Assembly: GCA_029262355.1 (NCBI GenBank)
Contig: JAJCZO010000006.1
Coordinates: forward strand, 1 to 50,454
Direction: 5' to 3'
DNA length: 50,454 nt
From: Deltaproteobacteria bacterium
GTDB lineage: Bacteria > Desulfobacterota > Binatia > UBA12015
Part shown: piece by piece, positions 1 through 50,454 of the stretch
Numbering within the stretch: position 1 is the first letter of the stretch
How the letters are laid out: each line of letters begins with the position of its first letter
The notes under the pieces: model-generated
What the model saw: the letters and a program-made list of their open reading frames with translations, nothing else
Databases searched by the model: none
Told to the model about the DNA's origin: nothing
Made by a program: the position numbers and the translations under genes

Positions 1-1
1 G

Positions 2-61
2 TTCCAGGGTCGACGACACGGCATGCTGTTGTTCTACCGCTTGGGCTGGACGCCCACTTGA
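2..61 (+). CDS. 3' end of a truncated CDS (possible)
   Basis: An open frame enters from the left edge and ends at TGA 59-61, giving only 19 residues (C-terminus ...LLFYRLGWTPT). It is supported mainly by the strong hairpin ten bases after the stop, where a transcript end would be expected. Too little is visible to name a product, and the frame could be open by chance. Confidence 0.35.
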   Translation, partial: FQGRRHGMLLFYRLGWTPT

Positions 62-70
62 AGCCGTGAG

Positions 71-113
71 GTGGCGGCAGTGGAAGCGACGCTTCCCGCT
101 TCCACTGCCGCCC
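71..113 (+). terminator. Strong hairpin, likely terminator of the left-edge gene
   Basis: Perfect 16-bp inverted repeat: left arm 73-88 (GGCGGCAGTGGAAGCG), 8-nt loop, right arm 97-112. No T-run follows, so this would be a GC-rich terminator without a U-tract or a 3'-end stabiliser. Confidence 0.55.
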
Positions 114-132
114 ACACCCAGATTCTGGGTGT
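114..132. repeat. Short near-perfect palindrome
   Basis: ACACCCAGA (114-122) and TCTGGGTGT (124-132) are exact reverse complements around one base. It lies directly after the hairpin at 73-112, so it may be a second part of the same terminator or a protein-binding palindrome. Confidence 0.4.
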
Positions 133-607
133 CAACATCGATAGCGTTCACTCACATGCGAACTGGCGCCGCGACCTCGGCGGCGTCTCGTTGAAGAACA
201 ACTGCGGCTTCTCCAGGGCGGAAACCAAGCACCATGCCTCGTTATCGCCGGAATGCTGGCGTCATTCGCGAACCTCGCGTTCGGAAACATCTCGGTCTCG
301 ATGCCGACCACGACACTGACGCCGACGCCATGTCGACCACGCCTGCGCATCTCGCGAATCCGATGAACTCCGGTGCCACGCCAGGCTCCTGGTCGGTTTC
401 TTTTCTCAGACGGCGGGTGACGCCATCGACGAACGAGGATGTCTCGAGGCGACCCACGGCCGCCAGCGCGGGCCGCGCCTTCGGCGGGCGAAGGACCTCG
501 TCTCGGAACCGAGGGGACGTCCGGCCCACCAGAGGGCACAGCGGTACGCAGCCCGAAATGGGAATTGACGGCTTTCCTTCTGGGCCCGGGTGCGTCATAG
601 CGAGGTC
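133..607. other. 475-bp stretch without a convincing gene
   Basis: Several overlapping open frames exist on both strands here. None has a ribosome-binding site, recognisable motif or domain, and GC-rich DNA gives long open frames by chance. It could hold a decayed gene, but no specific family is visible. It includes the upstream region of the secreted protein that starts at 608. Confidence 0.5.
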
Positions 608-1372
608 ATGCGGATCACGACATGGGTTAGAGGGGCGTTGGTATTGGCAGGCATGGGGCTCTTGCTCCACGCGAGCCCGGCGAGCGCCGAGATCTTTGGG
701 CTTCTCGAGTTGCCGAGCGGCGTTGCGTCGGGCACCTCGAACGTACAGGGGTGGGCGTACACGACCACGCCGGGGGCGGAGTTGATCCAGCCGTTCGATG
801 TCCTCATCGACGGCGAGGTGGCCTTCAAGGTGCCGTGCTGCGGCGACCGTGGCGACGTGAAAGACGCGAACCCGGACGCGCCGCTGCTCACCGGCTTCTC
901 CGGCGTCCGGAACTGGGGACTCGACTGGGTCGCGAAGAACGGCGGAGGTGAGGTCCTGTCCGCCGATTCGCCACAGGGCATCTCTCCGGGGACCCAGGTC
1001 GTCGTGCAGGTCCTGGTCACCGACACGGCCGGCGGCTCCAAGCTGCTGACTGAGCTCGTGGATCTCGTTCATCCGACGCCGTGGCCACGCTCGAAGCTCG
1101 TCGAATGGAAAGACGACGAAGACGTCGAGCTCATCGTCTCAAAGGACAGTGAGGAGACTCAAGGCATCATCATCCTGGACCCCACGATCGAGTCGACCTG
1201 TGTCCTGCGCAACAACGCATTCTACGAGGACGGAGCAGCTTCGCTGCGATGCACCGGCGTCAAGTATACGGCCCCCGACGACACGACCTTCATCTGCCCA
1301 ACCGTGTACTACGACTGGGACAAGGGCTCACAGAGCTTCCGTCTGACCAGCGACTGCGGAGTGTTCAAGTAG
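608..1372 (+). CDS. Exported hypothetical protein with a GWA/GFSG-type beta domain
   Basis: 254 residues. The start is the ATG at 608 because it opens a clean signal peptide (MRITTWVRGALVLAGMGLL..ASPASA, cleavage after about residue 25); a GTG at 590 would add six polar residues. The mature N-terminal part has the pattern VQGWAY...FDVLIDGEV...RGDV...TGFSGVRNWGLDW. From memory this pattern (GWAF, VDG, RGDV, GFS..NW) recurs in secreted proteins of Deltaproteobacteria and probably forms a beta-sandwich. The C-terminal part has several cysteines (STCVLRNN, LRCTG, FICPT, SDCG) that could pair in an oxidising compartment. A hairpin terminator follows, so it is probably monocistronic. Function unknown; likely a cell-surface or periplasmic protein. 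Confidence 0.8.
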   Translation: MRITTWVRGALVLAGMGLLLHASPASAEIFGLLELPSGVASGTSNVQGWAYTTTPGAELIQPFDVLIDGEVAFKVPCCGDRGDVKDANPDAPLLTGFSGVRNWGLDWVAKNGGGEVLSADSPQGISPGTQVVVQVLVTDTAGGSKLLTELVDLVHPTPWPRSKLVEWKDDEDVELIVSKDSEETQGIIILDPTIESTCVLRNNAFYEDGAASLRCTGVKYTAPDDTTFICPTVYYDWDKGSQSFRLTSDCGVFK

Positions 1373-1402
1373 TAAGGCACCGGCACCGGATCTCGGGAGG
1401 GT

Positions 1403-1427
1403 ACGGCGTGTCCGACACGCCGTCTTT
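1403..1427 (+). terminator. Rho-independent-like terminator
   Basis: 10-bp perfect inverted repeat ACGGCGTGTC (1403-1412) / GACACGCCGT (1414-1423) followed by CTTT. It lies 31 nt after the stop of the exported protein gene. Confidence 0.6.
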
Positions 1428-1552
1428 CCCGAACCGGCTTTCCCTTGACACATCAACATGTTCCGCCAAGCTTGAGTCCAAGGTGTAGTCCGCTCGCGGG
1501 GAGACGGGCACTCGCGCACGATCGCGTGCGCCGAACGGGAGGGAGTGGAGTG

Positions 1553-2521
1553 ATGCGGAGAGGGGCAGGAATCCTGGTCGGGGGGCTGTTGGTGTTGAGT
1601 GTCGCCCTCATGGGCGGCGCGACCGATGCGGCAGCGGACGGCTTCGAGTTCGGTGTAGAGACGGGGGCGTCGTTCCCACTCTCGAAGACCAAGCGAAGCA
1701 TGGGCGACGTCGGCGGGTCGATCGGCCTGCCCGGTGGCTACCGATTCAACATTGGACAGAACTTCGCCATCTCGATCCTCGGTCAGCCGAACTTCTTCGC
1801 ATTCCCCACTGAAGACGGCTTCCCCGGCAGCGACATGTCGAGCAACTTCTCCTACACGGTCGGACCGAAGTTCACCCTGCTCACGAAGTGGGTAACAGCC
1901 CACGCCGGCGCACAAGGCGGCTACTACCAGGACCTCACGGGCCCGATGGACGACGGCGGCGCCGGCTTCAATGGCAATGCCGGGGTGAGCTACCGGTTCG
2001 ACGAGTATCAGAGCCTCGGCCTATTCGGTCGCTACGACTACTCCACCCAGATCGCAGCGCCGAGCTCGACCGACAGCAGGCAGATGGTCACGGGCGGACT
2101 GCAGTACCTCTACTCCTGGGCGCAGCCCGAGCCTCCGCCGCCCGCTCCCGCACCCCCGCCGCCGGCCGCGCCGGCGAAGCGCAAGATCATCCTTCGCGGC
2201 GTGAACTTCGACTTCGACAAATCGAACATCAGGCCCGACGCGACGCCCATCCTCGACGCGGCGATCGACGTGTTGAACCAGGAGCCCGGCATCAACGTTT
2301 CGGTTCAAGGCTACACCGACAGCGTGGGTAGCGATGGGTACAACCTGAAGCTATCGCAACGCCGCGCCGAATCGGTCACGCGATACATGGTCGCCGGGGG
2401 CGTCTCCGCGGCAAGGCTCACGGCCGTCGGCTACGGCGAATCGAACCCGGTCGCAACGAACGACACGGAAGACGGCCGCGCGCAAAACCGCCGCGTCGAG
2501 CTACGCGTCCTCGGCCAATAG
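1553..2521 (+). CDS. OmpA-family outer-membrane protein
   Basis: 322 residues. The ATG at 1553 is preceded by a purine-rich GGGAGTGGAG and opens a signal peptide (MRRGAGILVGGLLVLSVALMGGATDAAA). An in-frame ATG at 1445 is rejected because it would bury the signal peptide. Residues about 30-195 look like a small beta-barrel (alternating aromatic/Gly strands, TVGPKFTLLTKWVTAHAG). A Pro/Ala hinge follows (EPPPPAPAPPPPAAPAK, about 200-217), then a C-terminal OmpA peptidoglycan-binding domain with VNFDFDKSNIRPD, YTDSVGSDGYNLKLSQRRAESV and the terminal GRAQNRRVEL. Role: tethers the outer membrane to the cell wall. It is convergent with a GST gene, and a hairpin serves as terminator between them. Confidence 0.92.
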   Translation: MRRGAGILVGGLLVLSVALMGGATDAAADGFEFGVETGASFPLSKTKRSMGDVGGSIGLPGGYRFNIGQNFAISILGQPNFFAFPTEDGFPGSDMSSNFSYTVGPKFTLLTKWVTAHAGAQGGYYQDLTGPMDDGGAGFNGNAGVSYRFDEYQSLGLFGRYDYSTQIAAPSSTDSRQMVTGGLQYLYSWAQPEPPPPAPAPPPPAAPAKRKIILRGVNFDFDKSNIRPDATPILDAAIDVLNQEPGINVSVQGYTDSVGSDGYNLKLSQRRAESVTRYMVAGGVSAARLTAVGYGESNPVATNDTEDGRAQNRRVELRVLGQ

Positions 2522-2523
2522 GA

Positions 2524-3129
2524 TCAAAGTGTCATGGCCCGCCGAAAGGCGGGCCGTGACATCATCGCGTCGAGGTAGCGAAGAAGCGCCGCGTGGCGTT
2601 CTCCGAGCACCCCGACCGCCTGCGCAGCCGCCAGGCTGAACGCCATCATGATGTCCGCGGCGGAGAACGCCCCGCCCACCAGGTGCTCCCGATCCCCGAG
2701 CTGCTCTTGGACGAAGTCCAGAGCAGAATGTGCGCGCTTCGTCGCCGTCTCGATTGCCACGGCGACCTGATCGGCGTTCTTCTCGTAGAGCGTGTGCATG
2801 ATGATCACGCCTAGCGGCGGATACACGCTCGCCTCTGCGTAGTACATCCACTGAAGAAACGGCCCTCGATCTGGCGAACCCACGGACGGCGCCAAGCGAC
2901 CATCGCCGTACCTCTCGAGGATGTACTCGAGGATCGCGCCCGACTCACACATCACCATCCCGTCGTCCTCGATCACGGGCAGCCGCCCCAGCGGCGTTCG
3001 TTGCGAGAACGTCCCGCCCGACGGAGGCGCGAACTCGACCTTCTCGAGCTGGTAGCGGACGTCGAGCTCGTCGAGAAGCCAGGCGATACGAACGGCGCGC
3101 GTCCGTGGAGCGAAGTAGAGCTTGAGCAT
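2524..3129 (-). CDS. Glutathione S-transferase family protein
   Basis: 201 residues from the ATG at 3129; a TTG at 3165 in frame would add 12 residues and has no better ribosome site. The N-terminal thioredoxin-fold half starts MLKLYFAPRTRAVRIAWLLDE, has the cis-Pro turn (GRLPVIEDDG) and the glutathione-binding ESGAILEYI. The C-terminal alpha-helical half includes GGAFSAADIMMAF, the conserved (F/L)SxAD motif. Cytosolic conjugation or peroxide/isomerase activity on unknown electrophiles. Convergent with the OmpA gene, with no clear operon partner. Confidence 0.9.
   Translation of the reverse strand: MLKLYFAPRTRAVRIAWLLDELDVRYQLEKVEFAPPSGGTFSQRTPLGRLPVIEDDGMVMCESGAILEYILERYGDGRLAPSVGSPDRGPFLQWMYYAEASVYPPLGVIIMHTLYEKNADQVAVAIETATKRAHSALDFVQEQLGDREHLVGGAFSAADIMMAFSLAAAQAVGVLGERHAALLRYLDAMMSRPAFRRAMTL
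2530..2561. terminator. Bidirectional terminator hairpin inside the end of the GST gene
   Basis: 14-bp stem (TGTCATGGCCCGCC at 2530-2543 with 2548-2561, one G-U pair) capped by a GAAA tetraloop. It sits 9 nt after the OmpA stop and within the last 13 codons of the convergent GST gene, so it can end transcription from the left; for the GST transcript it forms the 3' end. Confidence 0.7.
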
Positions 3130-3241
3130 TCCGATGGCGTACCCGGGCGTCTTTCGATCTGTCAATCGGCGAGACTCTCGAACGTGCCGCCGCGAGACCG
3201 CCCCGCTAAGGTGAGCGGATTACGAAGGAGGACCCCCAAAG

Positions 3242-4081
3242 ATGAGAGATCTCAAAGCAAAGGTCGCAGCAATCACCGGCGCTGGCTCCGGAATCGGTCG
3301 TGGACTCGCACTCGCGCTTGCCCGAGAGGGAGCAGAGCTCGCTCTCTCCGACATCGACGAGAAGGGCCTCGAGGCAACACGCGCGCAAGCAGCCTCGAAC
3401 GCGCCCCGCGTCACTACGTGCACGCTCGATGTGGCCGACCGCGGCGCGGTCGAAGCGTGGGCCGCCAACACGGCTCGAGAGCACGGCCGCGTAAACCTGG
3501 TGTTCAACAATGCCGGCGTCGCCCTCTCCTCGGCCATCGTCGACATGTCCTATGAAGACCTCGAATGGCTGATGGGCATCAACTTCTGGGGCGTGGTCTA
3601 CGGCACCCAATCGTTCCTCCCTCACTTGATCGAATCCGGCGATGGACACGTGATCAACATTTCGAGCGTTTTCGGCATGATCGCCGTTCCCGGCCAGGGC
3701 GCGTACAACGCGGCCAAGTTCGCCGTGCGCGGCTACACCGAGTGCCTCCGCGAAGAGCTCGACATGATGGAGGCCGGGGTCTCCGCCACGTGTGTTCATC
3801 CAGGCGGGATCAAGACGAACATCGCTCGCGCGGCGCGCATGACGGGCACCACGTTGGGCGACTTCCCTCACGAGGACTCGGCCGACCGATTCGACCAAAT
3901 CGCACGAACGACACCCGACGCAGCAGCCGAGACCATCTTGCGCGGCGTACGCAGTGACGCACGGCGCGTGCTGATCGGTTTCGATGCACGCGTGATCGAC
4001 ATCGTGCAACGCATTCTGCCGACGACGTACCAACGAATCCTGGTCAACCGCTCGAAGGCCGAGCGGGCGAAGCTCCTGTAG
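3242..4081 (+). CDS. Short-chain dehydrogenase/reductase
   Basis: 279 residues with a strong ribosome site (AAGGAGG, 3222-3228). Classical SDR: nucleotide-binding ITGAGSGIG near residue 12, NNAG near 90, catalytic Ser in NISSVFG and YNAAK (Tyr/Lys pair) near 160. The extended C-terminus after residue 190 (about 85 residues, ends RSKAERAKLL) is longer than FabG-type enzymes and resembles SDRs often found with lipid or steroid degradation genes. The substrate cannot be read from sequence. Stands alone and ends convergently with rlmL. Confidence 0.92.
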   Translation: MRDLKAKVAAITGAGSGIGRGLALALAREGAELALSDIDEKGLEATRAQAASNAPRVTTCTLDVADRGAVEAWAANTAREHGRVNLVFNNAGVALSSAIVDMSYEDLEWLMGINFWGVVYGTQSFLPHLIESGDGHVINISSVFGMIAVPGQGAYNAAKFAVRGYTECLREELDMMEAGVSATCVHPGGIKTNIARAARMTGTTLGDFPHEDSADRFDQIARTTPDAAAETILRGVRSDARRVLIGFDARVIDIVQRILPTTYQRILVNRSKAERAKLL

Positions 4082-4149
4082 CCGGCGCTCGTCAGCAGCT
4101 CAGGTGAGGGGTAGAGCCGCCCCCAGCCGCATCACGTCTCGACCGCCGC

Positions 4150-5271
4150 TCAGACCTCCCACCTAAACAGCCGACACTGCAGGTCGCCGTTGTAAAGGGT
4201 GTGCTCGCCGCTCGCCTTCATCCCGACGTGCTCGGGAAGGCTTCGGTCGGGCGATATCGCAACGACGGTGCACCCCTGCATTCGCCCAAGCGCGGATCGG
4301 AAATCGTCGAACCAGCTCCGATCGCGCTCCAACCGCACACCGTAGGGCGGATTGGTGACGACGAGCGTTCCTCTCTCGAGCGGGATCATGCTCGCCAGAT
4401 CGGCGCGGTCGAATCGGACGTCGACGCGCGCACGCGCTGCGTTTCCCCGTGCCAACTTGAGAGCACGCGGGTCGCGATCGGCGCCCCAGACGAGAGTCTC
4501 GACCGGCGCGGCGAAGTCGAGCGCGCGCTGCTGCTCGAGCTTCCAGGCCGCCTTCGCCTCATCGTCGAACGAGCGCCAGCGCTCGAAGCCGAAGGAACGA
4601 AGGCCGCCCGCGGGTTGACCCTTGGCCCACAGCGCCGCCTCGATCGGGATCGTGCCTGAGCCGCACATCGGATCGAACAAGGGCGTGCCCGGCCGGAAGC
4701 CCCCAATGCGAAGCATCGCCGCCGCGAGATGCTCGCGCAGTGGCGCCTCGCCCGCCTGCGTCCGGTAGCCCCGACGAGACAGAGGTGTTCCCGATAGGTC
4801 GACGAACACCTGAGCCCGATCGCGTTCGATGTGGGCGGCAATCCGCACATCCGGGTCGCCGGGTGCGACATCGGGGCGTTCACCGTCGCGCTCACGCAGC
4901 TGATCGACGATCGCGTCCTTGATCTTCTGCGCCACAAAACCACTGTGGGTGAGCTGGCTGTTCTTCAGAGTCGAGTGGACGGCGAGAGTTCGGGTCTGGT
5001 CGAGCCAACGTGACCAGTCGATCTGCTTGGTGCCTTCGTAGAGCGCGTCGGGGTTCGGCGCGCGGAACTCGGCCTGTCGCCACAAGACACGCAGCGCGAT
5101 CCGACTGCGAAGGCAGGCGCGCATCGCGTGCGACAGATCGCCGCCGAAGTGGACACCACCGCGATCGGCCCGCACCTGCGGCACGCGCATCTCGCGCAGC
5201 TCGTCGCGCAGTGCCCCCTCCGTGCCCTTGGCCGCCGTGGCGAAGAAGGGGCGCTCTTCCGATGTACTCAC
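4150..5271 (-). CDS. rlmL: 23S rRNA (guanine-N2) methyltransferase, RlmL/COG0116 type
   Basis: 373 residues from a GTG at 5271 preceded by AAGGAGTCGG. The N-terminal ferredoxin-like/THUMP region (residues 1-160) is followed by a Rossmann methyltransferase with DPMCGSGTIPIEAAL (SAM loop), WGADRDPRALKLA and the catalytic TNPPYGVRL. This is the class that methylates G2445 of 23S rRNA. The C-terminal RlmK half present in E. coli RlmKL is absent, as is usual outside Gammaproteobacteria. An assignment to a related THUMP methyltransferase (tRNA m2G6 type) cannot be excluded. Confidence 0.9.
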   Translation of the reverse strand: MSTSEERPFFATAAKGTEGALRDELREMRVPQVRADRGGVHFGGDLSHAMRACLRSRIALRVLWRQAEFRAPNPDALYEGTKQIDWSRWLDQTRTLAVHSTLKNSQLTHSGFVAQKIKDAIVDQLRERDGERPDVAPGDPDVRIAAHIERDRAQVFVDLSGTPLSRRGYRTQAGEAPLREHLAAAMLRIGGFRPGTPLFDPMCGSGTIPIEAALWAKGQPAGGLRSFGFERWRSFDDEAKAAWKLEQQRALDFAAPVETLVWGADRDPRALKLARGNAARARVDVRFDRADLASMIPLERGTLVVTNPPYGVRLERDRSWFDDFRSALGRMQGCTVVAISPDRSLPEHVGMKASGEHTLYNGDLQCRLFRWEV

Positions 5272-5299
5272 CCGACTCCTTGTAGCGGAGCATCAGCGA

Positions 5300-5534
5300 A
5301 ACTTCTGCGACGACGACCACGAATGCAAATGCACTTCAACTTCGCGAAAAGGGGGTGCATCAACGCAAAAACCTCGCTAGTCGATCTTCAAGTGGTCCTC
5401 CCTGTAGGCGGGGAGGTCCCCGGGGCGGGACGGTCATCCCGCCAACAACAACGAGTGGTCGGGACAGCACAGATGATCAAAGTCGAAGATCGCGACGCCG
5501 CACTCCGACGATTCAAACCTGAGGAGTAGCAGCG
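5300..5534 (+). promoter_or_regulatory. Long structured 5' leader of the cold-shock gene
   Basis: About 230 nt lie between divergent rlmL and the csp start. Hairpins seen: CCTCCC (5397-5402)/GGGAGG (5411-5416), and GGCGGGA (5424-5430)/TCCCGCC (5437-5443) with a 6-nt loop. ATGCAC/GTGCAT form a longer-range pair upstream. Long folded leaders are typical of cold-inducible csp mRNAs; that this one is thermosensing is inference. It also contains an 18-codon frame (5473-5529). Confidence 0.45.
5473..5529 (+). CDS. 18-residue leader peptide resembling the ribosomal protein bS21 N-terminus
   Basis: ATG 5473 to TAG 5527-5529 encodes [18 protein letters not shown], ending 5 nt before the csp ATG. The central part ([12 protein letters not shown]) resembles the start of bS21, where a short beta-strand leads into ALRRFKR. 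The upstream ribosome site is poor. It may be the remnant of an rpsU gene, a translated leader peptide, or coincidence. The GAGGAG within its last codons also serves as the csp ribosome-binding site. Confidence 0.35.
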
Positions 5535-5741
5535 ATGAGCATTGCCGGAACCGTGAAGTGGTTCAGCGACGAAAAAGGTTACGGTTTCCTCACCCGTGAC
5601 GATGGGGAGAAGGACGTCTTCTGTCACCATAGCGCCATCCAAGGCGAGGGCTTCAAGACCCTCTCCGAGGGTCAGAAGGTCGAGTTCGAAGTGGTTCAGG
5701 GCCAGAAGGGCCCCGCTGCCGAGAACGTCGTCGGCCAGTAG
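5535..5741 (+). CDS. CspA-family cold-shock protein
   Basis: 68 residues, a complete single cold-shock domain. The RNA-binding motif RNP1 is [10 protein letters not shown] and RNP2 is VFCHHSAI ([14 protein letters not shown]); canonical RNP2 is VFVHF/VHHS, so the Cys is a small deviation. It acts as an RNA chaperone in the cytoplasm. The ribosome site is GAGGAG at 5521-5526. A long leader and a strong terminator flank it, consistent with a monocistronic abundant mRNA. Confidence 0.96.
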
Positions 5742-5759
5742 TCGCAGACCGAAGATACC

Positions 5760-5794
5760 GCGGCCCCGGCGAGCATCAGACTCGCTGGGGCCGC
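5760..5794 (+). terminator. Terminator of the cold-shock gene
   Basis: 14-bp stem (GCGGCCCCGGCGAG at 5760-5773 pairing with 5781-5794, one G-U) with a 7-nt loop, then TCTCCT. It starts 19 nt after the csp stop. Confidence 0.75.
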
Positions 5795-5830
5795 TCTCCT
5801 CGGCCATCGGCGAGATCGTGGCCGGTGGGT

Positions 5831-6211
5831 CTATTCCGCCTCGAGAAGAAGCAGGCGACCGGCCCACGCCGCCGTCGCGAACTCGAAGACGAGGGCAAGG
5901 GCCGTGTACGCTCCGAGGCCTCCGTCGAGCCCGACTCCGATGACACGGGCCGTGCCGATGCCACTCGTGAGCAGGAACAGCATCCAGACGGCGCTGCGTT
6001 GAAGATCGTCGGAGAGGGCGCCCCAGACGCACCCTGCCCCGATCGCGAACTGCAGCCCCCCGTACATGGCACGCAACTCCGTCGCGCCCGTCGCGCTCGT
6101 CGCGGTAATGCTCGCGCCATCGGCCAGGACCTCGGGCACCAACAGGCAGTAGATGCCATAGGGAACCCACAACAGGGCCTCGAGCAGTAGGAAGATCTGA
6201 ACTCCGCTCAT
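5831..6211 (-). CDS. DUF4345-like small membrane protein
   Basis: 126 residues with about four transmembrane helices (7-28, 50-68, 75-93 and 100-120). The signature ELRAMYGGLQFAIG near residue 45 is typical of DUF4345 proteins, whose function is unknown. The start is fixed by AAGGAGCG eight bases before the ATG. It begins 12 nt after hslO on the same strand, so the two are probably co-transcribed. Inner-membrane location. Confidence 0.85.
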   Translation of the reverse strand: MSGVQIFLLLEALLWVPYGIYCLLVPEVLADGASITATSATGATELRAMYGGLQFAIGAGCVWGALSDDLQRSAVWMLFLLTSGIGTARVIGVGLDGGLGAYTALALVFEFATAAWAGRLLLLEAE

Positions 6212-6223
6212 TGTGCGCTCCTT

Positions 6224-7156
6224 CTACTCTGCCGGCGTCTGAAGCTCTTCGGGCGGGATCTCATACCTCGTGCGACAGAACTCGCAGGTCGTCTCGATCG
6301 GCTCCCCCTGTGCCACCATGTCCTGGACCTCGTCGTCAGGCAGGCTTCGCAAAATTGCAACCAGTCGCTCGCGAGAGCATCGACACACGAACTCGACCTC
6401 CTCGCGAGCCGACTGGTCCCACCGGTAGCCCGTGAGAAGCTGGTCTCCAAAGCCTCGGCCATCAGGATCGGACTTCGTCATGGCATCGGAGAGCGGCCCC
6501 ATCCGTTCCAGATTCTGCAACATGCGCTCGATGTCGGCACGTCCCCCTTCGGGCGTCAGCTGAACGAGGAAGCCGCATGCGTGCAGCACTCGATCGGCGT
6601 CGAATCGAACGTCTACCTGGAGGATCGCGCGAACCTGATCGCTCTCGAGAAGATGCGCCATGAAGGCCTCGGGCAACGTCTCACCGACGAGGACCTTCGC
6701 CGACCGGTGCGGCGCACCACCACGACTGCGGACGAGGTCGAACTCGCCACCGACGAAGAGCGGCGCATCGGGCCGCTCGCGTGCGTCAGGATGCTGGACC
6801 GAGGCACGAAAGCCGCGCGCGGAAGCCCACACGTCCAGGTACAGGCTTCCCGCCGCGCCGGGATTCCGAACGGTCAGCTGTATTTGCGCGTCGGGATCGA
6901 GCGTCGATCTCACCAGAAGGCCCCCGACCACGAGCTCGGCCAAGAGCCGACCTGTCTCCCCGTTCGCGTGGAGGTTCGACGCGATCTCGCGCACGGACCG
7001 GGTGGCGCGCGCGACGAGAATTCGGAGCTCGCCGCCTCGAGTCAGCCCTCGCCACAGGGTGTCCTCCTCGCTCGACGGCGGCGACGGCAGATACCCGGAT
7101 TCGGCCTCTTCGCGAGCCAGCTGGCGCGCGACATAGCGTGCCTTTGCATCGGTCAC
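6224..7156 (-). CDS. hslO: Hsp33 redox-regulated chaperone
   Basis: 310 residues from a GTG at 7156. The N-terminal Hsp33 core shows NLHANGETGRLLAELVVGGLL and the LQVDVRFD/GFLVQLTPEGG region. The C-terminal redox switch has its four zinc cysteines: CRC (EFVCRCSRERL, about 270-275) and CEFC (about 296-299). Oxidation releases zinc and activates holdase activity in the cytoplasm. The ERL and LPDDEVQDM around the switch are also family hallmarks. First gene of a two-gene unit with the DUF4345 protein. Confidence 0.94.
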   Translation of the reverse strand: MTDAKARYVARQLAREEAESGYLPSPPSSEEDTLWRGLTRGGELRILVARATRSVREIASNLHANGETGRLLAELVVGGLLVRSTLDPDAQIQLTVRNPGAAGSLYLDVWASARGFRASVQHPDARERPDAPLFVGGEFDLVRSRGGAPHRSAKVLVGETLPEAFMAHLLESDQVRAILQVDVRFDADRVLHACGFLVQLTPEGGRADIERMLQNLERMGPLSDAMTKSDPDGRGFGDQLLTGYRWDQSAREEVEFVCRCSRERLVAILRSLPDDEVQDMVAQGEPIETTCEFCRTRYEIPPEELQTPAE

Positions 7157-7263
7157 CCGGGCTCTTTAGCCAGCGCCCTTCGGGCGATCCAGCCGTGGCC
7201 TTGGCCGTAGCCTGTCCCGACGATCCTCCCCGGACCCGCCCCGATCCAACGTCGTCTCGCGAG

Positions 7264-8670
7264 TCAGCCCCGGGCGTACGTCGCCGGGTCGAGCCGAAAC
7301 GCCATGCCACGGAGCAGCTCGCCCCGTGATCGTCGCTGGGTGTTCGTCTGCGAGGTCGCCCGGAACAGCTCCAGCGCGGCGATGTCGTCGAGGTCACTCG
7401 TGTCGATCCCGAGGTGTTCGGAGAACAGCTCGCAGCGCAGTGCGCGAACTGTCGGCGCGTGCCAGACCGAGGCATTCAATTCGGTGTCACCGTAAAACGA
7501 TCGGTTCGCGATGTTCGTCGACCCAATCGTGCACCATACATCGTCGATCAAGCAAATCTTGGCGTGCACGTAGACGTGCTGATAGCGGCCCTCGCCGGCG
7601 CCTACGGCGATCCCCGCCAACGTGAATCGCTCGTAGTCGCCGAGACGCGCGAGTGATTCCCAGAAGCGGTTGTCTCCGTCGCGCCGACGACCCTCCACCA
7701 TGTCGGTATTGGCATCGGCCGGGGCGAGGAACACGATCTCGACGCCGCGGTCGAGGGCTGCAAGCAGACGGTCGACCACCTCCGGAGATCCGATTGCCTG
7801 ATCTTCGAGATAGATCGTGCGCTCCGCCGCATCCAACGCTCGGCGATACTGATCGACGATACTGTAATCGCCGTCTTCGATCACGAACGGCTCTCCTCCC
7901 GGCGTCGCAGCGTCGTCTCGGTACTGGCCGCGCCGGACGGTACGCTGAATCTGAACGACCGCTTCCCCGGCGGGCCTCGATACGACGGCCGGGAACTCCA
8001 GCGCGCCGCCCATCGAGTCGCCGTGCCATCGACCGTCATCCGCGTCGCGCTCGCTGGCTTCGTTCCATCGCTGCACGAAGTTGTGATGAACGTCGGTCGC
8101 GGCAGGACCGCGAAGCTCCGCGTAAACGTCATGTGTATTGCCGTAGGGCGGATCCACGCGGGCACCCGTGCGCGCCGGGTGCCCGGACGGAACTACCGAC
8201 CCGTGATCCAGGTTGATGCCGCCGACGAACGCGATCTCCTCGGGGTCGCCCGCATCGATGAGCCAACTCTTCTGATGGTGGCAGTAGAGCTTCGAAGCGC
8301 GATCCCAGCGCGCAAAAAAGGGTGCGTCGCGCCGGGCCAGCCACGCACGCTGCGCTTCGGTCCCCATGAAATGCGTACTCGGCCGAATCTCTTCGAGCTC
8401 CGGACAGCGCCAGAAGATGACGCGCACGTCGACCCCACGGCGGTGCGCGCGGTCGAGCACATCGAAGATCGTCCCACGACCGTCGGGCATCTGTACGTCG
8501 GGTTCGAGGAACGCAACCGTGCCCCAGACGCTCTTGCTCGCCAGCTCAGTCGCCTCGCAGATCCGGCGAAACGCGGGCTCGCCGTCAATCAGGGGCTCGA
8601 CATGATTGCCGTCGCGAATCGGATACGGCCCCGAGATAACGAAGGGGATGTGATCGCCATCGCGCTTCAT
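7264..8670 (-). CDS. Phospholipase D / cardiolipin-synthase-like protein
   Basis: 468 residues with two PLD catalytic HxKxxxxD motifs: HHQKSWLIDAG near residue 130, followed by FVGGINLD, and HAKICLIDDVWCTIGSTNI near residue 385. No N-terminal membrane helix is evident, unlike housekeeping cardiolipin synthases, and the insert between the motifs is long, so it is closer to soluble PLDs that hydrolyse or transfer phosphatidyl groups. It lies 20 nt downstream of a lipoprotein gene that is itself coupled to an amidohydrolase, so a three-gene operon is likely. Confidence 0.9.
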   Translation of the reverse strand: MKRDGDHIPFVISGPYPIRDGNHVEPLIDGEPAFRRICEATELASKSVWGTVAFLEPDVQMPDGRGTIFDVLDRAHRRGVDVRVIFWRCPELEEIRPSTHFMGTEAQRAWLARRDAPFFARWDRASKLYCHHQKSWLIDAGDPEEIAFVGGINLDHGSVVPSGHPARTGARVDPPYGNTHDVYAELRGPAATDVHHNFVQRWNEASERDADDGRWHGDSMGGALEFPAVVSRPAGEAVVQIQRTVRRGQYRDDAATPGGEPFVIEDGDYSIVDQYRRALDAAERTIYLEDQAIGSPEVVDRLLAALDRGVEIVFLAPADANTDMVEGRRRDGDNRFWESLARLGDYERFTLAGIAVGAGEGRYQHVYVHAKICLIDDVWCTIGSTNIANRSFYGDTELNASVWHAPTVRALRCELFSEHLGIDTSDLDDIAALELFRATSQTNTQRRSRGELLRGMAFRLDPATYARG

Positions 8671-8690
8671 CTCGCAAGCACCTCGGGTCG

Positions 8691-9263
8691 TCAGCTCTCA
8701 CAACCAAGCGCGAGCCGCCCATCGAGAGCGACCGGCAGCTCGAATTCCACGGAGCCGTCCTGGTTTCGCACGGTGCCGCGCAGGGTGAGACTCGCGTCGC
8801 CGGCGGCACGGTCGTCCGCGCACGTCGGCACGTCGCACTGCCGGTCGATCGATGCATTCGTCAGGCCCGGCTCGACCGCGAGATCCACGATGTTCTCACC
8901 GCCCCGCGAAACCCCGATCCGACGCGCGACCCCGAAGATGGCCGCCTGCGGGTCCGCCTGGAAGCGGCAGCAGCGGCGAATGTCGGGCTTCGGCCCACCT
9001 CCCGCATTGCACTGCACGGCCTCACCGTCTGCGACGAGGCAGATCCGACTCGCGCCCCGCAGCGCCTCCGCCAGATCGTCGCGAACGTCGTCCGATAAGA
9101 GCTCGAGAGGGTACTCGCCAATGAGATCGGCCAGCGCGTCACCTGCAATGGGCACGCAATGCGATGGCAACGCCCTGGGCGGTCCAGACGATGAGGTGCA
9201 CGCAGCCATCGCGAACCCCAAGCAGAGGCCAAACGCTGTCCCTAATCTACGCATGTGCATCAT
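8691..9263 (-). CDS. Predicted lipoprotein of unknown function
   Basis: 190 residues. The ATG at 9263 overlaps the TGA of the upstream amidohydrolase (ATGA), implying coupled translation; the signal peptide proper begins at MRRLGTAFG (9254). The lipobox is GFAMAAC, so Cys about 22 would be lipidated. The mature part has paired cysteines (SHCVPI, RICLVADG, VQCNAG, RRCCRF, RQCDVPTC) and a predicted beta C-terminal half (SLTLRGTVRNQDGSVEFELPV). No family recognised. It sits in an operon with an amidohydrolase and a PLD-like enzyme. Confidence 0.8.
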   Translation of the reverse strand: MMHMRRLGTAFGLCLGFAMAACTSSSGPPRALPSHCVPIAGDALADLIGEYPLELLSDDVRDDLAEALRGASRICLVADGEAVQCNAGGGPKPDIRRCCRFQADPQAAIFGVARRIGVSRGGENIVDLAVEPGLTNASIDRQCDVPTCADDRAAGDASLTLRGTVRNQDGSVEFELPVALDGRLALGCES

Positions 9264-11005
9264 CCTACCGGCGCCGCCTGCGGGCCGCGAAGAAGACGAC
9301 CTGGCCGAACCCCGGTTGGCTCACCCTTTTCCATCACGACCTCGCCGGAAACGAGATTCGCCTCATACCCTTCCGACCGCTGCAGCAACCGCCGTCCTGC
9401 ACCGGGCAGATCGTGGGCCATCCGGGGCGGAAGGAGGCGAAGGTTCTCGAGATCGATCAAGTTCAGGTCGGCCTTGTACCCGGGCGCGAGCACCCCACGA
9501 TCGAGCAGTCCGTAGAGCTGTGCGGTGTCCTGGGTCATCCGGTGAATCACCATCTCGAGTGGCACCGTGGGCCCCCGCGTCCGATCGCGAACCCAGTGAG
9601 TCAGCATGAAGGTGGGAATGCTCGCATCACAGATCAGGCCGCAGTGCGCGCCGCCGTCGCCGAGTCCGAGTACGACCCGGTCGTGGTCCATCATCTCGCG
9701 TAGCGGCTCACAGTCGCCGCTGGCGTAGTTCAGGAAGGGCAGCAAGAGGAGCTCGCGCCCGTCGTCGCGCAGCAGAAGCTCATAGGCGAACTCGTGAACG
9801 TCGCGCCCGGCGCGGCCAGCCATCGCAGCGACACTGTCTTCCGGCGCCGGCTCGTAATTTGGCGGATCACCGAGCGGAAACATGCTCTCGAACATCTTCG
9901 CACTCCCAAAAAAGTTAGCTCCCTTGGGAGGCCTCTCGCCGAGGATCCTCTTTCGGACATCCGGGTCGCGCAATCGGGCGGCGCGCTCCGCCAGTGGCAA
10001 CGCCGCGATCGCATCGTACGCGGGGCGCCCGAGGAACGGATTCGCGATCGTCTGGTGGCCCGCCATGATTCCGAACGGGCGGCCCGCCATCTGCGGGCGA
10101 ACGTCTGCTCCGTCGGCCACGGCGCGCTCCGCGATCTCGATGAGCTGGCGCCAGATATCGGGGCGCGATGCATACGTCAGCATCGCGAAACTCACCGGGC
10201 GGCGAATCGCCGCGGAGAGTCGACACATCCAGTCGATCTCTTCGAGAATCGCTTCGGGAGGATCGCCCGGTGCATCTCCGCCCGCACCTAGCGGTGCGAG
10301 CTCGAAAACCCCGAGCCGAGTCTCGCCGAGGGCGCGACCGATGCCGAAAAGCTCGTCCTCCGCCGCGTACGTCCCGGGAACGGGCTCGCCGTCGACCGCT
10401 CGATGGCCCAACGTCCGCGACGTCGAGAACCCAAGGGCTCCCGCGAGCAATCCCTCCTTTACGATCTCGGCCATCGCGACGATGTCGTCCGCCGTGGGCG
10501 CCTCGTTCTTCGCGCCACGCTCTCCCATGACGTAGCCACGCACCGCGCCGTGCGGCACCTGGGTCCCGAAGTCGAACGCGCGCGGCGCGCGCTCGAGCGC
10601 ATCGAGATACTCCGGGAAGGTCTCCCAATCCCATTGGATGCCCTCCGAGAGCGCCGTGCCCGGAATGTCCTCGACGCCCTCCATCAAGCCGATCAACCAG
10701 TCGTGGCGGTCGGGCCTCGCGGGCGCGAACCCGACGCCGCAGTTTCCACATACCGCCGTGGTGACCCCATGCCAGCACGATGGGGTGAGCAGGGGATCCC
10801 ACGTCGCTTGCGCATCGTAGTGCGTATGGATGTCGACGAAGCCGGGCGTCACGACCAACCCGTCCGCATCGATCGTCCGCCGCGCCTTGCCCTCGACGCG
10901 TCCGACCTCGACGATCCGGCCATCTTCGATCGCGATGTCACCATTGTGGGCCGGGGCACCCGTGCCATCGACCAGCTGCCCGCCCCGGATCACGAGATCA
11001 TGCAT
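9260..11005 (-). CDS. N-acyl-D-amino-acid deacylase-type amidohydrolase
   Basis: 581 residues, amidohydrolase superfamily of the D-aminoacylase branch (COG3653). The N-terminal beta-domain (MHDLVIRGGQLVDGTGAP..GDIAIEDGRI) precedes the TIM barrel with metal-binding GFVDIHTHYDAQ near residue 62 and NCGVGFAP near 94 (the Cys ligand of this branch). GDGGAHCG near 490 carries the catalytic Asp, and YGLLDRGVLAPGYKADLNLIDL closes the protein. Enzymes of this group hydrolyse N-acyl-D-amino acids, but several related clades act on other amides. Probably heads the operon with the lipoprotein and PLD-like genes. Confidence 0.88.
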   Translation of the reverse strand: MHDLVIRGGQLVDGTGAPAHNGDIAIEDGRIVEVGRVEGKARRTIDADGLVVTPGFVDIHTHYDAQATWDPLLTPSCWHGVTTAVCGNCGVGFAPARPDRHDWLIGLMEGVEDIPGTALSEGIQWDWETFPEYLDALERAPRAFDFGTQVPHGAVRGYVMGERGAKNEAPTADDIVAMAEIVKEGLLAGALGFSTSRTLGHRAVDGEPVPGTYAAEDELFGIGRALGETRLGVFELAPLGAGGDAPGDPPEAILEEIDWMCRLSAAIRRPVSFAMLTYASRPDIWRQLIEIAERAVADGADVRPQMAGRPFGIMAGHQTIANPFLGRPAYDAIAALPLAERAARLRDPDVRKRILGERPPKGANFFGSAKMFESMFPLGDPPNYEPAPEDSVAAMAGRAGRDVHEFAYELLLRDDGRELLLLPFLNYASGDCEPLREMMDHDRVVLGLGDGGAHCGLICDASIPTFMLTHWVRDRTRGPTVPLEMVIHRMTQDTAQLYGLLDRGVLAPGYKADLNLIDLENLRLLPPRMAHDLPGAGRRLLQRSEGYEANLVSGEVVMEKGEPTGVRPGRLLRGPQAAPVG

Positions 11006-11299
11006 TTCCAGAGCCTATCAGAGGGATGTGACAGGGGGGTAGCGCGCTTCGGGGTGCGGACCTTCCACCCACGCCCCTCCGGACGCTACGTATTCCAAGA
11101 TGTGTCGGCCCCTCTCTGTTTTTCTCCCCCTCGTCCACTCGGCTCGGTCAGCCGCCCTCCGCTCACCTCCGCCGGCGGCCTCACCCCTGAGAGTCTCGAG
11201 CTGTTTCAACCCATCGACTTGGCCGCCGGCCCGCCGCCCCCGAGTGGCTCGCGGCTCGAGCCGAACGCATCTGTCGGCGTTTCCTGAGAGAGGCTCGCT

Positions 11300-11857
11300 G
11301 TGATCGTAATCGTGTACGGATACGAGGGCTCCGGCCACGGCCACTGGCAACGGCGCCTCGCTGCAGAGCTCCAGGAGCGTGGCGCGCCCTTCGAGTTCCC
11401 CGAGCTCTCCGATCCGCTCGCGCCGCAGAAGGACCAATGGCTCAGCGAACTCGATGAGTGCGTGCATCGAGCGAGCGGCTCGCCGGTGACCTTCGTCGCC
11501 CACTCGTTGGGTTGCTGGGCCGTCGATCACTTCCTCGCGGAGAGGGGAGCGAACGATGCCCACGCCGCGCTTCTCGTCGCGCCCCCGTCGCCCTACCTCC
11601 TGTTCGAAGCCGTGCAGACCTTCATGCCGCCGCCGATGTCGAAGGACGCTTGGGCGCCGATTGCCGAGAGATCCGTCCTCGTGGGAAGCGACAACGACGA
11701 CTACGCCGGCAGCGACGAGCACGTCGACATCGCGGCGACACTGGGCATCGCGCATCGCGTGGTCCCAGGAGCGGCCCACCTGAACACCGACGCAGGGTAC
11801 GGCCCATGGCCGCTCCCGTTGGAGTGGCTCCAGGGGGTCGGCGCCGTCTCGGCCTGA
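11300..11857 (+). CDS. RBBP9/YdeN-like serine hydrolase
   Basis: 185 residues from a GTG at 11300 (weak GAGAGAGG upstream). A small alpha/beta hydrolase: VYGYEGSGHGHWQ at the N-terminus, nucleophile Ser in VAHSLGCWAV near residue 73, acid in VGSDNDDY near 136 and catalytic His in AAHLNTDAGYGPWP near 160. These match the RBBP9 family (about 180-190 residues). Cytosolic; substrate unknown. It is preceded by a 294-bp intergenic region shared with the divergent amidohydrolase gene, in which no other gene is seen. Confidence 0.88.
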   Translation: MIVIVYGYEGSGHGHWQRRLAAELQERGAPFEFPELSDPLAPQKDQWLSELDECVHRASGSPVTFVAHSLGCWAVDHFLAERGANDAHAALLVAPPSPYLLFEAVQTFMPPPMSKDAWAPIAERSVLVGSDNDDYAGSDEHVDIAATLGIAHRVVPGAAHLNTDAGYGPWPLPLEWLQGVGAVSA

Positions 11858-11957
11858 TCGAATCTCGAGCGCCCAGACGTGGCTTGCGCGCCCCGCCACC
11901 GGAGGCAGAATACGATGAACGATACGCGCCCGCCTCGGCCGCCGAACGAACCTCAGC

Positions 11958-12608
11958 TCACGTGGAGACCGACGCGGTTACACGCGCCTCGGACGGACCC
12001 ACTCCGCGCAGTGTCAGTACCTGGCGCACGAGGTCCGCAAGCGACCCCGCCTCCATCTTGCGGTAGATCTGGGCTCGGTGCCCCTCAACGGTACGACGGC
12101 TGAGGGTCAGCTTCTCGCCGATCTTGATCGACGAGAGCCCTTCCAGGATCAGATCCAGAACCTCGGCTTCACGCGCGCTCAGCGACTCGTACCGCCGCCG
12201 AATGCCTCCGACGGCCACGCCCTCGTCATAACGCCCACGCGCCGCTTCGATCCCCTGCCAGATGCGGTCGACCAGATCCTGATCGCTGAAAGGCTTACGC
12301 AGGATGTCGACGGCGCCGCCCTTCAACCCACGGACCGCGGTCGAGAACTCCGCAAACGCGGTGATCAGAATCGTCGGAAGGAGCCGGTCCTCACGTTGGA
12401 GCTTCTCCACGAGCTCGAGGCCGCTCATCCCTCGAAGTCGGACGTCGAGGACCAAGCAAGCGACCTCTTCCGGGTCGTAGACCTCGAGGAACTCGGCCGC
12501 CGAAGAATACACTTTAGGTTCGAGTCCAACGGATTCGACGAGCCAGCCCAGCGCCTTTCGCACCGAAGCATCGTCATCCACGACGTACACGACTCCCTCG
12601 GAAGACAT
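11958..12608 (-). CDS. FixJ-type response regulator (LuxR family)
   Basis: 216 residues. The start is the ATG at 12608 because MSSEGVVYVVDDDASVRKAL is the normal receiver N-terminus; upstream in-frame codons overlap the divergent gene's leader. The receiver domain (1-120) has the acidic pocket DDD, phospho-acceptor Asp in LVLDVRLRG near 54, the Thr in LITAFA and the Lys in RKPFSDQD. The output domain is a LuxR/GerE helix-turn-helix (LSAREAEVLDLILEGLSSIKIGEKL, SRRTVEGHRAQIYRKM). No histidine kinase is encoded in the window, so it is an orphan regulator. It is divergent from the enoyl-CoA hydratase gene with an 89-bp shared upstream region, which makes that pair a plausible target. Confidence 0.92.
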   Translation of the reverse strand: MSSEGVVYVVDDDASVRKALGWLVESVGLEPKVYSSAAEFLEVYDPEEVACLVLDVRLRGMSGLELVEKLQREDRLLPTILITAFAEFSTAVRGLKGGAVDILRKPFSDQDLVDRIWQGIEAARGRYDEGVAVGGIRRRYESLSAREAEVLDLILEGLSSIKIGEKLTLSRRTVEGHRAQIYRKMEAGSLADLVRQVLTLRGVGPSEARVTASVST

Positions 12609-12697
12609 GAGCCATACGCTAGATGGGCAGGGCGCCGCGGACAAGCCTCGCATCCAGAGCCTCGCCTCCAAAGCCGCTTGTGGTCCGAGGGGCTCAG

Positions 12698-13495
12698 ATG
12701 CAAAGGGAGTCCATGGCGGATTTCGGAACCTTCGGAGATGTCTACGTCGATATTGGCGACGAGTACGTCGCAACGGTCGAGCTCAGGCGCGGCCCCAACA
12801 ACTTTTTCGACATCAGCCTGATCACCTCGATCGCAGACGCGTTTGAGGCGCTCGACACCGAGCCCCGATGCCGAGCCATCGTCCTTTGTTCCGAAGGCAA
12901 GCATTTTTGCGCGGGGGCGAATTTCGGCAATGAGGACCATGGTCTCGAGGACGGATCGGGGCGGCACCTCTACGACGAGGCGGTTCGCTTGTTCTCGACC
13001 CGAAAGCCTGCCGTGGCCGCGGTTCAGGGCGCCGCGGTGGGTGGCGGGCTCGGGCTGGCCCTGATGCCCGACTTCCGGGTGGCCTCCGCCGAATCCCGGT
13101 TCAGCTCGAACTTCGCGCGGCTCGGCTTCCACCAAGGCTTTGGACTTTCCGTGACCCTGCCCGACCTGGTCGGACAACAGCGCGCGATGGAAATGCTCTA
13201 CATCGGTCGCCGCATCCCCGGAGACGAGGCGTTCTCCATGGGCCTGTGCGACCGACTCGTCGCGAGCGAGCAAATCCGGGCGGAGGCGCTGGCCTTCGCT
13301 ACGGAGATTGCGATCTCCGGCCCCCTCGCCATCGCCTCGATCCGCCGCACCCTGCGCGGTGGCCTGGCCGAGCGCATCCGTGTCGCCACCGACCGAGAGA
13401 AGGCCGAACAAGATCGTCTCCAGAACTCCGAGGACTTCCAGGAGGGAATCCGCGCGATGGCCGACCGCCGCAAACCCGACTTCAGAGGACGCTAA
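12698..13495 (+). CDS. Enoyl-CoA hydratase/isomerase family protein
   Basis: 265 residues from ATG 12698 (GAGGGG five bases upstream); ATG 12713 (MADFGTFG) is an alternative with AAAGGGAG only three bases away. Crotonase fold: oxyanion-hole segments CSEGKHFCAGANF near residue 65 and AVQGAAVGGGLGLALMPDFRVA near 110. A catalytic glutamate would lie in the FARLGFHQGFG region; GFHQG replaces the usual G(L/I).PE/D, so hydratase activity versus another crotonase reaction is uncertain. The stop overlaps the next gene's start (TAATG), indicating coupling. Confidence 0.87.
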   Translation: MQRESMADFGTFGDVYVDIGDEYVATVELRRGPNNFFDISLITSIADAFEALDTEPRCRAIVLCSEGKHFCAGANFGNEDHGLEDGSGRHLYDEAVRLFSTRKPAVAAVQGAAVGGGLGLALMPDFRVASAESRFSSNFARLGFHQGFGLSVTLPDLVGQQRAMEMLYIGRRIPGDEAFSMGLCDRLVASEQIRAEALAFATEIAISGPLAIASIRRTLRGGLAERIRVATDREKAEQDRLQNSEDFQEGIRAMADRRKPDFRGR

Positions 13496-14124
13496 TGACC
13501 CCGGCGGCCAGCCCACAGCCCCGTATCGGCTGGGCGGAAACCGTCCGCCTGATCGAACTCGACCTCGAGACGTACGACGCATGGTTCCCCGGAGTGAGCG
13601 CCGCGCGCCCCACGGGGATCCGAGCCGGCCTCGCCGTGTTTCGAACCGAGATGTTCGGTGCGAACCTTCTCTTCCGCCTCCAGACGTACCTCCACGGAGC
13701 GGGCCATTCGACGCTCGCCACCCTGCTGACCCGCATGAGTCGAATCCTCTTCGACGTCATGATCGGGCGAAACGTGCGGATCGGTGGTGGCCTCTATATC
13801 GCGCACGGTTCCGTCGTGGTGGAGGGCACCGTCACCATCGGCCAAAACGCGAGCATCGCCCCGTTCGTCACCGTCGGCCTCGCAGGCGCGCCCGGCACCG
13901 CTTTCGACGTGCGGGGCCCCCAGATGGGCGACGGTGTCGTGCTCGGCACGGGGTCGAAGATCCTCGGGCCCGTCCAGATCGGGGACCGGGCGATCATCGG
14001 CGCGAATGCCGTCGTCGTTTCGGATGTAGCCACCGATCATACCGCCGTCGGTGTGCCGGCCCGTGCGCGCCCGACGAGGCACGACGGCGGCGGGCTTCAC
14101 GTCGTCACCCGCGAAGGTCCGTAG
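13495..14124 (+). CDS. Serine O-acetyltransferase-like hexapeptide protein
   Basis: 209 residues, starting in the TAATG overlap with the upstream gene. The N-terminal helical region (1-85) is followed by a left-handed beta-helix of hexapeptide repeats (IGRNVRIGGGLYIAHGSVVVEG, VTIGQNASIAPFVTVGL, MGDGVVLGTGSKILGPVQIGDRAIIGANAVV). The His in IAHGS corresponds to the CysE catalytic His region. It may make O-acetylserine for cysteine synthesis, but the pairing with a crotonase-type enzyme and the shortened N-terminus leave another acyl acceptor possible. Confidence 0.82.
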   Translation: MTPAASPQPRIGWAETVRLIELDLETYDAWFPGVSAARPTGIRAGLAVFRTEMFGANLLFRLQTYLHGAGHSTLATLLTRMSRILFDVMIGRNVRIGGGLYIAHGSVVVEGTVTIGQNASIAPFVTVGLAGAPGTAFDVRGPQMGDGVVLGTGSKILGPVQIGDRAIIGANAVVVSDVATDHTAVGVPARARPTRHDGGGLHVVTREGP

Positions 14125-14182
14125 GGCACAGACCCCTCGCCACTGCGGCCGTCGTGCACCACCGTCGGCGGTTCGTCGAGCC

Positions 14183-14806
14183 CTAGACCCCCGTGTAGCC
14201 CAAGATCAGGACGTAGTGGCTGGCGCTGCCCGCCATGACGAAGAGGTGCCAGATCCCGTGGCCGTGGGGGATCCTGTGGTCGAGCACAAAAAATATCACG
14301 CCAACGGTGTAGAAGATGCCGCCGGCCAGCAGCCAGTCGAAGCCGCCGGCGGGGAACGCGGCGAGGAGCGGCTCGAGACCGAACATGCAGATCCACCCCA
14401 TCGATAGACAGATGACCACCTGCAGGCCCGTGCCGCCCCCATCGGGGCGCAGCGCCGAGTGCGCGATGCCCATGGCTGCGAGCGACCACACCGCGGCGAA
14501 CAGCTGCCAGCCGAGCTCGCCACCCAGAAGAACCAAGGTGAGCGGCGTATAGGTGCCCGCGATGAGAAGATAGACGGCCATGTGGTCGAAGCGCCGGAAC
14601 AGGGCTTTCCGAGGACCCACGAAGGAGTGATAGAGCGTCGACATGACGTAGAGCAGCAGCAACGTGCCGCCGTAGACCGCAAAACTCGCGATCTGCCAGG
14701 CATCCCCCCGGCCCGCCGCCACGACGATCAGGGGGATGAATCCCACCAGCGCCAGCGCGGCGCCCACCAGATGGGTGATGCTGTTCAGCTTCTCTCCGTG
14801 TGTCAT
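14183..14806 (-). CDS. Hemolysin III / PAQR (YqfA-like) membrane protein
   Basis: 207 residues from ATG 14806 (MTHGEKLNSITHLVG); a GTG at 14845 would add a charged extension. Seven predicted transmembrane helices. The family metal-site residues are visible: NSITHLVG, STLYHSF near residue 65 and the terminal HLFVMAGSASHY. PAQR-type proteins are zinc-dependent integral membrane hydrolases or regulators of membrane composition; bacterial members have no settled role. It is convergent with the acetyltransferase gene, with 58 bp between. Confidence 0.9.
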   Translation of the reverse strand: MTHGEKLNSITHLVGAALALVGFIPLIVVAAGRGDAWQIASFAVYGGTLLLLYVMSTLYHSFVGPRKALFRRFDHMAVYLLIAGTYTPLTLVLLGGELGWQLFAAVWSLAAMGIAHSALRPDGGGTGLQVVICLSMGWICMFGLEPLLAAFPAGGFDWLLAGGIFYTVGVIFFVLDHRIPHGHGIWHLFVMAGSASHYVLILGYTGV

Positions 14807-15097
14807 GGGTCCAACCACTGTACGGGCCCGGACCACCGCACGCACGAAAAGTCTGCGTCTTGTCGAGAGGTTAGGCAGCGACGGGTGGCCACAGCGTCTC
14901 CGGCGCCAGCTGACGTGCTGTCAGCCCCGGGTCAACCCAGACGTCCCAACACGTGAAACGCTTGGGCATCAAACAGAAGAATGTCTCCCCAATGTGCAAT
15001 GCGGTCTTGACCGAGGGAACCCGAACTTCGTAGGACAGTCTACGGCTTTTTCCTCGACCCTCCACCAGCTCCTGCAACATTCCTGCAGGGAGGGACC
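14807..15097. other. Upstream region of the secreted Cys-rich gene block
   Basis: About 290 bp, with no protein-like frame. Seen: a small stem GCTGAC/GTCAGC (14909-14925) and a candidate promoter at 15007-15036. The stretch 14985-15060 is less GC-rich than its surroundings, as expected for a promoter zone. Confidence 0.5.
15007..15036 (+). promoter_or_regulatory. Candidate sigma-70-type promoter
   Basis: TTGACC at 15007-15012, an 18-bp spacer and TAGGAC at 15031-15036. The -35 is good and the -10 is weak. It lies 62 nt before a small ORF and 235 nt before the Cys-rich protein gene. Confidence 0.35.
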
Positions 15098-15274
15098 ATG
15101 AACAACCAATCCAACCTGACCGGAGTTCCCACGCCCCCCTCACCGGGCCGGGCGAGTTGCGACCTCCGACTGATGCAATCCACCCCCGTCGCCACCTGGG
15201 ACGGCTCATCCAACCACCGGTGCGTCCATCGACCCACCACCACTCGGATCCGAGGAAACGGAGAATCGAAATGA
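15098..15274 (+). CDS. 58-residue upstream ORF overlapping the Cys-rich gene start
   Basis: ATG 15098 is preceded by GGGAGGG with 3-nt spacing; TGA 15272-15274 overlaps the next ATG (ATGA). The peptide (MNNQSNLTGVPTPPSPGRAS...) has no recognisable motif and a composition rich in Pro, Thr and Arg. The good ribosome site and the ATGA overlap suggest a translated leader that couples to the downstream gene. Low sequence complexity leaves chance as the main alternative. Confidence 0.35.
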   Translation: MNNQSNLTGVPTPPSPGRASCDLRLMQSTPVATWDGSSNHRCVHRPTTTRIRGNGESK

Positions 15275-17967
15275 AGCTGTCCTACCCTGTCAAGAGGGCT
15301 TCCCTCTGCGGGCTCACCGTCGCTTTTGCGATGAGCCTTCTTGTCCCGGCGCAAGCCGACGCGGCGTGCCGTGAAATCGGCAAAATCTGCGGCGCCACCC
15401 GGTCTGAGAATACGAGCGGTGACGGAAACAATTTCAACCCATCGTGTGACGGAGACGGCAACTGCTCGAACGACGTCGAGTGGCGCTTCATCGCCCCCGT
15501 CACGGGTTCCTACACGTTCGATACGAGCAGCTCGAACTTCGACACGGTGCTGGCGCTTCATTCCGGTTCGTGTGGCGGCATCGGCGGCCAGTTCGCCTGC
15601 AACGATGACGGGGGCTCGGGCAACCGGTCCAGGATCGCCAACGTCTTCCTGACAGCCGGCCAGAGTGTCGTCGCCGTCGTCGACGGCTTCAGCAACGACA
15701 GCTTCTCGTGGTTCGGTTCGAGCTGCAGCGGCAGCGGCGGCAACGCGGTCCTGTCGATCACGGCACCCAACGGTTGCTTCGTCTGTGGCAACGGCGTCGT
15801 CGAGGCCCCAAACGAGCAGTGCGAGAGCGGCTCCTGCTGCCTGACGTCGACGTGCCAGTTCCGGCCTTCCTCCTTCGTCTGTCGTAGCGGCTCGGCGGAC
15901 GGCTTCTGCGATCCTTCGGAGACGTGCTCGGGTAGCAGCAACAGCTGCCCCGGAAACTTCGTCCGCAACGGCTCGACGGTCTGCCGCGCGGGCTCGGGCG
16001 ACTTCTGTGACCCGACCGAGACCTGCACCGGCACCGCCGGACAGAGCTGTCCGGGGAACTCGATCCAATCTGCCGGCACGGTCTGCCGCGCAGGCGGCGG
16101 CGACCCGAACGGCTCGGGCTTCACGTGTGACCCGAGCGAGACCTGCTCGGGAGTCACCGGACAGGCCTGCCCGGGAAACAGCTTCGCGACGGGAGGCACC
16201 GTCTGTAACGCAGGTTCGGGCGACAGCTGTGATCCGGCCGAAACCTGCCCCGGCGTGGCCGGCGGCGCGTGCCCGAGCGATTCTTTCGCCAATGGCGCGA
16301 CGGTTTGTCGCCCTGGCTCGGGCGATCCGAACGGCTCCGGCTTCACGTGTGATCCGACCGAAACCTGCCCCGGTGCCCCGGACGCAGCCTGCCCAGCCGA
16401 CGCCATCTCTAGCGCCGGAGCCGTGTGTAACGCGGGTGGCGGCGACCCGAACGGCTCGGGCTTCACATGCGACCCGAACGAGACCTGCTCGGGTATCGCC
16501 CAGGATCCGTGCCCCAGCGACTCGTTCTCGAGCCCCGGTACGGTCTGCAACGCGGGCACCGGCGACGTCTGCGATCCGACCGAAGTATGCTCGGGTGCCG
16601 CCGACACCTCGTGTCCGGCGGATAACGTCGCGCCAGTGAACACCGTCTGCCGCAACGGTTCGGGTACGCCGAACGGCGGCCTCGAGTGTGACCCGACCGA
16701 GCTCTGCTCGGGTACCCCCGACGTTGCCTGCCCGGCCGACGCAGTGCTGAACTCCGGCACGGTCTGCAACGCGGGTTCGGGCGATCCGAACGGTTCGGGC
16801 TTCACCTGTGACACCGACGAGGTGTGCTCCGGCAGCCTCCTCGATCCCTGCCCGACCGACGCCATTTCGCCGGCCGGCACCGTTTGTAACGTGGGTGACG
16901 GCGACCCGAACGGCTCGGGCTTCCTCTGTGATCCCGACGAGACCTGCTCCGGTGCGGCGGACGACCCCTGCGCCGCCGATTCGATCGAACCGGCTGGTAC
17001 CGTCTGCAACTCCGGCTCGGACGACCCGAACGGCTCGGGCTTCATCTGTGACCCTGAGGAAACCTGCAGCGGCGTAGCCGAAGATGGTTGCCCAGCGGAC
17101 ACGATCTCCCCCGTGGGCACGGTCTGCAACGCGGGCTCGGGCGATCCGACGTTCTCCGGCGTCATTTGTGATCCGGACGAGACGTGCTCCGGCGCGGCCG
17201 ACGATCCGTGTTCGAGCGACACGATCCTGCCGGCAGGCAGCCTGTGCCGCATTGGCCTCTCCGAATGTGACTCGAGTGAGTCCTGCAGCGGCGTTGCTGA
17301 CGACGCGTGTGCGCTCAACGGCGACTACCCGAATGGGACGTCCTGCTACACCGGCGGCGGCATCCCCGATCCGCACAACCCTCCGCCCGCGTCGGTTCCG
17401 CTGCCGTGTAACGACGGTGAGTGTGTCTGCCTCGGCGGCCGCTGTGTCGGCCCAGGCGCCAACATGCTCGTTCTCGACAAGGCCAAGATGAAGGTCTCCA
17501 AAGCCAGCAAGGATAGCGGCTTTGGCCGGGTCGAAGGTCTGATCACCGACGAAGAGACCGAGCCGACCGTGTTCGGCGGCGACTTCCGCCAGCAGCTCTT
17601 GGCGGGCAACGTCGAGATGTTCGTCAGCGACGCCGCTGGGTTCTCGACGACCTTCACCATCTCGGGCTGTATCGAGATTCCAACCGGCATCATCATCAAG
17701 TGCAAGGACGGCAACTTGAAGGCGACCTTCCGTCTGCAGAACGCCGGACCGGTGGTCTACGACATGAAGATCAACTTGAAGGGTTTGCCGCTGTCCGACA
17801 CCGGCACGGGCGCTCTCGTTCCCCCGGTAACCGCCGCCATCTTCCAGGGCTCGGACCCATTCTATCGGGTCGAGCGTGTGGGTGATCTCGGCGTGGTCGC
17901 CGGCGTCTGCAAGGTCAGCGGCTCGGGCAAGAGCATGCGGTGCAAAGAGCCCAAGGAGCTCAACTAG
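15271..17967 (+). CDS. Secreted protein with 13 disintegrin-like Cys repeats
   Basis: 898 residues. Start ATG 15271 (GAGGAAACGGAG upstream) opens a signal peptide (MKLSYPVKRASLCGLTVAFA..PAQADA). Residues 30-165 form a PPC-like beta-sandwich (GSYTFDTSSSNFDTVLALHS). Residues 170-200 carry CGNGVVEAPNEQCESGSCC. Residues 202-688 hold 13 tandem units of 31-40 residues with four Cys each (GTVCNAGSGD..CDPTETCSG..CPADA); this matches the Cys spacing of ADAM/snake disintegrin domains. Residues 730-898 form a beta domain ending CKVSGSGKSMRCKEP that is also found in the next gene. Located outside the cell or on its surface, heavily disulfide-bonded; adhesion is the natural guess but unproven. First of a co-directional block. 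Confidence 0.85.
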   Translation: MKLSYPVKRASLCGLTVAFAMSLLVPAQADAACREIGKICGATRSENTSGDGNNFNPSCDGDGNCSNDVEWRFIAPVTGSYTFDTSSSNFDTVLALHSGSCGGIGGQFACNDDGGSGNRSRIANVFLTAGQSVVAVVDGFSNDSFSWFGSSCSGSGGNAVLSITAPNGCFVCGNGVVEAPNEQCESGSCCLTSTCQFRPSSFVCRSGSADGFCDPSETCSGSSNSCPGNFVRNGSTVCRAGSGDFCDPTETCTGTAGQSCPGNSIQSAGTVCRAGGGDPNGSGFTCDPSETCSGVTGQACPGNSFATGGTVCNAGSGDSCDPAETCPGVAGGACPSDSFANGATVCRPGSGDPNGSGFTCDPTETCPGAPDAACPADAISSAGAVCNAGGGDPNGSGFTCDPNETCSGIAQDPCPSDSFSSPGTVCNAGTGDVCDPTEVCSGAADTSCPADNVAPVNTVCRNGSGTPNGGLECDPTELCSGTPDVACPADAVLNSGTVCNAGSGDPNGSGFTCDTDEVCSGSLLDPCPTDAISPAGTVCNVGDGDPNGSGFLCDPDETCSGAADDPCAADSIEPAGTVCNSGSDDPNGSGFICDPEETCSGVAEDGCPADTISPVGTVCNAGSGDPTFSGVICDPDETCSGAADDPCSSDTILPAGSLCRIGLSECDSSESCSGVADDACALNGDYPNGTSCYTGGGIPDPHNPPPASVPLPCNDGECVCLGGRCVGPGANMLVLDKAKMKVSKASKDSGFGRVEGLITDEETEPTVFGGDFRQQLLAGNVEMFVSDAAGFSTTFTISGCIEIPTGIIIKCKDGNLKATFRLQNAGPVVYDMKINLKGLPLSDTGTGALVPPVTAAIFQGSDPFYRVERVGDLGVVAGVCKVSGSGKSMRCKEPKELN
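15874..17335 (+). repeat. 13 tandem Cys-rich coding repeats
   Basis: Units of about 93-120 bp. The segment encoding DPNGSGFTCD is nearly identical at the nucleotide level in six or more units (GACCCGAACGGCTCGGGCTT), which points to recent unequal duplication or selection for the same codons. Units occur in a short form (GSGD.CDP) and a long form (GSGDPNGSGFTCDP), partly alternating. Confidence 0.9.
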
Positions 17968-17991
17968 GCTCCTTCGGAGCGAGCTAAAATC

Positions 17992-18564
17992 ATGAAAACA
18001 AACAAGACATTCCTCGCACTCTCGACCGGTCTGGCTCTGGGCGCCCTGCTCCTCACGGGCGCCCCGGCCCAGGCCCAACCCCAGGGCCTCGACATCAGCA
18101 AGGTGAGACTGAACCTCGCCTTCCAGCCCGGCCCACTCACTCCTGGCCAGCTCTTCATCCGAGGGCTGATCGACGACAATGACACCGAAGCAATCGTCGC
18201 GGACCTGCTGACCAACACAGCCACGGTGCAGGTCCAAGATGGCGGAGACTTCGACACGACGATCACGCTGGACAACTGCTTGCTGAAAAATGTCAGCGTC
18301 ATTTGCAACAGCGAATCCTCGGGCTTCCGTGTGAAGGCACACGTGAAGCGCTGGAAGAACCTGCCGGACATTTGGAGACTGAACGTCAAGGTGAAGGACC
18401 TGGGCGAGGCCCAAACGGGCTTCGGCCCGCTCGCCGGGCCGGTCACGGTGACCCTGGTGCATGGCGCCACCAGCAGGACCGATGTGGTCGCCCAGGCAGG
18501 CGGCAACGAAGCCGACTGCAAGGTCAAGAAGAACGGCGCCCGGCTCCGCTGCAAGGCGAAGTAG
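17992..18564 (+). CDS. Exported protein homologous to the C-terminal domain of its neighbour
   Basis: 190 residues, signal peptide MKTNKTFLALSTGLALGALLLTGAPAQA. The mature part aligns by eye with residues 730-898 of the upstream protein. Shared features are RGLIDDNDTEA versus EGLITDEETEP, DFDTTITLDNCL versus GFSTTFTISGCI, GPLAGPVTVTLVHG versus GALVPPVTAAIFQG, and the final Cys...G..LRCK. It is therefore a free-standing copy of that beta domain with two or three disulfides. Located 24 nt downstream on the same strand, and a terminator follows, so it ends the first transcript of the block. Function unknown. Confidence 0.82.
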   Translation: MKTNKTFLALSTGLALGALLLTGAPAQAQPQGLDISKVRLNLAFQPGPLTPGQLFIRGLIDDNDTEAIVADLLTNTATVQVQDGGDFDTTITLDNCLLKNVSVICNSESSGFRVKAHVKRWKNLPDIWRLNVKVKDLGEAQTGFGPLAGPVTVTLVHGATSRTDVVAQAGGNEADCKVKKNGARLRCKAK

Positions 18565-18602
18565 GCCAGGTCTCCAAACTCACAGCTCCATCCGTTGAAT
18601 CG

Positions 18603-18653
18603 CGGCGGGGCTCTGACCTCCATTTCCTGGAGGCTCGGAGTCCCGCCGTTTTC
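18603..18653 (+). terminator. Rho-independent terminator
   Basis: Outer stem CGGCGGG (18603-18609)/CCCGCCG (18642-18648), inner stem CCTCCA (18617-18622)/TGGAGG (18628-18633), then TTTTCGTT. It ends the transcript containing the two preceding secreted-protein genes. Confidence 0.75.
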
Positions 18654-18726
18654 GTTCAAAATACCCTCGTCTCGCAGCCTCCGGTGGGCGTATAGTTGAG
18701 CGTCCGTCCACGTCGGAGAATCTGCT

Positions 18727-21700
18727 ATGGCGAATGCGATGAAAGCCCTGACGACCCTGGCCCTTCTCCTGGGGATCAGCACTCCCGCCGCCGCGGTCTG
18801 GACGTTCACCGACGTCACGGCAACCGCACAGATCACCCACAGCCACGGCTACGCGGCCGGGCCCGCGGGCGACACCTACATTTTCTGTGGCGGAGTGGCC
18901 GCCGGAGACTATGACGACGACGGTTGGACGGACCTCTTCGTCGTTCGCGGCGACGGCGGTCCAAACCTACTGTACCGAAACAAGGGCGACGGCACGTTCG
19001 AAGATCTCGCAGCGACCGCGGAGGTCGACGACACGATGCTCGGCTGCGGCGCGACGTTCGCCGACTACGACGGAGACGGAGACCTCGATCTCCTCGTCAC
19101 CGGCTTCGACAACGAAGCCTCGAAGCTCTACAGCAACGACGGCGACGGCACGTTCACCGACACGAGCGCAGATCTACCGCTGACCAGGAAGAACAACGTC
19201 TCGTCTGCGTTCGCCGACTACGATCGCGATGGCGATCTCGATGTATTCGTCACGCACTGGACACTACCCAAGGTCACTCACCGCCCGGTCGATGAGCATC
19301 TCTGGCGCAACAACGGCAACGGGACGTTCAGCGACGTCGGCCTCGCATCGGGAATCACCGCTCACCAGAAAAACCACGACACCGACAAGACGTTCACACC
19401 GAACTTCATCGACATCGACAGCGACGGCTGGCTCGACATCGCGATCGCGTCAGACTTCGGAGACAGCCAGGTCTTTCTGAACGACGGCGACGGAACGTTC
19501 AGCAACGCAACCGACCCCGCGGTCATCACTGACCAAAACGGCATGGGCGCCACCGTGTGCGACTACGACTTCGACGGTGATCTCGATTGGTTCGTCACGA
19601 GCATCTACGATGTCCCGACCAATGCGACCGGCAACCGCATGTATCGCAATAAGGACGGTATTGGGAACGTGTTCGAGGACGCCACGACGGCGACCGGCAC
19701 TCGCGAGGGCTTCTGGGGCTGGGGCGCGAGCTGCCAGGACTTCGACAACGACGGCGACCAGGACATCTTCCACACCAACGGCTTCGACAACGCGCAGGCC
19801 ATGAACGATCCCGCTCGCCTGTTCGTTTCGAATGGCGCCGCGGTGTTCACGGAGGACAGCGCCGCGCGAAACCTCGACGACATCGGCCGAGGGCTCGCGG
19901 TCGTCTCTTTCGACTACGATCGAGATGGCGACCTCGACATCTTCGTGACGTACAACCAGGCAGCGCCAAAGCTGTTCCGCAACGATGGTCTCACCCAGAA
20001 CTACCTCACGGTAAAGCTCGACGGACTCGCACCGAACACCGAATCGATCGGTTCTCGGGTCATCGCTACGGTGAGCGGCACGAGCATGGTTCGCGAGCTT
20101 CGCGCGGGCAGCAACTATATCTCGCAAGATCCCGCCGAGGCGCACTTCGGCCTCGGGGGAGCCGCGACCGTCGACACGCTGGAGGTGCAGTGGTTCTCGG
20201 GTGGTTCGACGACGATGACGAACGTGCCCGCGAACCAGGTTCTCACGGTCGCCGAACCGACGAACACCTGCGGCGACGGCACCGTCGATGCCGGAGAGCA
20301 GTGCGACGAGGGGGCCGCGAACGGCGGCGTCTCTTGCTGTCAGGTGAACTGCAGACTTCGCCCGGGCGGGGCCACCTGCCGAGGGAACGCCGACGCGTGC
20401 GATGCCGCCGAGATCTGTGATGGCGTCTCGGCCGCGTGCCCAGCGGACGGATTCGAACCCGCCACCACCGAGTGCCGCCCGGCTGCAGATTCGTGCGACG
20501 TCGCGGAGTCCTGCACGGGCTCGGGCTCCGCGTGCCCGGCCGACTCGTTCGAGCCGGATACCGTCGAATGCCGCGCGTCCGCGGGCGTGTGCGACGACGC
20601 CGAAAGCTGCACCGGCCTGGGTGCCGCGTGCCCAAGCGATGCCAAGGGTACCGGGGAATGCCGCAGCGTCGCCGACCTCTGCGACGTCGCCGAGGTTTGT
20701 GACGGCGTAAACGACGGCTGCCCGACCGACGCGTTCCGTCCCGCAGATTCCGAGTGCCGCGCGCCAGCAGGTGCGTGCGACCTCCCCGAGGTCTGCGACG
20801 GACTCGGCGCCACGTGCCCCAGCGATGCCAAGAGCACCTCCGTCTGCCGGCCCGCCTCGGGGCTCTGCGACGTGCTCGAGGCGTGCGACGGAGTCAACGA
20901 CAGCTGCCCTGTCGACGGATTCATGGCTGGCGCAACGGTGTGTCGTGCGACGGCTGGGCTGTGTGACGTCGCGGAGATTTGCAGCGGGAGCTCAGCCACC
21001 TGCCCGGACGATGGATACATGCTGGGCGGCACGGAGTGCCGACCCGTCGACGCGATCTGCGACGTGGCGGAATCCTGCACTGGCACGGGCGCGACCTGCC
21101 CAACCAACATTTTCCAGCCAAGCGGGACCGAGTGCCGCGGCGCAGCAGACGTCTGCGACGTCGCCGAGACGTGCCCGGGCAACGCACCAAGCTGCCCTGT
21201 CGATGGCGTGGTCAATGCGGGGACGGAGTGCCGCGGCGTGGCGGGCGTCTGTGACACAGCCGAAGCCTGCGACGGCATCGCGACGGCCTGCCCGACCGAC
21301 GTCTTCGTGCCCGCCTCTACCGAGTGTCGCGCCTCAGCGGGCGAATGCGACATCGTCGAAAACTGCACGGGGAGCGGCGCGGCGTGCCCGAACGACACCA
21401 AGAGCACCGCCGAGTGTCGCGCCTCGGCCGGATTCTGCGACCCCTCCGAATCGTGTGACGGGCTCGGCGACACGTGCCCAGCCGACACGCTCGACAACCT
21501 CACCGAGTGCCGCGCCTCGGCGGGCGTCTGTGACCCGGCGGAGGCCTGCGACGGAATCGATCCCAATTGCCCAAGTGACCTGCTGGTGGCGTCGGGCACC
21601 GAATGCCGCACCTCGGCGAGCGCGTGCGATCTCCCCGAGGAATGCGATGGATTCGATCCGAGCTGCCCGGTGGACACGGGACTCCCAGATGGAGATGTCG

Positions 21701-22332
21701 ACGGAACCTGCGATGCGCTCGACGTCTGCCCCGAGGTCAGCGACCCGCCCCAGCTCGACGACGACTCCGACGGCATGGGGAACGCATGTGACCCGTGCAC
21801 GGCACTGCAGGCAACCACGACATCTAGCCCAAACCTGAAGCTCGCGGCCCTCACCCGCGGGTTCGGCAAGCAGAAGATGAAGCTCAAGGGCTTCGTGACC
21901 CTGCCACCGCCGGTCACGCCGGGTCTCGACCCGATCACTCACGGGGTCCGCTTCCTCATCGGCCGCGACGACGATCCCCGCAACCCCATCCTCGACGTGA
22001 CGATTCCAGGGGGCGCCTACAATCCGATCCTTCGAGAGGGCTGGATCGCGAGTGCCTCGGGTGTGACCTTCAAATTCAAGAGCAAGGCGGGCGTGGACGG
22101 GATCACGAAGATACTGCTCAAGACCAAGTCCGCAGAGACGGGGCTCGTGCAGTTTGTGGTCGTCGCCAAGAAGGCAGACTACAGCTTCCTCGAGAGCGAC
22201 CTGCCCCTTGCGATCACTCTGACGATCAACAACGTGGCGGGGCAATGCGTCGAGCATGCGTTCGAGCTGGCCCCCCATGTCGATCCCGCTTGCGAAGCCA
22301 AGTCCGGAGGGGACAAGATCCTCTGCAAGTAG
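18727..22332 (+). CDS. FG-GAP/ASPIC propeller fused to 14 disintegrin-like repeats
   Basis: 1201 residues, signal peptide MANAMKALTTLALLLGIS..AAA. Residues 30-425 hold FG-GAP/VCBS repeats with calcium loops (DYDDDGWTDLFV, DYDGDGDLDLLV, DYDRDGDLDVFV and others), an integrin-alpha-like beta-propeller. Residues 425-510 are an ASPIC/UnbV domain (GSRVIATVSG..RELRAGSNYISQDPAEAHFGLG), the CRTAC1 architecture. Residues 515-545 carry CGDGTVDAGEQCDEG..SCCQVNC, and 548-988 hold 14 Cys-rich units (TECRASAGVCDPAEACDGI..CPSD). A thrombospondin-3-like calcium motif (DDDSDGMGNACDPC) and a beta domain ending GGDKILCK follow. Exported, calcium- and disulfide-stabilised; probably surface adhesion or matrix. It is 21 nt from the next gene. 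Confidence 0.88.
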   Translation: MANAMKALTTLALLLGISTPAAAVWTFTDVTATAQITHSHGYAAGPAGDTYIFCGGVAAGDYDDDGWTDLFVVRGDGGPNLLYRNKGDGTFEDLAATAEVDDTMLGCGATFADYDGDGDLDLLVTGFDNEASKLYSNDGDGTFTDTSADLPLTRKNNVSSAFADYDRDGDLDVFVTHWTLPKVTHRPVDEHLWRNNGNGTFSDVGLASGITAHQKNHDTDKTFTPNFIDIDSDGWLDIAIASDFGDSQVFLNDGDGTFSNATDPAVITDQNGMGATVCDYDFDGDLDWFVTSIYDVPTNATGNRMYRNKDGIGNVFEDATTATGTREGFWGWGASCQDFDNDGDQDIFHTNGFDNAQAMNDPARLFVSNGAAVFTEDSAARNLDDIGRGLAVVSFDYDRDGDLDIFVTYNQAAPKLFRNDGLTQNYLTVKLDGLAPNTESIGSRVIATVSGTSMVRELRAGSNYISQDPAEAHFGLGGAATVDTLEVQWFSGGSTTMTNVPANQVLTVAEPTNTCGDGTVDAGEQCDEGAANGGVSCCQVNCRLRPGGATCRGNADACDAAEICDGVSAACPADGFEPATTECRPAADSCDVAESCTGSGSACPADSFEPDTVECRASAGVCDDAESCTGLGAACPSDAKGTGECRSVADLCDVAEVCDGVNDGCPTDAFRPADSECRAPAGACDLPEVCDGLGATCPSDAKSTSVCRPASGLCDVLEACDGVNDSCPVDGFMAGATVCRATAGLCDVAEICSGSSATCPDDGYMLGGTECRPVDAICDVAESCTGTGATCPTNIFQPSGTECRGAADVCDVAETCPGNAPSCPVDGVVNAGTECRGVAGVCDTAEACDGIATACPTDVFVPASTECRASAGECDIVENCTGSGAACPNDTKSTAECRASAGFCDPSESCDGLGDTCPADTLDNLTECRASAGVCDPAEACDGIDPNCPSDLLVASGTECRTSASACDLPEECDGFDPSCPVDTGLPDGDVDGTCDALDVCPEVSDPPQLDDDSDGMGNACDPCTALQATTTSSPNLKLAALTRGFGKQKMKLKGFVTLPPPVTPGLDPITHGVRFLIGRDDDPRNPILDVTIPGGAYNPILREGWIASASGVTFKFKSKAGVDGITKILLKTKSAETGLVQFVVVAKKADYSFLESDLPLAITLTINNVAGQCVEHAFELAPHVDPACEAKSGGDKILCK
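20368..21690 (+). repeat. 14 tandem Cys-rich coding repeats
   Basis: Units of 90-96 bp encoding xxECRxxAGxCDxxExCxGxxxxCPxD. The four Cys and the Asp/Glu positions are invariant. Compared with the repeats at 15874-17335, these lack the DPNGSGF insertion and are closer to the animal disintegrin consensus (CRxxxxxCDLPExCxG). Confidence 0.9.
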
Positions 22333-22353
22333 CCCGCCCTGGCCGTCCCCTCA

Positions 22354-25300
22354 ATGCTCCTTTCCCGCTCCATACCGAGTCTGGCGGTCACACTCGCCAC
22401 GCTCCTCGCACTCGTGCTCTGCGCGCCCTCAGCCGCGCTCTCCGCCCCGAAAGGCGCTGGGGCGGACGATGAGGCTCCGCCTGCGGAAAGCCTCGACCCG
22501 GGCCAGACGTTGGATGCAGGATTCGCCTACCTGCGCGCCCGAGTCGATGGCGAGCCCGCGGCGCTGGGGTTTGCCTACATGCTGCACCGCCGGTTCGGAC
22601 TACTCGACTTTGGCGACTCGCCGGCTCTCTACGACGCCGTCTTGGCCGCAGAGCCGACCAAGGGGTCGGCTCCGAAGGGAGCCCTGCGGCTCTTTCGGCG
22701 CATGGTGGACGCCGACCAAAAGTTCGAAGAGTCCGACATCGCCGATCTGGGTACCCCCTGGGATCGCGTCACCGTGCGCGCGCTCTACTGCGACCAGGCG
22801 CCGCTCCCCGACGACTACGGGGCGACCCTCGCGGCGGAGGCGTCGCGCGGGGGCTACCATCTGACCCATGTGGGCATGGCGCTCACATGGCTCTCCGACA
22901 ACGAGTGCCCATGGCCGGTCGACGACGCAACCGTCCGGGAATGGATCGACGCGATGGCCCAGCTCGTGGCCGAGACGCCCACGGGCGACATCTCCTACGA
23001 AGCGGCCGGCGTCCTCAGCTACCTCGGCCACGACGACCGTATCCCGCGCGAGTTTTGGGACAGGGTCGTCGACGAGCAAAATGAGGACGGGGGCTGGCCC
23101 TTCGACGCGAAGCGCCCAGAGAGCCACTGGCACCCCACCCTGCTCGCGACGTGGGCATTGCTCGAGCACTTCGCAATCGTGAAACTCGACCGTACCGTGC
23201 CCCAAGCTGACGGACCGGAGCCGGCTCTCGCACCGCCGCCGGCGTCGGTACCCCAGGCCAACGAGACCGTGCCCTCCTCGTGGACCGAGATGATGGCGAG
23301 CGAGGAGCGTCTACTCGCCCTCACGCCCCACCTGGGACTTCTCGCGAGCGCGCTGCGCAACCTGGAGCTGCCCGGAGACCGTGCCCGACCCGTGTTCGAG
23401 CCCGCCGTCGCCGTCGTCGACGTGGAAGCGAAGACGAGCCCGACGCCGGTGCGGGCGGGGCTCTCGTCGAAGACGTCGGCCTTTGTCCCGGGCAAGCGCC
23501 AGACGCGAGACCGAGCCGAGCTCGCGCTTTGGAAGCCGCTATTGGATCAGGTCGCTTGGTTCGACCACGCCGCGTTCCATATGGTCCGGGGCGACTTCCT
23601 CCCGGGCGACGACGGCGCCTTCCAAGCCGAGGTATCGCTCGACGCGCGGGCGAAACTGCAGGACGGCACGACGGCGTGGGTGCGTGGCAAGTTGACGCTC
23701 GTCTGGGAGAGTTCCGACGAAGAAGAGTGGCGTATCGCCGGGTTTCGCACCGACGCGCTCGAGATCGAGGAGACGCCGCGGCCCTTCTTTCGAGAAGTGC
23801 TCTCCGACGCACTCCGCGACGACGACCTTTTGCGCGACGCGCGACACTCGGGCCATGACGAGGTGGTCCGCTCGTTCCTCGGTCAGGCCGATCGCAAGGG
23901 CCACGACTTCTTTCCGCCCGCCATGGACGAGCATCCTGGGCTCGCGATCGTAGATCTCGACCGCGACGGATTCGACGACATCTACGTCATGCCCCACTGG
24001 GGCCAGAACCAGATGTATCGCAATCGCGGCGACGGGAGCTTCGAGGAGATCGGAACCCAAGTCGGTCTCGACATCGCCGGGCACACCGCCGCCGCCGTCT
24101 TCGCCGATTTCGACAACGACGGCGACCTCGACGCAATGCTGGCCCGAACGCAGGAACCCAGCCTCTACCTGCGAAACGACGATGGGCGCTTCCACGACGC
24201 CGCCGTCGACATCGACGGCGGCCTACCGAAGCTCGCGTCGTCGGTCACCGCGGTAGACATGAACGGCGACGGCCTACTGGACGTCTACTTTGCGACCTAC
24301 GCAGTGCGGCGCCTGACGAGGGACTTCTTCTCGAAGAAGTCGACCAAAGACACTCCACTGCTCGACGGCTTCGTGACTCCGGCAGCATCCACGGAGCTTC
24401 GACGACGCCTCGAAGCCAGCGCGCAAGTCTACGACTTCCCAGGACCGCCGAACGTGGCCCTCCTCAACACGGGAAATGGGCACTTCGTGGTCGAGCCACG
24501 CTCGCCGCTCGGGGTCTTCGCCAACACCTACCAGGCCACCTGGGCGGACTACGACGCCGACGGCGATCCGGACGCCTATCTCGCAAACGACTTCGCGCCG
24601 AATCACCTTCTGCGAAACGACGGGAAAGGCCAATTCGCCGATGTGACGACGGCCAGCGGCACTTCCGACGTCGGGTTCGGGATGGGCGCCACCTGGGGAG
24701 ACATCGACGGCGACGCCCGAGAAGATCTCTACGTCTCGAACATGTTCAGCAAGGCCGGCCGTCGTATCACCGCTCGTTTTGGAGAAATCGACGACCGCGC
24801 GCCGAAGATGGCGCGCGGCAATACGCTCTTCCGCAACGAAGCGCCCCGGTTTCGGGATCTCTCCGAAGAGCCCGGCGACCAGCACGCACAAAAGGCCGGA
24901 TGGTCTTGGGGTGGACAGTTCGCCGACGTCGACAACGACGCATCGCTCGATCTCTACGTTCTGTCCGGCTACTACACGGCGCCACGGGAGTTCGAACTCC
25001 CCATCGACACTTGAAGTCAGTACTGGCGCACGGTCGTGCGCAAGGATCCCGCCATGCAGCTCGCCTCGACCACCCAGAGAGCTCCGATCGCGGGCGAAAA
25101 CCCCGAACTGATCGATGGCGCATCGCTCAGCGGTCACGAGCGCAATCATCTCTTCTTGAACCAGGGTGACGGCCGGATGCGTGACGTCTCAGGGCTATCC
25201 GGACTCGACGCTCCCGCCGACGGCCGCGCCGTTGGGTGGCTCGACTTCGATCACGATGGCTGGCTCGATTTCGCGGTCGTGAACGCAAACGCGCCTACTC

Positions 25301-26139
25301 TCCAGCTCTTCCGCAACGACATCGGTGACCTTCCCAGCGCGGCGAACCGGGGAGCGATCGGCTTTCGGCTCGTCGGAGGCAACCGGTCCGCGGCGGCCGA
25401 CTCAGCCTGGAGCAACCGCGACGGTGTCGGGGCTCGCCTCGAGATCGAGGTCGGTGATCGCACTCTGGTGCGAGAGCTTCGCGCCGGAGAAGGGTTCGCC
25501 TCGCAGAACAGCGCGACTCTCTACGCAGGACTCGGCGACGCTACCGCCGCGGATCGCGTGACGGTTCGCTGGCCGAGTGGTCGCACGCAGTCAGCCGACC
25601 GCATCGGCGCCGGCAGCCTGGTCACGTTCTACGAGAACCCGGACCACGCACCCAACGACAGCGGGACCGTCACCCAGACCCTGTCGCCCACCCCATCGGT
25701 GAACATGCCTCCACACCGACCTGCGCGCGAGTCGCTCGTGTTCTCCGAGATCGTCGGAGCCTCGACCGCGCCCCTGCGCGTGCTCACGACGACGGCCACC
25801 TGGTGTGAGTCGTGCCGAAGCGAACTGCCTGACGTCGCGAGACTTCGCGACCAGTTCTCCCCCACGGAACTCGATCTGGTTGCCCTACCGGTCGACGATA
25901 CCGACACTCCGGAGATGCTCCTCGCGTACACGCGCCAGTACGAACCTCGATACCGCATGCTCTACGATCGGTCCGAGGCCGACGTGAAGGCCGTGCAAGA
26001 GCTGATCGAAAAGAGGCTACGGACCGACGTGTTGCCAGCCTCGATCGTCATGAACGCCAACAACCAGGTGCTCGACGTGTTCTGGGGCTTGCCCACCGTC
26101 TCGGATCTCCGCGCCCTGCAGGAGAATCGATACCGATGA
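22354..26139 (+). CDS. Predicted selenoprotein: FG-GAP/ASPIC propeller with thioredoxin domain
   Basis: 1261 residues if TGA 25012-25014 is read as Sec887 (context FELPIDT-U-SQYWRTVV). Open frame continues in phase on both sides. Signal peptide 1-30; an alpha-helical region (40-270) with a terpene-cyclase-like DEQNEDGGWPF; a small alpha/beta domain (390-480); FG-GAP repeats from 528 (DLDRDGFDDIYV, DFDNDGDLDAML, DYDADGDPDAYL); Sec887; one more FG-GAP blade (DFDHDGWLDFAV); ASPIC/UnbV (about 980-1090, GVGARLEIEVG..RELRAGEGFASQNS); and a C-terminal TlpA-like thioredoxin domain with CESC at 1151-1154. The propeller and ASPIC parts lie on opposite sides of the TGA, so either half alone is incomplete. 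No ribosome site exists for a restart. Alternatives: nonsense mutation or sequencing error. Periplasmic or surface redox protein. Confidence 0.72.
25012..25041 (+). promoter_or_regulatory. Candidate bacterial SECIS element with in-frame TGA
   Basis: TGA 25012-25014, an 11-nt spacer (25015-25025), then GCGCAC (25026-25031), loop GGTC (25032-25035) and GTGCGC (25036-25041). The 11-nt spacing and GGUC loop match the SelB-binding hairpin of E. coli fdhF. Unlike fdhF, the stem has no bulged U. Confidence 0.68.
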
Positions 26140-27014
26140 TGTCGCACCTCGGCCGCGCCGCGTGGCTCGTCTGTCTCTCGTTTCTCGCGGCCTGCGAGAG
26201 TCCCCCTCCGCCTCAGACGACCTCCAAGATCCCGTTCCCACCCCAGACATGTGAGGTCGACCGGCGTGCGTCGGAAGGTCAGGATCCGCCCGCCCGCTTC
26301 GACTTCACCCTCGCAACGGGCTCACAGGACACCCTGGCCGAGCAGTACGAACGGCCGCGCTACACGAATTTCTTTCCACCCCGAACATTCGCTCAGATGT
26401 CCGAGCTGCGTGAAGAACATTGGGAACCCGAGGGAAGCGAGGCACCTACTGCCCGCGGCACCTACGAAGTCTCGGTGTTCCCTTGCCAAGACGGGTGGAC
26501 GACCGAGCAACAACGCCAAGCAAGCACGCTCATCGAAGCGACGCGCGCCGCCGCCGAGCGCCATGGCTGGACCGATTACGATCGCGCGGTCGAGGACGGG
26601 TTCTACCCGATGATGGGCCTCTCGGATCACTACGTGAACGACGAGTTCGCCAACGACGGGCGTATCCTGGATCCGGACCGACCGGAGTTCCTGATGTACT
26701 ACGACACCGCCGACGGGAAGGTGCTGTCGGGGATCATGTACGTCATGCCAGGGATCGGGCTCCGTGGCCCCCAACTCGGCGGGCCACAGACGATCTGGCA
26801 CTACCACGTCATGCCGGCGGCCTGCTACGTGAACGGGATCGCCGTCGAGCGGCCCGGAACCGACGGCTCCTGCTCCCGCGGCGTCCGGTCCGAAGTCTCA
26901 CCCGAAATGGTCCACGTGTGGTTCATCGACCGCAAGAATGGGCCATTCTCGTCAGCCATGATCCCTCCGGCCGGCACCGGCTCGGACACCGCGCCACGGC
27001 ACACGAAACCCTAG
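26136..27014 (+). CDS. Lipoprotein with WHYH motif, coupled to the selenoprotein
   Basis: 292 residues. ATG 26136 overlaps the selenoprotein stop (ATGA); a second ATG follows at once at 26139. Lipobox SFLAAC (Cys about 20). The conserved-looking core is GFYPMMGLSDHYVNDEF near 165, LDPDRPEFLMYYD, GPQTIWHYHVMPAACYVNG near 225 and PEMVHVWFIDRKNGPFSS near 260. The His-rich WHYH plus HVW pattern could bind a metal. From memory, related exported proteins with DPxRPExLxY...LHVW exist in Acidobacteria and other phyla without known function. Overlapping translation with the thioredoxin-bearing selenoprotein suggests a joint role. Confidence 0.8.
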   Translation: MMSHLGRAAWLVCLSFLAACESPPPPQTTSKIPFPPQTCEVDRRASEGQDPPARFDFTLATGSQDTLAEQYERPRYTNFFPPRTFAQMSELREEHWEPEGSEAPTARGTYEVSVFPCQDGWTTEQQRQASTLIEATRAAAERHGWTDYDRAVEDGFYPMMGLSDHYVNDEFANDGRILDPDRPEFLMYYDTADGKVLSGIMYVMPGIGLRGPQLGGPQTIWHYHVMPAACYVNGIAVERPGTDGSCSRGVRSEVSPEMVHVWFIDRKNGPFSSAMIPPAGTGSDTAPRHTKP

Positions 27015-27121
27015 ACGGGCTGGTCGAGAATCGGGGCCCCGCGGGGCCAGAAAGGCGTCGTTCTGGCGGGAAAGTTCGTGGCCTGGCGCTCCGCGCGCGT
27101 GGTAGCCTCCGAGGCTTGCAC

Positions 27122-30100
27122 ATGTCCCGCATCCTCTCCCAAAGCCTCTTGCCCCGCCTTCTTCCGATCCTCGTGACGGTGCTCGTCACGAGCGCGACGA
27201 GCCTCGCCGGTGAGGGCCCCTTTGCCACATTCGAGTCGCCGCCCGTGCGACCGGCGGCGCTCTCCCCGGCCGGCGATCGCTTGTTCGTGGTGAACACACC
27301 CGGCTCTCACCTCGAGATCTTCGCCGTCGACGGGTCCGGCCTCACCTACGAGTCCTCCGTCGCCGTTGGCCTCGAACCCGTCTCGGTCGCCGTACGGAAT
27401 GCGAACGAAGTCTGGGTCGTGAACCACGTGTCCGACAGTGTGAGCATCGTAGACGTGTCGACGTCTCCCGCTCGTGTGGTGCGTACCCTGCTCGTCGGCG
27501 ACGAGCCCAGCGACATCGTATTCGCCGGACCGTCCGATGGGCGAGCGTTCATCACGACGGCCCACCGCGGTCAAAACCATCCGCTCGACCCGGAGCCCTT
27601 CACCCAAGAGGTCGGGCGGGCCGACGTCTGGATCTTCGACGCGACCAACCTCGGCGCCGGTCTCGGCGGCATTCCCGAAGCGATCCTCTCGATGTTCGGC
27701 GACACGCCCCGCGCGCTCGCGCGCTCCGCAGACGGAAGCACCGTATACGCCAGCGTGTTCCGGTCGGGCAGCCGAACGACCACCGTGCCCGCCTATGCCG
27801 TGTGCGATGGAGGTCAGGGCGCCGCCCCCTGCGCGGCCGGCCCGCTCACGATTCCGGGAGGAGTCCCCGCCCCGAATCAGAACCTCGATGGCGTACCCGG
27901 TCCTGAAACCGGCTTGATCGTGAAGTTCGATCCACTCAGCGGGATCTGGCTGGACGAGCTGAGCCGCGACTGGAGCGGAGCCGTCCCATACTCGTTGCCT
28001 GACGAAGACGTGTTCGTCATCGACGCCGACGCCGCCGTTCCCATCGAAACGGCGAGCGTCACCGACGTCGGAACGGTGCTCTACGCCATGGCCGTGAACC
28101 CGGCCAGCGGAGTCCTCTACGTCGCCAACACCGAGGCGATCAATCACGTACGCCTGGAGGCAAGCGTCCAGGCGCACCAGCACGAAACACGAATCTCGGT
28201 CGTTCCAGCCGGAGGGGGTGCCGCCGTGGCGAGACACCTCAACAAGCACATCAATTACGCCACCGTCCCGAGCCCAGCGGGGGTCGCGGACGCCAGTCTG
28301 GCCACCCCGACCGCGATCGCCGTTGATGCCACCGGAACGACGCTCTTCGTCGCCGCCTTCGGATCGAGCAAGATCGGCGTGTTCTCGACTTCGGAGATCG
28401 AAGCCGACACGTTCACCCCCGCCGCAGCCGATCACGTCGAGCTCTCGGGTGGTGGCCCGAGCGGCATCGTGATCGACGAAGCCCGCGGCCGGCTCTACGT
28501 ACCAACCCGATTCGACAACGGCGTGAGCATCGTCGACATCGGTACGAAGAGTGAGATCGGCCACCTCACGCTCCACAACCCAGAGCCCCAGCACGTCGTC
28601 GCGGGGCGACCGTTCCTTTACGATGCCCGCCGCACATCGAGCAATGGTGAGGCGAGCTGCGCGAGCTGTCACGTGTTCGGCGATCTCGATGGGCTCGCGT
28701 GGGACCTGGGAAGCGAAGTAGGACCGGTCGTAGCGAACCCTCTACCTCGCGTTACCCCGAACCCGGTTCCCCCCGGACTCGATGCCGACTTCCATCCGCT
28801 CAAGGGACCGATGCGCACCCAAACTCTGCGCGGGATGGCGACGCACGGGGCGATGCACTGGCGTGGCGACCGCACCGGCGGACTCGACATCGGCGGGCAA
28901 TACGACGACGAGCGGGCCGCGTTCGATCAGTTCAACCCGGCGTTCGTGGGGCTCATGGGGCGGGCGACCGAACTCGAGCAAGCCGACATGGACGCGTTCA
29001 CCGACTTCATCCTCGAGGTGGTCCTGGCGCCCAACCCGTATCGCAACCTCGACGACTCCCTCACCGCGGCTCAACAGGTCTCACTCGATTTCTTCACGCA
29101 ACCAGGCGCGTGCAGTACGTGCCATGTCCTGAACCCGGGAAGTGGCTTCTTCGGGACCGATTCGAGGTCCTCGGTCATGGCCGAGTTCGTGCAGTTCATG
29201 AAGGTCCCGCAACTGCGCACGATGTACCAGCAGATCGGGCGGTACAAAGGCGTGCTCTCCTCGACGATCAGCGGCATTCCGACCTCGGGAGACGAGATCC
29301 GAGGCTTCGGGTTCAACCACGACGGCAGTACCGAGATGGTGACCGAGGGCGGGCTGGAGTTCCTGGTCGTCTTCGACAGCCACTTCGCGCCGATCGTAGG
29401 TCAGCAGGTGACCTACAACGCGGCAACGGCGGTCGTCGCGGGCCCTCGGGCCGACCTTCTCCTCGCACGAGGCGCGGCCGGCGAGTGCGACGTGATCGTC
29501 AAGGGTGTCGTCGGCGGCGAGGCGCGGGGCTACTACCGCACCGCGACCGGCGACTTCCAAAGCGATCGGGCCAGCGAGCCGGCCCTCGCGGAAGCAACGC
29601 TGCGCGGTTTCGGCCTCCTCGCGGGCCAGGAGATCACGTACACCTGCACTCCGCCATCCAGCGGCGTGCAGATGGGCGTCGACAGGGACTTCGATGGAGT
29701 GTTCGACCGCGACGAGCTCGACGCCGGCACGGACCCCACTGATGAAACGAGCCGGCCGTATTACGACACCTTCGTTCTCCGGAAAGCGAAGCCAACCAGC
29801 GGCTCCGAAAAATTTCAGACGATCGGCCCGGTCAACCTCGCCGACACCCTTGGATCGAGCAACTACATCGTACGAAAGCTCCAGATGTTGGGCGCGCCGG
29901 CCGACGTGGGGAACGGGATCGCGTACCCCACCCACCTCACCGAGTATCGACTCCTAGCCGCGCCAGGCACGCCGCACTTCAGCGGGCTGGAGGACGTCGT
30001 CACGAAGACGAGCTGCTCCGACCTCACGGTACAGCTGAAGAAGGCCTCCGCGCTTCTGGTGCCGACCAACACCGACGAGAGCGCACCCACGACGGCGCCG

Positions 30101-30589
30101 CTCGAGCTCGAGCACAACCTCGACCACTTCCTTTGCTACGACGCCAAAGTTCAAAAGAAGGCCGGCGACGGCTCTCCGTTGCCGAAGTTTCAGAAGGGAG
30201 CTCAGGTCGACGTAGACGACGGCAGCACCACGCGCACCTACGAGCTGACGAAGATCCGGAGGCTCTGCGTGCCCACGGCCAAATCGGGGACGCCGGTCTT
30301 TCTCTCGGGGCCGGACGCCGGGCTGCCGGCGCCCATCACTCCGGCCACGATCCGCAACCCCGACCGCTACCTCGTGTGCTACATCGCCAAACTCGCGAAG
30401 AAGGACATCGCGCAGCAGGGCTGCGGCCCGCTGATCCCTGGAGACAAGGGCACGACATTCTCCCCCAAGCAGGTCGCCGCGCCCCGCGCCTCCGGACTCC
30501 ATGTGGCCGATCAGCTCGGCCAAAGGCAGCTCGACACCCCCAAGCTCCGCGAGATCTGCATGAACGCCGAGGTCACTTTCGGCCCGTAG
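27122..30589 (+). CDS. Secreted beta-propeller / di-heme cytochrome c protein
   Basis: 1155 residues. The true start is ATG 27122, which opens a signal peptide (MSRILSQSLLPRLLPILVTVLV..SLAG); the frame is open far upstream by chance. Residues 30-490 form a YVTN/YncE-type propeller (DRLFVVNTPGSHLEIFAVDG, GVLYVANTEA). Two c-type heme sites are CASCH (513-517) and CSTCH (664-668), in a MauG/cytochrome-peroxidase-like arrangement. A calcium-loop motif (DRDFDGVFDRDELDAGTDP) comes near 860. The tail contains two Cys-rich beta units (LDHFLCYDAKV..RRLCVPT and RYLVCYIAKL..REICM). Periplasmic or surface electron transfer or oxidation; substrate unknown. Last gene of the exported-protein block, converging on the sulfatase. 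Confidence 0.87.
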   Translation: MSRILSQSLLPRLLPILVTVLVTSATSLAGEGPFATFESPPVRPAALSPAGDRLFVVNTPGSHLEIFAVDGSGLTYESSVAVGLEPVSVAVRNANEVWVVNHVSDSVSIVDVSTSPARVVRTLLVGDEPSDIVFAGPSDGRAFITTAHRGQNHPLDPEPFTQEVGRADVWIFDATNLGAGLGGIPEAILSMFGDTPRALARSADGSTVYASVFRSGSRTTTVPAYAVCDGGQGAAPCAAGPLTIPGGVPAPNQNLDGVPGPETGLIVKFDPLSGIWLDELSRDWSGAVPYSLPDEDVFVIDADAAVPIETASVTDVGTVLYAMAVNPASGVLYVANTEAINHVRLEASVQAHQHETRISVVPAGGGAAVARHLNKHINYATVPSPAGVADASLATPTAIAVDATGTTLFVAAFGSSKIGVFSTSEIEADTFTPAAADHVELSGGGPSGIVIDEARGRLYVPTRFDNGVSIVDIGTKSEIGHLTLHNPEPQHVVAGRPFLYDARRTSSNGEASCASCHVFGDLDGLAWDLGSEVGPVVANPLPRVTPNPVPPGLDADFHPLKGPMRTQTLRGMATHGAMHWRGDRTGGLDIGGQYDDERAAFDQFNPAFVGLMGRATELEQADMDAFTDFILEVVLAPNPYRNLDDSLTAAQQVSLDFFTQPGACSTCHVLNPGSGFFGTDSRSSVMAEFVQFMKVPQLRTMYQQIGRYKGVLSSTISGIPTSGDEIRGFGFNHDGSTEMVTEGGLEFLVVFDSHFAPIVGQQVTYNAATAVVAGPRADLLLARGAAGECDVIVKGVVGGEARGYYRTATGDFQSDRASEPALAEATLRGFGLLAGQEITYTCTPPSSGVQMGVDRDFDGVFDRDELDAGTDPTDETSRPYYDTFVLRKAKPTSGSEKFQTIGPVNLADTLGSSNYIVRKLQMLGAPADVGNGIAYPTHLTEYRLLAAPGTPHFSGLEDVVTKTSCSDLTVQLKKASALLVPTNTDESAPTTAPLELEHNLDHFLCYDAKVQKKAGDGSPLPKFQKGAQVDVDDGSTTRTYELTKIRRLCVPTAKSGTPVFLSGPDAGLPAPITPATIRNPDRYLVCYIAKLAKKDIAQQGCGPLIPGDKGTTFSPKQVAAPRASGLHVADQLGQRQLDTPKLREICMNAEVTFGP

Positions 30590-30596
30590 GCCGTCC

Positions 30597-31904
30597 TCAC
30601 TTCGCGTAGCCCAGCGCCTTCAGCTTCTCGATCTTCTTGGGGTCCAGCGGGATACGAACCATGCCGGGTTCGAACCGAGGCGCATCGCGCATCGCGCCGT
30701 TCAGATCTTCGGCAAGCTGCCGCCCGATCTCGGGGTGCTGAGCGAGGACGCTCCGGGTCTCGCGAGCATCGGCGGCAAGATCGAACAGCTCGTCCGGCAG
30801 CTGGTCGTGCGCCAGGAACTTGAAGCCGCCCCGGATCACACCGCGGCTCTCGCTTCGCACTTTCTTCTTCTTGGCACCGTCGTCCCAGATCAGCTGGGTA
30901 TAAACGGAACGCTCGGCGCCCGGCTCCGGCGCATCCTCGGGAAGCAGGGAGCGCCCGACGTGGGTCGACTCACCCGGATGCCGTGCTAGCGCGAGGAACG
31001 TGGGGGCAACGTCGATCAAGCTCGCGCGGCGATCGATTCGCCGGCCTGACGGCCAGCGGCTCGGCGAATGGAGCAAGAGAGGAACGTCTACGACCTCCGT
31101 GTAGAGAGTGCGGCCGTGCTGGTCGCCTCCGTGTTCACCGAACTCCTCACCGTGATCGCTGGTGACGATCACGACCGTGTCTGACGACCAATCGAACGAT
31201 TCAAACAGCCTCTCGACGTACTGATCGACGTAGCGAATCTCGCTGTCATAGCGAGCGAGGGCATCCCCGAGATCGTCCCCGTCCACGGACGGCGAAGCGT
31301 TCGCGGCGTACCACGGCTCGCGCTCGTGATAGGGCAAGTGGGGGTCCATGTAATGAACGTAGAGGAAGTACGGCTCACTGGACCGAATCTCGTCACGCCA
31401 TCGGACGAGCGTCTCGTTGACCGCCTCCGCCGATGCGTAATTCGTGCTCGAGAAGTGGTCGAACCCACGATCGAAGCCGGGCTTTTCGCTCACGTTCTGG
31501 TTGTCGGTAACCGCGAACGTCTCGTACCCGACTGCCTTGAGGCTCTCCGACAAGGTCGGTGCGGCGGCCGGCAATACCTTCACCTCAAAGCTCTGTCGAT
31601 CCGCCGCCAGCCCCGCGACGTGCATGCCGTGCTGGAACGGATGTAGCGACAGGAAGAGCGACGCCATGGCAGGCGCCGTCCACGAGGATGTCGAGTGCGC
31701 GTTCGTGAACACGAGAGACTTCTCGGCAAGCAACGAGAGGAATGGCGCCGTATCCGCCGAATGACCATAGAACGGGAGACGATCGGAACGCAGGGTATCG
31801 ATGACGATGAGAACGAGATTCGGGCGCGACGCCTCCTGCGCGACGCGCGGCTCGCATCCCGAACAGAATACGATAGCCGCTACGACGAAGAAGAGGCGTC
31901 TCAC
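30597..31904 (-). CDS. Sulfatase-like lipoprotein (alkaline phosphatase superfamily)
   Basis: 435 residues. The start is a GTG at 31904 that overlaps the upstream gene's TGA (GTGA); a longer in-frame start would run deep into that gene. The signal VRRLFFVVAAIVFCSGC has a lipobox Cys. Sulfatase fold: NLVLIVIDTLRSDRL metal site, SSWTAPAMASLFLSLHP at the nucleophile, MDPHLPY, and VTSDHGEEFGEHG carrying the metal-binding Asp-His pair. The canonical formylglycine motif C/S-x-P-x-R is absent (W-T-A-P-A), so it may be a phosphohydrolase or phosphotransferase instead. Ends LKALGYAK, as in many such sulfatase homologues. Confidence 0.88.
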   Translation of the reverse strand: MRRLFFVVAAIVFCSGCEPRVAQEASRPNLVLIVIDTLRSDRLPFYGHSADTAPFLSLLAEKSLVFTNAHSTSSWTAPAMASLFLSLHPFQHGMHVAGLAADRQSFEVKVLPAAAPTLSESLKAVGYETFAVTDNQNVSEKPGFDRGFDHFSSTNYASAEAVNETLVRWRDEIRSSEPYFLYVHYMDPHLPYHEREPWYAANASPSVDGDDLGDALARYDSEIRYVDQYVERLFESFDWSSDTVVIVTSDHGEEFGEHGGDQHGRTLYTEVVDVPLLLHSPSRWPSGRRIDRRASLIDVAPTFLALARHPGESTHVGRSLLPEDAPEPGAERSVYTQLIWDDGAKKKKVRSESRGVIRGGFKFLAHDQLPDELFDLAADARETRSVLAQHPEIGRQLAEDLNGAMRDAPRFEPGMVRIPLDPKKIEKLKALGYAK

Positions 31905-33067
31905 CCGCGGCGCCAGAACCAGCCGGCCACGAGCACCCCGACGACGACCAAGGCAGCAATCCACCCCGGAAATCCACCGCCGGCCTCGGCATCACGCGCG
32001 GTCGATTGGTCGGCTTCACTCCGAGCCGGGACAACCGCCGCCGTGCCCGCCCGGCCGGCGGCGGGCCCGGCCGGCGCCGCCTCGGGTTCGGCGGGGACGG
32101 GTTCGGCTGCGACCACAGCCGACGAGACCTCTTCGAGAACCGCTACGGTCTCGACGGCTAGATCGCAGCCGTGCAAGGAGAAGGCGGGGCCAGGACCGCC
32201 GCCGTAGTCGGAAAAGGACTGCTCGCGGTAGTTCCGAACCCACGACTGCAAAACCGCGGTGGGGTCGAGTTCCCGCTCTGCGCGCGTAACCTTGCGGGGC
32301 TGGTCGTCTTCGCCGGCCTCGGGACATCTCTCGACCAAGGCACTCAGCGACGCCAAGGCCTCGCCACGATCGCCGCCGCGATAGCGCGCCATGGCGGCGG
32401 CGAACGCGGCATCGAGTGCCAGATCCCCGGCGGCCTCGTCCGACAGCTGCTGAAAGGCAGCCGCCGCAGCCTCGTAATCACCCGCATCGAGCAGTGCATT
32501 CGCGGTCGCGAACTGACTCGCTTCCACCAGCGACGGTTCGACACCCTCCGTGTCGTTGAGAGCCTCGAGGATCTCCAGCCCCTCGTCGTGCCGCCCGAGG
32601 GCAATGGCCGCCTGTGCGTGCCCCAGCGTTGCGAGATGCCCCAGATCACCGCCGGCCGCCGAGGCCTTTGCGAACCATTCGCGGGCATCCGCCAACTTCC
32701 CCGCGCCGATTGCAGCGGCCGCCAGCCCGAGCTCCGCGTGGCTCGCGATCGGGGCCTTGAAGGGTCCCATCGAGGCAGCTGCCGACGGATCCTCTAGGGC
32801 GCGCAGGAACATCTTGCGGGCCGTTCCGTAATTGCCCTGACGGAGATACGCGTCTCCGAGGACGGTGAGCACAGACGGGGGGAGGTTATCGGTTCCCCTG
32901 CGACCCAGCTCGATGAGGAGCTCGGCGCCCGCGGCAGGGTCGGTCTTGTAGACCTCGAACGCCTCCCCCCATTCCGGATAGCTCTGTGCGTGGGCCAGGG
33001 GAGCCGCCGCGAACAGGAGCGAGAGAAGGAGGAGAGGAGCGGGAAGGTGGCGCAAGGAAGATGGCAT
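31901..33067 (-). CDS. TPR-repeat exported protein with C-terminal membrane anchor
   Basis: 388 residues. Signal peptide MPSSLRHLPAPLLLLSLLFAAAPLAHA, then about five or six tetratricopeptide-like helical pairs (VLTVLGDAYLRQGNYGTARKMFLRAL; ATANALLDAGDYEAAAAAFQQL; residues 40-265). A Pro/Ala-rich linker of about 60 residues leads to a single C-terminal transmembrane helix ending GWFWRRG. The layout (Gly-rich turn, short helix, RR tail) looks like a surface-protein sorting tail of the GlyGly/MYXO type, though no defined signature is present. Overlaps the sulfatase gene by GTGA, so both are translated together. Confidence 0.83.
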   Translation of the reverse strand: MPSSLRHLPAPLLLLSLLFAAAPLAHAQSYPEWGEAFEVYKTDPAAGAELLIELGRRGTDNLPPSVLTVLGDAYLRQGNYGTARKMFLRALEDPSAAASMGPFKAPIASHAELGLAAAAIGAGKLADAREWFAKASAAGGDLGHLATLGHAQAAIALGRHDEGLEILEALNDTEGVEPSLVEASQFATANALLDAGDYEAAAAAFQQLSDEAAGDLALDAAFAAAMARYRGGDRGEALASLSALVERCPEAGEDDQPRKVTRAERELDPTAVLQSWVRNYREQSFSDYGGGPGPAFSLHGCDLAVETVAVLEEVSSAVVAAEPVPAEPEAAPAGPAAGRAGTAAVVPARSEADQSTARDAEAGGGFPGWIAALVVVGVLVAGWFWRRG

Positions 33068-33330
33068 CGGAAGAGAATCCTATTCAGGCAAGCGGAGCCG
33101 CACCCGTGCGGCGGTTCAAAGAACCAGCTTGCCTGGCCCACTCGACGCCGGTCAAGCAGGCGGTGGGACCATCCACGGCGGCTCTGCGCGCACTGGCGGC
33201 TACGAGCCGAATCCGCCCCTCGGCGACACGAGCAAGACCCCAGAGAGCAGCCCCTCGTCACGTAGATCCACGGAGTTCTACGCCGGGATCGAACATCTGG
33301 TCGATCTCCAAGTCGACGGAACGCGCGGCG

Positions 33331-33912
33331 TCAGATCTTCTGGCGAAGCGACGGCAGCATCTCTCCTTCAGCCACGAAATGCAGTGCGATTCCGTTGTTG
33401 CAGTAGCGCAGCCCGGTGGGCTTCGGGCCGTCGTCGAACACGTGGCCCTGGTGCCCGTCGCACCGCGCACAATGATACTCCGTGCGCGGGAGCACGAGCT
33501 TGAAGTCCCGGCTGGTCCCCAGACGCCCCTCGATGGGCTCGTAGAAACTCGGCCAGCCGGTCCCACTGTCGAACTTGGCGTTCGAGCTGAAGAGCGGCAA
33601 GTTGCAGGCGGCACACACGTACGTGCCGGCTTTCTTCTCGTCGTTCAGCGGACTCGAATACGCCCGCTCGGTGCCCTCCTCGAACAAGACGTTGTACGCC
33701 TTGGGCGACATGAGCTTTGCCCAGTCTTGCTTCGAAAGAGTCAGCGGCCGCCAGTCGAGCGGATGGGCCGGCGCCGAACCTGCCGGTGCCTCCGCGATCG
33801 CTGGGGAGACCCAGCTACCGAGCCGCCAAGCTACGCCACCCGCAAGAAGGCCTCCGACCGCCCAAAGGACGCTGCGGCGCGATTGTCCTGTCCTCGTGTC
33901 TTGATCCTTCAT
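33331..33912 (-). CDS. msrB: Peptide methionine (R)-S-oxide reductase, exported
   Basis: 193 residues. The N-terminus carries a twin-arginine-like signal (GQSRRSVLWAVGGLLAGG). The MsrB domain (50-193) has both zinc CxxC pairs (CAAC near 97, CARC near 145), the SGTGWPSFYEP loop, HVFDDGPKPTGLRYC and the catalytic Cys in RYCNNGIALHF; the usual RYCINS/RYCVNS is here RYCNNG. It repairs oxidised methionine in periplasmic proteins. Divergent from the nitronate-monooxygenase-like gene with a 98-bp shared upstream region. The 263 bp between it and the TPR gene hold no visible gene. Confidence 0.93.
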   Translation of the reverse strand: MKDQDTRTGQSRRSVLWAVGGLLAGGVAWRLGSWVSPAIAEAPAGSAPAHPLDWRPLTLSKQDWAKLMSPKAYNVLFEEGTERAYSSPLNDEKKAGTYVCAACNLPLFSSNAKFDSGTGWPSFYEPIEGRLGTSRDFKLVLPRTEYHCARCDGHQGHVFDDGPKPTGLRYCNNGIALHFVAEGEMLPSLRQKI

Positions 33913-34010
33913 CTCACCTGAGAATACCGTACCAGAGGCCCCAACGTTACCAGCCGGGCGCGCCCCGCCCCGCTACGTTACGGTTTCTCCCACGAGAGGG
34001 AGATCACGAC

Positions 34011-35117
34011 ATGGGCCTTCACAACAGAGGTTGCGATATCCTGGGCATCGAGGTGCCGATCGTTCTGGCCGGCATGGGCGGCGCCTCTACCCCCCGTCTC
34101 GCCGCGGCCGTCTCGAACGCCGGCGGCCTGGGTATTCTCGGTGCCGCCGCATGCGGTCCGAACGAGCTCCGCTCCTGGATCGCAGAAACCCGGAGCCTCA
34201 CCGACCGGCCATTCGGTGTCGACACTCTGTTGCCCGCCTCGGTCCGACGGGGGAAGTCCACGGCAGCGCCCAAGGGTGGACCGTCTCCGATGGAGCAGGT
34301 CCCGAGGCACCAAGAGTTCGCTCGCAAGTTCCTCGAAACGGAAGGTCTCGAAGAACCGCCGCCGCGCGTCGCCGATCCCGGATCGGACGAAGCCGCCACG
34401 TTCACCAAGGGCTTCTTCGAAGCGCAGATGGAAGTCGTGATCGAACAGAAGGTGCCCGTGTATGCAGCTGGCCTCGGCAACCCCGCGCCGTGGCTGGAGC
34501 GTATGCGTGCGAACGGCACGAAAGTGCTGGCGGTCGTCGGCGCCGTCCGGCACGCGCGGCAGGTCGCAGAGACCGGCCTCGACATCATCGTCGCGCAGGG
34601 TCATGACGCTGGCGGCCACAACTCGCCCATCGGCACGATGGCTCTGGTGCCACAGGTCGTCGACGCCGTCGGCGACATCCCCGTCCTCGCTGCGGGCGGA
34701 ATCACCGATGGTCGCGGGATCGCAGCCGCCTTCATGCTCGGCGCCCAGGGAGCGTGGATCGGCAGCGCATTTCTCGCCACCGAAGAGGCCACACTCTTCG
34801 ACTACCAAAAGAAGGCGATCGTCGACGCCACCGACGAGGGAACGACCGTATCGCGCTCGATCACCGGCAAGCCCGCCCGCCAGATCAAGAACCGCTGGGC
34901 GAAGGCGTACGAGAACGCAGAAATCGATCCGCTCCCCATGCCCTTTCAGTCCTTCATCGCGAGCCCGATCATGCAGGCCGCGATGCACGCGAACCGCGCC
35001 GACATCTGGCCCGGCTTTGCCGGCCAGGGCATCGGGATGATCAAGGAGATCGTGCCAGCCGCGGACCTCCTGAAGCGGCTCGTTCGAGAGACCGAAACCG
35101 TACTTGCAACGCGCTGA
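34011..35117 (+). CDS. Nitronate monooxygenase / NAD(P)H-flavin oxidoreductase family
   Basis: 368 residues from ATG 34011 (GAGAGGGAG upstream). FMN-binding TIM barrel of the 2-nitropropane dioxygenase type: CDILGIEVPIVLAGMGG at the N-terminus, NAGGLGILG near 35, AQGHDAGGHNS near 200 (phosphate loop), LAAGGITDGRGIAAAFMLGAQGAWIGSAFL near 230. Members oxidise nitronates or reduce enoyl substrates. It lies 13 nt upstream of an LLM-class oxidoreductase; the pairing suggests a catabolic unit with two redox steps, but the substrate is unknown. Confidence 0.9.
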   Translation: MGLHNRGCDILGIEVPIVLAGMGGASTPRLAAAVSNAGGLGILGAAACGPNELRSWIAETRSLTDRPFGVDTLLPASVRRGKSTAAPKGGPSPMEQVPRHQEFARKFLETEGLEEPPPRVADPGSDEAATFTKGFFEAQMEVVIEQKVPVYAAGLGNPAPWLERMRANGTKVLAVVGAVRHARQVAETGLDIIVAQGHDAGGHNSPIGTMALVPQVVDAVGDIPVLAAGGITDGRGIAAAFMLGAQGAWIGSAFLATEEATLFDYQKKAIVDATDEGTTVSRSITGKPARQIKNRWAKAYENAEIDPLPMPFQSFIASPIMQAAMHANRADIWPGFAGQGIGMIKEIVPAADLLKRLVRETETVLATR

Positions 35118-35130
35118 GGAGGAACGACGA

Positions 35131-36042
35131 ATGTCTCAACCCCGATTCGGCTACGGCATTCAGATCGCATGTGCGGCCATGCATTGGCCCGAGTGTCTCG
35201 ACATCGCCCGCGCCGGTGACGAGCTCGGCTACCGCTTCGTTGGCGTTCCCGATCACTACGTCGCAACGCCTGACGGAGCCGACCCGAACCCGCAACTGCC
35301 GTTGCTCGACGGGTGGACCGCACTCGGCGCGATGGCGCAGGCAACATCCCGAATTCGCATCGGGCCCCTCGTCGCGAGCAACACCTTCCGCCATCCGGCG
35401 ATCCTCGCCAAGATGGGCGCGAGCCTCGACCACATCAGCCAGGGCCGCCTGGACCTCGGGATCGGAATCGGGTGGTTCGACTTCGAACACGCGAGCTTCG
35501 GCATCCCGTTCGAACCGACACCGGCTCGGCTCCGCGCGATGGAAGAAGCGATCCGCATCCTGCGCGCGCTCTGGACCGATCCCGAAGTCTCGTTCCATGG
35601 GGAGTTCTATCGCCTCGAGAAGGCCATCGCCGAGCCAAAGCCCGTCCAGAAACCTCTCCCCCTGATCATCGCATCGAGCGGCCCAAAGGTCGGTCTACGA
35701 ATTACCGCGCAGTACGCCGACCATTGGAACACGTACCGCACTGCGGCCGACTGGGCCCAATTGAATCGGCAGCTCGACGAGCACTGCGAACGGCAGAACC
35801 GCGACCCGGCCGAGATCACCCGGTCCGTCATGATCCCGCTCTACCTCGAAGAGACGGAGGCCGTAGGCAGGAAGGTCGCCATGTTCGGTGACCGCGAGTG
35901 GTTCCTCGTCGGAAGCGATGAGGAGATCCGCGACCGAATCGGTCGATTCGTCGATGCCGGGGCCGAGCAGGTCATCATCCAGGTCGACGAATCGGCTGGA
36001 AACGCCGACTCGCTCGCCGCCTTCGCCGAGCGCTTCTTCTAA
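35131..36042 (+). CDS. LLM-class (F420- or FMN-dependent) oxidoreductase
   Basis: 303 residues from ATG 35131, with GAGGAGGAACG as ribosome site. Luciferase-like TIM barrel: YRFVGVPDHYVATPDG near 40, TSRIRIGPLVASNTFRHPAILAKMGASLDHISQGRLDLGIGIGWFDFEH (65-115) and PLPLIIASSGPKVGLRITAQYADHWNTY near 180. The IGIGWFDFEH loop and the overall length fit the F420-dependent subfamilies, so F420 is more likely than FMN, but this is not decisive. Probable operon with the nitronate-monooxygenase-like gene. Confidence 0.9.
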   Translation: MSQPRFGYGIQIACAAMHWPECLDIARAGDELGYRFVGVPDHYVATPDGADPNPQLPLLDGWTALGAMAQATSRIRIGPLVASNTFRHPAILAKMGASLDHISQGRLDLGIGIGWFDFEHASFGIPFEPTPARLRAMEEAIRILRALWTDPEVSFHGEFYRLEKAIAEPKPVQKPLPLIIASSGPKVGLRITAQYADHWNTYRTAADWAQLNRQLDEHCERQNRDPAEITRSVMIPLYLEETEAVGRKVAMFGDREWFLVGSDEEIRDRIGRFVDAGAEQVIIQVDESAGNADSLAAFAERFF

Positions 36043-36057
36043 TCCCGCGAGCGGCCG

Positions 36058-36984
36058 CTACTCGAGCCGGTGCTTGTCGAAGAATTCCCAGGCGAGTGCG
36101 GTCGCGTCGACGTCGGTCGTGATGTGACCGAGGATGACCCGGATTCGTTCTTCCAACCCTGGGAGCGCATCGATCAGCGCCTGGTTCCCCGGCCAATTGT
36201 GGCCGCCATCTTCGACGACGTAGAGCTCGAGCTCCGCGCCGCATCCGTTGTAAACGCGGTGAACCACGTCCGAGCCGATACGGGTCTCCGTCGGGACGGG
36301 ATCACATCCCTGGTGCGTCGCCCAGCTCTGGACGTTCTCCTCGACCCCAGCGAAGGAGACGATGAAGTCGGCGTCGCCATGGAAGGCCCGGATCGGGACC
36401 ATCCGTCCGCCGTCACACGGGGTCTTGGGGTAGGCCACCCCCGCAACCGGCACGATCGCGGCGACTCGTTCGTTCAGGCTGCACGCGATCGCCGAGGAGA
36501 AGAGCCCACCCATCGACATGCCGCTCGCATAGATCCGCGACCGATCGACACAGAGGCGGTCCTCGGTCTCGTCGAGCAAGGCAGCGACGAGCGCGATGTC
36601 GTCCGGAGCGTCACCGGGCAAAAGCTGCCAGACCGCCGGTTGGCCAAGTGCCTGCCCCCACAAAACGATTGCGCCGTCACGCTCTGCGCGCTCGAGGTAC
36701 CCCGAGAGATTGCGCTGCTGAGTCGCGGTCGATCCCAAACCGTGTGAATCGAGGATGACGCGCAGAGGCTTCGACGCGTCGTAGTTGCTCGGGACGTACC
36801 TCTGGTATTCGCGGGTTCGCCCGTCGGCCGTGACGATGGTCTCTTCCGTCGCCTCACCGAGGATCAAGCCACCGGTCCCGCGTGAGCAACCCGCGCTCCC
36901 GTTCGGTGCGCCGTCTCCTTGCGTTTCAGAATCGCCGCAACCCACGACGAGGACGGCGATCGCCGCCAACAGCAGAACCCTCAT
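36058..36984 (-). CDS. PHB-depolymerase / feruloyl-esterase-like lipoprotein
   Basis: 308 residues. MRVLLLAAIAVLVVGC is a lipoprotein signal. Alpha/beta hydrolase of the LpqC/Esterase-PHB type: EYQRYVPSNYDASKPLRVILDSHG, nucleophile Ser in YASGMSMGGLFS near 157, acid in AFHGDADFIV near 200 and His in DGGHNWPG near 263. Cysteines in LCVDRS, AIACSL, TPCDG, GCDP and NGCG suggest disulfides. Probably cleaves ester bonds of polymers or plant phenolics outside the inner membrane. It is 35 nt downstream of another exported hydrolase. Confidence 0.87.
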   Translation of the reverse strand: MRVLLLAAIAVLVVGCGDSETQGDGAPNGSAGCSRGTGGLILGEATEETIVTADGRTREYQRYVPSNYDASKPLRVILDSHGLGSTATQQRNLSGYLERAERDGAIVLWGQALGQPAVWQLLPGDAPDDIALVAALLDETEDRLCVDRSRIYASGMSMGGLFSSAIACSLNERVAAIVPVAGVAYPKTPCDGGRMVPIRAFHGDADFIVSFAGVEENVQSWATHQGCDPVPTETRIGSDVVHRVYNGCGAELELYVVEDGGHNWPGNQALIDALPGLEERIRVILGHITTDVDATALAWEFFDKHRLE

Positions 36985-37019
36985 GTATTCGGCCTCCTGG
37001 CAGGGGTCAGCGGACCGAC

Positions 37020-38162
37020 CTAGGGGTCATGGCGGTAGGTCATGGTGATGTCGGGGAACGCCGCGGCAACGCCATCGCCGAGCCCCACGGGCTCTGCATC
37101 GATGCCGAACGCCACCCGCAAGGTCGCGACCGTGAAGTGCGTCGTCACGTCCCAGAACGTCGCCGGCGTCAGGTTCTCCGGCAAGCACCCGTCGATCGCC
37201 AGACCGAGGAGACTCTCGGGAATCGGGAAGCCCGATGCGACCAGGTCCTCGAGGAAGTTGTTGCCACCGTGGATGATCGCACATTGATCGGTGAAGCTAT
37301 TGTGGCCCGCGTTGTCGACGGACACGAAGCGCCGAATGGGAGTAAGACCTTCGTAGGCCTCCTCGAGACGCCCCGCGCCACCGTCTTCGGCACCGACGAA
37401 CAACAGGATCGACTTGTCGGTGTCCACATCGCGAGCACCGCCCGTCGCGTACCCGATCATCGCTTTGATTTCCGGGCGCTCCGGCAGCGCGAAGGCCGCG
37501 CGACCGCCGGCCGAATGCCCGGAAGTCGCGACGCGGGACACGTCGACCCCACCGCTCAACACCGAGCCCGCATCGCCACTCTCCTCGCCGAGACGAGCGA
37601 CCGTCTCGAGCACCACGTCCCCTGCGTCGCGATCCACGGCATCATCGGGCCGCAGACCGACCTGTGCCAGAAGACCCCACTCCAGATGGTCGATCGAAGC
37701 CGCGATCATCCCATGCGAGGCAAGCAAGGTCATGAAGCCCGAATACGCGTGACGGAAGCCGCCCGCGCCATGACTGAAGGTCAGGATCGGAAACGGTCCG
37801 TCTCGGCTCACCGCGACATCGCGGTAGGCGTCCATGTCGACGACGATGTTCAAGTCGGGGGGCAGGAGCGCAACGACCCCATCGGGCAAAACCTCGAACG
37901 ACGCGTAGCTCGACTTGGTTTTGCCGGCGACCGCGCCCGCGTCGACGGGGTACCAGACTTCGACCTCTCGGTCGCGCAGCGCGACCGTGGTCACGCCGAC
38001 GGCGTACGACCCTCTCCCGGCGTACTTCGGATCCGATGGGTCGGCGCCGCTCTCCCCGCCGGATCCGGAAGTCCCGGAGTCCCCGCATCCCGATACGAGA
38101 GCCGCGGCCAAGAGCGCACAGCAGAACGAAAGCGAAACGAGAGATCTTCCAAGTCGTTGCAT
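37020..38162 (-). CDS. Exported alpha/beta hydrolase lipoprotein (PAF-acetylhydrolase-like)
   Basis: 380 residues. Signal peptide with lipobox (ALLAAALVSGC) then a Gly/Ser linker. The core has VEVWYPVDAGA, ILTFSHGAGGFRHAYSGFMTLLASHGMIAASIDHLEWG and nucleophile Ser in TSGHSAGGRAAF near 218, followed by an acid region (FVGAEDGG near 255) and His in VDNAGHNSFTD near 292. This layout resembles platelet-activating-factor acetylhydrolase/dienelactone-hydrolase-like lipases. It precedes the LpqC-like esterase in the same direction, a likely two-gene unit of exported esterases. Confidence 0.85.
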   Translation of the reverse strand: MQRLGRSLVSLSFCCALLAAALVSGCGDSGTSGSGGESGADPSDPKYAGRGSYAVGVTTVALRDREVEVWYPVDAGAVAGKTKSSYASFEVLPDGVVALLPPDLNIVVDMDAYRDVAVSRDGPFPILTFSHGAGGFRHAYSGFMTLLASHGMIAASIDHLEWGLLAQVGLRPDDAVDRDAGDVVLETVARLGEESGDAGSVLSGGVDVSRVATSGHSAGGRAAFALPERPEIKAMIGYATGGARDVDTDKSILLFVGAEDGGAGRLEEAYEGLTPIRRFVSVDNAGHNSFTDQCAIIHGGNNFLEDLVASGFPIPESLLGLAIDGCLPENLTPATFWDVTTHFTVATLRVAFGIDAEPVGLGDGVAAAFPDITMTYRHDP

Positions 38163-38205
38163 GCCCAGCAGGTATCACTCCCGGCGGAACCGGCCAACCA
38201 GGGAT

Positions 38206-41200
38206 TCACCGCGCTCCGGCAACGCCCCGCGACGCCCTGCGCGGGGCACCGAGGGCCTCTTCCAGGGCAGCGATCAGACGGGGGCGCATCTGCTTGACGG
38301 GCAGGATTTGCTCGAGCGAGCCGACGTCGCGGGCACGTTCCACCGTATGGATCGCATCGAACTCCGCAGCGACCTCCGCCTGGGCCGCTAGCCTCGCTTC
38401 CGACAGCGCTTCCTCGAGTGCTGCGCGCGTCGCGACCGCCTGGGCCGCGCCGACCTCCGCACGAAGCTGCTGCACACGCGGGCTCACCGCGGCGCGGGCC
38501 TCCACCTCACGACCGAACACCACCTTCGCGGCCGGCCCACCGCCGATCACCGATGCGTACGACCCTTCGAGGGCGAGCGCGCGCAAGCCGGGATTCAGCG
38601 CCTGAGAGAAGACCACGTACGCACCGCCGTGATACCGAGACACGACGAGGAAGATCAGCGGCCCATCGAAATTGACGACCGCACGGGCGATCTCGGCGCC
38701 GTGCTCGAGTTGCAGCCGGCGAAGCGACTCGGGTGAGCCATCGAAGCCGGAGAGATTCGCCAGCATCACGACGGGACGATTCCCGCTCGCCGCGTTCAGT
38801 GCACGAGCGATCTTCCGCGAAGAGAGAGGGTACAACGTGCCGCCGCTCCAATCCGCTGGGCCATCGAAGGAACGGTATCCTTGGCGCGCGAGGCTCCGAC
38901 TCTCGATTCCGATCAAGGAGATCGGGAGCCCGCCGAGCTGCGCATCCCATACGATCGCCGTTTCGGCTCCCTGCCAGGCATGCCAGCGCTCCAACGAACC
39001 ACCGTCCTGGTCGATCAGCGACGCCATGACCGGTCGCATTGCAAACGGCTTCTTGCGCCCCGGATTGGAGTCGGGCGCGAAGATCTCGCCCACCGTAGCG
39101 AAGCTCTTGTCGCCGTTGGCCTCGTACGGAAAGACCGAGACGTCGCGATCGAAGGCGTCGGTGGTCGCGTGGCGCCGGGGATGCTCCTCGCCCGACGCGA
39201 CGTAGGTGTAGCGATAGTGCTGCCCGAGCACGCCACACGCCGCCGCCAGATCGTTGGCGAAATACTGCGCCTCTCCGTTCGGTCCTGCGATCCGCTCGAA
39301 ACCACCGATCGCGATCTCGTCTTCGGCGGCAACCCCACCGGAGGCCTCGAGAGCATCGCGGCCGGTGAGCACCATCGAGCCGGTCGGTGTCATGATGAGC
39401 GCACCGCGTGTGTGCGGCAGCATCGTCGCAAGCGCATCCCAGTAGCTCTGCGCCCCGACGTTGACGCCGTACACGATCACGTGAATCACACCGTCGTTCT
39501 GGGTGAACTGCACGATGCGCCGGGCGACTCGCGCCGTCGCATCGAGGTTCTCGGTGCCGCTGTCCATCGCGATCCGCGCGCCGCCCGAGACCGGAATCCA
39601 TTCGACCGGTAGCCCGCGTTCCTCGGCCAAATCGATGGCCGCGACGATCCGCTCGCACTCCGGCGCGGCGAGCGACCCCATACCCCGCGTCGGGTCGGAC
39701 AAGAGAAGCACCCTATCCATGCCAGCGGGGATCTGCTCGGTCTTGCTGCGGATCAGCCCAAAGACGACACCTGCCGCGTTCTTGCCGTACGGACGACCGG
39801 CAACGCTGAATGGCCGTCCATCATCGGGATCGATGTCGAACTCTTCGAACTCGCCGCCCAGCATGTCGATGATCTCGTACGGATAGACCAAGCGGCGCCG
39901 CCGCGCCTGCGCCACCTTACGCTCGTACTCGGTGGCGGGCTCAACCGGAGCGCGATCGGGGTCGCGCACGACGATGCGCATCCGATTTCCCGTGACGTCG
40001 TTCACGACGACTTCCTTCTCCTGCGAGGGCTTCTCCGGCGCGTCGGGATCGAGAAGATTCAAGCGCAACACGGCCTTCTCCAGCCCAAGGCGGCGTGTCG
40101 CCGGCGCGAGCCGATTGGAGAGTTCGCGGGCAACCTCGGGCCCAACGACGAGGCCGGGCTCCACGAAGAGCGTGATCCGGTTCCACTGCAGCCGGCGCTC
40201 GGGATCCCGCTCCGCCAAGATCGTGCGCAACGCGGTCGTCGCCCGTTGGAAGGCAATCTCGAACGCGGCGAGATGCGCCGAGGTCACCCGACCGTGCGCC
40301 GCGGTCTCGCCCGGGATCTCACCGAACACGAAGATCCGGTCATCCCCCCGCACGTCGCGGCTCCGACCGAAGAAACAGCGCAGGCCCTCGTCGGACGGAA
40401 TCTCTTCGAGATCGAACTTGGCGAGGCGATCGATCCCCAGGTCGGGCTTCCGTGCGACGCTCTTGCGCGGGCCCAGGCGAGCGAGTCGCCGCTCCAGTCT
40501 CGGCTTGTCGAAGAGCGCGTGACGCGCCTCCAAGGCGGCATCCGCCAAAGCATCGTTCACGAGTCCGCGCATCGCACCAATGCTCGAGAGCGCATCGGCA
40601 AGCGCGTCCTCGCGTCGCAGCCGCCGACTGGCCGCACCCAGGGCATCCAGCCGGCGAATCAAGCCTAGAACCAGTCGGTGGCGAAGCGCCGCGGTCTCCT
40701 GCGAAGCGAGCAGGCGCAGCACCGCCCGCTCCAACGGGTCGACCTCAGAAAAATCGGTGACACCGTAGTGGGCAAGCGCGGCCCGTACACGGTCGAGGAA
40801 GCCCTCGTCGAGGCCCGCACCACCGGCATGCAGTCTTCGAACGAACGTCCGTAGCCGGGAGTTGTTCGACGGACCCACTTCTCCACCGGGCCCCGCCTGC
40901 GGAACGCGCAGGAAGAGCTGCTCGATGTCGGAGAACAGAACGATGGCGCGTCCGACGTCGCGAAGCTGCTCGCGTCCTTCACCCGTAGTACGATCCGGGA
41001 TCGGCGCCTCGTGGAGGAACCGCACCAGCTCGTCTCCGCGCGCTTCGTCGACGTCATAACCCAAGAGAACTCGGCCGATCTCGGCTCGAGCCATCCTCTC
41101 GGGCGCAACATCTCTCGTCTGCGGCAAGCGAATCGCCTCCGAAGCAGGCTCCCCGCGATCCCCTTCAGTACCGTCGATCACGAGGAGCAGATCACCCGCC

Positions 41201-43155
41201 CCCACTTGCTGCCCCGGCTTCGCACACAATTCGCGCACGACGCCGCCCGCAGGCGCGCGAAACGCAATCTCCATCTTCATCGCTTCTAGAACGCCCAGCG
41301 TCTGCCCTGCTTCGACGCGATCACCGACCTTGACCTGCAGCGCAACCAGAAGTGCGGGTGTATCCGCTCGAACCTGGCCCGCACTCTGCGTGTTGAAACG
41401 GAAGGGACGCCCGTCGATCTCGATCCGCAGACGGCTCTCGCCCCAGTCGTAAACGAGGCGGCGTGCCCGCCCTTCGACATCGAACCGCGCAGTGTGCTCG
41501 TCGCGAACAGACAGTGTCGCCACCGCCGCGTCATCGTCGAGCTGCACACGATAACGCCACGCCCCGATACCAGACACGCTGAGCCGGTAGCGGGTGCCGT
41601 CCATCGTGAGGTCCACCTGCTGGCCAACCGACGACGGGATGCGCGAACGAACCACGTGGGTCGAGTCCGTGTAGAAACGCCGACGCGCGATGTCGCGGCT
41701 ACGCTGGTAGGCCAGGATCGATGCGGCGACCAGAGCGTGCTGCGCATCTTCGACCGCGGCCGAGTCCTCGCCCGATAGTGCCCCCTCTCGGTCGAGCCAT
41801 CCTGTGTCGACGGAGCCGTCTCGGAACCGCTGCGCGGCGAGCAGGCTCAGGAGATAGCCCTTGTTGCTCGCGCCGCCTTCGATCACCAAGTCGAGATCGG
41901 CGAGAACGCCGGCCAGCCGTGCACGCGCCTCCGCCCGGGTAGAGCCACTCGCGATCACCTTTGCGATCAAGGAGTCGAAGGCCGCCGGAATCTGGCTCCC
42001 CACGACCACGCCGCTATCGACACGCACACCAGGGCCCAGGGCCGCATCGAACCGGCCCACGCGACCCGGTGACGGAAGAAAGCCGGCGGCCGGGTCCTCT
42101 GCGCACAGGCGCGCTTCGATCGCGAAACCACGCTCCGAGACGACCACGTCGGCAATCGGCTCGCCGCGCGCGATCCGGATCTGGAGCTCGACGAGGTCGA
42201 GGCCCGTGATCGACTCGGTGATGCCGTGCTCGACCTGCAGCCGCGGATTCACCTCCAGGAAGTTGAACTCATTCTCGAAGACCAGGAACTCGACGGTACC
42301 GAGACCCTGATAATTCACGGCTCGCGCGGCGCGCAACGCGGCTTCGCACAAGGCCGCCCGCGTCTCTTCGGCGAGATGGGACGGTGGTGCTTCCTCGAGA
42401 ACCTTCTGGTGTCGACGCTGTACCGAGCAATCGCGGCACCCGAGTGAGATCAAGTGCCCATGCGCATCTCCAGCGATTTGGACCTCGATGTGCCGTCCGT
42501 GCGATATGCAACGCTCGAGGAACAGGCGGTCGTCACCGAACGCCGCAGCGGCCTCGGCCTTCGCGCTGCGATAGGCTGCGCCCAGACCCTGCGCCGACTC
42601 GACGGCGCGAATGCCTCTTCCTCCACCGCCGGCCGAGGCCTTGATCATCACGGGGTAGCCGACTCGCTCGGCCGCGCGAAGAGCCTCCTGTTCGCTGTCG
42701 AGCTCACCGCCACTCCAAGGAGTGACGGGCACACCGGCGCCCTCCGCCAGGCGCTTCGCCGCAATCTTGTCGCCCAGGGCCCGCATCGTTTCCGCCGTCG
42801 GCCCGAGGAACTGGATCCCCGCTGCATCGAGTCGCTCGACGAATGCCGGCGACTCCGACACGAAGCCCCACCCGGGCCAGACCGCGTCTGCCTGAAGGCT
42901 GCGCAGAACCTGAAGCAGCAGGTCGAGGTCGAGGTACGACTGCACCGGAGTCGCGCGATCGGCGAGACGTACCGCCTCATCGGCATGGCGCACGAAGGGC
43001 GCATCGCGGTCGACGTCGGTGAAGAGCGCGATCGAGGTCAGCTCGGAGCCTTCACGCAGTCGGAGAGCCTTCACGGTACGAATGCAGCGCATCGCCGCCT
43101 CGCCACGGTTCACGATCGCGAGGCGGCGAAGCGGTCGCTGCGTGGGACCGCTCAT
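38206..43155 (-). CDS. Single-chain multidomain acyl-CoA carboxylase (ACC-like)
   Basis: 1649 residues. ATG 43155 overlaps the upstream PPTase stop by one base (TGATG). Domain order: biotin carboxylase (1-460; AIVNRGEAAMR, IKASAGGGGRGI, LEVNPRLQVEHGITE); a small beta region; biotin carrier with EAMKMEI (Lys627); a central region of several hundred residues without a bacterial counterpart I recognise; and carboxyltransferase beta then alpha halves (about 1150-1600; GARIAMDSG, GVNVGAQSYWDAL, LTGRDALEASGG, LSGFDGSPESL, YHGGAYVVFSQALNP). The order and length resemble eukaryotic ACC1 more than split bacterial AccABCD. It probably supplies malonyl-CoA, or an alkylmalonyl-CoA, to the upstream synthase. 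Last gene of the operon. Confidence 0.9.
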   Translation of the reverse strand: MSGPTQRPLRRLAIVNRGEAAMRCIRTVKALRLREGSELTSIALFTDVDRDAPFVRHADEAVRLADRATPVQSYLDLDLLLQVLRSLQADAVWPGWGFVSESPAFVERLDAAGIQFLGPTAETMRALGDKIAAKRLAEGAGVPVTPWSGGELDSEQEALRAAERVGYPVMIKASAGGGGRGIRAVESAQGLGAAYRSAKAEAAAAFGDDRLFLERCISHGRHIEVQIAGDAHGHLISLGCRDCSVQRRHQKVLEEAPPSHLAEETRAALCEAALRAARAVNYQGLGTVEFLVFENEFNFLEVNPRLQVEHGITESITGLDLVELQIRIARGEPIADVVVSERGFAIEARLCAEDPAAGFLPSPGRVGRFDAALGPGVRVDSGVVVGSQIPAAFDSLIAKVIASGSTRAEARARLAGVLADLDLVIEGGASNKGYLLSLLAAQRFRDGSVDTGWLDREGALSGEDSAAVEDAQHALVAASILAYQRSRDIARRRFYTDSTHVVRSRIPSSVGQQVDLTMDGTRYRLSVSGIGAWRYRVQLDDDAAVATLSVRDEHTARFDVEGRARRLVYDWGESRLRIEIDGRPFRFNTQSAGQVRADTPALLVALQVKVGDRVEAGQTLGVLEAMKMEIAFRAPAGGVVRELCAKPGQQVGAGDLLLVIDGTEGDRGEPASEAIRLPQTRDVAPERMARAEIGRVLLGYDVDEARGDELVRFLHEAPIPDRTTGEGREQLRDVGRAIVLFSDIEQLFLRVPQAGPGGEVGPSNNSRLRTFVRRLHAGGAGLDEGFLDRVRAALAHYGVTDFSEVDPLERAVLRLLASQETAALRHRLVLGLIRRLDALGAASRRLRREDALADALSSIGAMRGLVNDALADAALEARHALFDKPRLERRLARLGPRKSVARKPDLGIDRLAKFDLEEIPSDEGLRCFFGRSRDVRGDDRIFVFGEIPGETAAHGRVTSAHLAAFEIAFQRATTALRTILAERDPERRLQWNRITLFVEPGLVVGPEVARELSNRLAPATRRLGLEKAVLRLNLLDPDAPEKPSQEKEVVVNDVTGNRMRIVVRDPDRAPVEPATEYERKVAQARRRRLVYPYEIIDMLGGEFEEFDIDPDDGRPFSVAGRPYGKNAAGVVFGLIRSKTEQIPAGMDRVLLLSDPTRGMGSLAAPECERIVAAIDLAEERGLPVEWIPVSGGARIAMDSGTENLDATARVARRIVQFTQNDGVIHVIVYGVNVGAQSYWDALATMLPHTRGALIMTPTGSMVLTGRDALEASGGVAAEDEIAIGGFERIAGPNGEAQYFANDLAAACGVLGQHYRYTYVASGEEHPRRHATTDAFDRDVSVFPYEANGDKSFATVGEIFAPDSNPGRKKPFAMRPVMASLIDQDGGSLERWHAWQGAETAIVWDAQLGGLPISLIGIESRSLARQGYRSFDGPADWSGGTLYPLSSRKIARALNAASGNRPVVMLANLSGFDGSPESLRRLQLEHGAEIARAVVNFDGPLIFLVVSRYHGGAYVVFSQALNPGLRALALEGSYASVIGGGPAAKVVFGREVEARAAVSPRVQQLRAEVGAAQAVATRAALEEALSEARLAAQAEVAAEFDAIHTVERARDVGSLEQILPVKQMRPRLIAALEEALGAPRRASRGVAGAR

Positions 43156-43745
43156 CAACCCCACCCTGCACCCGGAGGTCGTTCGCACGCAAACGCAACA
43201 TATCGTCCGTGATGAGACAGCGAGAGCCCGCCCCCCATCGGCCGGTCCCGCAAGAAGAGCACCGGGGGGCAGCCCCGCGCCCTCTCGATCCGCAGCTCTC
43301 CCGGCGCCGCGCCCAGGTGCTGCGCAAGCGTCTCGATCGCAAGGGCCCGAACCGAGCGGCTCGGATCTGCGCCGTGATGCTCGGCCGTCGCCAAAACGAC
43401 GTGCCGCCGGCCACGCCCACGCGCCACCGCGTGAACAGCCCGTTGCCGGATCTCGAGATCGACGTGAAGGACGCGATCCTGCCAACGCACCGATGCACGC
43501 GACGGACCGACTCGGGTCACTTCGAACTTTCGGGGCGAGAACACCGTCGTCGAGTCCGCCGCGCGAAGCAGCTTGTACGCCGCTTCCTTTGCCGCCCAGA
43601 AGACCCAGCGCTCCCGACCCGGGTCGGTACTCGCCGCGATCGCCTTCCGCTCCACGGCGGAGAACACGCGCCGGTCAAAGCGGGGATGGGACGCTGCGGG
43701 CTGCGCTTCGGGGTCGTCGAAGTCGACGACGTCGTTGCCGATCAT
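43155..43745 (-). CDS. 4'-phosphopantetheinyl transferase
   Basis: 196 residues. ATG 43745 overlaps the acyltransferase stop (ATGA). Signatures: MIGNDVVDFDDPEA at the N-terminus (AcpS-like GxDxV(D/E)), RVFSAVERKAI and VFWAAKEAAYKLL near 60 (WxxKEAxxK), with catalytic Mg-binding residues Asp and Glu in these motifs. It would attach phosphopantetheine from CoA to the ACP in the same operon. The C-terminal half (SLSHHGRYVAFAC) resembles the SxSHxxxxxA pattern of Sfp-type enzymes, so it may be an elongated, two-half enzyme. Confidence 0.88.
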   Translation of the reverse strand: MIGNDVVDFDDPEAQPAASHPRFDRRVFSAVERKAIAASTDPGRERWVFWAAKEAAYKLLRAADSTTVFSPRKFEVTRVGPSRASVRWQDRVLHVDLEIRQRAVHAVARGRGRRHVVLATAEHHGADPSRSVRALAIETLAQHLGAAPGELRIERARGCPPVLFLRDRPMGGGLSLSHHGRYVAFACERPPGAGWG

Positions 43746-44500
43746 GCCGCCTCCTCGAGGACCTGACGTTCGAGGTCTGCGAGCTCCCGGACGATCTGCT
43801 GCGAGAGATCGAGAGATCGACGCACGCCTCGGGCTGTCGAGGAGGGCGTCAGAAGCGACATCTTCACGTGAAATGTCTCGCCGCGAGCTGGCAGATCGGT
43901 CATCTCGTCCTGCCCCTCGCCCCGCGCATACACGCACAGAACGCGGCACCCGGGCAGTGATCCAACCAGCCGACCGACACCATGGGCGGCGTTCTCCACC
44001 TCGACCCGGCCACTACGAGCACGCCCACCCTCGGGAAAAATCAAAACGACTTCACCCTGTGCGAGCAGGTGGTGGACGCGCGCGAGCACCCGCGCGACTT
44101 CTTGGCGGTCAGAACCTCGAACGACCGGCACGCATTTCATCAGGTAAACGAGAACACGGCGCATCGGCGAGCTTCCGAAGTTCTTCCATTCGGGCATGTT
44201 CCAAGGCAGCGACGAATAGCGCGCGACGTACCACCACGGAGACCCCAGGGCCCACGCGATCACCGCCGAATCGAGCATCGTGAGATGGTTCGCGCACACG
44301 ACCAAGGGAGCATCGCTTTTTGCGCGAATCTCCCGGTATCGACGCCGGACTTCGGCCAGCTCCACAATCCGCCAACCGAAGCCGACGCGCATCAGGGACA
44401 CTGTGATGGGGATCCATACCACGGCGAGAAGCCGGCCGATCTCCCGTTGAAGAAGAAGCGAAGCGCGCTCCCGCGGTGAGAGCGCTGCTCGCTCCTCCAT
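43742..44500 (-). CDS. PlsC-like 1-acyl-glycerol-phosphate acyltransferase
   Basis: 252 residues. ATG 44500 lies 4 nt after the ACP stop; earlier in-frame codons fall inside the ACP gene. A membrane-associated N-terminal helix (LLAVVWIPITVSLMRVGF) precedes the catalytic NHLTMLDS (NHx4D) near 88 and the substrate motif IFPEGGRARSGRV (FPEG) near 165. It transfers an acyl group, presumably from the operon's own ACP, to a glycerophosphate-like or other acceptor at the inner membrane. Confidence 0.88.
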   Translation of the reverse strand: MEERAALSPRERASLLLQREIGRLLAVVWIPITVSLMRVGFGWRIVELAEVRRRYREIRAKSDAPLVVCANHLTMLDSAVIAWALGSPWWYVARYSSLPWNMPEWKNFGSSPMRRVLVYLMKCVPVVRGSDRQEVARVLARVHHLLAQGEVVLIFPEGGRARSGRVEVENAAHGVGRLVGSLPGCRVLCVYARGEGQDEMTDLPARGETFHVKMSLLTPSSTARGVRRSLDLSQQIVRELADLERQVLEEAA

Positions 44501-44504
44501 CCGA

Positions 44505-44759
44505 TCAGGAGATCTTGGCTTCGATGAGCCGGACCGCGTCGCCCACCGTATTGACGCCATCGATGTCTTCATCTGCGATCTCGATGTCGAACTCGTCCTC
44601 GAAAGACAGTACGGCATCGACGAGACGAGCCGAGTTCACCTTGAGATCGTCGAGGATCCCCGTGTCGGAGTTCACTGAGGCGAGGGCCTCTTCGTTCTTC
44701 GCGAACGGCGTGAGAATCTTGACGACTCGATCCATTACCTGCGTCTGCGCTTCACTCAT
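44505..44759 (-). CDS. Atypical acyl carrier protein
   Basis: 84 residues with a strong ribosome site (AGGAGGAAA, spacing 6). Four-helix ACP fold pattern: MDRVVKILTPFAK, then DDLKVNSARLVDAVLSFEDEFDIEIADEDIDGVNTVGDAVRLI. The phosphopantetheine Ser sits in V-N-S-A instead of D-S-L, while the acidic helix II and the (N)TVGDAV end are normal. The divergent motif fits a dedicated ACP modified by the operon's own PPTase. It is separated from the upstream KS by 44 nt, the only real gap in the operon. Confidence 0.88.
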   Translation of the reverse strand: MSEAQTQVMDRVVKILTPFAKNEEALASVNSDTGILDDLKVNSARLVDAVLSFEDEFDIEIADEDIDGVNTVGDAVRLIEAKIS

Positions 44760-44803
44760 TGTCTTTTCCTCCTATGTTTTCGACGAGGCGGTGCGCCTCG
44801 GAT

Positions 44804-46108
44804 TCAGCCTTCCCAACTTCCAAAGATGATGCAGGAGTTGACGTCGCCGAAGCCGAACCCGGCCTTGGCGATCACCCGCATGTCGGGCAACGAACGCGCG
44901 GTGTGCGGGATCGAGTCGGCGTAGGGTGCGATCTCCTCGTGCACGTCTTCGCAATTGATGGACGGATGGATGAACCGCTCCCGCAACATGAGAACCGATG
45001 CGACGCATTCGACAGCGCCCGCGGCACCCAGGCAGTGTCCCACCATCGACTTGGTCGAAGTAATGGGCGGCAGCCCGCGTCCGTTGCACTCGAGGGCATC
45101 CGCCCACGCCTTCACCTCGCGGGGATCCGCACCGGTCGCCGTGAGGTGACCATTGATCGCATCCACCTGCCCGCCCTCGAGCCCCGCTTCGCGCAGGGCG
45201 CCTTGAATGCAGCGCCGAACGCCATCCGGGTTCGGTGCCGTCATGCTCCCGCCCCCGCGATGGCCACCACAATTCAGCATTCCACCCAGAACCTCCGCGT
45301 GAATCGTCGCGCCGCGCTCCAACGCGCTCGGCAGGCTTTCGAGCACGACGACACCCGCACCTGAACCCGGAACGAATCCGCCCGCGCTTGCGCTCATCGG
45401 CCGCGACGCCTCGTGCGGCGCATCGTTCGACCTTCGGTTCAGCACCCGCATGGCATCGAAACCGGCCCACACGTACTGGCTCGCGCCTTCGGTGCCACCA
45501 CAGACCATCCTCTGGGCCTGACCACTTCGAATGCGCTGGGCTCCTTCGAGGATCGCCTCGGTGCCGGTGCTGCACGCGCTCGAGTTCGTCGTGACCTGAT
45601 TTCCCAGGGCCAGAAGCCCGGACACCCGCGCGGAAACGCCACTGGCCATCACCTGCTCGACTGCGGTGCTGCCCAGACGTCGAACCTTGCCCGCGTTCGT
45701 GAACGGAACGACCCGGTCGCCGATCGTATCCATTCCGCCGATGCCCGTGCCGATCACGGCGCCCGTGTCCCAATCGACGTGCGAATCGTCCGGCGCTGGC
45801 CTCTGGAGGCCAGCGTCTTCCCAGGCTTCGAGTGCCGCGAGGCAGCCGTACCGATGCCCGGTATTCATCGCGAGCAGCTCGTCAGACGCGAAGGCCTCTT
45901 CGGCGAGCAGGTCGACCCCTTCAGGCACGCCGGCCACGTGACAGCCGAACCCGAGCTCTTCGAGGATCGGGATCACCCGAATGCCCGAACGTCCTTCGCG
46001 TACCGCAGCGGCGAACGGCCGTGCGCCGATGGCATTCGGCGCAACGATGCCCAGTCCGGTTACGACCACACGTTCGTGATCCGGACGGATCCTGCCATTC
46101 TCACCCAT
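44804..46108 (-). CDS. Beta-ketoacyl-ACP synthase (FabF/FabB family)
   Basis: 434 residues from ATG 46108, overlapping the dehydratase stop by 8 nt (ATGGGTGA). Thiolase fold: VVVTGLGIVAPNAIG, nucleophile Cys in NSSACSTGTEAI near 180, first His in AINGHLTATGADPREV near 320 (canonical xAHGTxTxxND), second His in KSMVGHCLGAAGAVEC near 355 and the glycine loop FGFGDVNS at the end. All three catalytic residues are present, so it should condense malonyl-ACP. The NGHLTATG variant marks a clade apart from housekeeping FabF. Elongation enzyme of the cluster. Confidence 0.92.
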   Translation of the reverse strand: MGENGRIRPDHERVVVTGLGIVAPNAIGARPFAAAVREGRSGIRVIPILEELGFGCHVAGVPEGVDLLAEEAFASDELLAMNTGHRYGCLAALEAWEDAGLQRPAPDDSHVDWDTGAVIGTGIGGMDTIGDRVVPFTNAGKVRRLGSTAVEQVMASGVSARVSGLLALGNQVTTNSSACSTGTEAILEGAQRIRSGQAQRMVCGGTEGASQYVWAGFDAMRVLNRRSNDAPHEASRPMSASAGGFVPGSGAGVVVLESLPSALERGATIHAEVLGGMLNCGGHRGGGSMTAPNPDGVRRCIQGALREAGLEGGQVDAINGHLTATGADPREVKAWADALECNGRGLPPITSTKSMVGHCLGAAGAVECVASVLMLRERFIHPSINCEDVHEEIAPYADSIPHTARSLPDMRVIAKAGFGFGDVNSCIIFGSWEG

Positions 46109-46568
46109 TGCGAACTCCCATTCCCGAGAGCGTGCCGCGACAGACGACGCTGCCATCCTCGCGGCGCATCTCGACCTCCGAACGAAGCTTTCGATGCCGG
46201 AAGAACACCTTGCGTCCCTCGATCAGAACTCGCTCGCCGGGCTTCACCACGCCGCTGAACTCCGCCTCGACCTCCGTGAACAGCGTCAGCATGCCCGAAG
46301 CGCCGTTCGCGCTGCCGCTCGTCTGGCTCGCGAGCAAGTAGATGCCGTGCGCCACCACTCCGGCCTGGGCCATCGCCTCGATCAGGATGACGCCGGGTGT
46401 GATCGGATTCCCGGGGAAGTGCCCCCGGTAGAAATCGGCCCCCTCTTGGAAGCGCACCGCAGCCGAGATGTGCTCGTCGTCCACGGACAGGATCTCGTCG
46501 ATGAAGCGAAACGGGTCTGCCTGCGGCACGCGATCGAGAAGCTCCGGCGCCGTAATCGTCTCAGCCAC
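46101..46568 (-). CDS. FabZ-like 3-hydroxyacyl-ACP dehydratase
   Basis: 155 residues. The GTG at 46568 is chosen: GGAGGG sits 7 nt before it and it overlaps the FabG stop by 8 nt, as the next gene does; an ATG at 46583 would place that ribosome site inside codons 1-3. Hotdog fold with PQADPFRFIDEI and catalytic RGHFPGNPITPGVILIEAMAQ (His and Glu present). Dehydrates 3-hydroxyacyl-ACP during chain elongation. A second, FabA-like dehydratase is encoded two genes upstream, so the two may act on different chain lengths or differ in isomerase activity. Confidence 0.9.
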   Translation of the reverse strand: MAETITAPELLDRVPQADPFRFIDEILSVDDEHISAAVRFQEGADFYRGHFPGNPITPGVILIEAMAQAGVVAHGIYLLASQTSGSANGASGMLTLFTEVEAEFSGVVKPGERVLIEGRKVFFRHRKLRSEVEMRREDGSVVCRGTLSGMGVRNG

Positions 46569-47292
46569 AGTACAGCCCTCCATTCACGTGAACGACCGTC
46601 CCGTGCACGTAGCTGGCGCGTGTGGCGAGATAGTCGACGGCGTCTGCGACTTCTCCCGCCTCGCCCATTCGACCGAGCGGAACCCGAGAGAGGATCGCCT
46701 GCCGAACCTCTTCGGGTAGATCGCCGGTCATTTCCGTGTCGATGAAGCCCGGCGCGACCGAATTGACGAGGATTCCGCGCCCCGCGACTTCCTGCGACAA
46801 CGAGCGCGTCATCGCATCGAGGCCGGCTTTGGCCATCGTGTACGGAACCTGGCCCGGATTCCCGGTGTGTCCGACGACACTCGAGATGTTGATGATGCGC
46901 CCGCACTTCTGACGCAGCATGAAGCGTCGCACGACGCACTTCGTGAGATACCACGTGCCGCGCGACAGAGACGCGACGATGTCGTAATCCCCGAGCTTCA
47001 TCGACGGCATCGGCGCGTTCACGTTCACTCCGGCATTGTTGACGAGCACGTCTACGCGCCCGGCCTTCTCCTTCAGTCCGGCAATCAACCCGTCGATCGC
47101 TTCCGGCGACGATAGATCGGCCTGAACGGTGAAGGCATCGTCCAGCTCCTGTGCGAGCCGCATCGCGGGCGCCTCGCTCGAGCGATAGTGCACGGCGATG
47201 CGAAAGCCGCTCTCGGAGAGGCGGCGGCAGCACGCCGCGCCGATCCCCGTTGCCGCTCCGGTCACCAGAGCAATGGGTTTCTCGGGCGTCAT
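46561..47292 (-). CDS. fabG: 3-oxoacyl-ACP reductase (FabG-like SDR)
   Basis: 243 residues; ATG 47292 overlaps the FabA-like stop (ATGA). Classical SDR: VTGAATGIGAACC near 10, VNNAGVNVNAPM near 87, catalytic Ser in INISSVVG near 137, Tyr/Lys in YTMAKAG near 152, and PGFIDTEMTGDLPEEVR near 183, typical of FabG. Uses NADPH to reduce 3-oxoacyl-ACP. The operon position between two dehydratase genes supports this role. Confidence 0.92.
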   Translation of the reverse strand: MTPEKPIALVTGAATGIGAACCRRLSESGFRIAVHYRSSEAPAMRLAQELDDAFTVQADLSSPEAIDGLIAGLKEKAGRVDVLVNNAGVNVNAPMPSMKLGDYDIVASLSRGTWYLTKCVVRRFMLRQKCGRIINISSVVGHTGNPGQVPYTMAKAGLDAMTRSLSQEVAGRGILVNSVAPGFIDTEMTGDLPEEVRQAILSRVPLGRMGEAGEVADAVDYLATRASYVHGTVVHVNGGLYCG

Positions 47293-47879
47293 GCCAGACG
47301 CCCCCCGCGCGATAGATCAGAGGCCGCCGGGTAGTCGGCGTACCGAATGTTCTGGAACAGCCCGACCCGGGCCTGCTTCACCGTGTAGATCGGGGCCCCA
47401 TCGACCAGAACGGTCGCGTCACCGATCGCAAGAGCGGCGTTCTTCGCCCGAAGGTCGGCGAACCGACGAACGTCGACTTCCGTGCGTACGACCGAGTCAC
47501 GGGGGCGAATCTGGCCACTGAACTCGACTTCACCGCAGCCCAGGGCCCGCCCGGTGCCCATGGCGCCGGCCCACCCGCAGTAGAAACCAAGCAGCTGCCA
47601 CACACCGTCTACCCCGAGACAGCCCGGCTGCACCGGATCGCCGAGGAAGTGGCATTGGAAGAACCAGTCGTCGAGACGAACATCGCGCTCGCCGACGATT
47701 CGGCCCTTCGCGCCACGGCTCTCGAGCTCGACGATGCGATCGACCATGAGCATGGGCGGCGCAGGCAAGCGTGAGACGAACCCTTCCGGAGCGTCCGAGA
47801 CGAGGGTCCCGTGCGCGTGTGCGAGAAGCTCCTCGTGCGAGAAACTCACGCGCCCGCGGAACTGCTCGAAGGTCAGCAC
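47289..47879 (-). CDS. FabA-like dehydratase/isomerase
   Basis: 196 residues. The GTG at 47879 is preferred (AGGAGGCGG upstream, 7-nt overlap with the KSIII stop); a longer start would lie inside the KSIII gene. FabA motif: CHFLGDPVQPGCLGVDGVWQLLGF with catalytic His and Asp, as in 3-hydroxydecanoyl-ACP dehydratase. MLMVDRIVELES is also FabA-like. If it keeps isomerase activity, products would contain a cis double bond made anaerobically. It is about 25 residues longer than E. coli FabA, mostly at the N-terminus. Confidence 0.9.
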   Translation of the reverse strand: MLTFEQFRGRVSFSHEELLAHAHGTLVSDAPEGFVSRLPAPPMLMVDRIVELESRGAKGRIVGERDVRLDDWFFQCHFLGDPVQPGCLGVDGVWQLLGFYCGWAGAMGTGRALGCGEVEFSGQIRPRDSVVRTEVDVRRFADLRAKNAALAIGDATVLVDGAPIYTVKQARVGLFQNIRYADYPAASDLSRGGRLA

Positions 47880-48883
47880 GATTCCGCCTCCTGGCCGCCA
47901 CCGAACCGCAGAAGGCACCCGGACCAGCTGAGTCCAGCACCGACGCCGACCATGGCGATGTCATCCGTCGCCGACCACGAATCCCAGCTCTGAGAGATTA
48001 CCGACGGCGCCCCCGCGGCGGCGGTGTTCCCGAACCACTCGACGTTGCTGTGATGCGCCTCGACGGGCATGTCGGCGAATCGGCAAACCGACTCGAGCAT
48101 GCGCAGGTTGGCCTGGTGACCGACGAAGTGAAGTGTGCGCGCCTCTTCGCGGAACTCCTCGCGAAGCTGCTCGAGCATCCGGGTCGTCCTCTTGATCGCG
48201 AACGCCTGCACGGCTCGCCCGTCTTGGCGGAAGTGGCCGGTCCGAGGGACCACGACCTTGTCCGCTCCGGCAGGGCTGGACTCGAACGTATTGCTGAGGA
48301 TCTCGGCACGCCCCGGAATGCGAGTCGAAACGACCGCAGCAGCGGCTGCGTCGCCCCACAGTACCGCCGAGGCACGATCGGTATAGTCCACCGCTCGCGT
48401 GACCGCTTCGGGGCAGACCACGAGGATGTACGGCGGCAGCTTCTCGGGCTGCATGAGCGAGAGCATGTAGAGATTCGCAAAGAAGCTCGTGCAAGCAGAG
48501 TTCACGTCGAGCGACGGCACCTCGAGCTCGAGCGCTTGCGCGACGTTGCAGGCATCTGCCGGGGTCGCGGTGTCCATCATCGACGAGCCGGCGAGCACCA
48601 TCCCGATGTCGGTCTTGTCAATCTGTGCCCGCGCGATCGCGACCTCCGCCGCGCGGCGCCCGGCGTCGGCGTGGGTGTACAAGGTCGCTTCGGCCGCCTC
48701 CCGCGGATCGCGGTTCTTGGTCGTGCGAATGTAGTCGAGCGGCAGCGTCGTGCGACGGGAGTGAATGCCCACGCGCTCGAGAATCCACTCGTCGTTGGTG
48801 CCGATGTCGAGCTCTTCGAGGAACTCGTTGGTGATCTCGTTCTCGGGGTGAAAATGACCGAGTCCGTGCAGATACAGACTCAT
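47873..48883 (-). CDS. Beta-ketoacyl-ACP synthase III (KSIII)
   Basis: 336 residues; ATG 48883 overlaps the reductase stop (ATGA). The FabH triad is visible: Cys in DVNSACTSF near 130, His in GHQANLRML near 253 and Asn in EWFGNTAAAGAPS near 284. The N-terminus MSLYLHGLGHFHPENEITNEFLEEL and WILERVGIHSRR follow the KSIII pattern. It would start chains by condensing an acyl-CoA primer with malonyl-ACP. Primer choice is unknown; DarB-like KSIIIs use longer acyl starters. It comes second in the operon. Confidence 0.9.
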   Translation of the reverse strand: MSLYLHGLGHFHPENEITNEFLEELDIGTNDEWILERVGIHSRRTTLPLDYIRTTKNRDPREAAEATLYTHADAGRRAAEVAIARAQIDKTDIGMVLAGSSMMDTATPADACNVAQALELEVPSLDVNSACTSFFANLYMLSLMQPEKLPPYILVVCPEAVTRAVDYTDRASAVLWGDAAAAAVVSTRIPGRAEILSNTFESSPAGADKVVVPRTGHFRQDGRAVQAFAIKRTTRMLEQLREEFREEARTLHFVGHQANLRMLESVCRFADMPVEAHHSNVEWFGNTAAAGAPSVISQSWDSWSATDDIAMVGVGAGLSWSGCLLRFGGGQEAESC

Positions 48884-49821
48884 GACATCGCTCCAGAGAT
48901 GTGTTCGCCACCGTCTACCCGGATGATCTCACCGTTGATCCAGCTCGCCTCCTGCGTGGAAAGCAGGCAGATCACGTTCGCGACGTCCTCGGGTGTCGTG
49001 AGTCGGTGGAAGGGGTTGCGCAACCGGGCCTGTGCCTTCAAATGCCCCGATCCCGGAATCGCCCGCAGAGCAGGCGTCTCGGTGATGCCGGCCTGGATCA
49101 CGTTCGATCGAACGCCGTACGGAGCGAGCTCGACTGCCATCGTGCGCGACACCGACTCGAGCGCGACCTTCGCAGCGGCGACCGCCGCGTAGCCCTTCCA
49201 CGCCACCGTGTTGCCCTCGCTCGTGAGGCCGAACACGCGCGTGTCCTCCGCGAAGAGACCGCGCGCGAGCGCGTTCTGGGTCCAGCTCAGAAGGCTCGTG
49301 CCCATACTATGGATGGTGCGGGCGAAGTCCTCGTCTTCGAGAAAGGCCGAGCTCGGATAGTCTGGGGGCGACGCGAGCGTGTTGAGTTCGTCGAGACCGC
49401 CTTCGAACAGACGGTCCACCACCGCGGCGAGACGGTCGTCCTCGATGCCGAGCTCGGTTGCCAGAGCAGCCACCGCCCCATGAGCAGCCGGCCGCTCCGG
49501 CGCGATGAGCTTGAGGTTGCCCAGTGCGACAGAGTGCAACAGGACTCGTATGCGCCCCTGCGACCCCATCTCGTTGGAGAGTTCGTCGAGAATCCGTGTT
49601 CGCACTTCGGCATCGAGTGCGTCTGCGTTCATCGTCACGAGTCTCGCGCCGGTCGCGCGGATCTCTTCGAACTTCGGTTCGATGCGGGACATCGCACCGC
49701 GGCGATCGCGGTGGACGACGCAGACGCTCATGCCGTGGCTGGCGAGTTTCTTGGCCGTCGCGAGACCGAAGCCGCTCGAGCCGCCAAGGATCAGCGCCCA
49801 GCTGCCGGAAGGGAAGTTCAT
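48880..49821 (-). CDS. Enoyl-ACP reductase (FabI/FabL-like SDR)
   Basis: 313 residues. The start is ATG 49821 with AAGGAGAT upstream. ALILGGSSGFGLATAKKLA gives the cofactor loop, LLHSVALGNL corresponds to the FabI/FabL LVHSxA segment, and YAAVAAAKVALE gives the catalytic Tyr-x6-Lys. RSNVIQAGITETPALRAIPG matches the FabI-type GPI.TxA...I.G region. The insertion between residues 115 and 185 makes it longer than FabI (about 260). Reduces the enoyl-ACP double bond with NAD(P)H, closing the elongation cycle. First gene of the ten-gene operon. Confidence 0.87.
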   Translation of the reverse strand: MNFPSGSWALILGGSSGFGLATAKKLASHGMSVCVVHRDRRGAMSRIEPKFEEIRATGARLVTMNADALDAEVRTRILDELSNEMGSQGRIRVLLHSVALGNLKLIAPERPAAHGAVAALATELGIEDDRLAAVVDRLFEGGLDELNTLASPPDYPSSAFLEDEDFARTIHSMGTSLLSWTQNALARGLFAEDTRVFGLTSEGNTVAWKGYAAVAAAKVALESVSRTMAVELAPYGVRSNVIQAGITETPALRAIPGSGHLKAQARLRNPFHRLTTPEDVANVICLLSTQEASWINGEIIRVDGGEHISGAMS

Positions 49822-50010
49822 GGCTGTATCTCCTTGGAGAGCGGGCCCGGTTCTTCTGTCCGCAGCAACGCGATAGTAGGCATCGGTGTCATCGATTCTC
49901 GCTCTCGGAAATAGTAGTACTGATGTATAGTTACTGCGCAACTACGGGAAGATTGACTTCACGTAAACATAGTTATATCCAGGGTTTAAGAAACTGACTA
50001 GGGTCTACTT
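49822..50010. promoter_or_regulatory. Divergent promoter/operator region of the lipid operon and TetR gene
   Basis: 189 bp, markedly AT-rich at 49910-50005 compared with its surroundings. An inverted repeat TAGTT-N7-AACTA (49928-49944) and a repeated ATAGTTA (49927-49933, 49969-49975) are candidate TetR sites. TTGACT at 49953-49958 is a possible -35 for tetR. TetR-family genes usually repress a divergent neighbour, so mutual control is expected. Confidence 0.5.
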
Positions 50011-50454
50011 ATGCCGAAGAAAGAAGCCTCGAAGCCCAAGAGCCCGCGAGCAGAGCGCACACGGGCGGCGATCCGGGATGCCGCCAACGAGCTGTTCCTG
50101 CGCGACGGCGTCGAGAACACCACGGTGGACGCGATCGTGGCTCGCGCCGGGGTCTCGAAGGGGACCTTCTACGTCCACTTCCCCCGCAAGGAGGATCTGC
50201 TCCTGGAGTACGGCACACGCCGGCTCGCGCGGGTCCGCGACATGCTGCCCGACCTGATCCACCGCAAGACGTTTCGCGAAGCGGTGAACGAAATCCTCGA
50301 CGAGGTCGTCCGCGGCAAGGAGTGGGGCCGCGAACTCACCGGCCGCGCCATCCTCGAGATCGGAACCAGTGCAGAGAAGCTCCCGGTCGACACCCTCCCC
50401 CAGATCATCCTGCCGCTCGTCGAGCTCGGCCAGGCGCGTGGGCAGGTCCGGACC
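50011..50454 (+). CDS. TetR/AcrR-family regulator, 3' truncated by window edge
   Basis: 148 codons visible from ATG 50011, with no stop before the edge. The N-terminal helix-turn-helix is intact: RTRAAIRDAANELFLRDGV, TTVDAIVARAGVSKGTFYVHFPRKEDLL. The ligand-binding domain begins near residue 75 (RRLARVRDMLPDL) and is cut off. Divergent from the fatty-acid operon 189 bp away, it is the likely local repressor, probably sensing an acyl-CoA or product lipid. The start has no strong ribosome site. Confidence 0.9.
   Translation, partial: MPKKEASKPKSPRAERTRAAIRDAANELFLRDGVENTTVDAIVARAGVSKGTFYVHFPRKEDLLLEYGTRRLARVRDMLPDLIHRKTFREAVNEILDEVVRGKEWGRELTGRAILEIGTSAEKLPVDTLPQIILPLVELGQARGQVRT

Follow-up and report, generated by a model that had tools for sequence, protein, structure and literature searches.

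Organization of the locus

The window analyzed here is the whole stretch of 50,454 nucleotides of contig JAJCZO010000006.1 from a Deltaproteobacteria bacterium, and it forms part of a draft assembly of 453 contigs. It contains a long gene whose frame opens with ATG at 22354, meets a TGA at 25012-25014 (codon 887) and continues in the same phase to a TGA at 26137-26139, comprising 1261 codons in all. The gene and its associated features are as follows.

22354..26139, + strand: very likely selenoprotein gene, 1261 residues with Sec887; the start codon is that of the preliminary description and is putative
22354..22446, + strand: probable export signal, residues 1-31, a hydrophobic N-terminus inferred from the translation alone
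22447..23900, + strand: N-terminal region without a Pfam family, QNEDGGW at residue 242
23953..25011, + strand: FG-GAP propeller blades preceding the Sec codon, from residue 534 (Pfam PF13517)
25012..25014, + strand: TGA taken as selenocysteine, codon 887; the TGA column is shared by 128 distinct sites and Sec genes are in the genome
25026..25041, + strand: SECIS-like bacterial hairpin, 6-bp stem and GGTC loop, 11 nt past the TGA, assessed by covariation and a synonymous-codon null
25042..25056, + strand: AAGGA, then 7 nt to an in-frame ATG (codon 901), a possible internal start whose Met is not conserved
25423..25620, + strand: UnbV_ASPIC domain, residues 1024-1089 (Pfam PF07593, 60.9 bits, cut-off 23.4)
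25780..26091, + strand: thioredoxin-like (ResA-like) domain with CESC, residues 1143-1246; near-cut-off Pfam matches, Foldseek matches to ResA
26136..27014, + strand: lipoprotein-like gene overlapping the 3' end of the selenoprotein gene; no Pfam family, contains WHYH
27011..30589, + strand: protein with two CxxCH haem-type motifs (CASCH, CSTCH), start putative

The FG-GAP repeats (PF13517, 143.2 bits over the whole protein in five stretches) flank codon 887 on either side, and the ASPIC and thioredoxin-like domains lie only after it, as the preliminary description had stated. FG-GAP repeats followed by a UnbV_ASPIC domain above the Pfam cut-off define the CRTAC1 / ASPIC-UnbV family, to which the protein conforms. 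The thioredoxin motif reads W1150-C-E-S-C1154, and the matches to Redoxin (25.3 bits, cut-off 26.6) and AhpC-TSA (24.6, cut-off 26) both fall slightly below threshold. In two relatives (L029 and L030) a region resembling the N-terminal part without a Pfam family sits C-terminal to the ASPIC domain.

The hairpin downstream of the TGA codon

A bacterial selenoprotein is expected to show an in-frame TGA inside one conserved protein, a SECIS hairpin with an apical-loop G shortly past the TGA, and selenocysteine genes in the same genome. The second of these is met by GCGCAC-GGTC-GTGCGC at 25026-25041, a perfect stem starting exactly 11 nt past the TGA; the earlier claim of an in-frame TGA followed at this distance by a perfect 6-bp GGTC hairpin therefore held. 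The combination of a TGA and such a hairpin 8-20 nt on occurs twice in the window, whereas 100 first-order Markov sequences average 0.06 occurrences each and 6 of them contain any. The second occurrence, at 35919, is preceded by a frame of only 9 codons and was rejected as chance. A search with Rfam returned nothing over the gathering threshold in the window and nothing relevant around the element at a relaxed threshold. Folding of the 39-nt hairpin region by itself shows no excess stability over shuffled versions (z -0.94), and the strength of the case is therefore comparative.

Across the family, a stem of at least 6 bp follows 112 of the 128 TGAs, against a mean of 38.2 and a maximum of 55 in 1000 synonymous-codon redraws. 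These stem-loops comprise 66 distinct forms with main TGA-to-stem gaps of 9-11 and 14-16 nt, and the first two loop positions are G in 124/128 sites. Among 79 relatives of motif type S3, 27 two-sided changes were counted, a number reached by none of 500 shuffles (5.8 +/- 1.9), and 93.2% of the hairpin cells are paired. The alignment used (A3, from which L028 was left out) is defined by motif through its W and R/Q codons, which affects the outer pairs and not the three covarying inner pairs.

The folding energy of the 48 nt downstream of the TGA, relative to synonymous-codon redraws, did not separate TGA members from non-TGA members, a failure that may reflect the many competing structures of GC-rich DNA. 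A stem-specific score performed better, with a combined p of 4e-7 over 29 TGA sites, with 7/29 below 0.05 singly, but these sites are related and not independent; L005, which is the same site as L025, was dropped before both tests. Stems of at least 6 bp were also present at 11/25 non-TGA sites, above the null mean of 5.0 and equal to its maximum of 11, and three Asn-bearing forms retain a stem of 7-9 bp.

Translation across the TGA codon

Protein homology spans the TGA at 43-69% identity in five relatives (L026-L030). Two of them, from the same genus (L026, 69%; L027, 55%), are full-length with a single TGA that is read through, and the requirement for an in-frame TGA inside one conserved protein is thus met. 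When the 128 sites are compared in pairs, synonymous changes make up 68.6% of the single-base differences at codons +1 to +3 (14.4% expected) and 65.5% at the three codons 5' of the TGA (19.0% expected); codons +2 and +3 alone give 52.8% against 13.5%. An earlier version of this test (77.1% synonymous against 12.2%, with Trp at codon +4 in 97/97) was partly circular because the sequence classes used, S1 and S3, were themselves defined by a motif requiring Ser/Thr at +1 together with Trp at +4; the values above come from all 128 sites. Trp occupies codon +4 in 85/94 Planctomycetota sites that were never picked by motif. The comparison shows that translation runs through the TGA at 25012-25014.

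Selenocysteine machinery

The genome itself encodes selA, selB, selD and a tRNA-Sec with anticodon tca, which answers the check for this machinery proposed in the preliminary description and meets the third expectation. Among 26 genomes with TGA-bearing members, selA was above cut-off in 22, and the remaining 4 carry a tRNA-Sec match of at least 60.9 bits; six of the 22 (G032, G066, G150, G154, G156 and G157) lack a tRNA-Sec match above 50 bits. The tRNA-Sec model also scored above cut-off in 5/14 control genomes. In Planctomycetota, selA is present in 38/40 TGA-bearing genomes, the exceptions being G314 and G378, where it was not found, compared with 10/20 family-free genomes (p 1.1e-4); the genomes compared were not drawn at random.

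Distribution and diversity of the family

A TGA stands at the Sec column in 128 distinct sites, all found by profile without a motif filter, in records of Planctomycetota, Verrucomicrobiota, Acidobacteriota and Myxococcales. TGA members occur in at least 75/392 sampled Planctomycetota genomes, some with several genes; this lower bound was compiled by hand, and the TGA position was checked only in the regions fetched. Of 80 Planctomycetota regions fetched, 65 carry TGA, in each case (65/65) at the site itself, and the other 15 have neither TAA nor TAG, codons that are likewise missing from the column wherever its codons were tallied. The family motif around the codon is D-x-U-S-x-x-W-R. One locus with two TGAs (G068:C12) was considered as a double selenoprotein and rejected, since its relatives align over one TGA and the second is the end of the gene.

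The preliminary description had asked which residue homologues carry at position 887, and held that it would be refuted if close homologues all carried unrelated residues. The nearest homologues carry TGA, so this outcome did not arise. Relatives without TGA carry mostly Glu, Asn, Ser, Ala, Asp or Arg, and Cys in only 3/25, unlike typical selenoproteins; Cys lies at the column in L036, L038 and L039 have a similar motif with Cys (DYCTRFW), and the other 22/25 have other residues. The choice of these 25 sites was not random: a Ser/Asn motif supplied 7, the 3 Cys forms were spotted by eye, and 15 were stop-free rows.

In an AlphaFold model (pLDDT 94), Sec887 is predicted to lie where a helix begins, in a loop that joins two blades of a CRTAC1-like propeller. 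D885 and E929 are present in 105/105 rows, and the propeller lacks a conserved partner Cys, the best column having Cys in 42/105 rows. Thioredoxin-like domains above cut-off are fused in L060, L160, L165 and L075, and no thioredoxin match was found in L029, L062 (S1), L033 (S2), L079 or L087; the thioredoxin fusion is one architecture within the family. The alignment A5 omitted L002 and L143 (short) and L205 (which also has a TAG); 20 near-copies, chosen by hand, were then taken out of the 124 sequences that were left. The tree was built with FastTree only and excluded loci fetched twice and matches with fewer than 330 filled columns.

Interpretation and proposed mechanism

Taken together, the conserved TGA, the covarying hairpin, a protein sequence conserved across the TGA and the genome's own Sec genes make it very likely that selenocysteine is inserted at codon 887. 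This inference is by comparison, without data on incorporation in vivo; the earlier proposal of Sec887 in an exported propeller protein is supported in the same sense, without experiment. It is likewise very likely that the exported protein is a member of a large family of selenoproteins, as yet undescribed, that combines a CRTAC1-type FG-GAP propeller with an ASPIC domain. In the proposed mechanism, SelB with Sec-tRNA would recognize the GGTC hairpin just 3' of UGA-887 and insert selenocysteine, yielding a single long exported protein. The selenol may then serve as the active group in a redox reaction of reductase or peroxidase type outside the cytoplasm, and would be returned to its reduced state by the fused thioredoxin-like CESC domain or, where the domain is absent, by a separate thiol protein. 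We lean toward this redox role, which is inferred, but leave it open because the propeller has no conserved Cys partner and several members lack a thioredoxin match.

Alternative explanations

The alternative that survives best, and remains possible, accepts the selenoprotein but regards Sec as a metal ligand or binding residue and not as a thiol-type redox catalyst. The replacement of Sec by Glu, Asp, Asn or Ser, the invariance of D885 and E929 and the lack of a conserved partner Cys favor it, whereas the fusion of several members to thioredoxin-like domains, and the Ala and Arg replacements, which are ill-suited to a retained ligand, speak against it.

A second alternative, all but excluded, is that translation truly ends at the TGA and that a second gene begins at ATG 25054 or at the GTG within the hairpin, giving a two-chain propeller. 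The preliminary description had found no ribosome site for such a gene, which is not exact: AAGGA (25042-25046) precedes an in-frame ATG (25054-25056) about 40 nt past the TGA, and the hairpin's in-frame GTG opens a mechanical ORF at 25036-26139. However, this reading leaves codons +1 to +3 untranslated, yet their differences are as synonymous as those before the TGA; Trp at +4 prevails in the Planctomycetota sites not picked by motif, L027-L030 have Leu or Ile and not Met at codon 901, and the codons tallied for the column include no TAA or TAG.

Decoding of UGA as some other residue in the absence of Sec machinery, by near-cognate read-through or a changed code, can be set aside almost entirely; the varied residues of non-TGA relatives and the rarity of Cys would suit it, but the hairpin covaries with a loop that is often GGTC, the genome has a tRNA-Sec with anticodon tca, selA is enriched among TGA-bearing genomes, and TGA also terminates the same gene. 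A sequencing error or decaying pseudogene, conceivable in a draft assembly of so many contigs, is ruled out for practical purposes: two further assemblies of the genus, at 69% and 55% identity, have a TGA at this position, as do 128 sites in all, and the frame 3' of it is open and conserved.

Relationship to known systems

The FG-GAP/ASPIC/UnbV/CRTAC1 family is absent from the 119 selenoprotein families inventoried in 2026 (PMC13188914, Table 1), no NCBIfam model scored above cut-off for the family members searched, and no described CRTAC1/ASPIC-UnbV member with Sec was found in the literature searched. Within that literature the earlier claim of an undescribed architecture held, and it extends to a whole family and not one odd protein. 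The propeller and ASPIC architecture is shared with CRTAC1 / ASPIC-UnbV proteins (PF07593 with FG-GAP repeats; PDB 9etn): CRTAC1 gives a profile match with E 2e-42, and 9etn is the best structural match of the predicted model (Foldseek E 2.2e-27, TM 0.70 by target length). None of the four profile-aligned stretches of murine CRTAC1 covers positions 252-411, the place of the Sec loop.

The SECIS hairpin of E. coli fdhF starts 11 nt past the Sec codon and has a GGTC loop. The hairpin at 25026-25041 has the same distance and loop, but the fdhF protein is unrelated, and distance and stem vary in the present family. Thioredoxin-like and TlpA/ResA-type selenoproteins (PMC13188914) resemble the ResA-like domain fused here; their listed Sec motifs are UxxC or UGC, whereas the present protein has CESC as its thioredoxin motif and carries Sec in the propeller. 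Use of Sec in Planctomycetota has already been reported for Planctomycetes P1 and P2 (PMC4807772), in whose main text ASPIC, FG-GAP, VCBS and integrin do not appear (candidate table S9 was not covered).

Cys homologues are reported for almost every selenoprotein, and SECIS-independent searches rely on such pairs (PMC13188914); the rarity of Cys forms may explain why this family was missed. A bolder reading, which we consider likely, is that of a widespread unlisted family, commonest in Planctomycetota, in which Sec is seldom swapped for Cys. With similar confidence we suggest that Sec, when lost, becomes Glu, Asn, Ser, Ala or Asp, pointing to a job that sulfur does not do. If true, prokaryotic selenoproteomes are undercounted, above all in Planctomycetota, and ASPIC/CRTAC1 proteins in these groups are perhaps often annotated as truncated at the Sec codon. 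The family would offer a testable case where sulfur may not replace selenium, in a fold shared with mammalian CRTAC1.

Neighboring genes

The ASPIC protein encoded at 18727-22332 (L003) was considered as a Sec paralogue and rejected, as it has a gap at the aligned Sec place. Matches of the 27011..30589 protein to Lactonase and CCP_MauG are weak and below cut-off. ORFs resembling the lipoprotein-like gene at 26136..27014 lie near the gene in two genomes of the same genus (L147, 38%; L148, 71%), and L148 also has an ORF resembling 27011..30589 at 80% identity.

Gene structure and reading frame

The reading frame that begins at 22354 contains an in-frame TGA at 25012-25014 and stays open until the TGA at 26137-26139, with the hairpin GCGCAC-GGTC-GTGCGC at 25026-25041, 11 nt 3' of the internal TGA. 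The encoded features are as follows.

22354-26139, + strand: window selenoprotein, 1261 residues, presumed Sec887, with FG-GAP repeats (Pfam)
Residues 1024-1089: UnbV_ASPIC (Pfam)
Residues 1143-1246: thioredoxin-like matches, slightly below cut-offs (Pfam)

The preliminary description, made from sequence alone, had reported this frame and hairpin spacing, which held when the sequence was re-read, and three domain types, of which FG-GAP and UnbV_ASPIC were upheld and thioredoxin gave matches slightly under the cut-offs. Its claim that no ribosome site exists for a second gene is inexact, as AAGGA lies 7 nt ahead of the in-frame ATG at 25054.

The window holds two perfect 6-bp GGTC hairpins placed 8-20 nt after a TGA, where Markov sequences average 0.06; the second was rejected as a chance occurrence, having merely a 9-codon frame ahead of its TGA. 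Folded by itself, the window element showed nothing unusual (z -0.94), and the case therefore rests on comparison among relatives.

Distribution of the family

Relatives with one TGA came to light in a protein search covering the window's own genome and related ones, 145 in total. Alignment of homologues, a check proposed in the preliminary description, placed the TGA at a common column in relatives L026-L030 (43-69% identity), and a second motif type, DV-U-LDMFDGVGRR, has another stem with the same loop (GGCGTC-GGTC-GACGCC). Scanning of named genomes added records from Acidobacteriota, Myxococcales, Akkermansiaceae, other Verrucomicrobiales, Mariniblastus and Planctomycetaceae. In the phylum of the Planctomycetaceae record (G152), 134 of 392 genomes matched a profile search (E 1e-60) and most listed matches carry one TGA; genomes with one TGA number at least 75 of the 392, by hand count. 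The window's own phylum gave matches in 5 of 395 sampled genomes at 1e-70, with TGA in 5/6 rows. For the phylum of the Akkermansiaceae record (G154) the figures were 15 of 387 genomes and 6/39 rows, these six being the top-scoring rows and confined to 2 genomes. The 128 distinct TGA sites comprise 17 of the window's motif type (S1), 12 S2, 80 S3, 7 S4 and 12 other, and a profile without motif filter recovers all 128. Three records hold tandem pairs of TGA-containing family genes (L063, 5152-7815 and 8116-10725; L079, 5239-7671 and 7686-10322; L087, 2775-5309 and 5314-7752).

Translation across the TGA

A TGA acting as a stop would leave the codons just 3' of it untranslated. Among pairwise single-base differences across all 128 sites, the synonymous share is 68.6% for codons +1 to +3 (14.4% expected from random changes) and 52.8% for codons +2 and +3 alone (13.5% expected); for the three codons 5' of the TGA it is 65.5% (19.0% expected). 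Pairwise counts are not independent; the excess is nonetheless large and alike on both sides. Codon +4 is Trp in 85 of 94 Planctomycetota sites, which were never motif-selected. A rival explanation, an internal start downstream of the TGA, is favored by the AAGGA before ATG 25054, but this Met is replaced by Leu or Ile in L027-L030, and the synonymous excess and conserved Trp answer it.

Conservation of the hairpin

Stems of at least 6 bp follow the TGA at 112 of 128 sites; when codons were redrawn 1000 times with the protein fixed, the count averaged 38.2 and never exceeded 55. The first two loop positions are G in 124/128, and GGTC occurs 12-32 nt 3' of the TGA in 91/128. Among S3 hairpins (79 sequences, 69 distinct), standard pairs fill 93.2% of cells, compared with 18-69% in slid registers; two-sided changes number 27 (5.8 +/- 1.9 in shuffles) and covariation is 0.293 versus 0.137, with none of 500 shuffles reaching these values. 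Two-sided change affected 3 pairs in this set, a count reached by 53/500 shuffles. The innermost pair is A-U (44 distinct) or G-C (16), and its switch accompanies a two-residue change, Q..V to R..A or T.

Relatives with a sense codon at the Sec column have such stems in 11 of 25 cases (mean 5.0, maximum 11 in redraws). Three of these, the Asn forms L066, L067 and L071, keep a stem of 7-9 bp and might retain a SECIS remnant after Sec loss.

Residues replacing selenocysteine

The preliminary description asked whether homologues carry Cys or Sec at position 887. The column is TGA in the 128 sites, and the 25 non-TGA sites, a non-random sample, encode Glu (6), Asn (5), Ser (4), Ala (4), Cys (3), Asp (1), Arg (1) and Leu (1; row L204, perhaps misaligned). 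The Cys forms L038 and L039 retain the motif as D-Y-C-T-R-F-W. On a FastTree tree of 169 rows, residue state at this column requires 10 changes; Ser/Asn forms (Acidobacteria records) and Glu/Ala/Asp forms are nested among Sec forms, and no Cys form falls within the large Sec clades. We read this tree as repeated loss of Sec without replacement by Cys.

Selenocysteine machinery

The components whose presence in the same genome had been proposed as a check were all found: selB (338 bits) adjoins selA (541.5 bits) on one contig, and the genome also encodes selD (286 bits) and a tRNA-Sec whose anticodon is tca. selA exceeded its cut-off in 22 of 26 TGA-bearing genomes, and in the other four (G002, G045, G153, G158) tRNA-Sec scored between 60.9 and 81.4 bits. 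No tRNA-Sec match exceeded 50 bits in six of the 22 (G032, G066, G150, G154, G156, G157). Within Planctomycetota, selA was over cut-off in 38/40 TGA-bearing versus 10/20 family-free genomes (Fisher p 1.1e-4). All 5 genomes chosen for a listed member without TGA keep selA, so Sec loss in a member needs no loss of machinery.

Relation to described selenoproteins

A 2026 inventory (PMC13188914, Table 1) lists 119 selenoprotein families, none with FG-GAP/ASPIC/CRTAC1-type domains, and cites Deng et al. 2026 for unvalidated candidates. Planctomycete selenoproteins have been reported (PMC4807772); those domain words are absent from its main text, supplementary table S9 being outside the comparison. 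Propeller, VCBS and CRTAC are absent from the examined passages of PMC12013277 and PMC9312934, and literature searches returned no entry for a paper on a selenoprotein with FG-GAP, ASPIC, UnbV, VCBS, CRTAC1 or beta-propeller. As literature coverage is incomplete, the family is likely, rather than certainly, new.

Predicted structure and function

A structure model from 32 rows represented the Sec loop poorly; one from 105 rows reached pLDDT 94.0 and pTM 0.94. The latter places Sec887 (model residue 363) at the start of helix 363-372, within the predicted loop between strands 342-347 and 408-412. The best structural match is murine CRTAC1 (9etn), whose stretches aligned to the profile omit positions 252-411. 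D885, E929 and G872 are present in 105/105 rows; these rows were selected for TGA, so Sec conservation there is no test.

The fused thioredoxin-like domain resembles ResA. It exceeds Pfam cut-offs in L060 (S1) and in the S3 members L160, L165 and L075, and was not detected by Pfam in L029 and L062 (both S1), L033 (S2), L079 or L087; L160 and L165 additionally carry TPR repeats. In L029 and L030, a counterpart of the window protein's N-terminal region sits after the ASPIC domain, in place of a thioredoxin domain.

The main functional rival is that Sec serves as a metal ligand. Our inference is a selenol enzyme, which would be secreted or periplasmic and may be re-reduced via the thioredoxin domain where fused.

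Neighboring genes

15157-17967, + strand: ORF, single Disintegrin-like match at 38.8 bits; 82% identity to an upstream ORF in L148, a locus in a same-genus genome
18727-22332, + strand: FG-GAP/ASPIC protein, then many Cys-rich repeats (Pfam Disintegrin, 215 bits, 7 stretches)
27011-30589, + strand: protein with two CxxCH motifs, 3' of the selenoprotein gene; weak propeller and MauG-type matches
33334-33912, - strand: MsrB, SelR domain (150.9 bits); export-like N-terminal stretch, no in-frame TGA

Downstream of the selenoprotein gene is a lipoprotein-like gene; similar ORFs to this and to the CxxCH protein occur in the same-genus genome. A homologue of the 18727-22332 protein also lies immediately 5' of the selenoprotein gene in L148.
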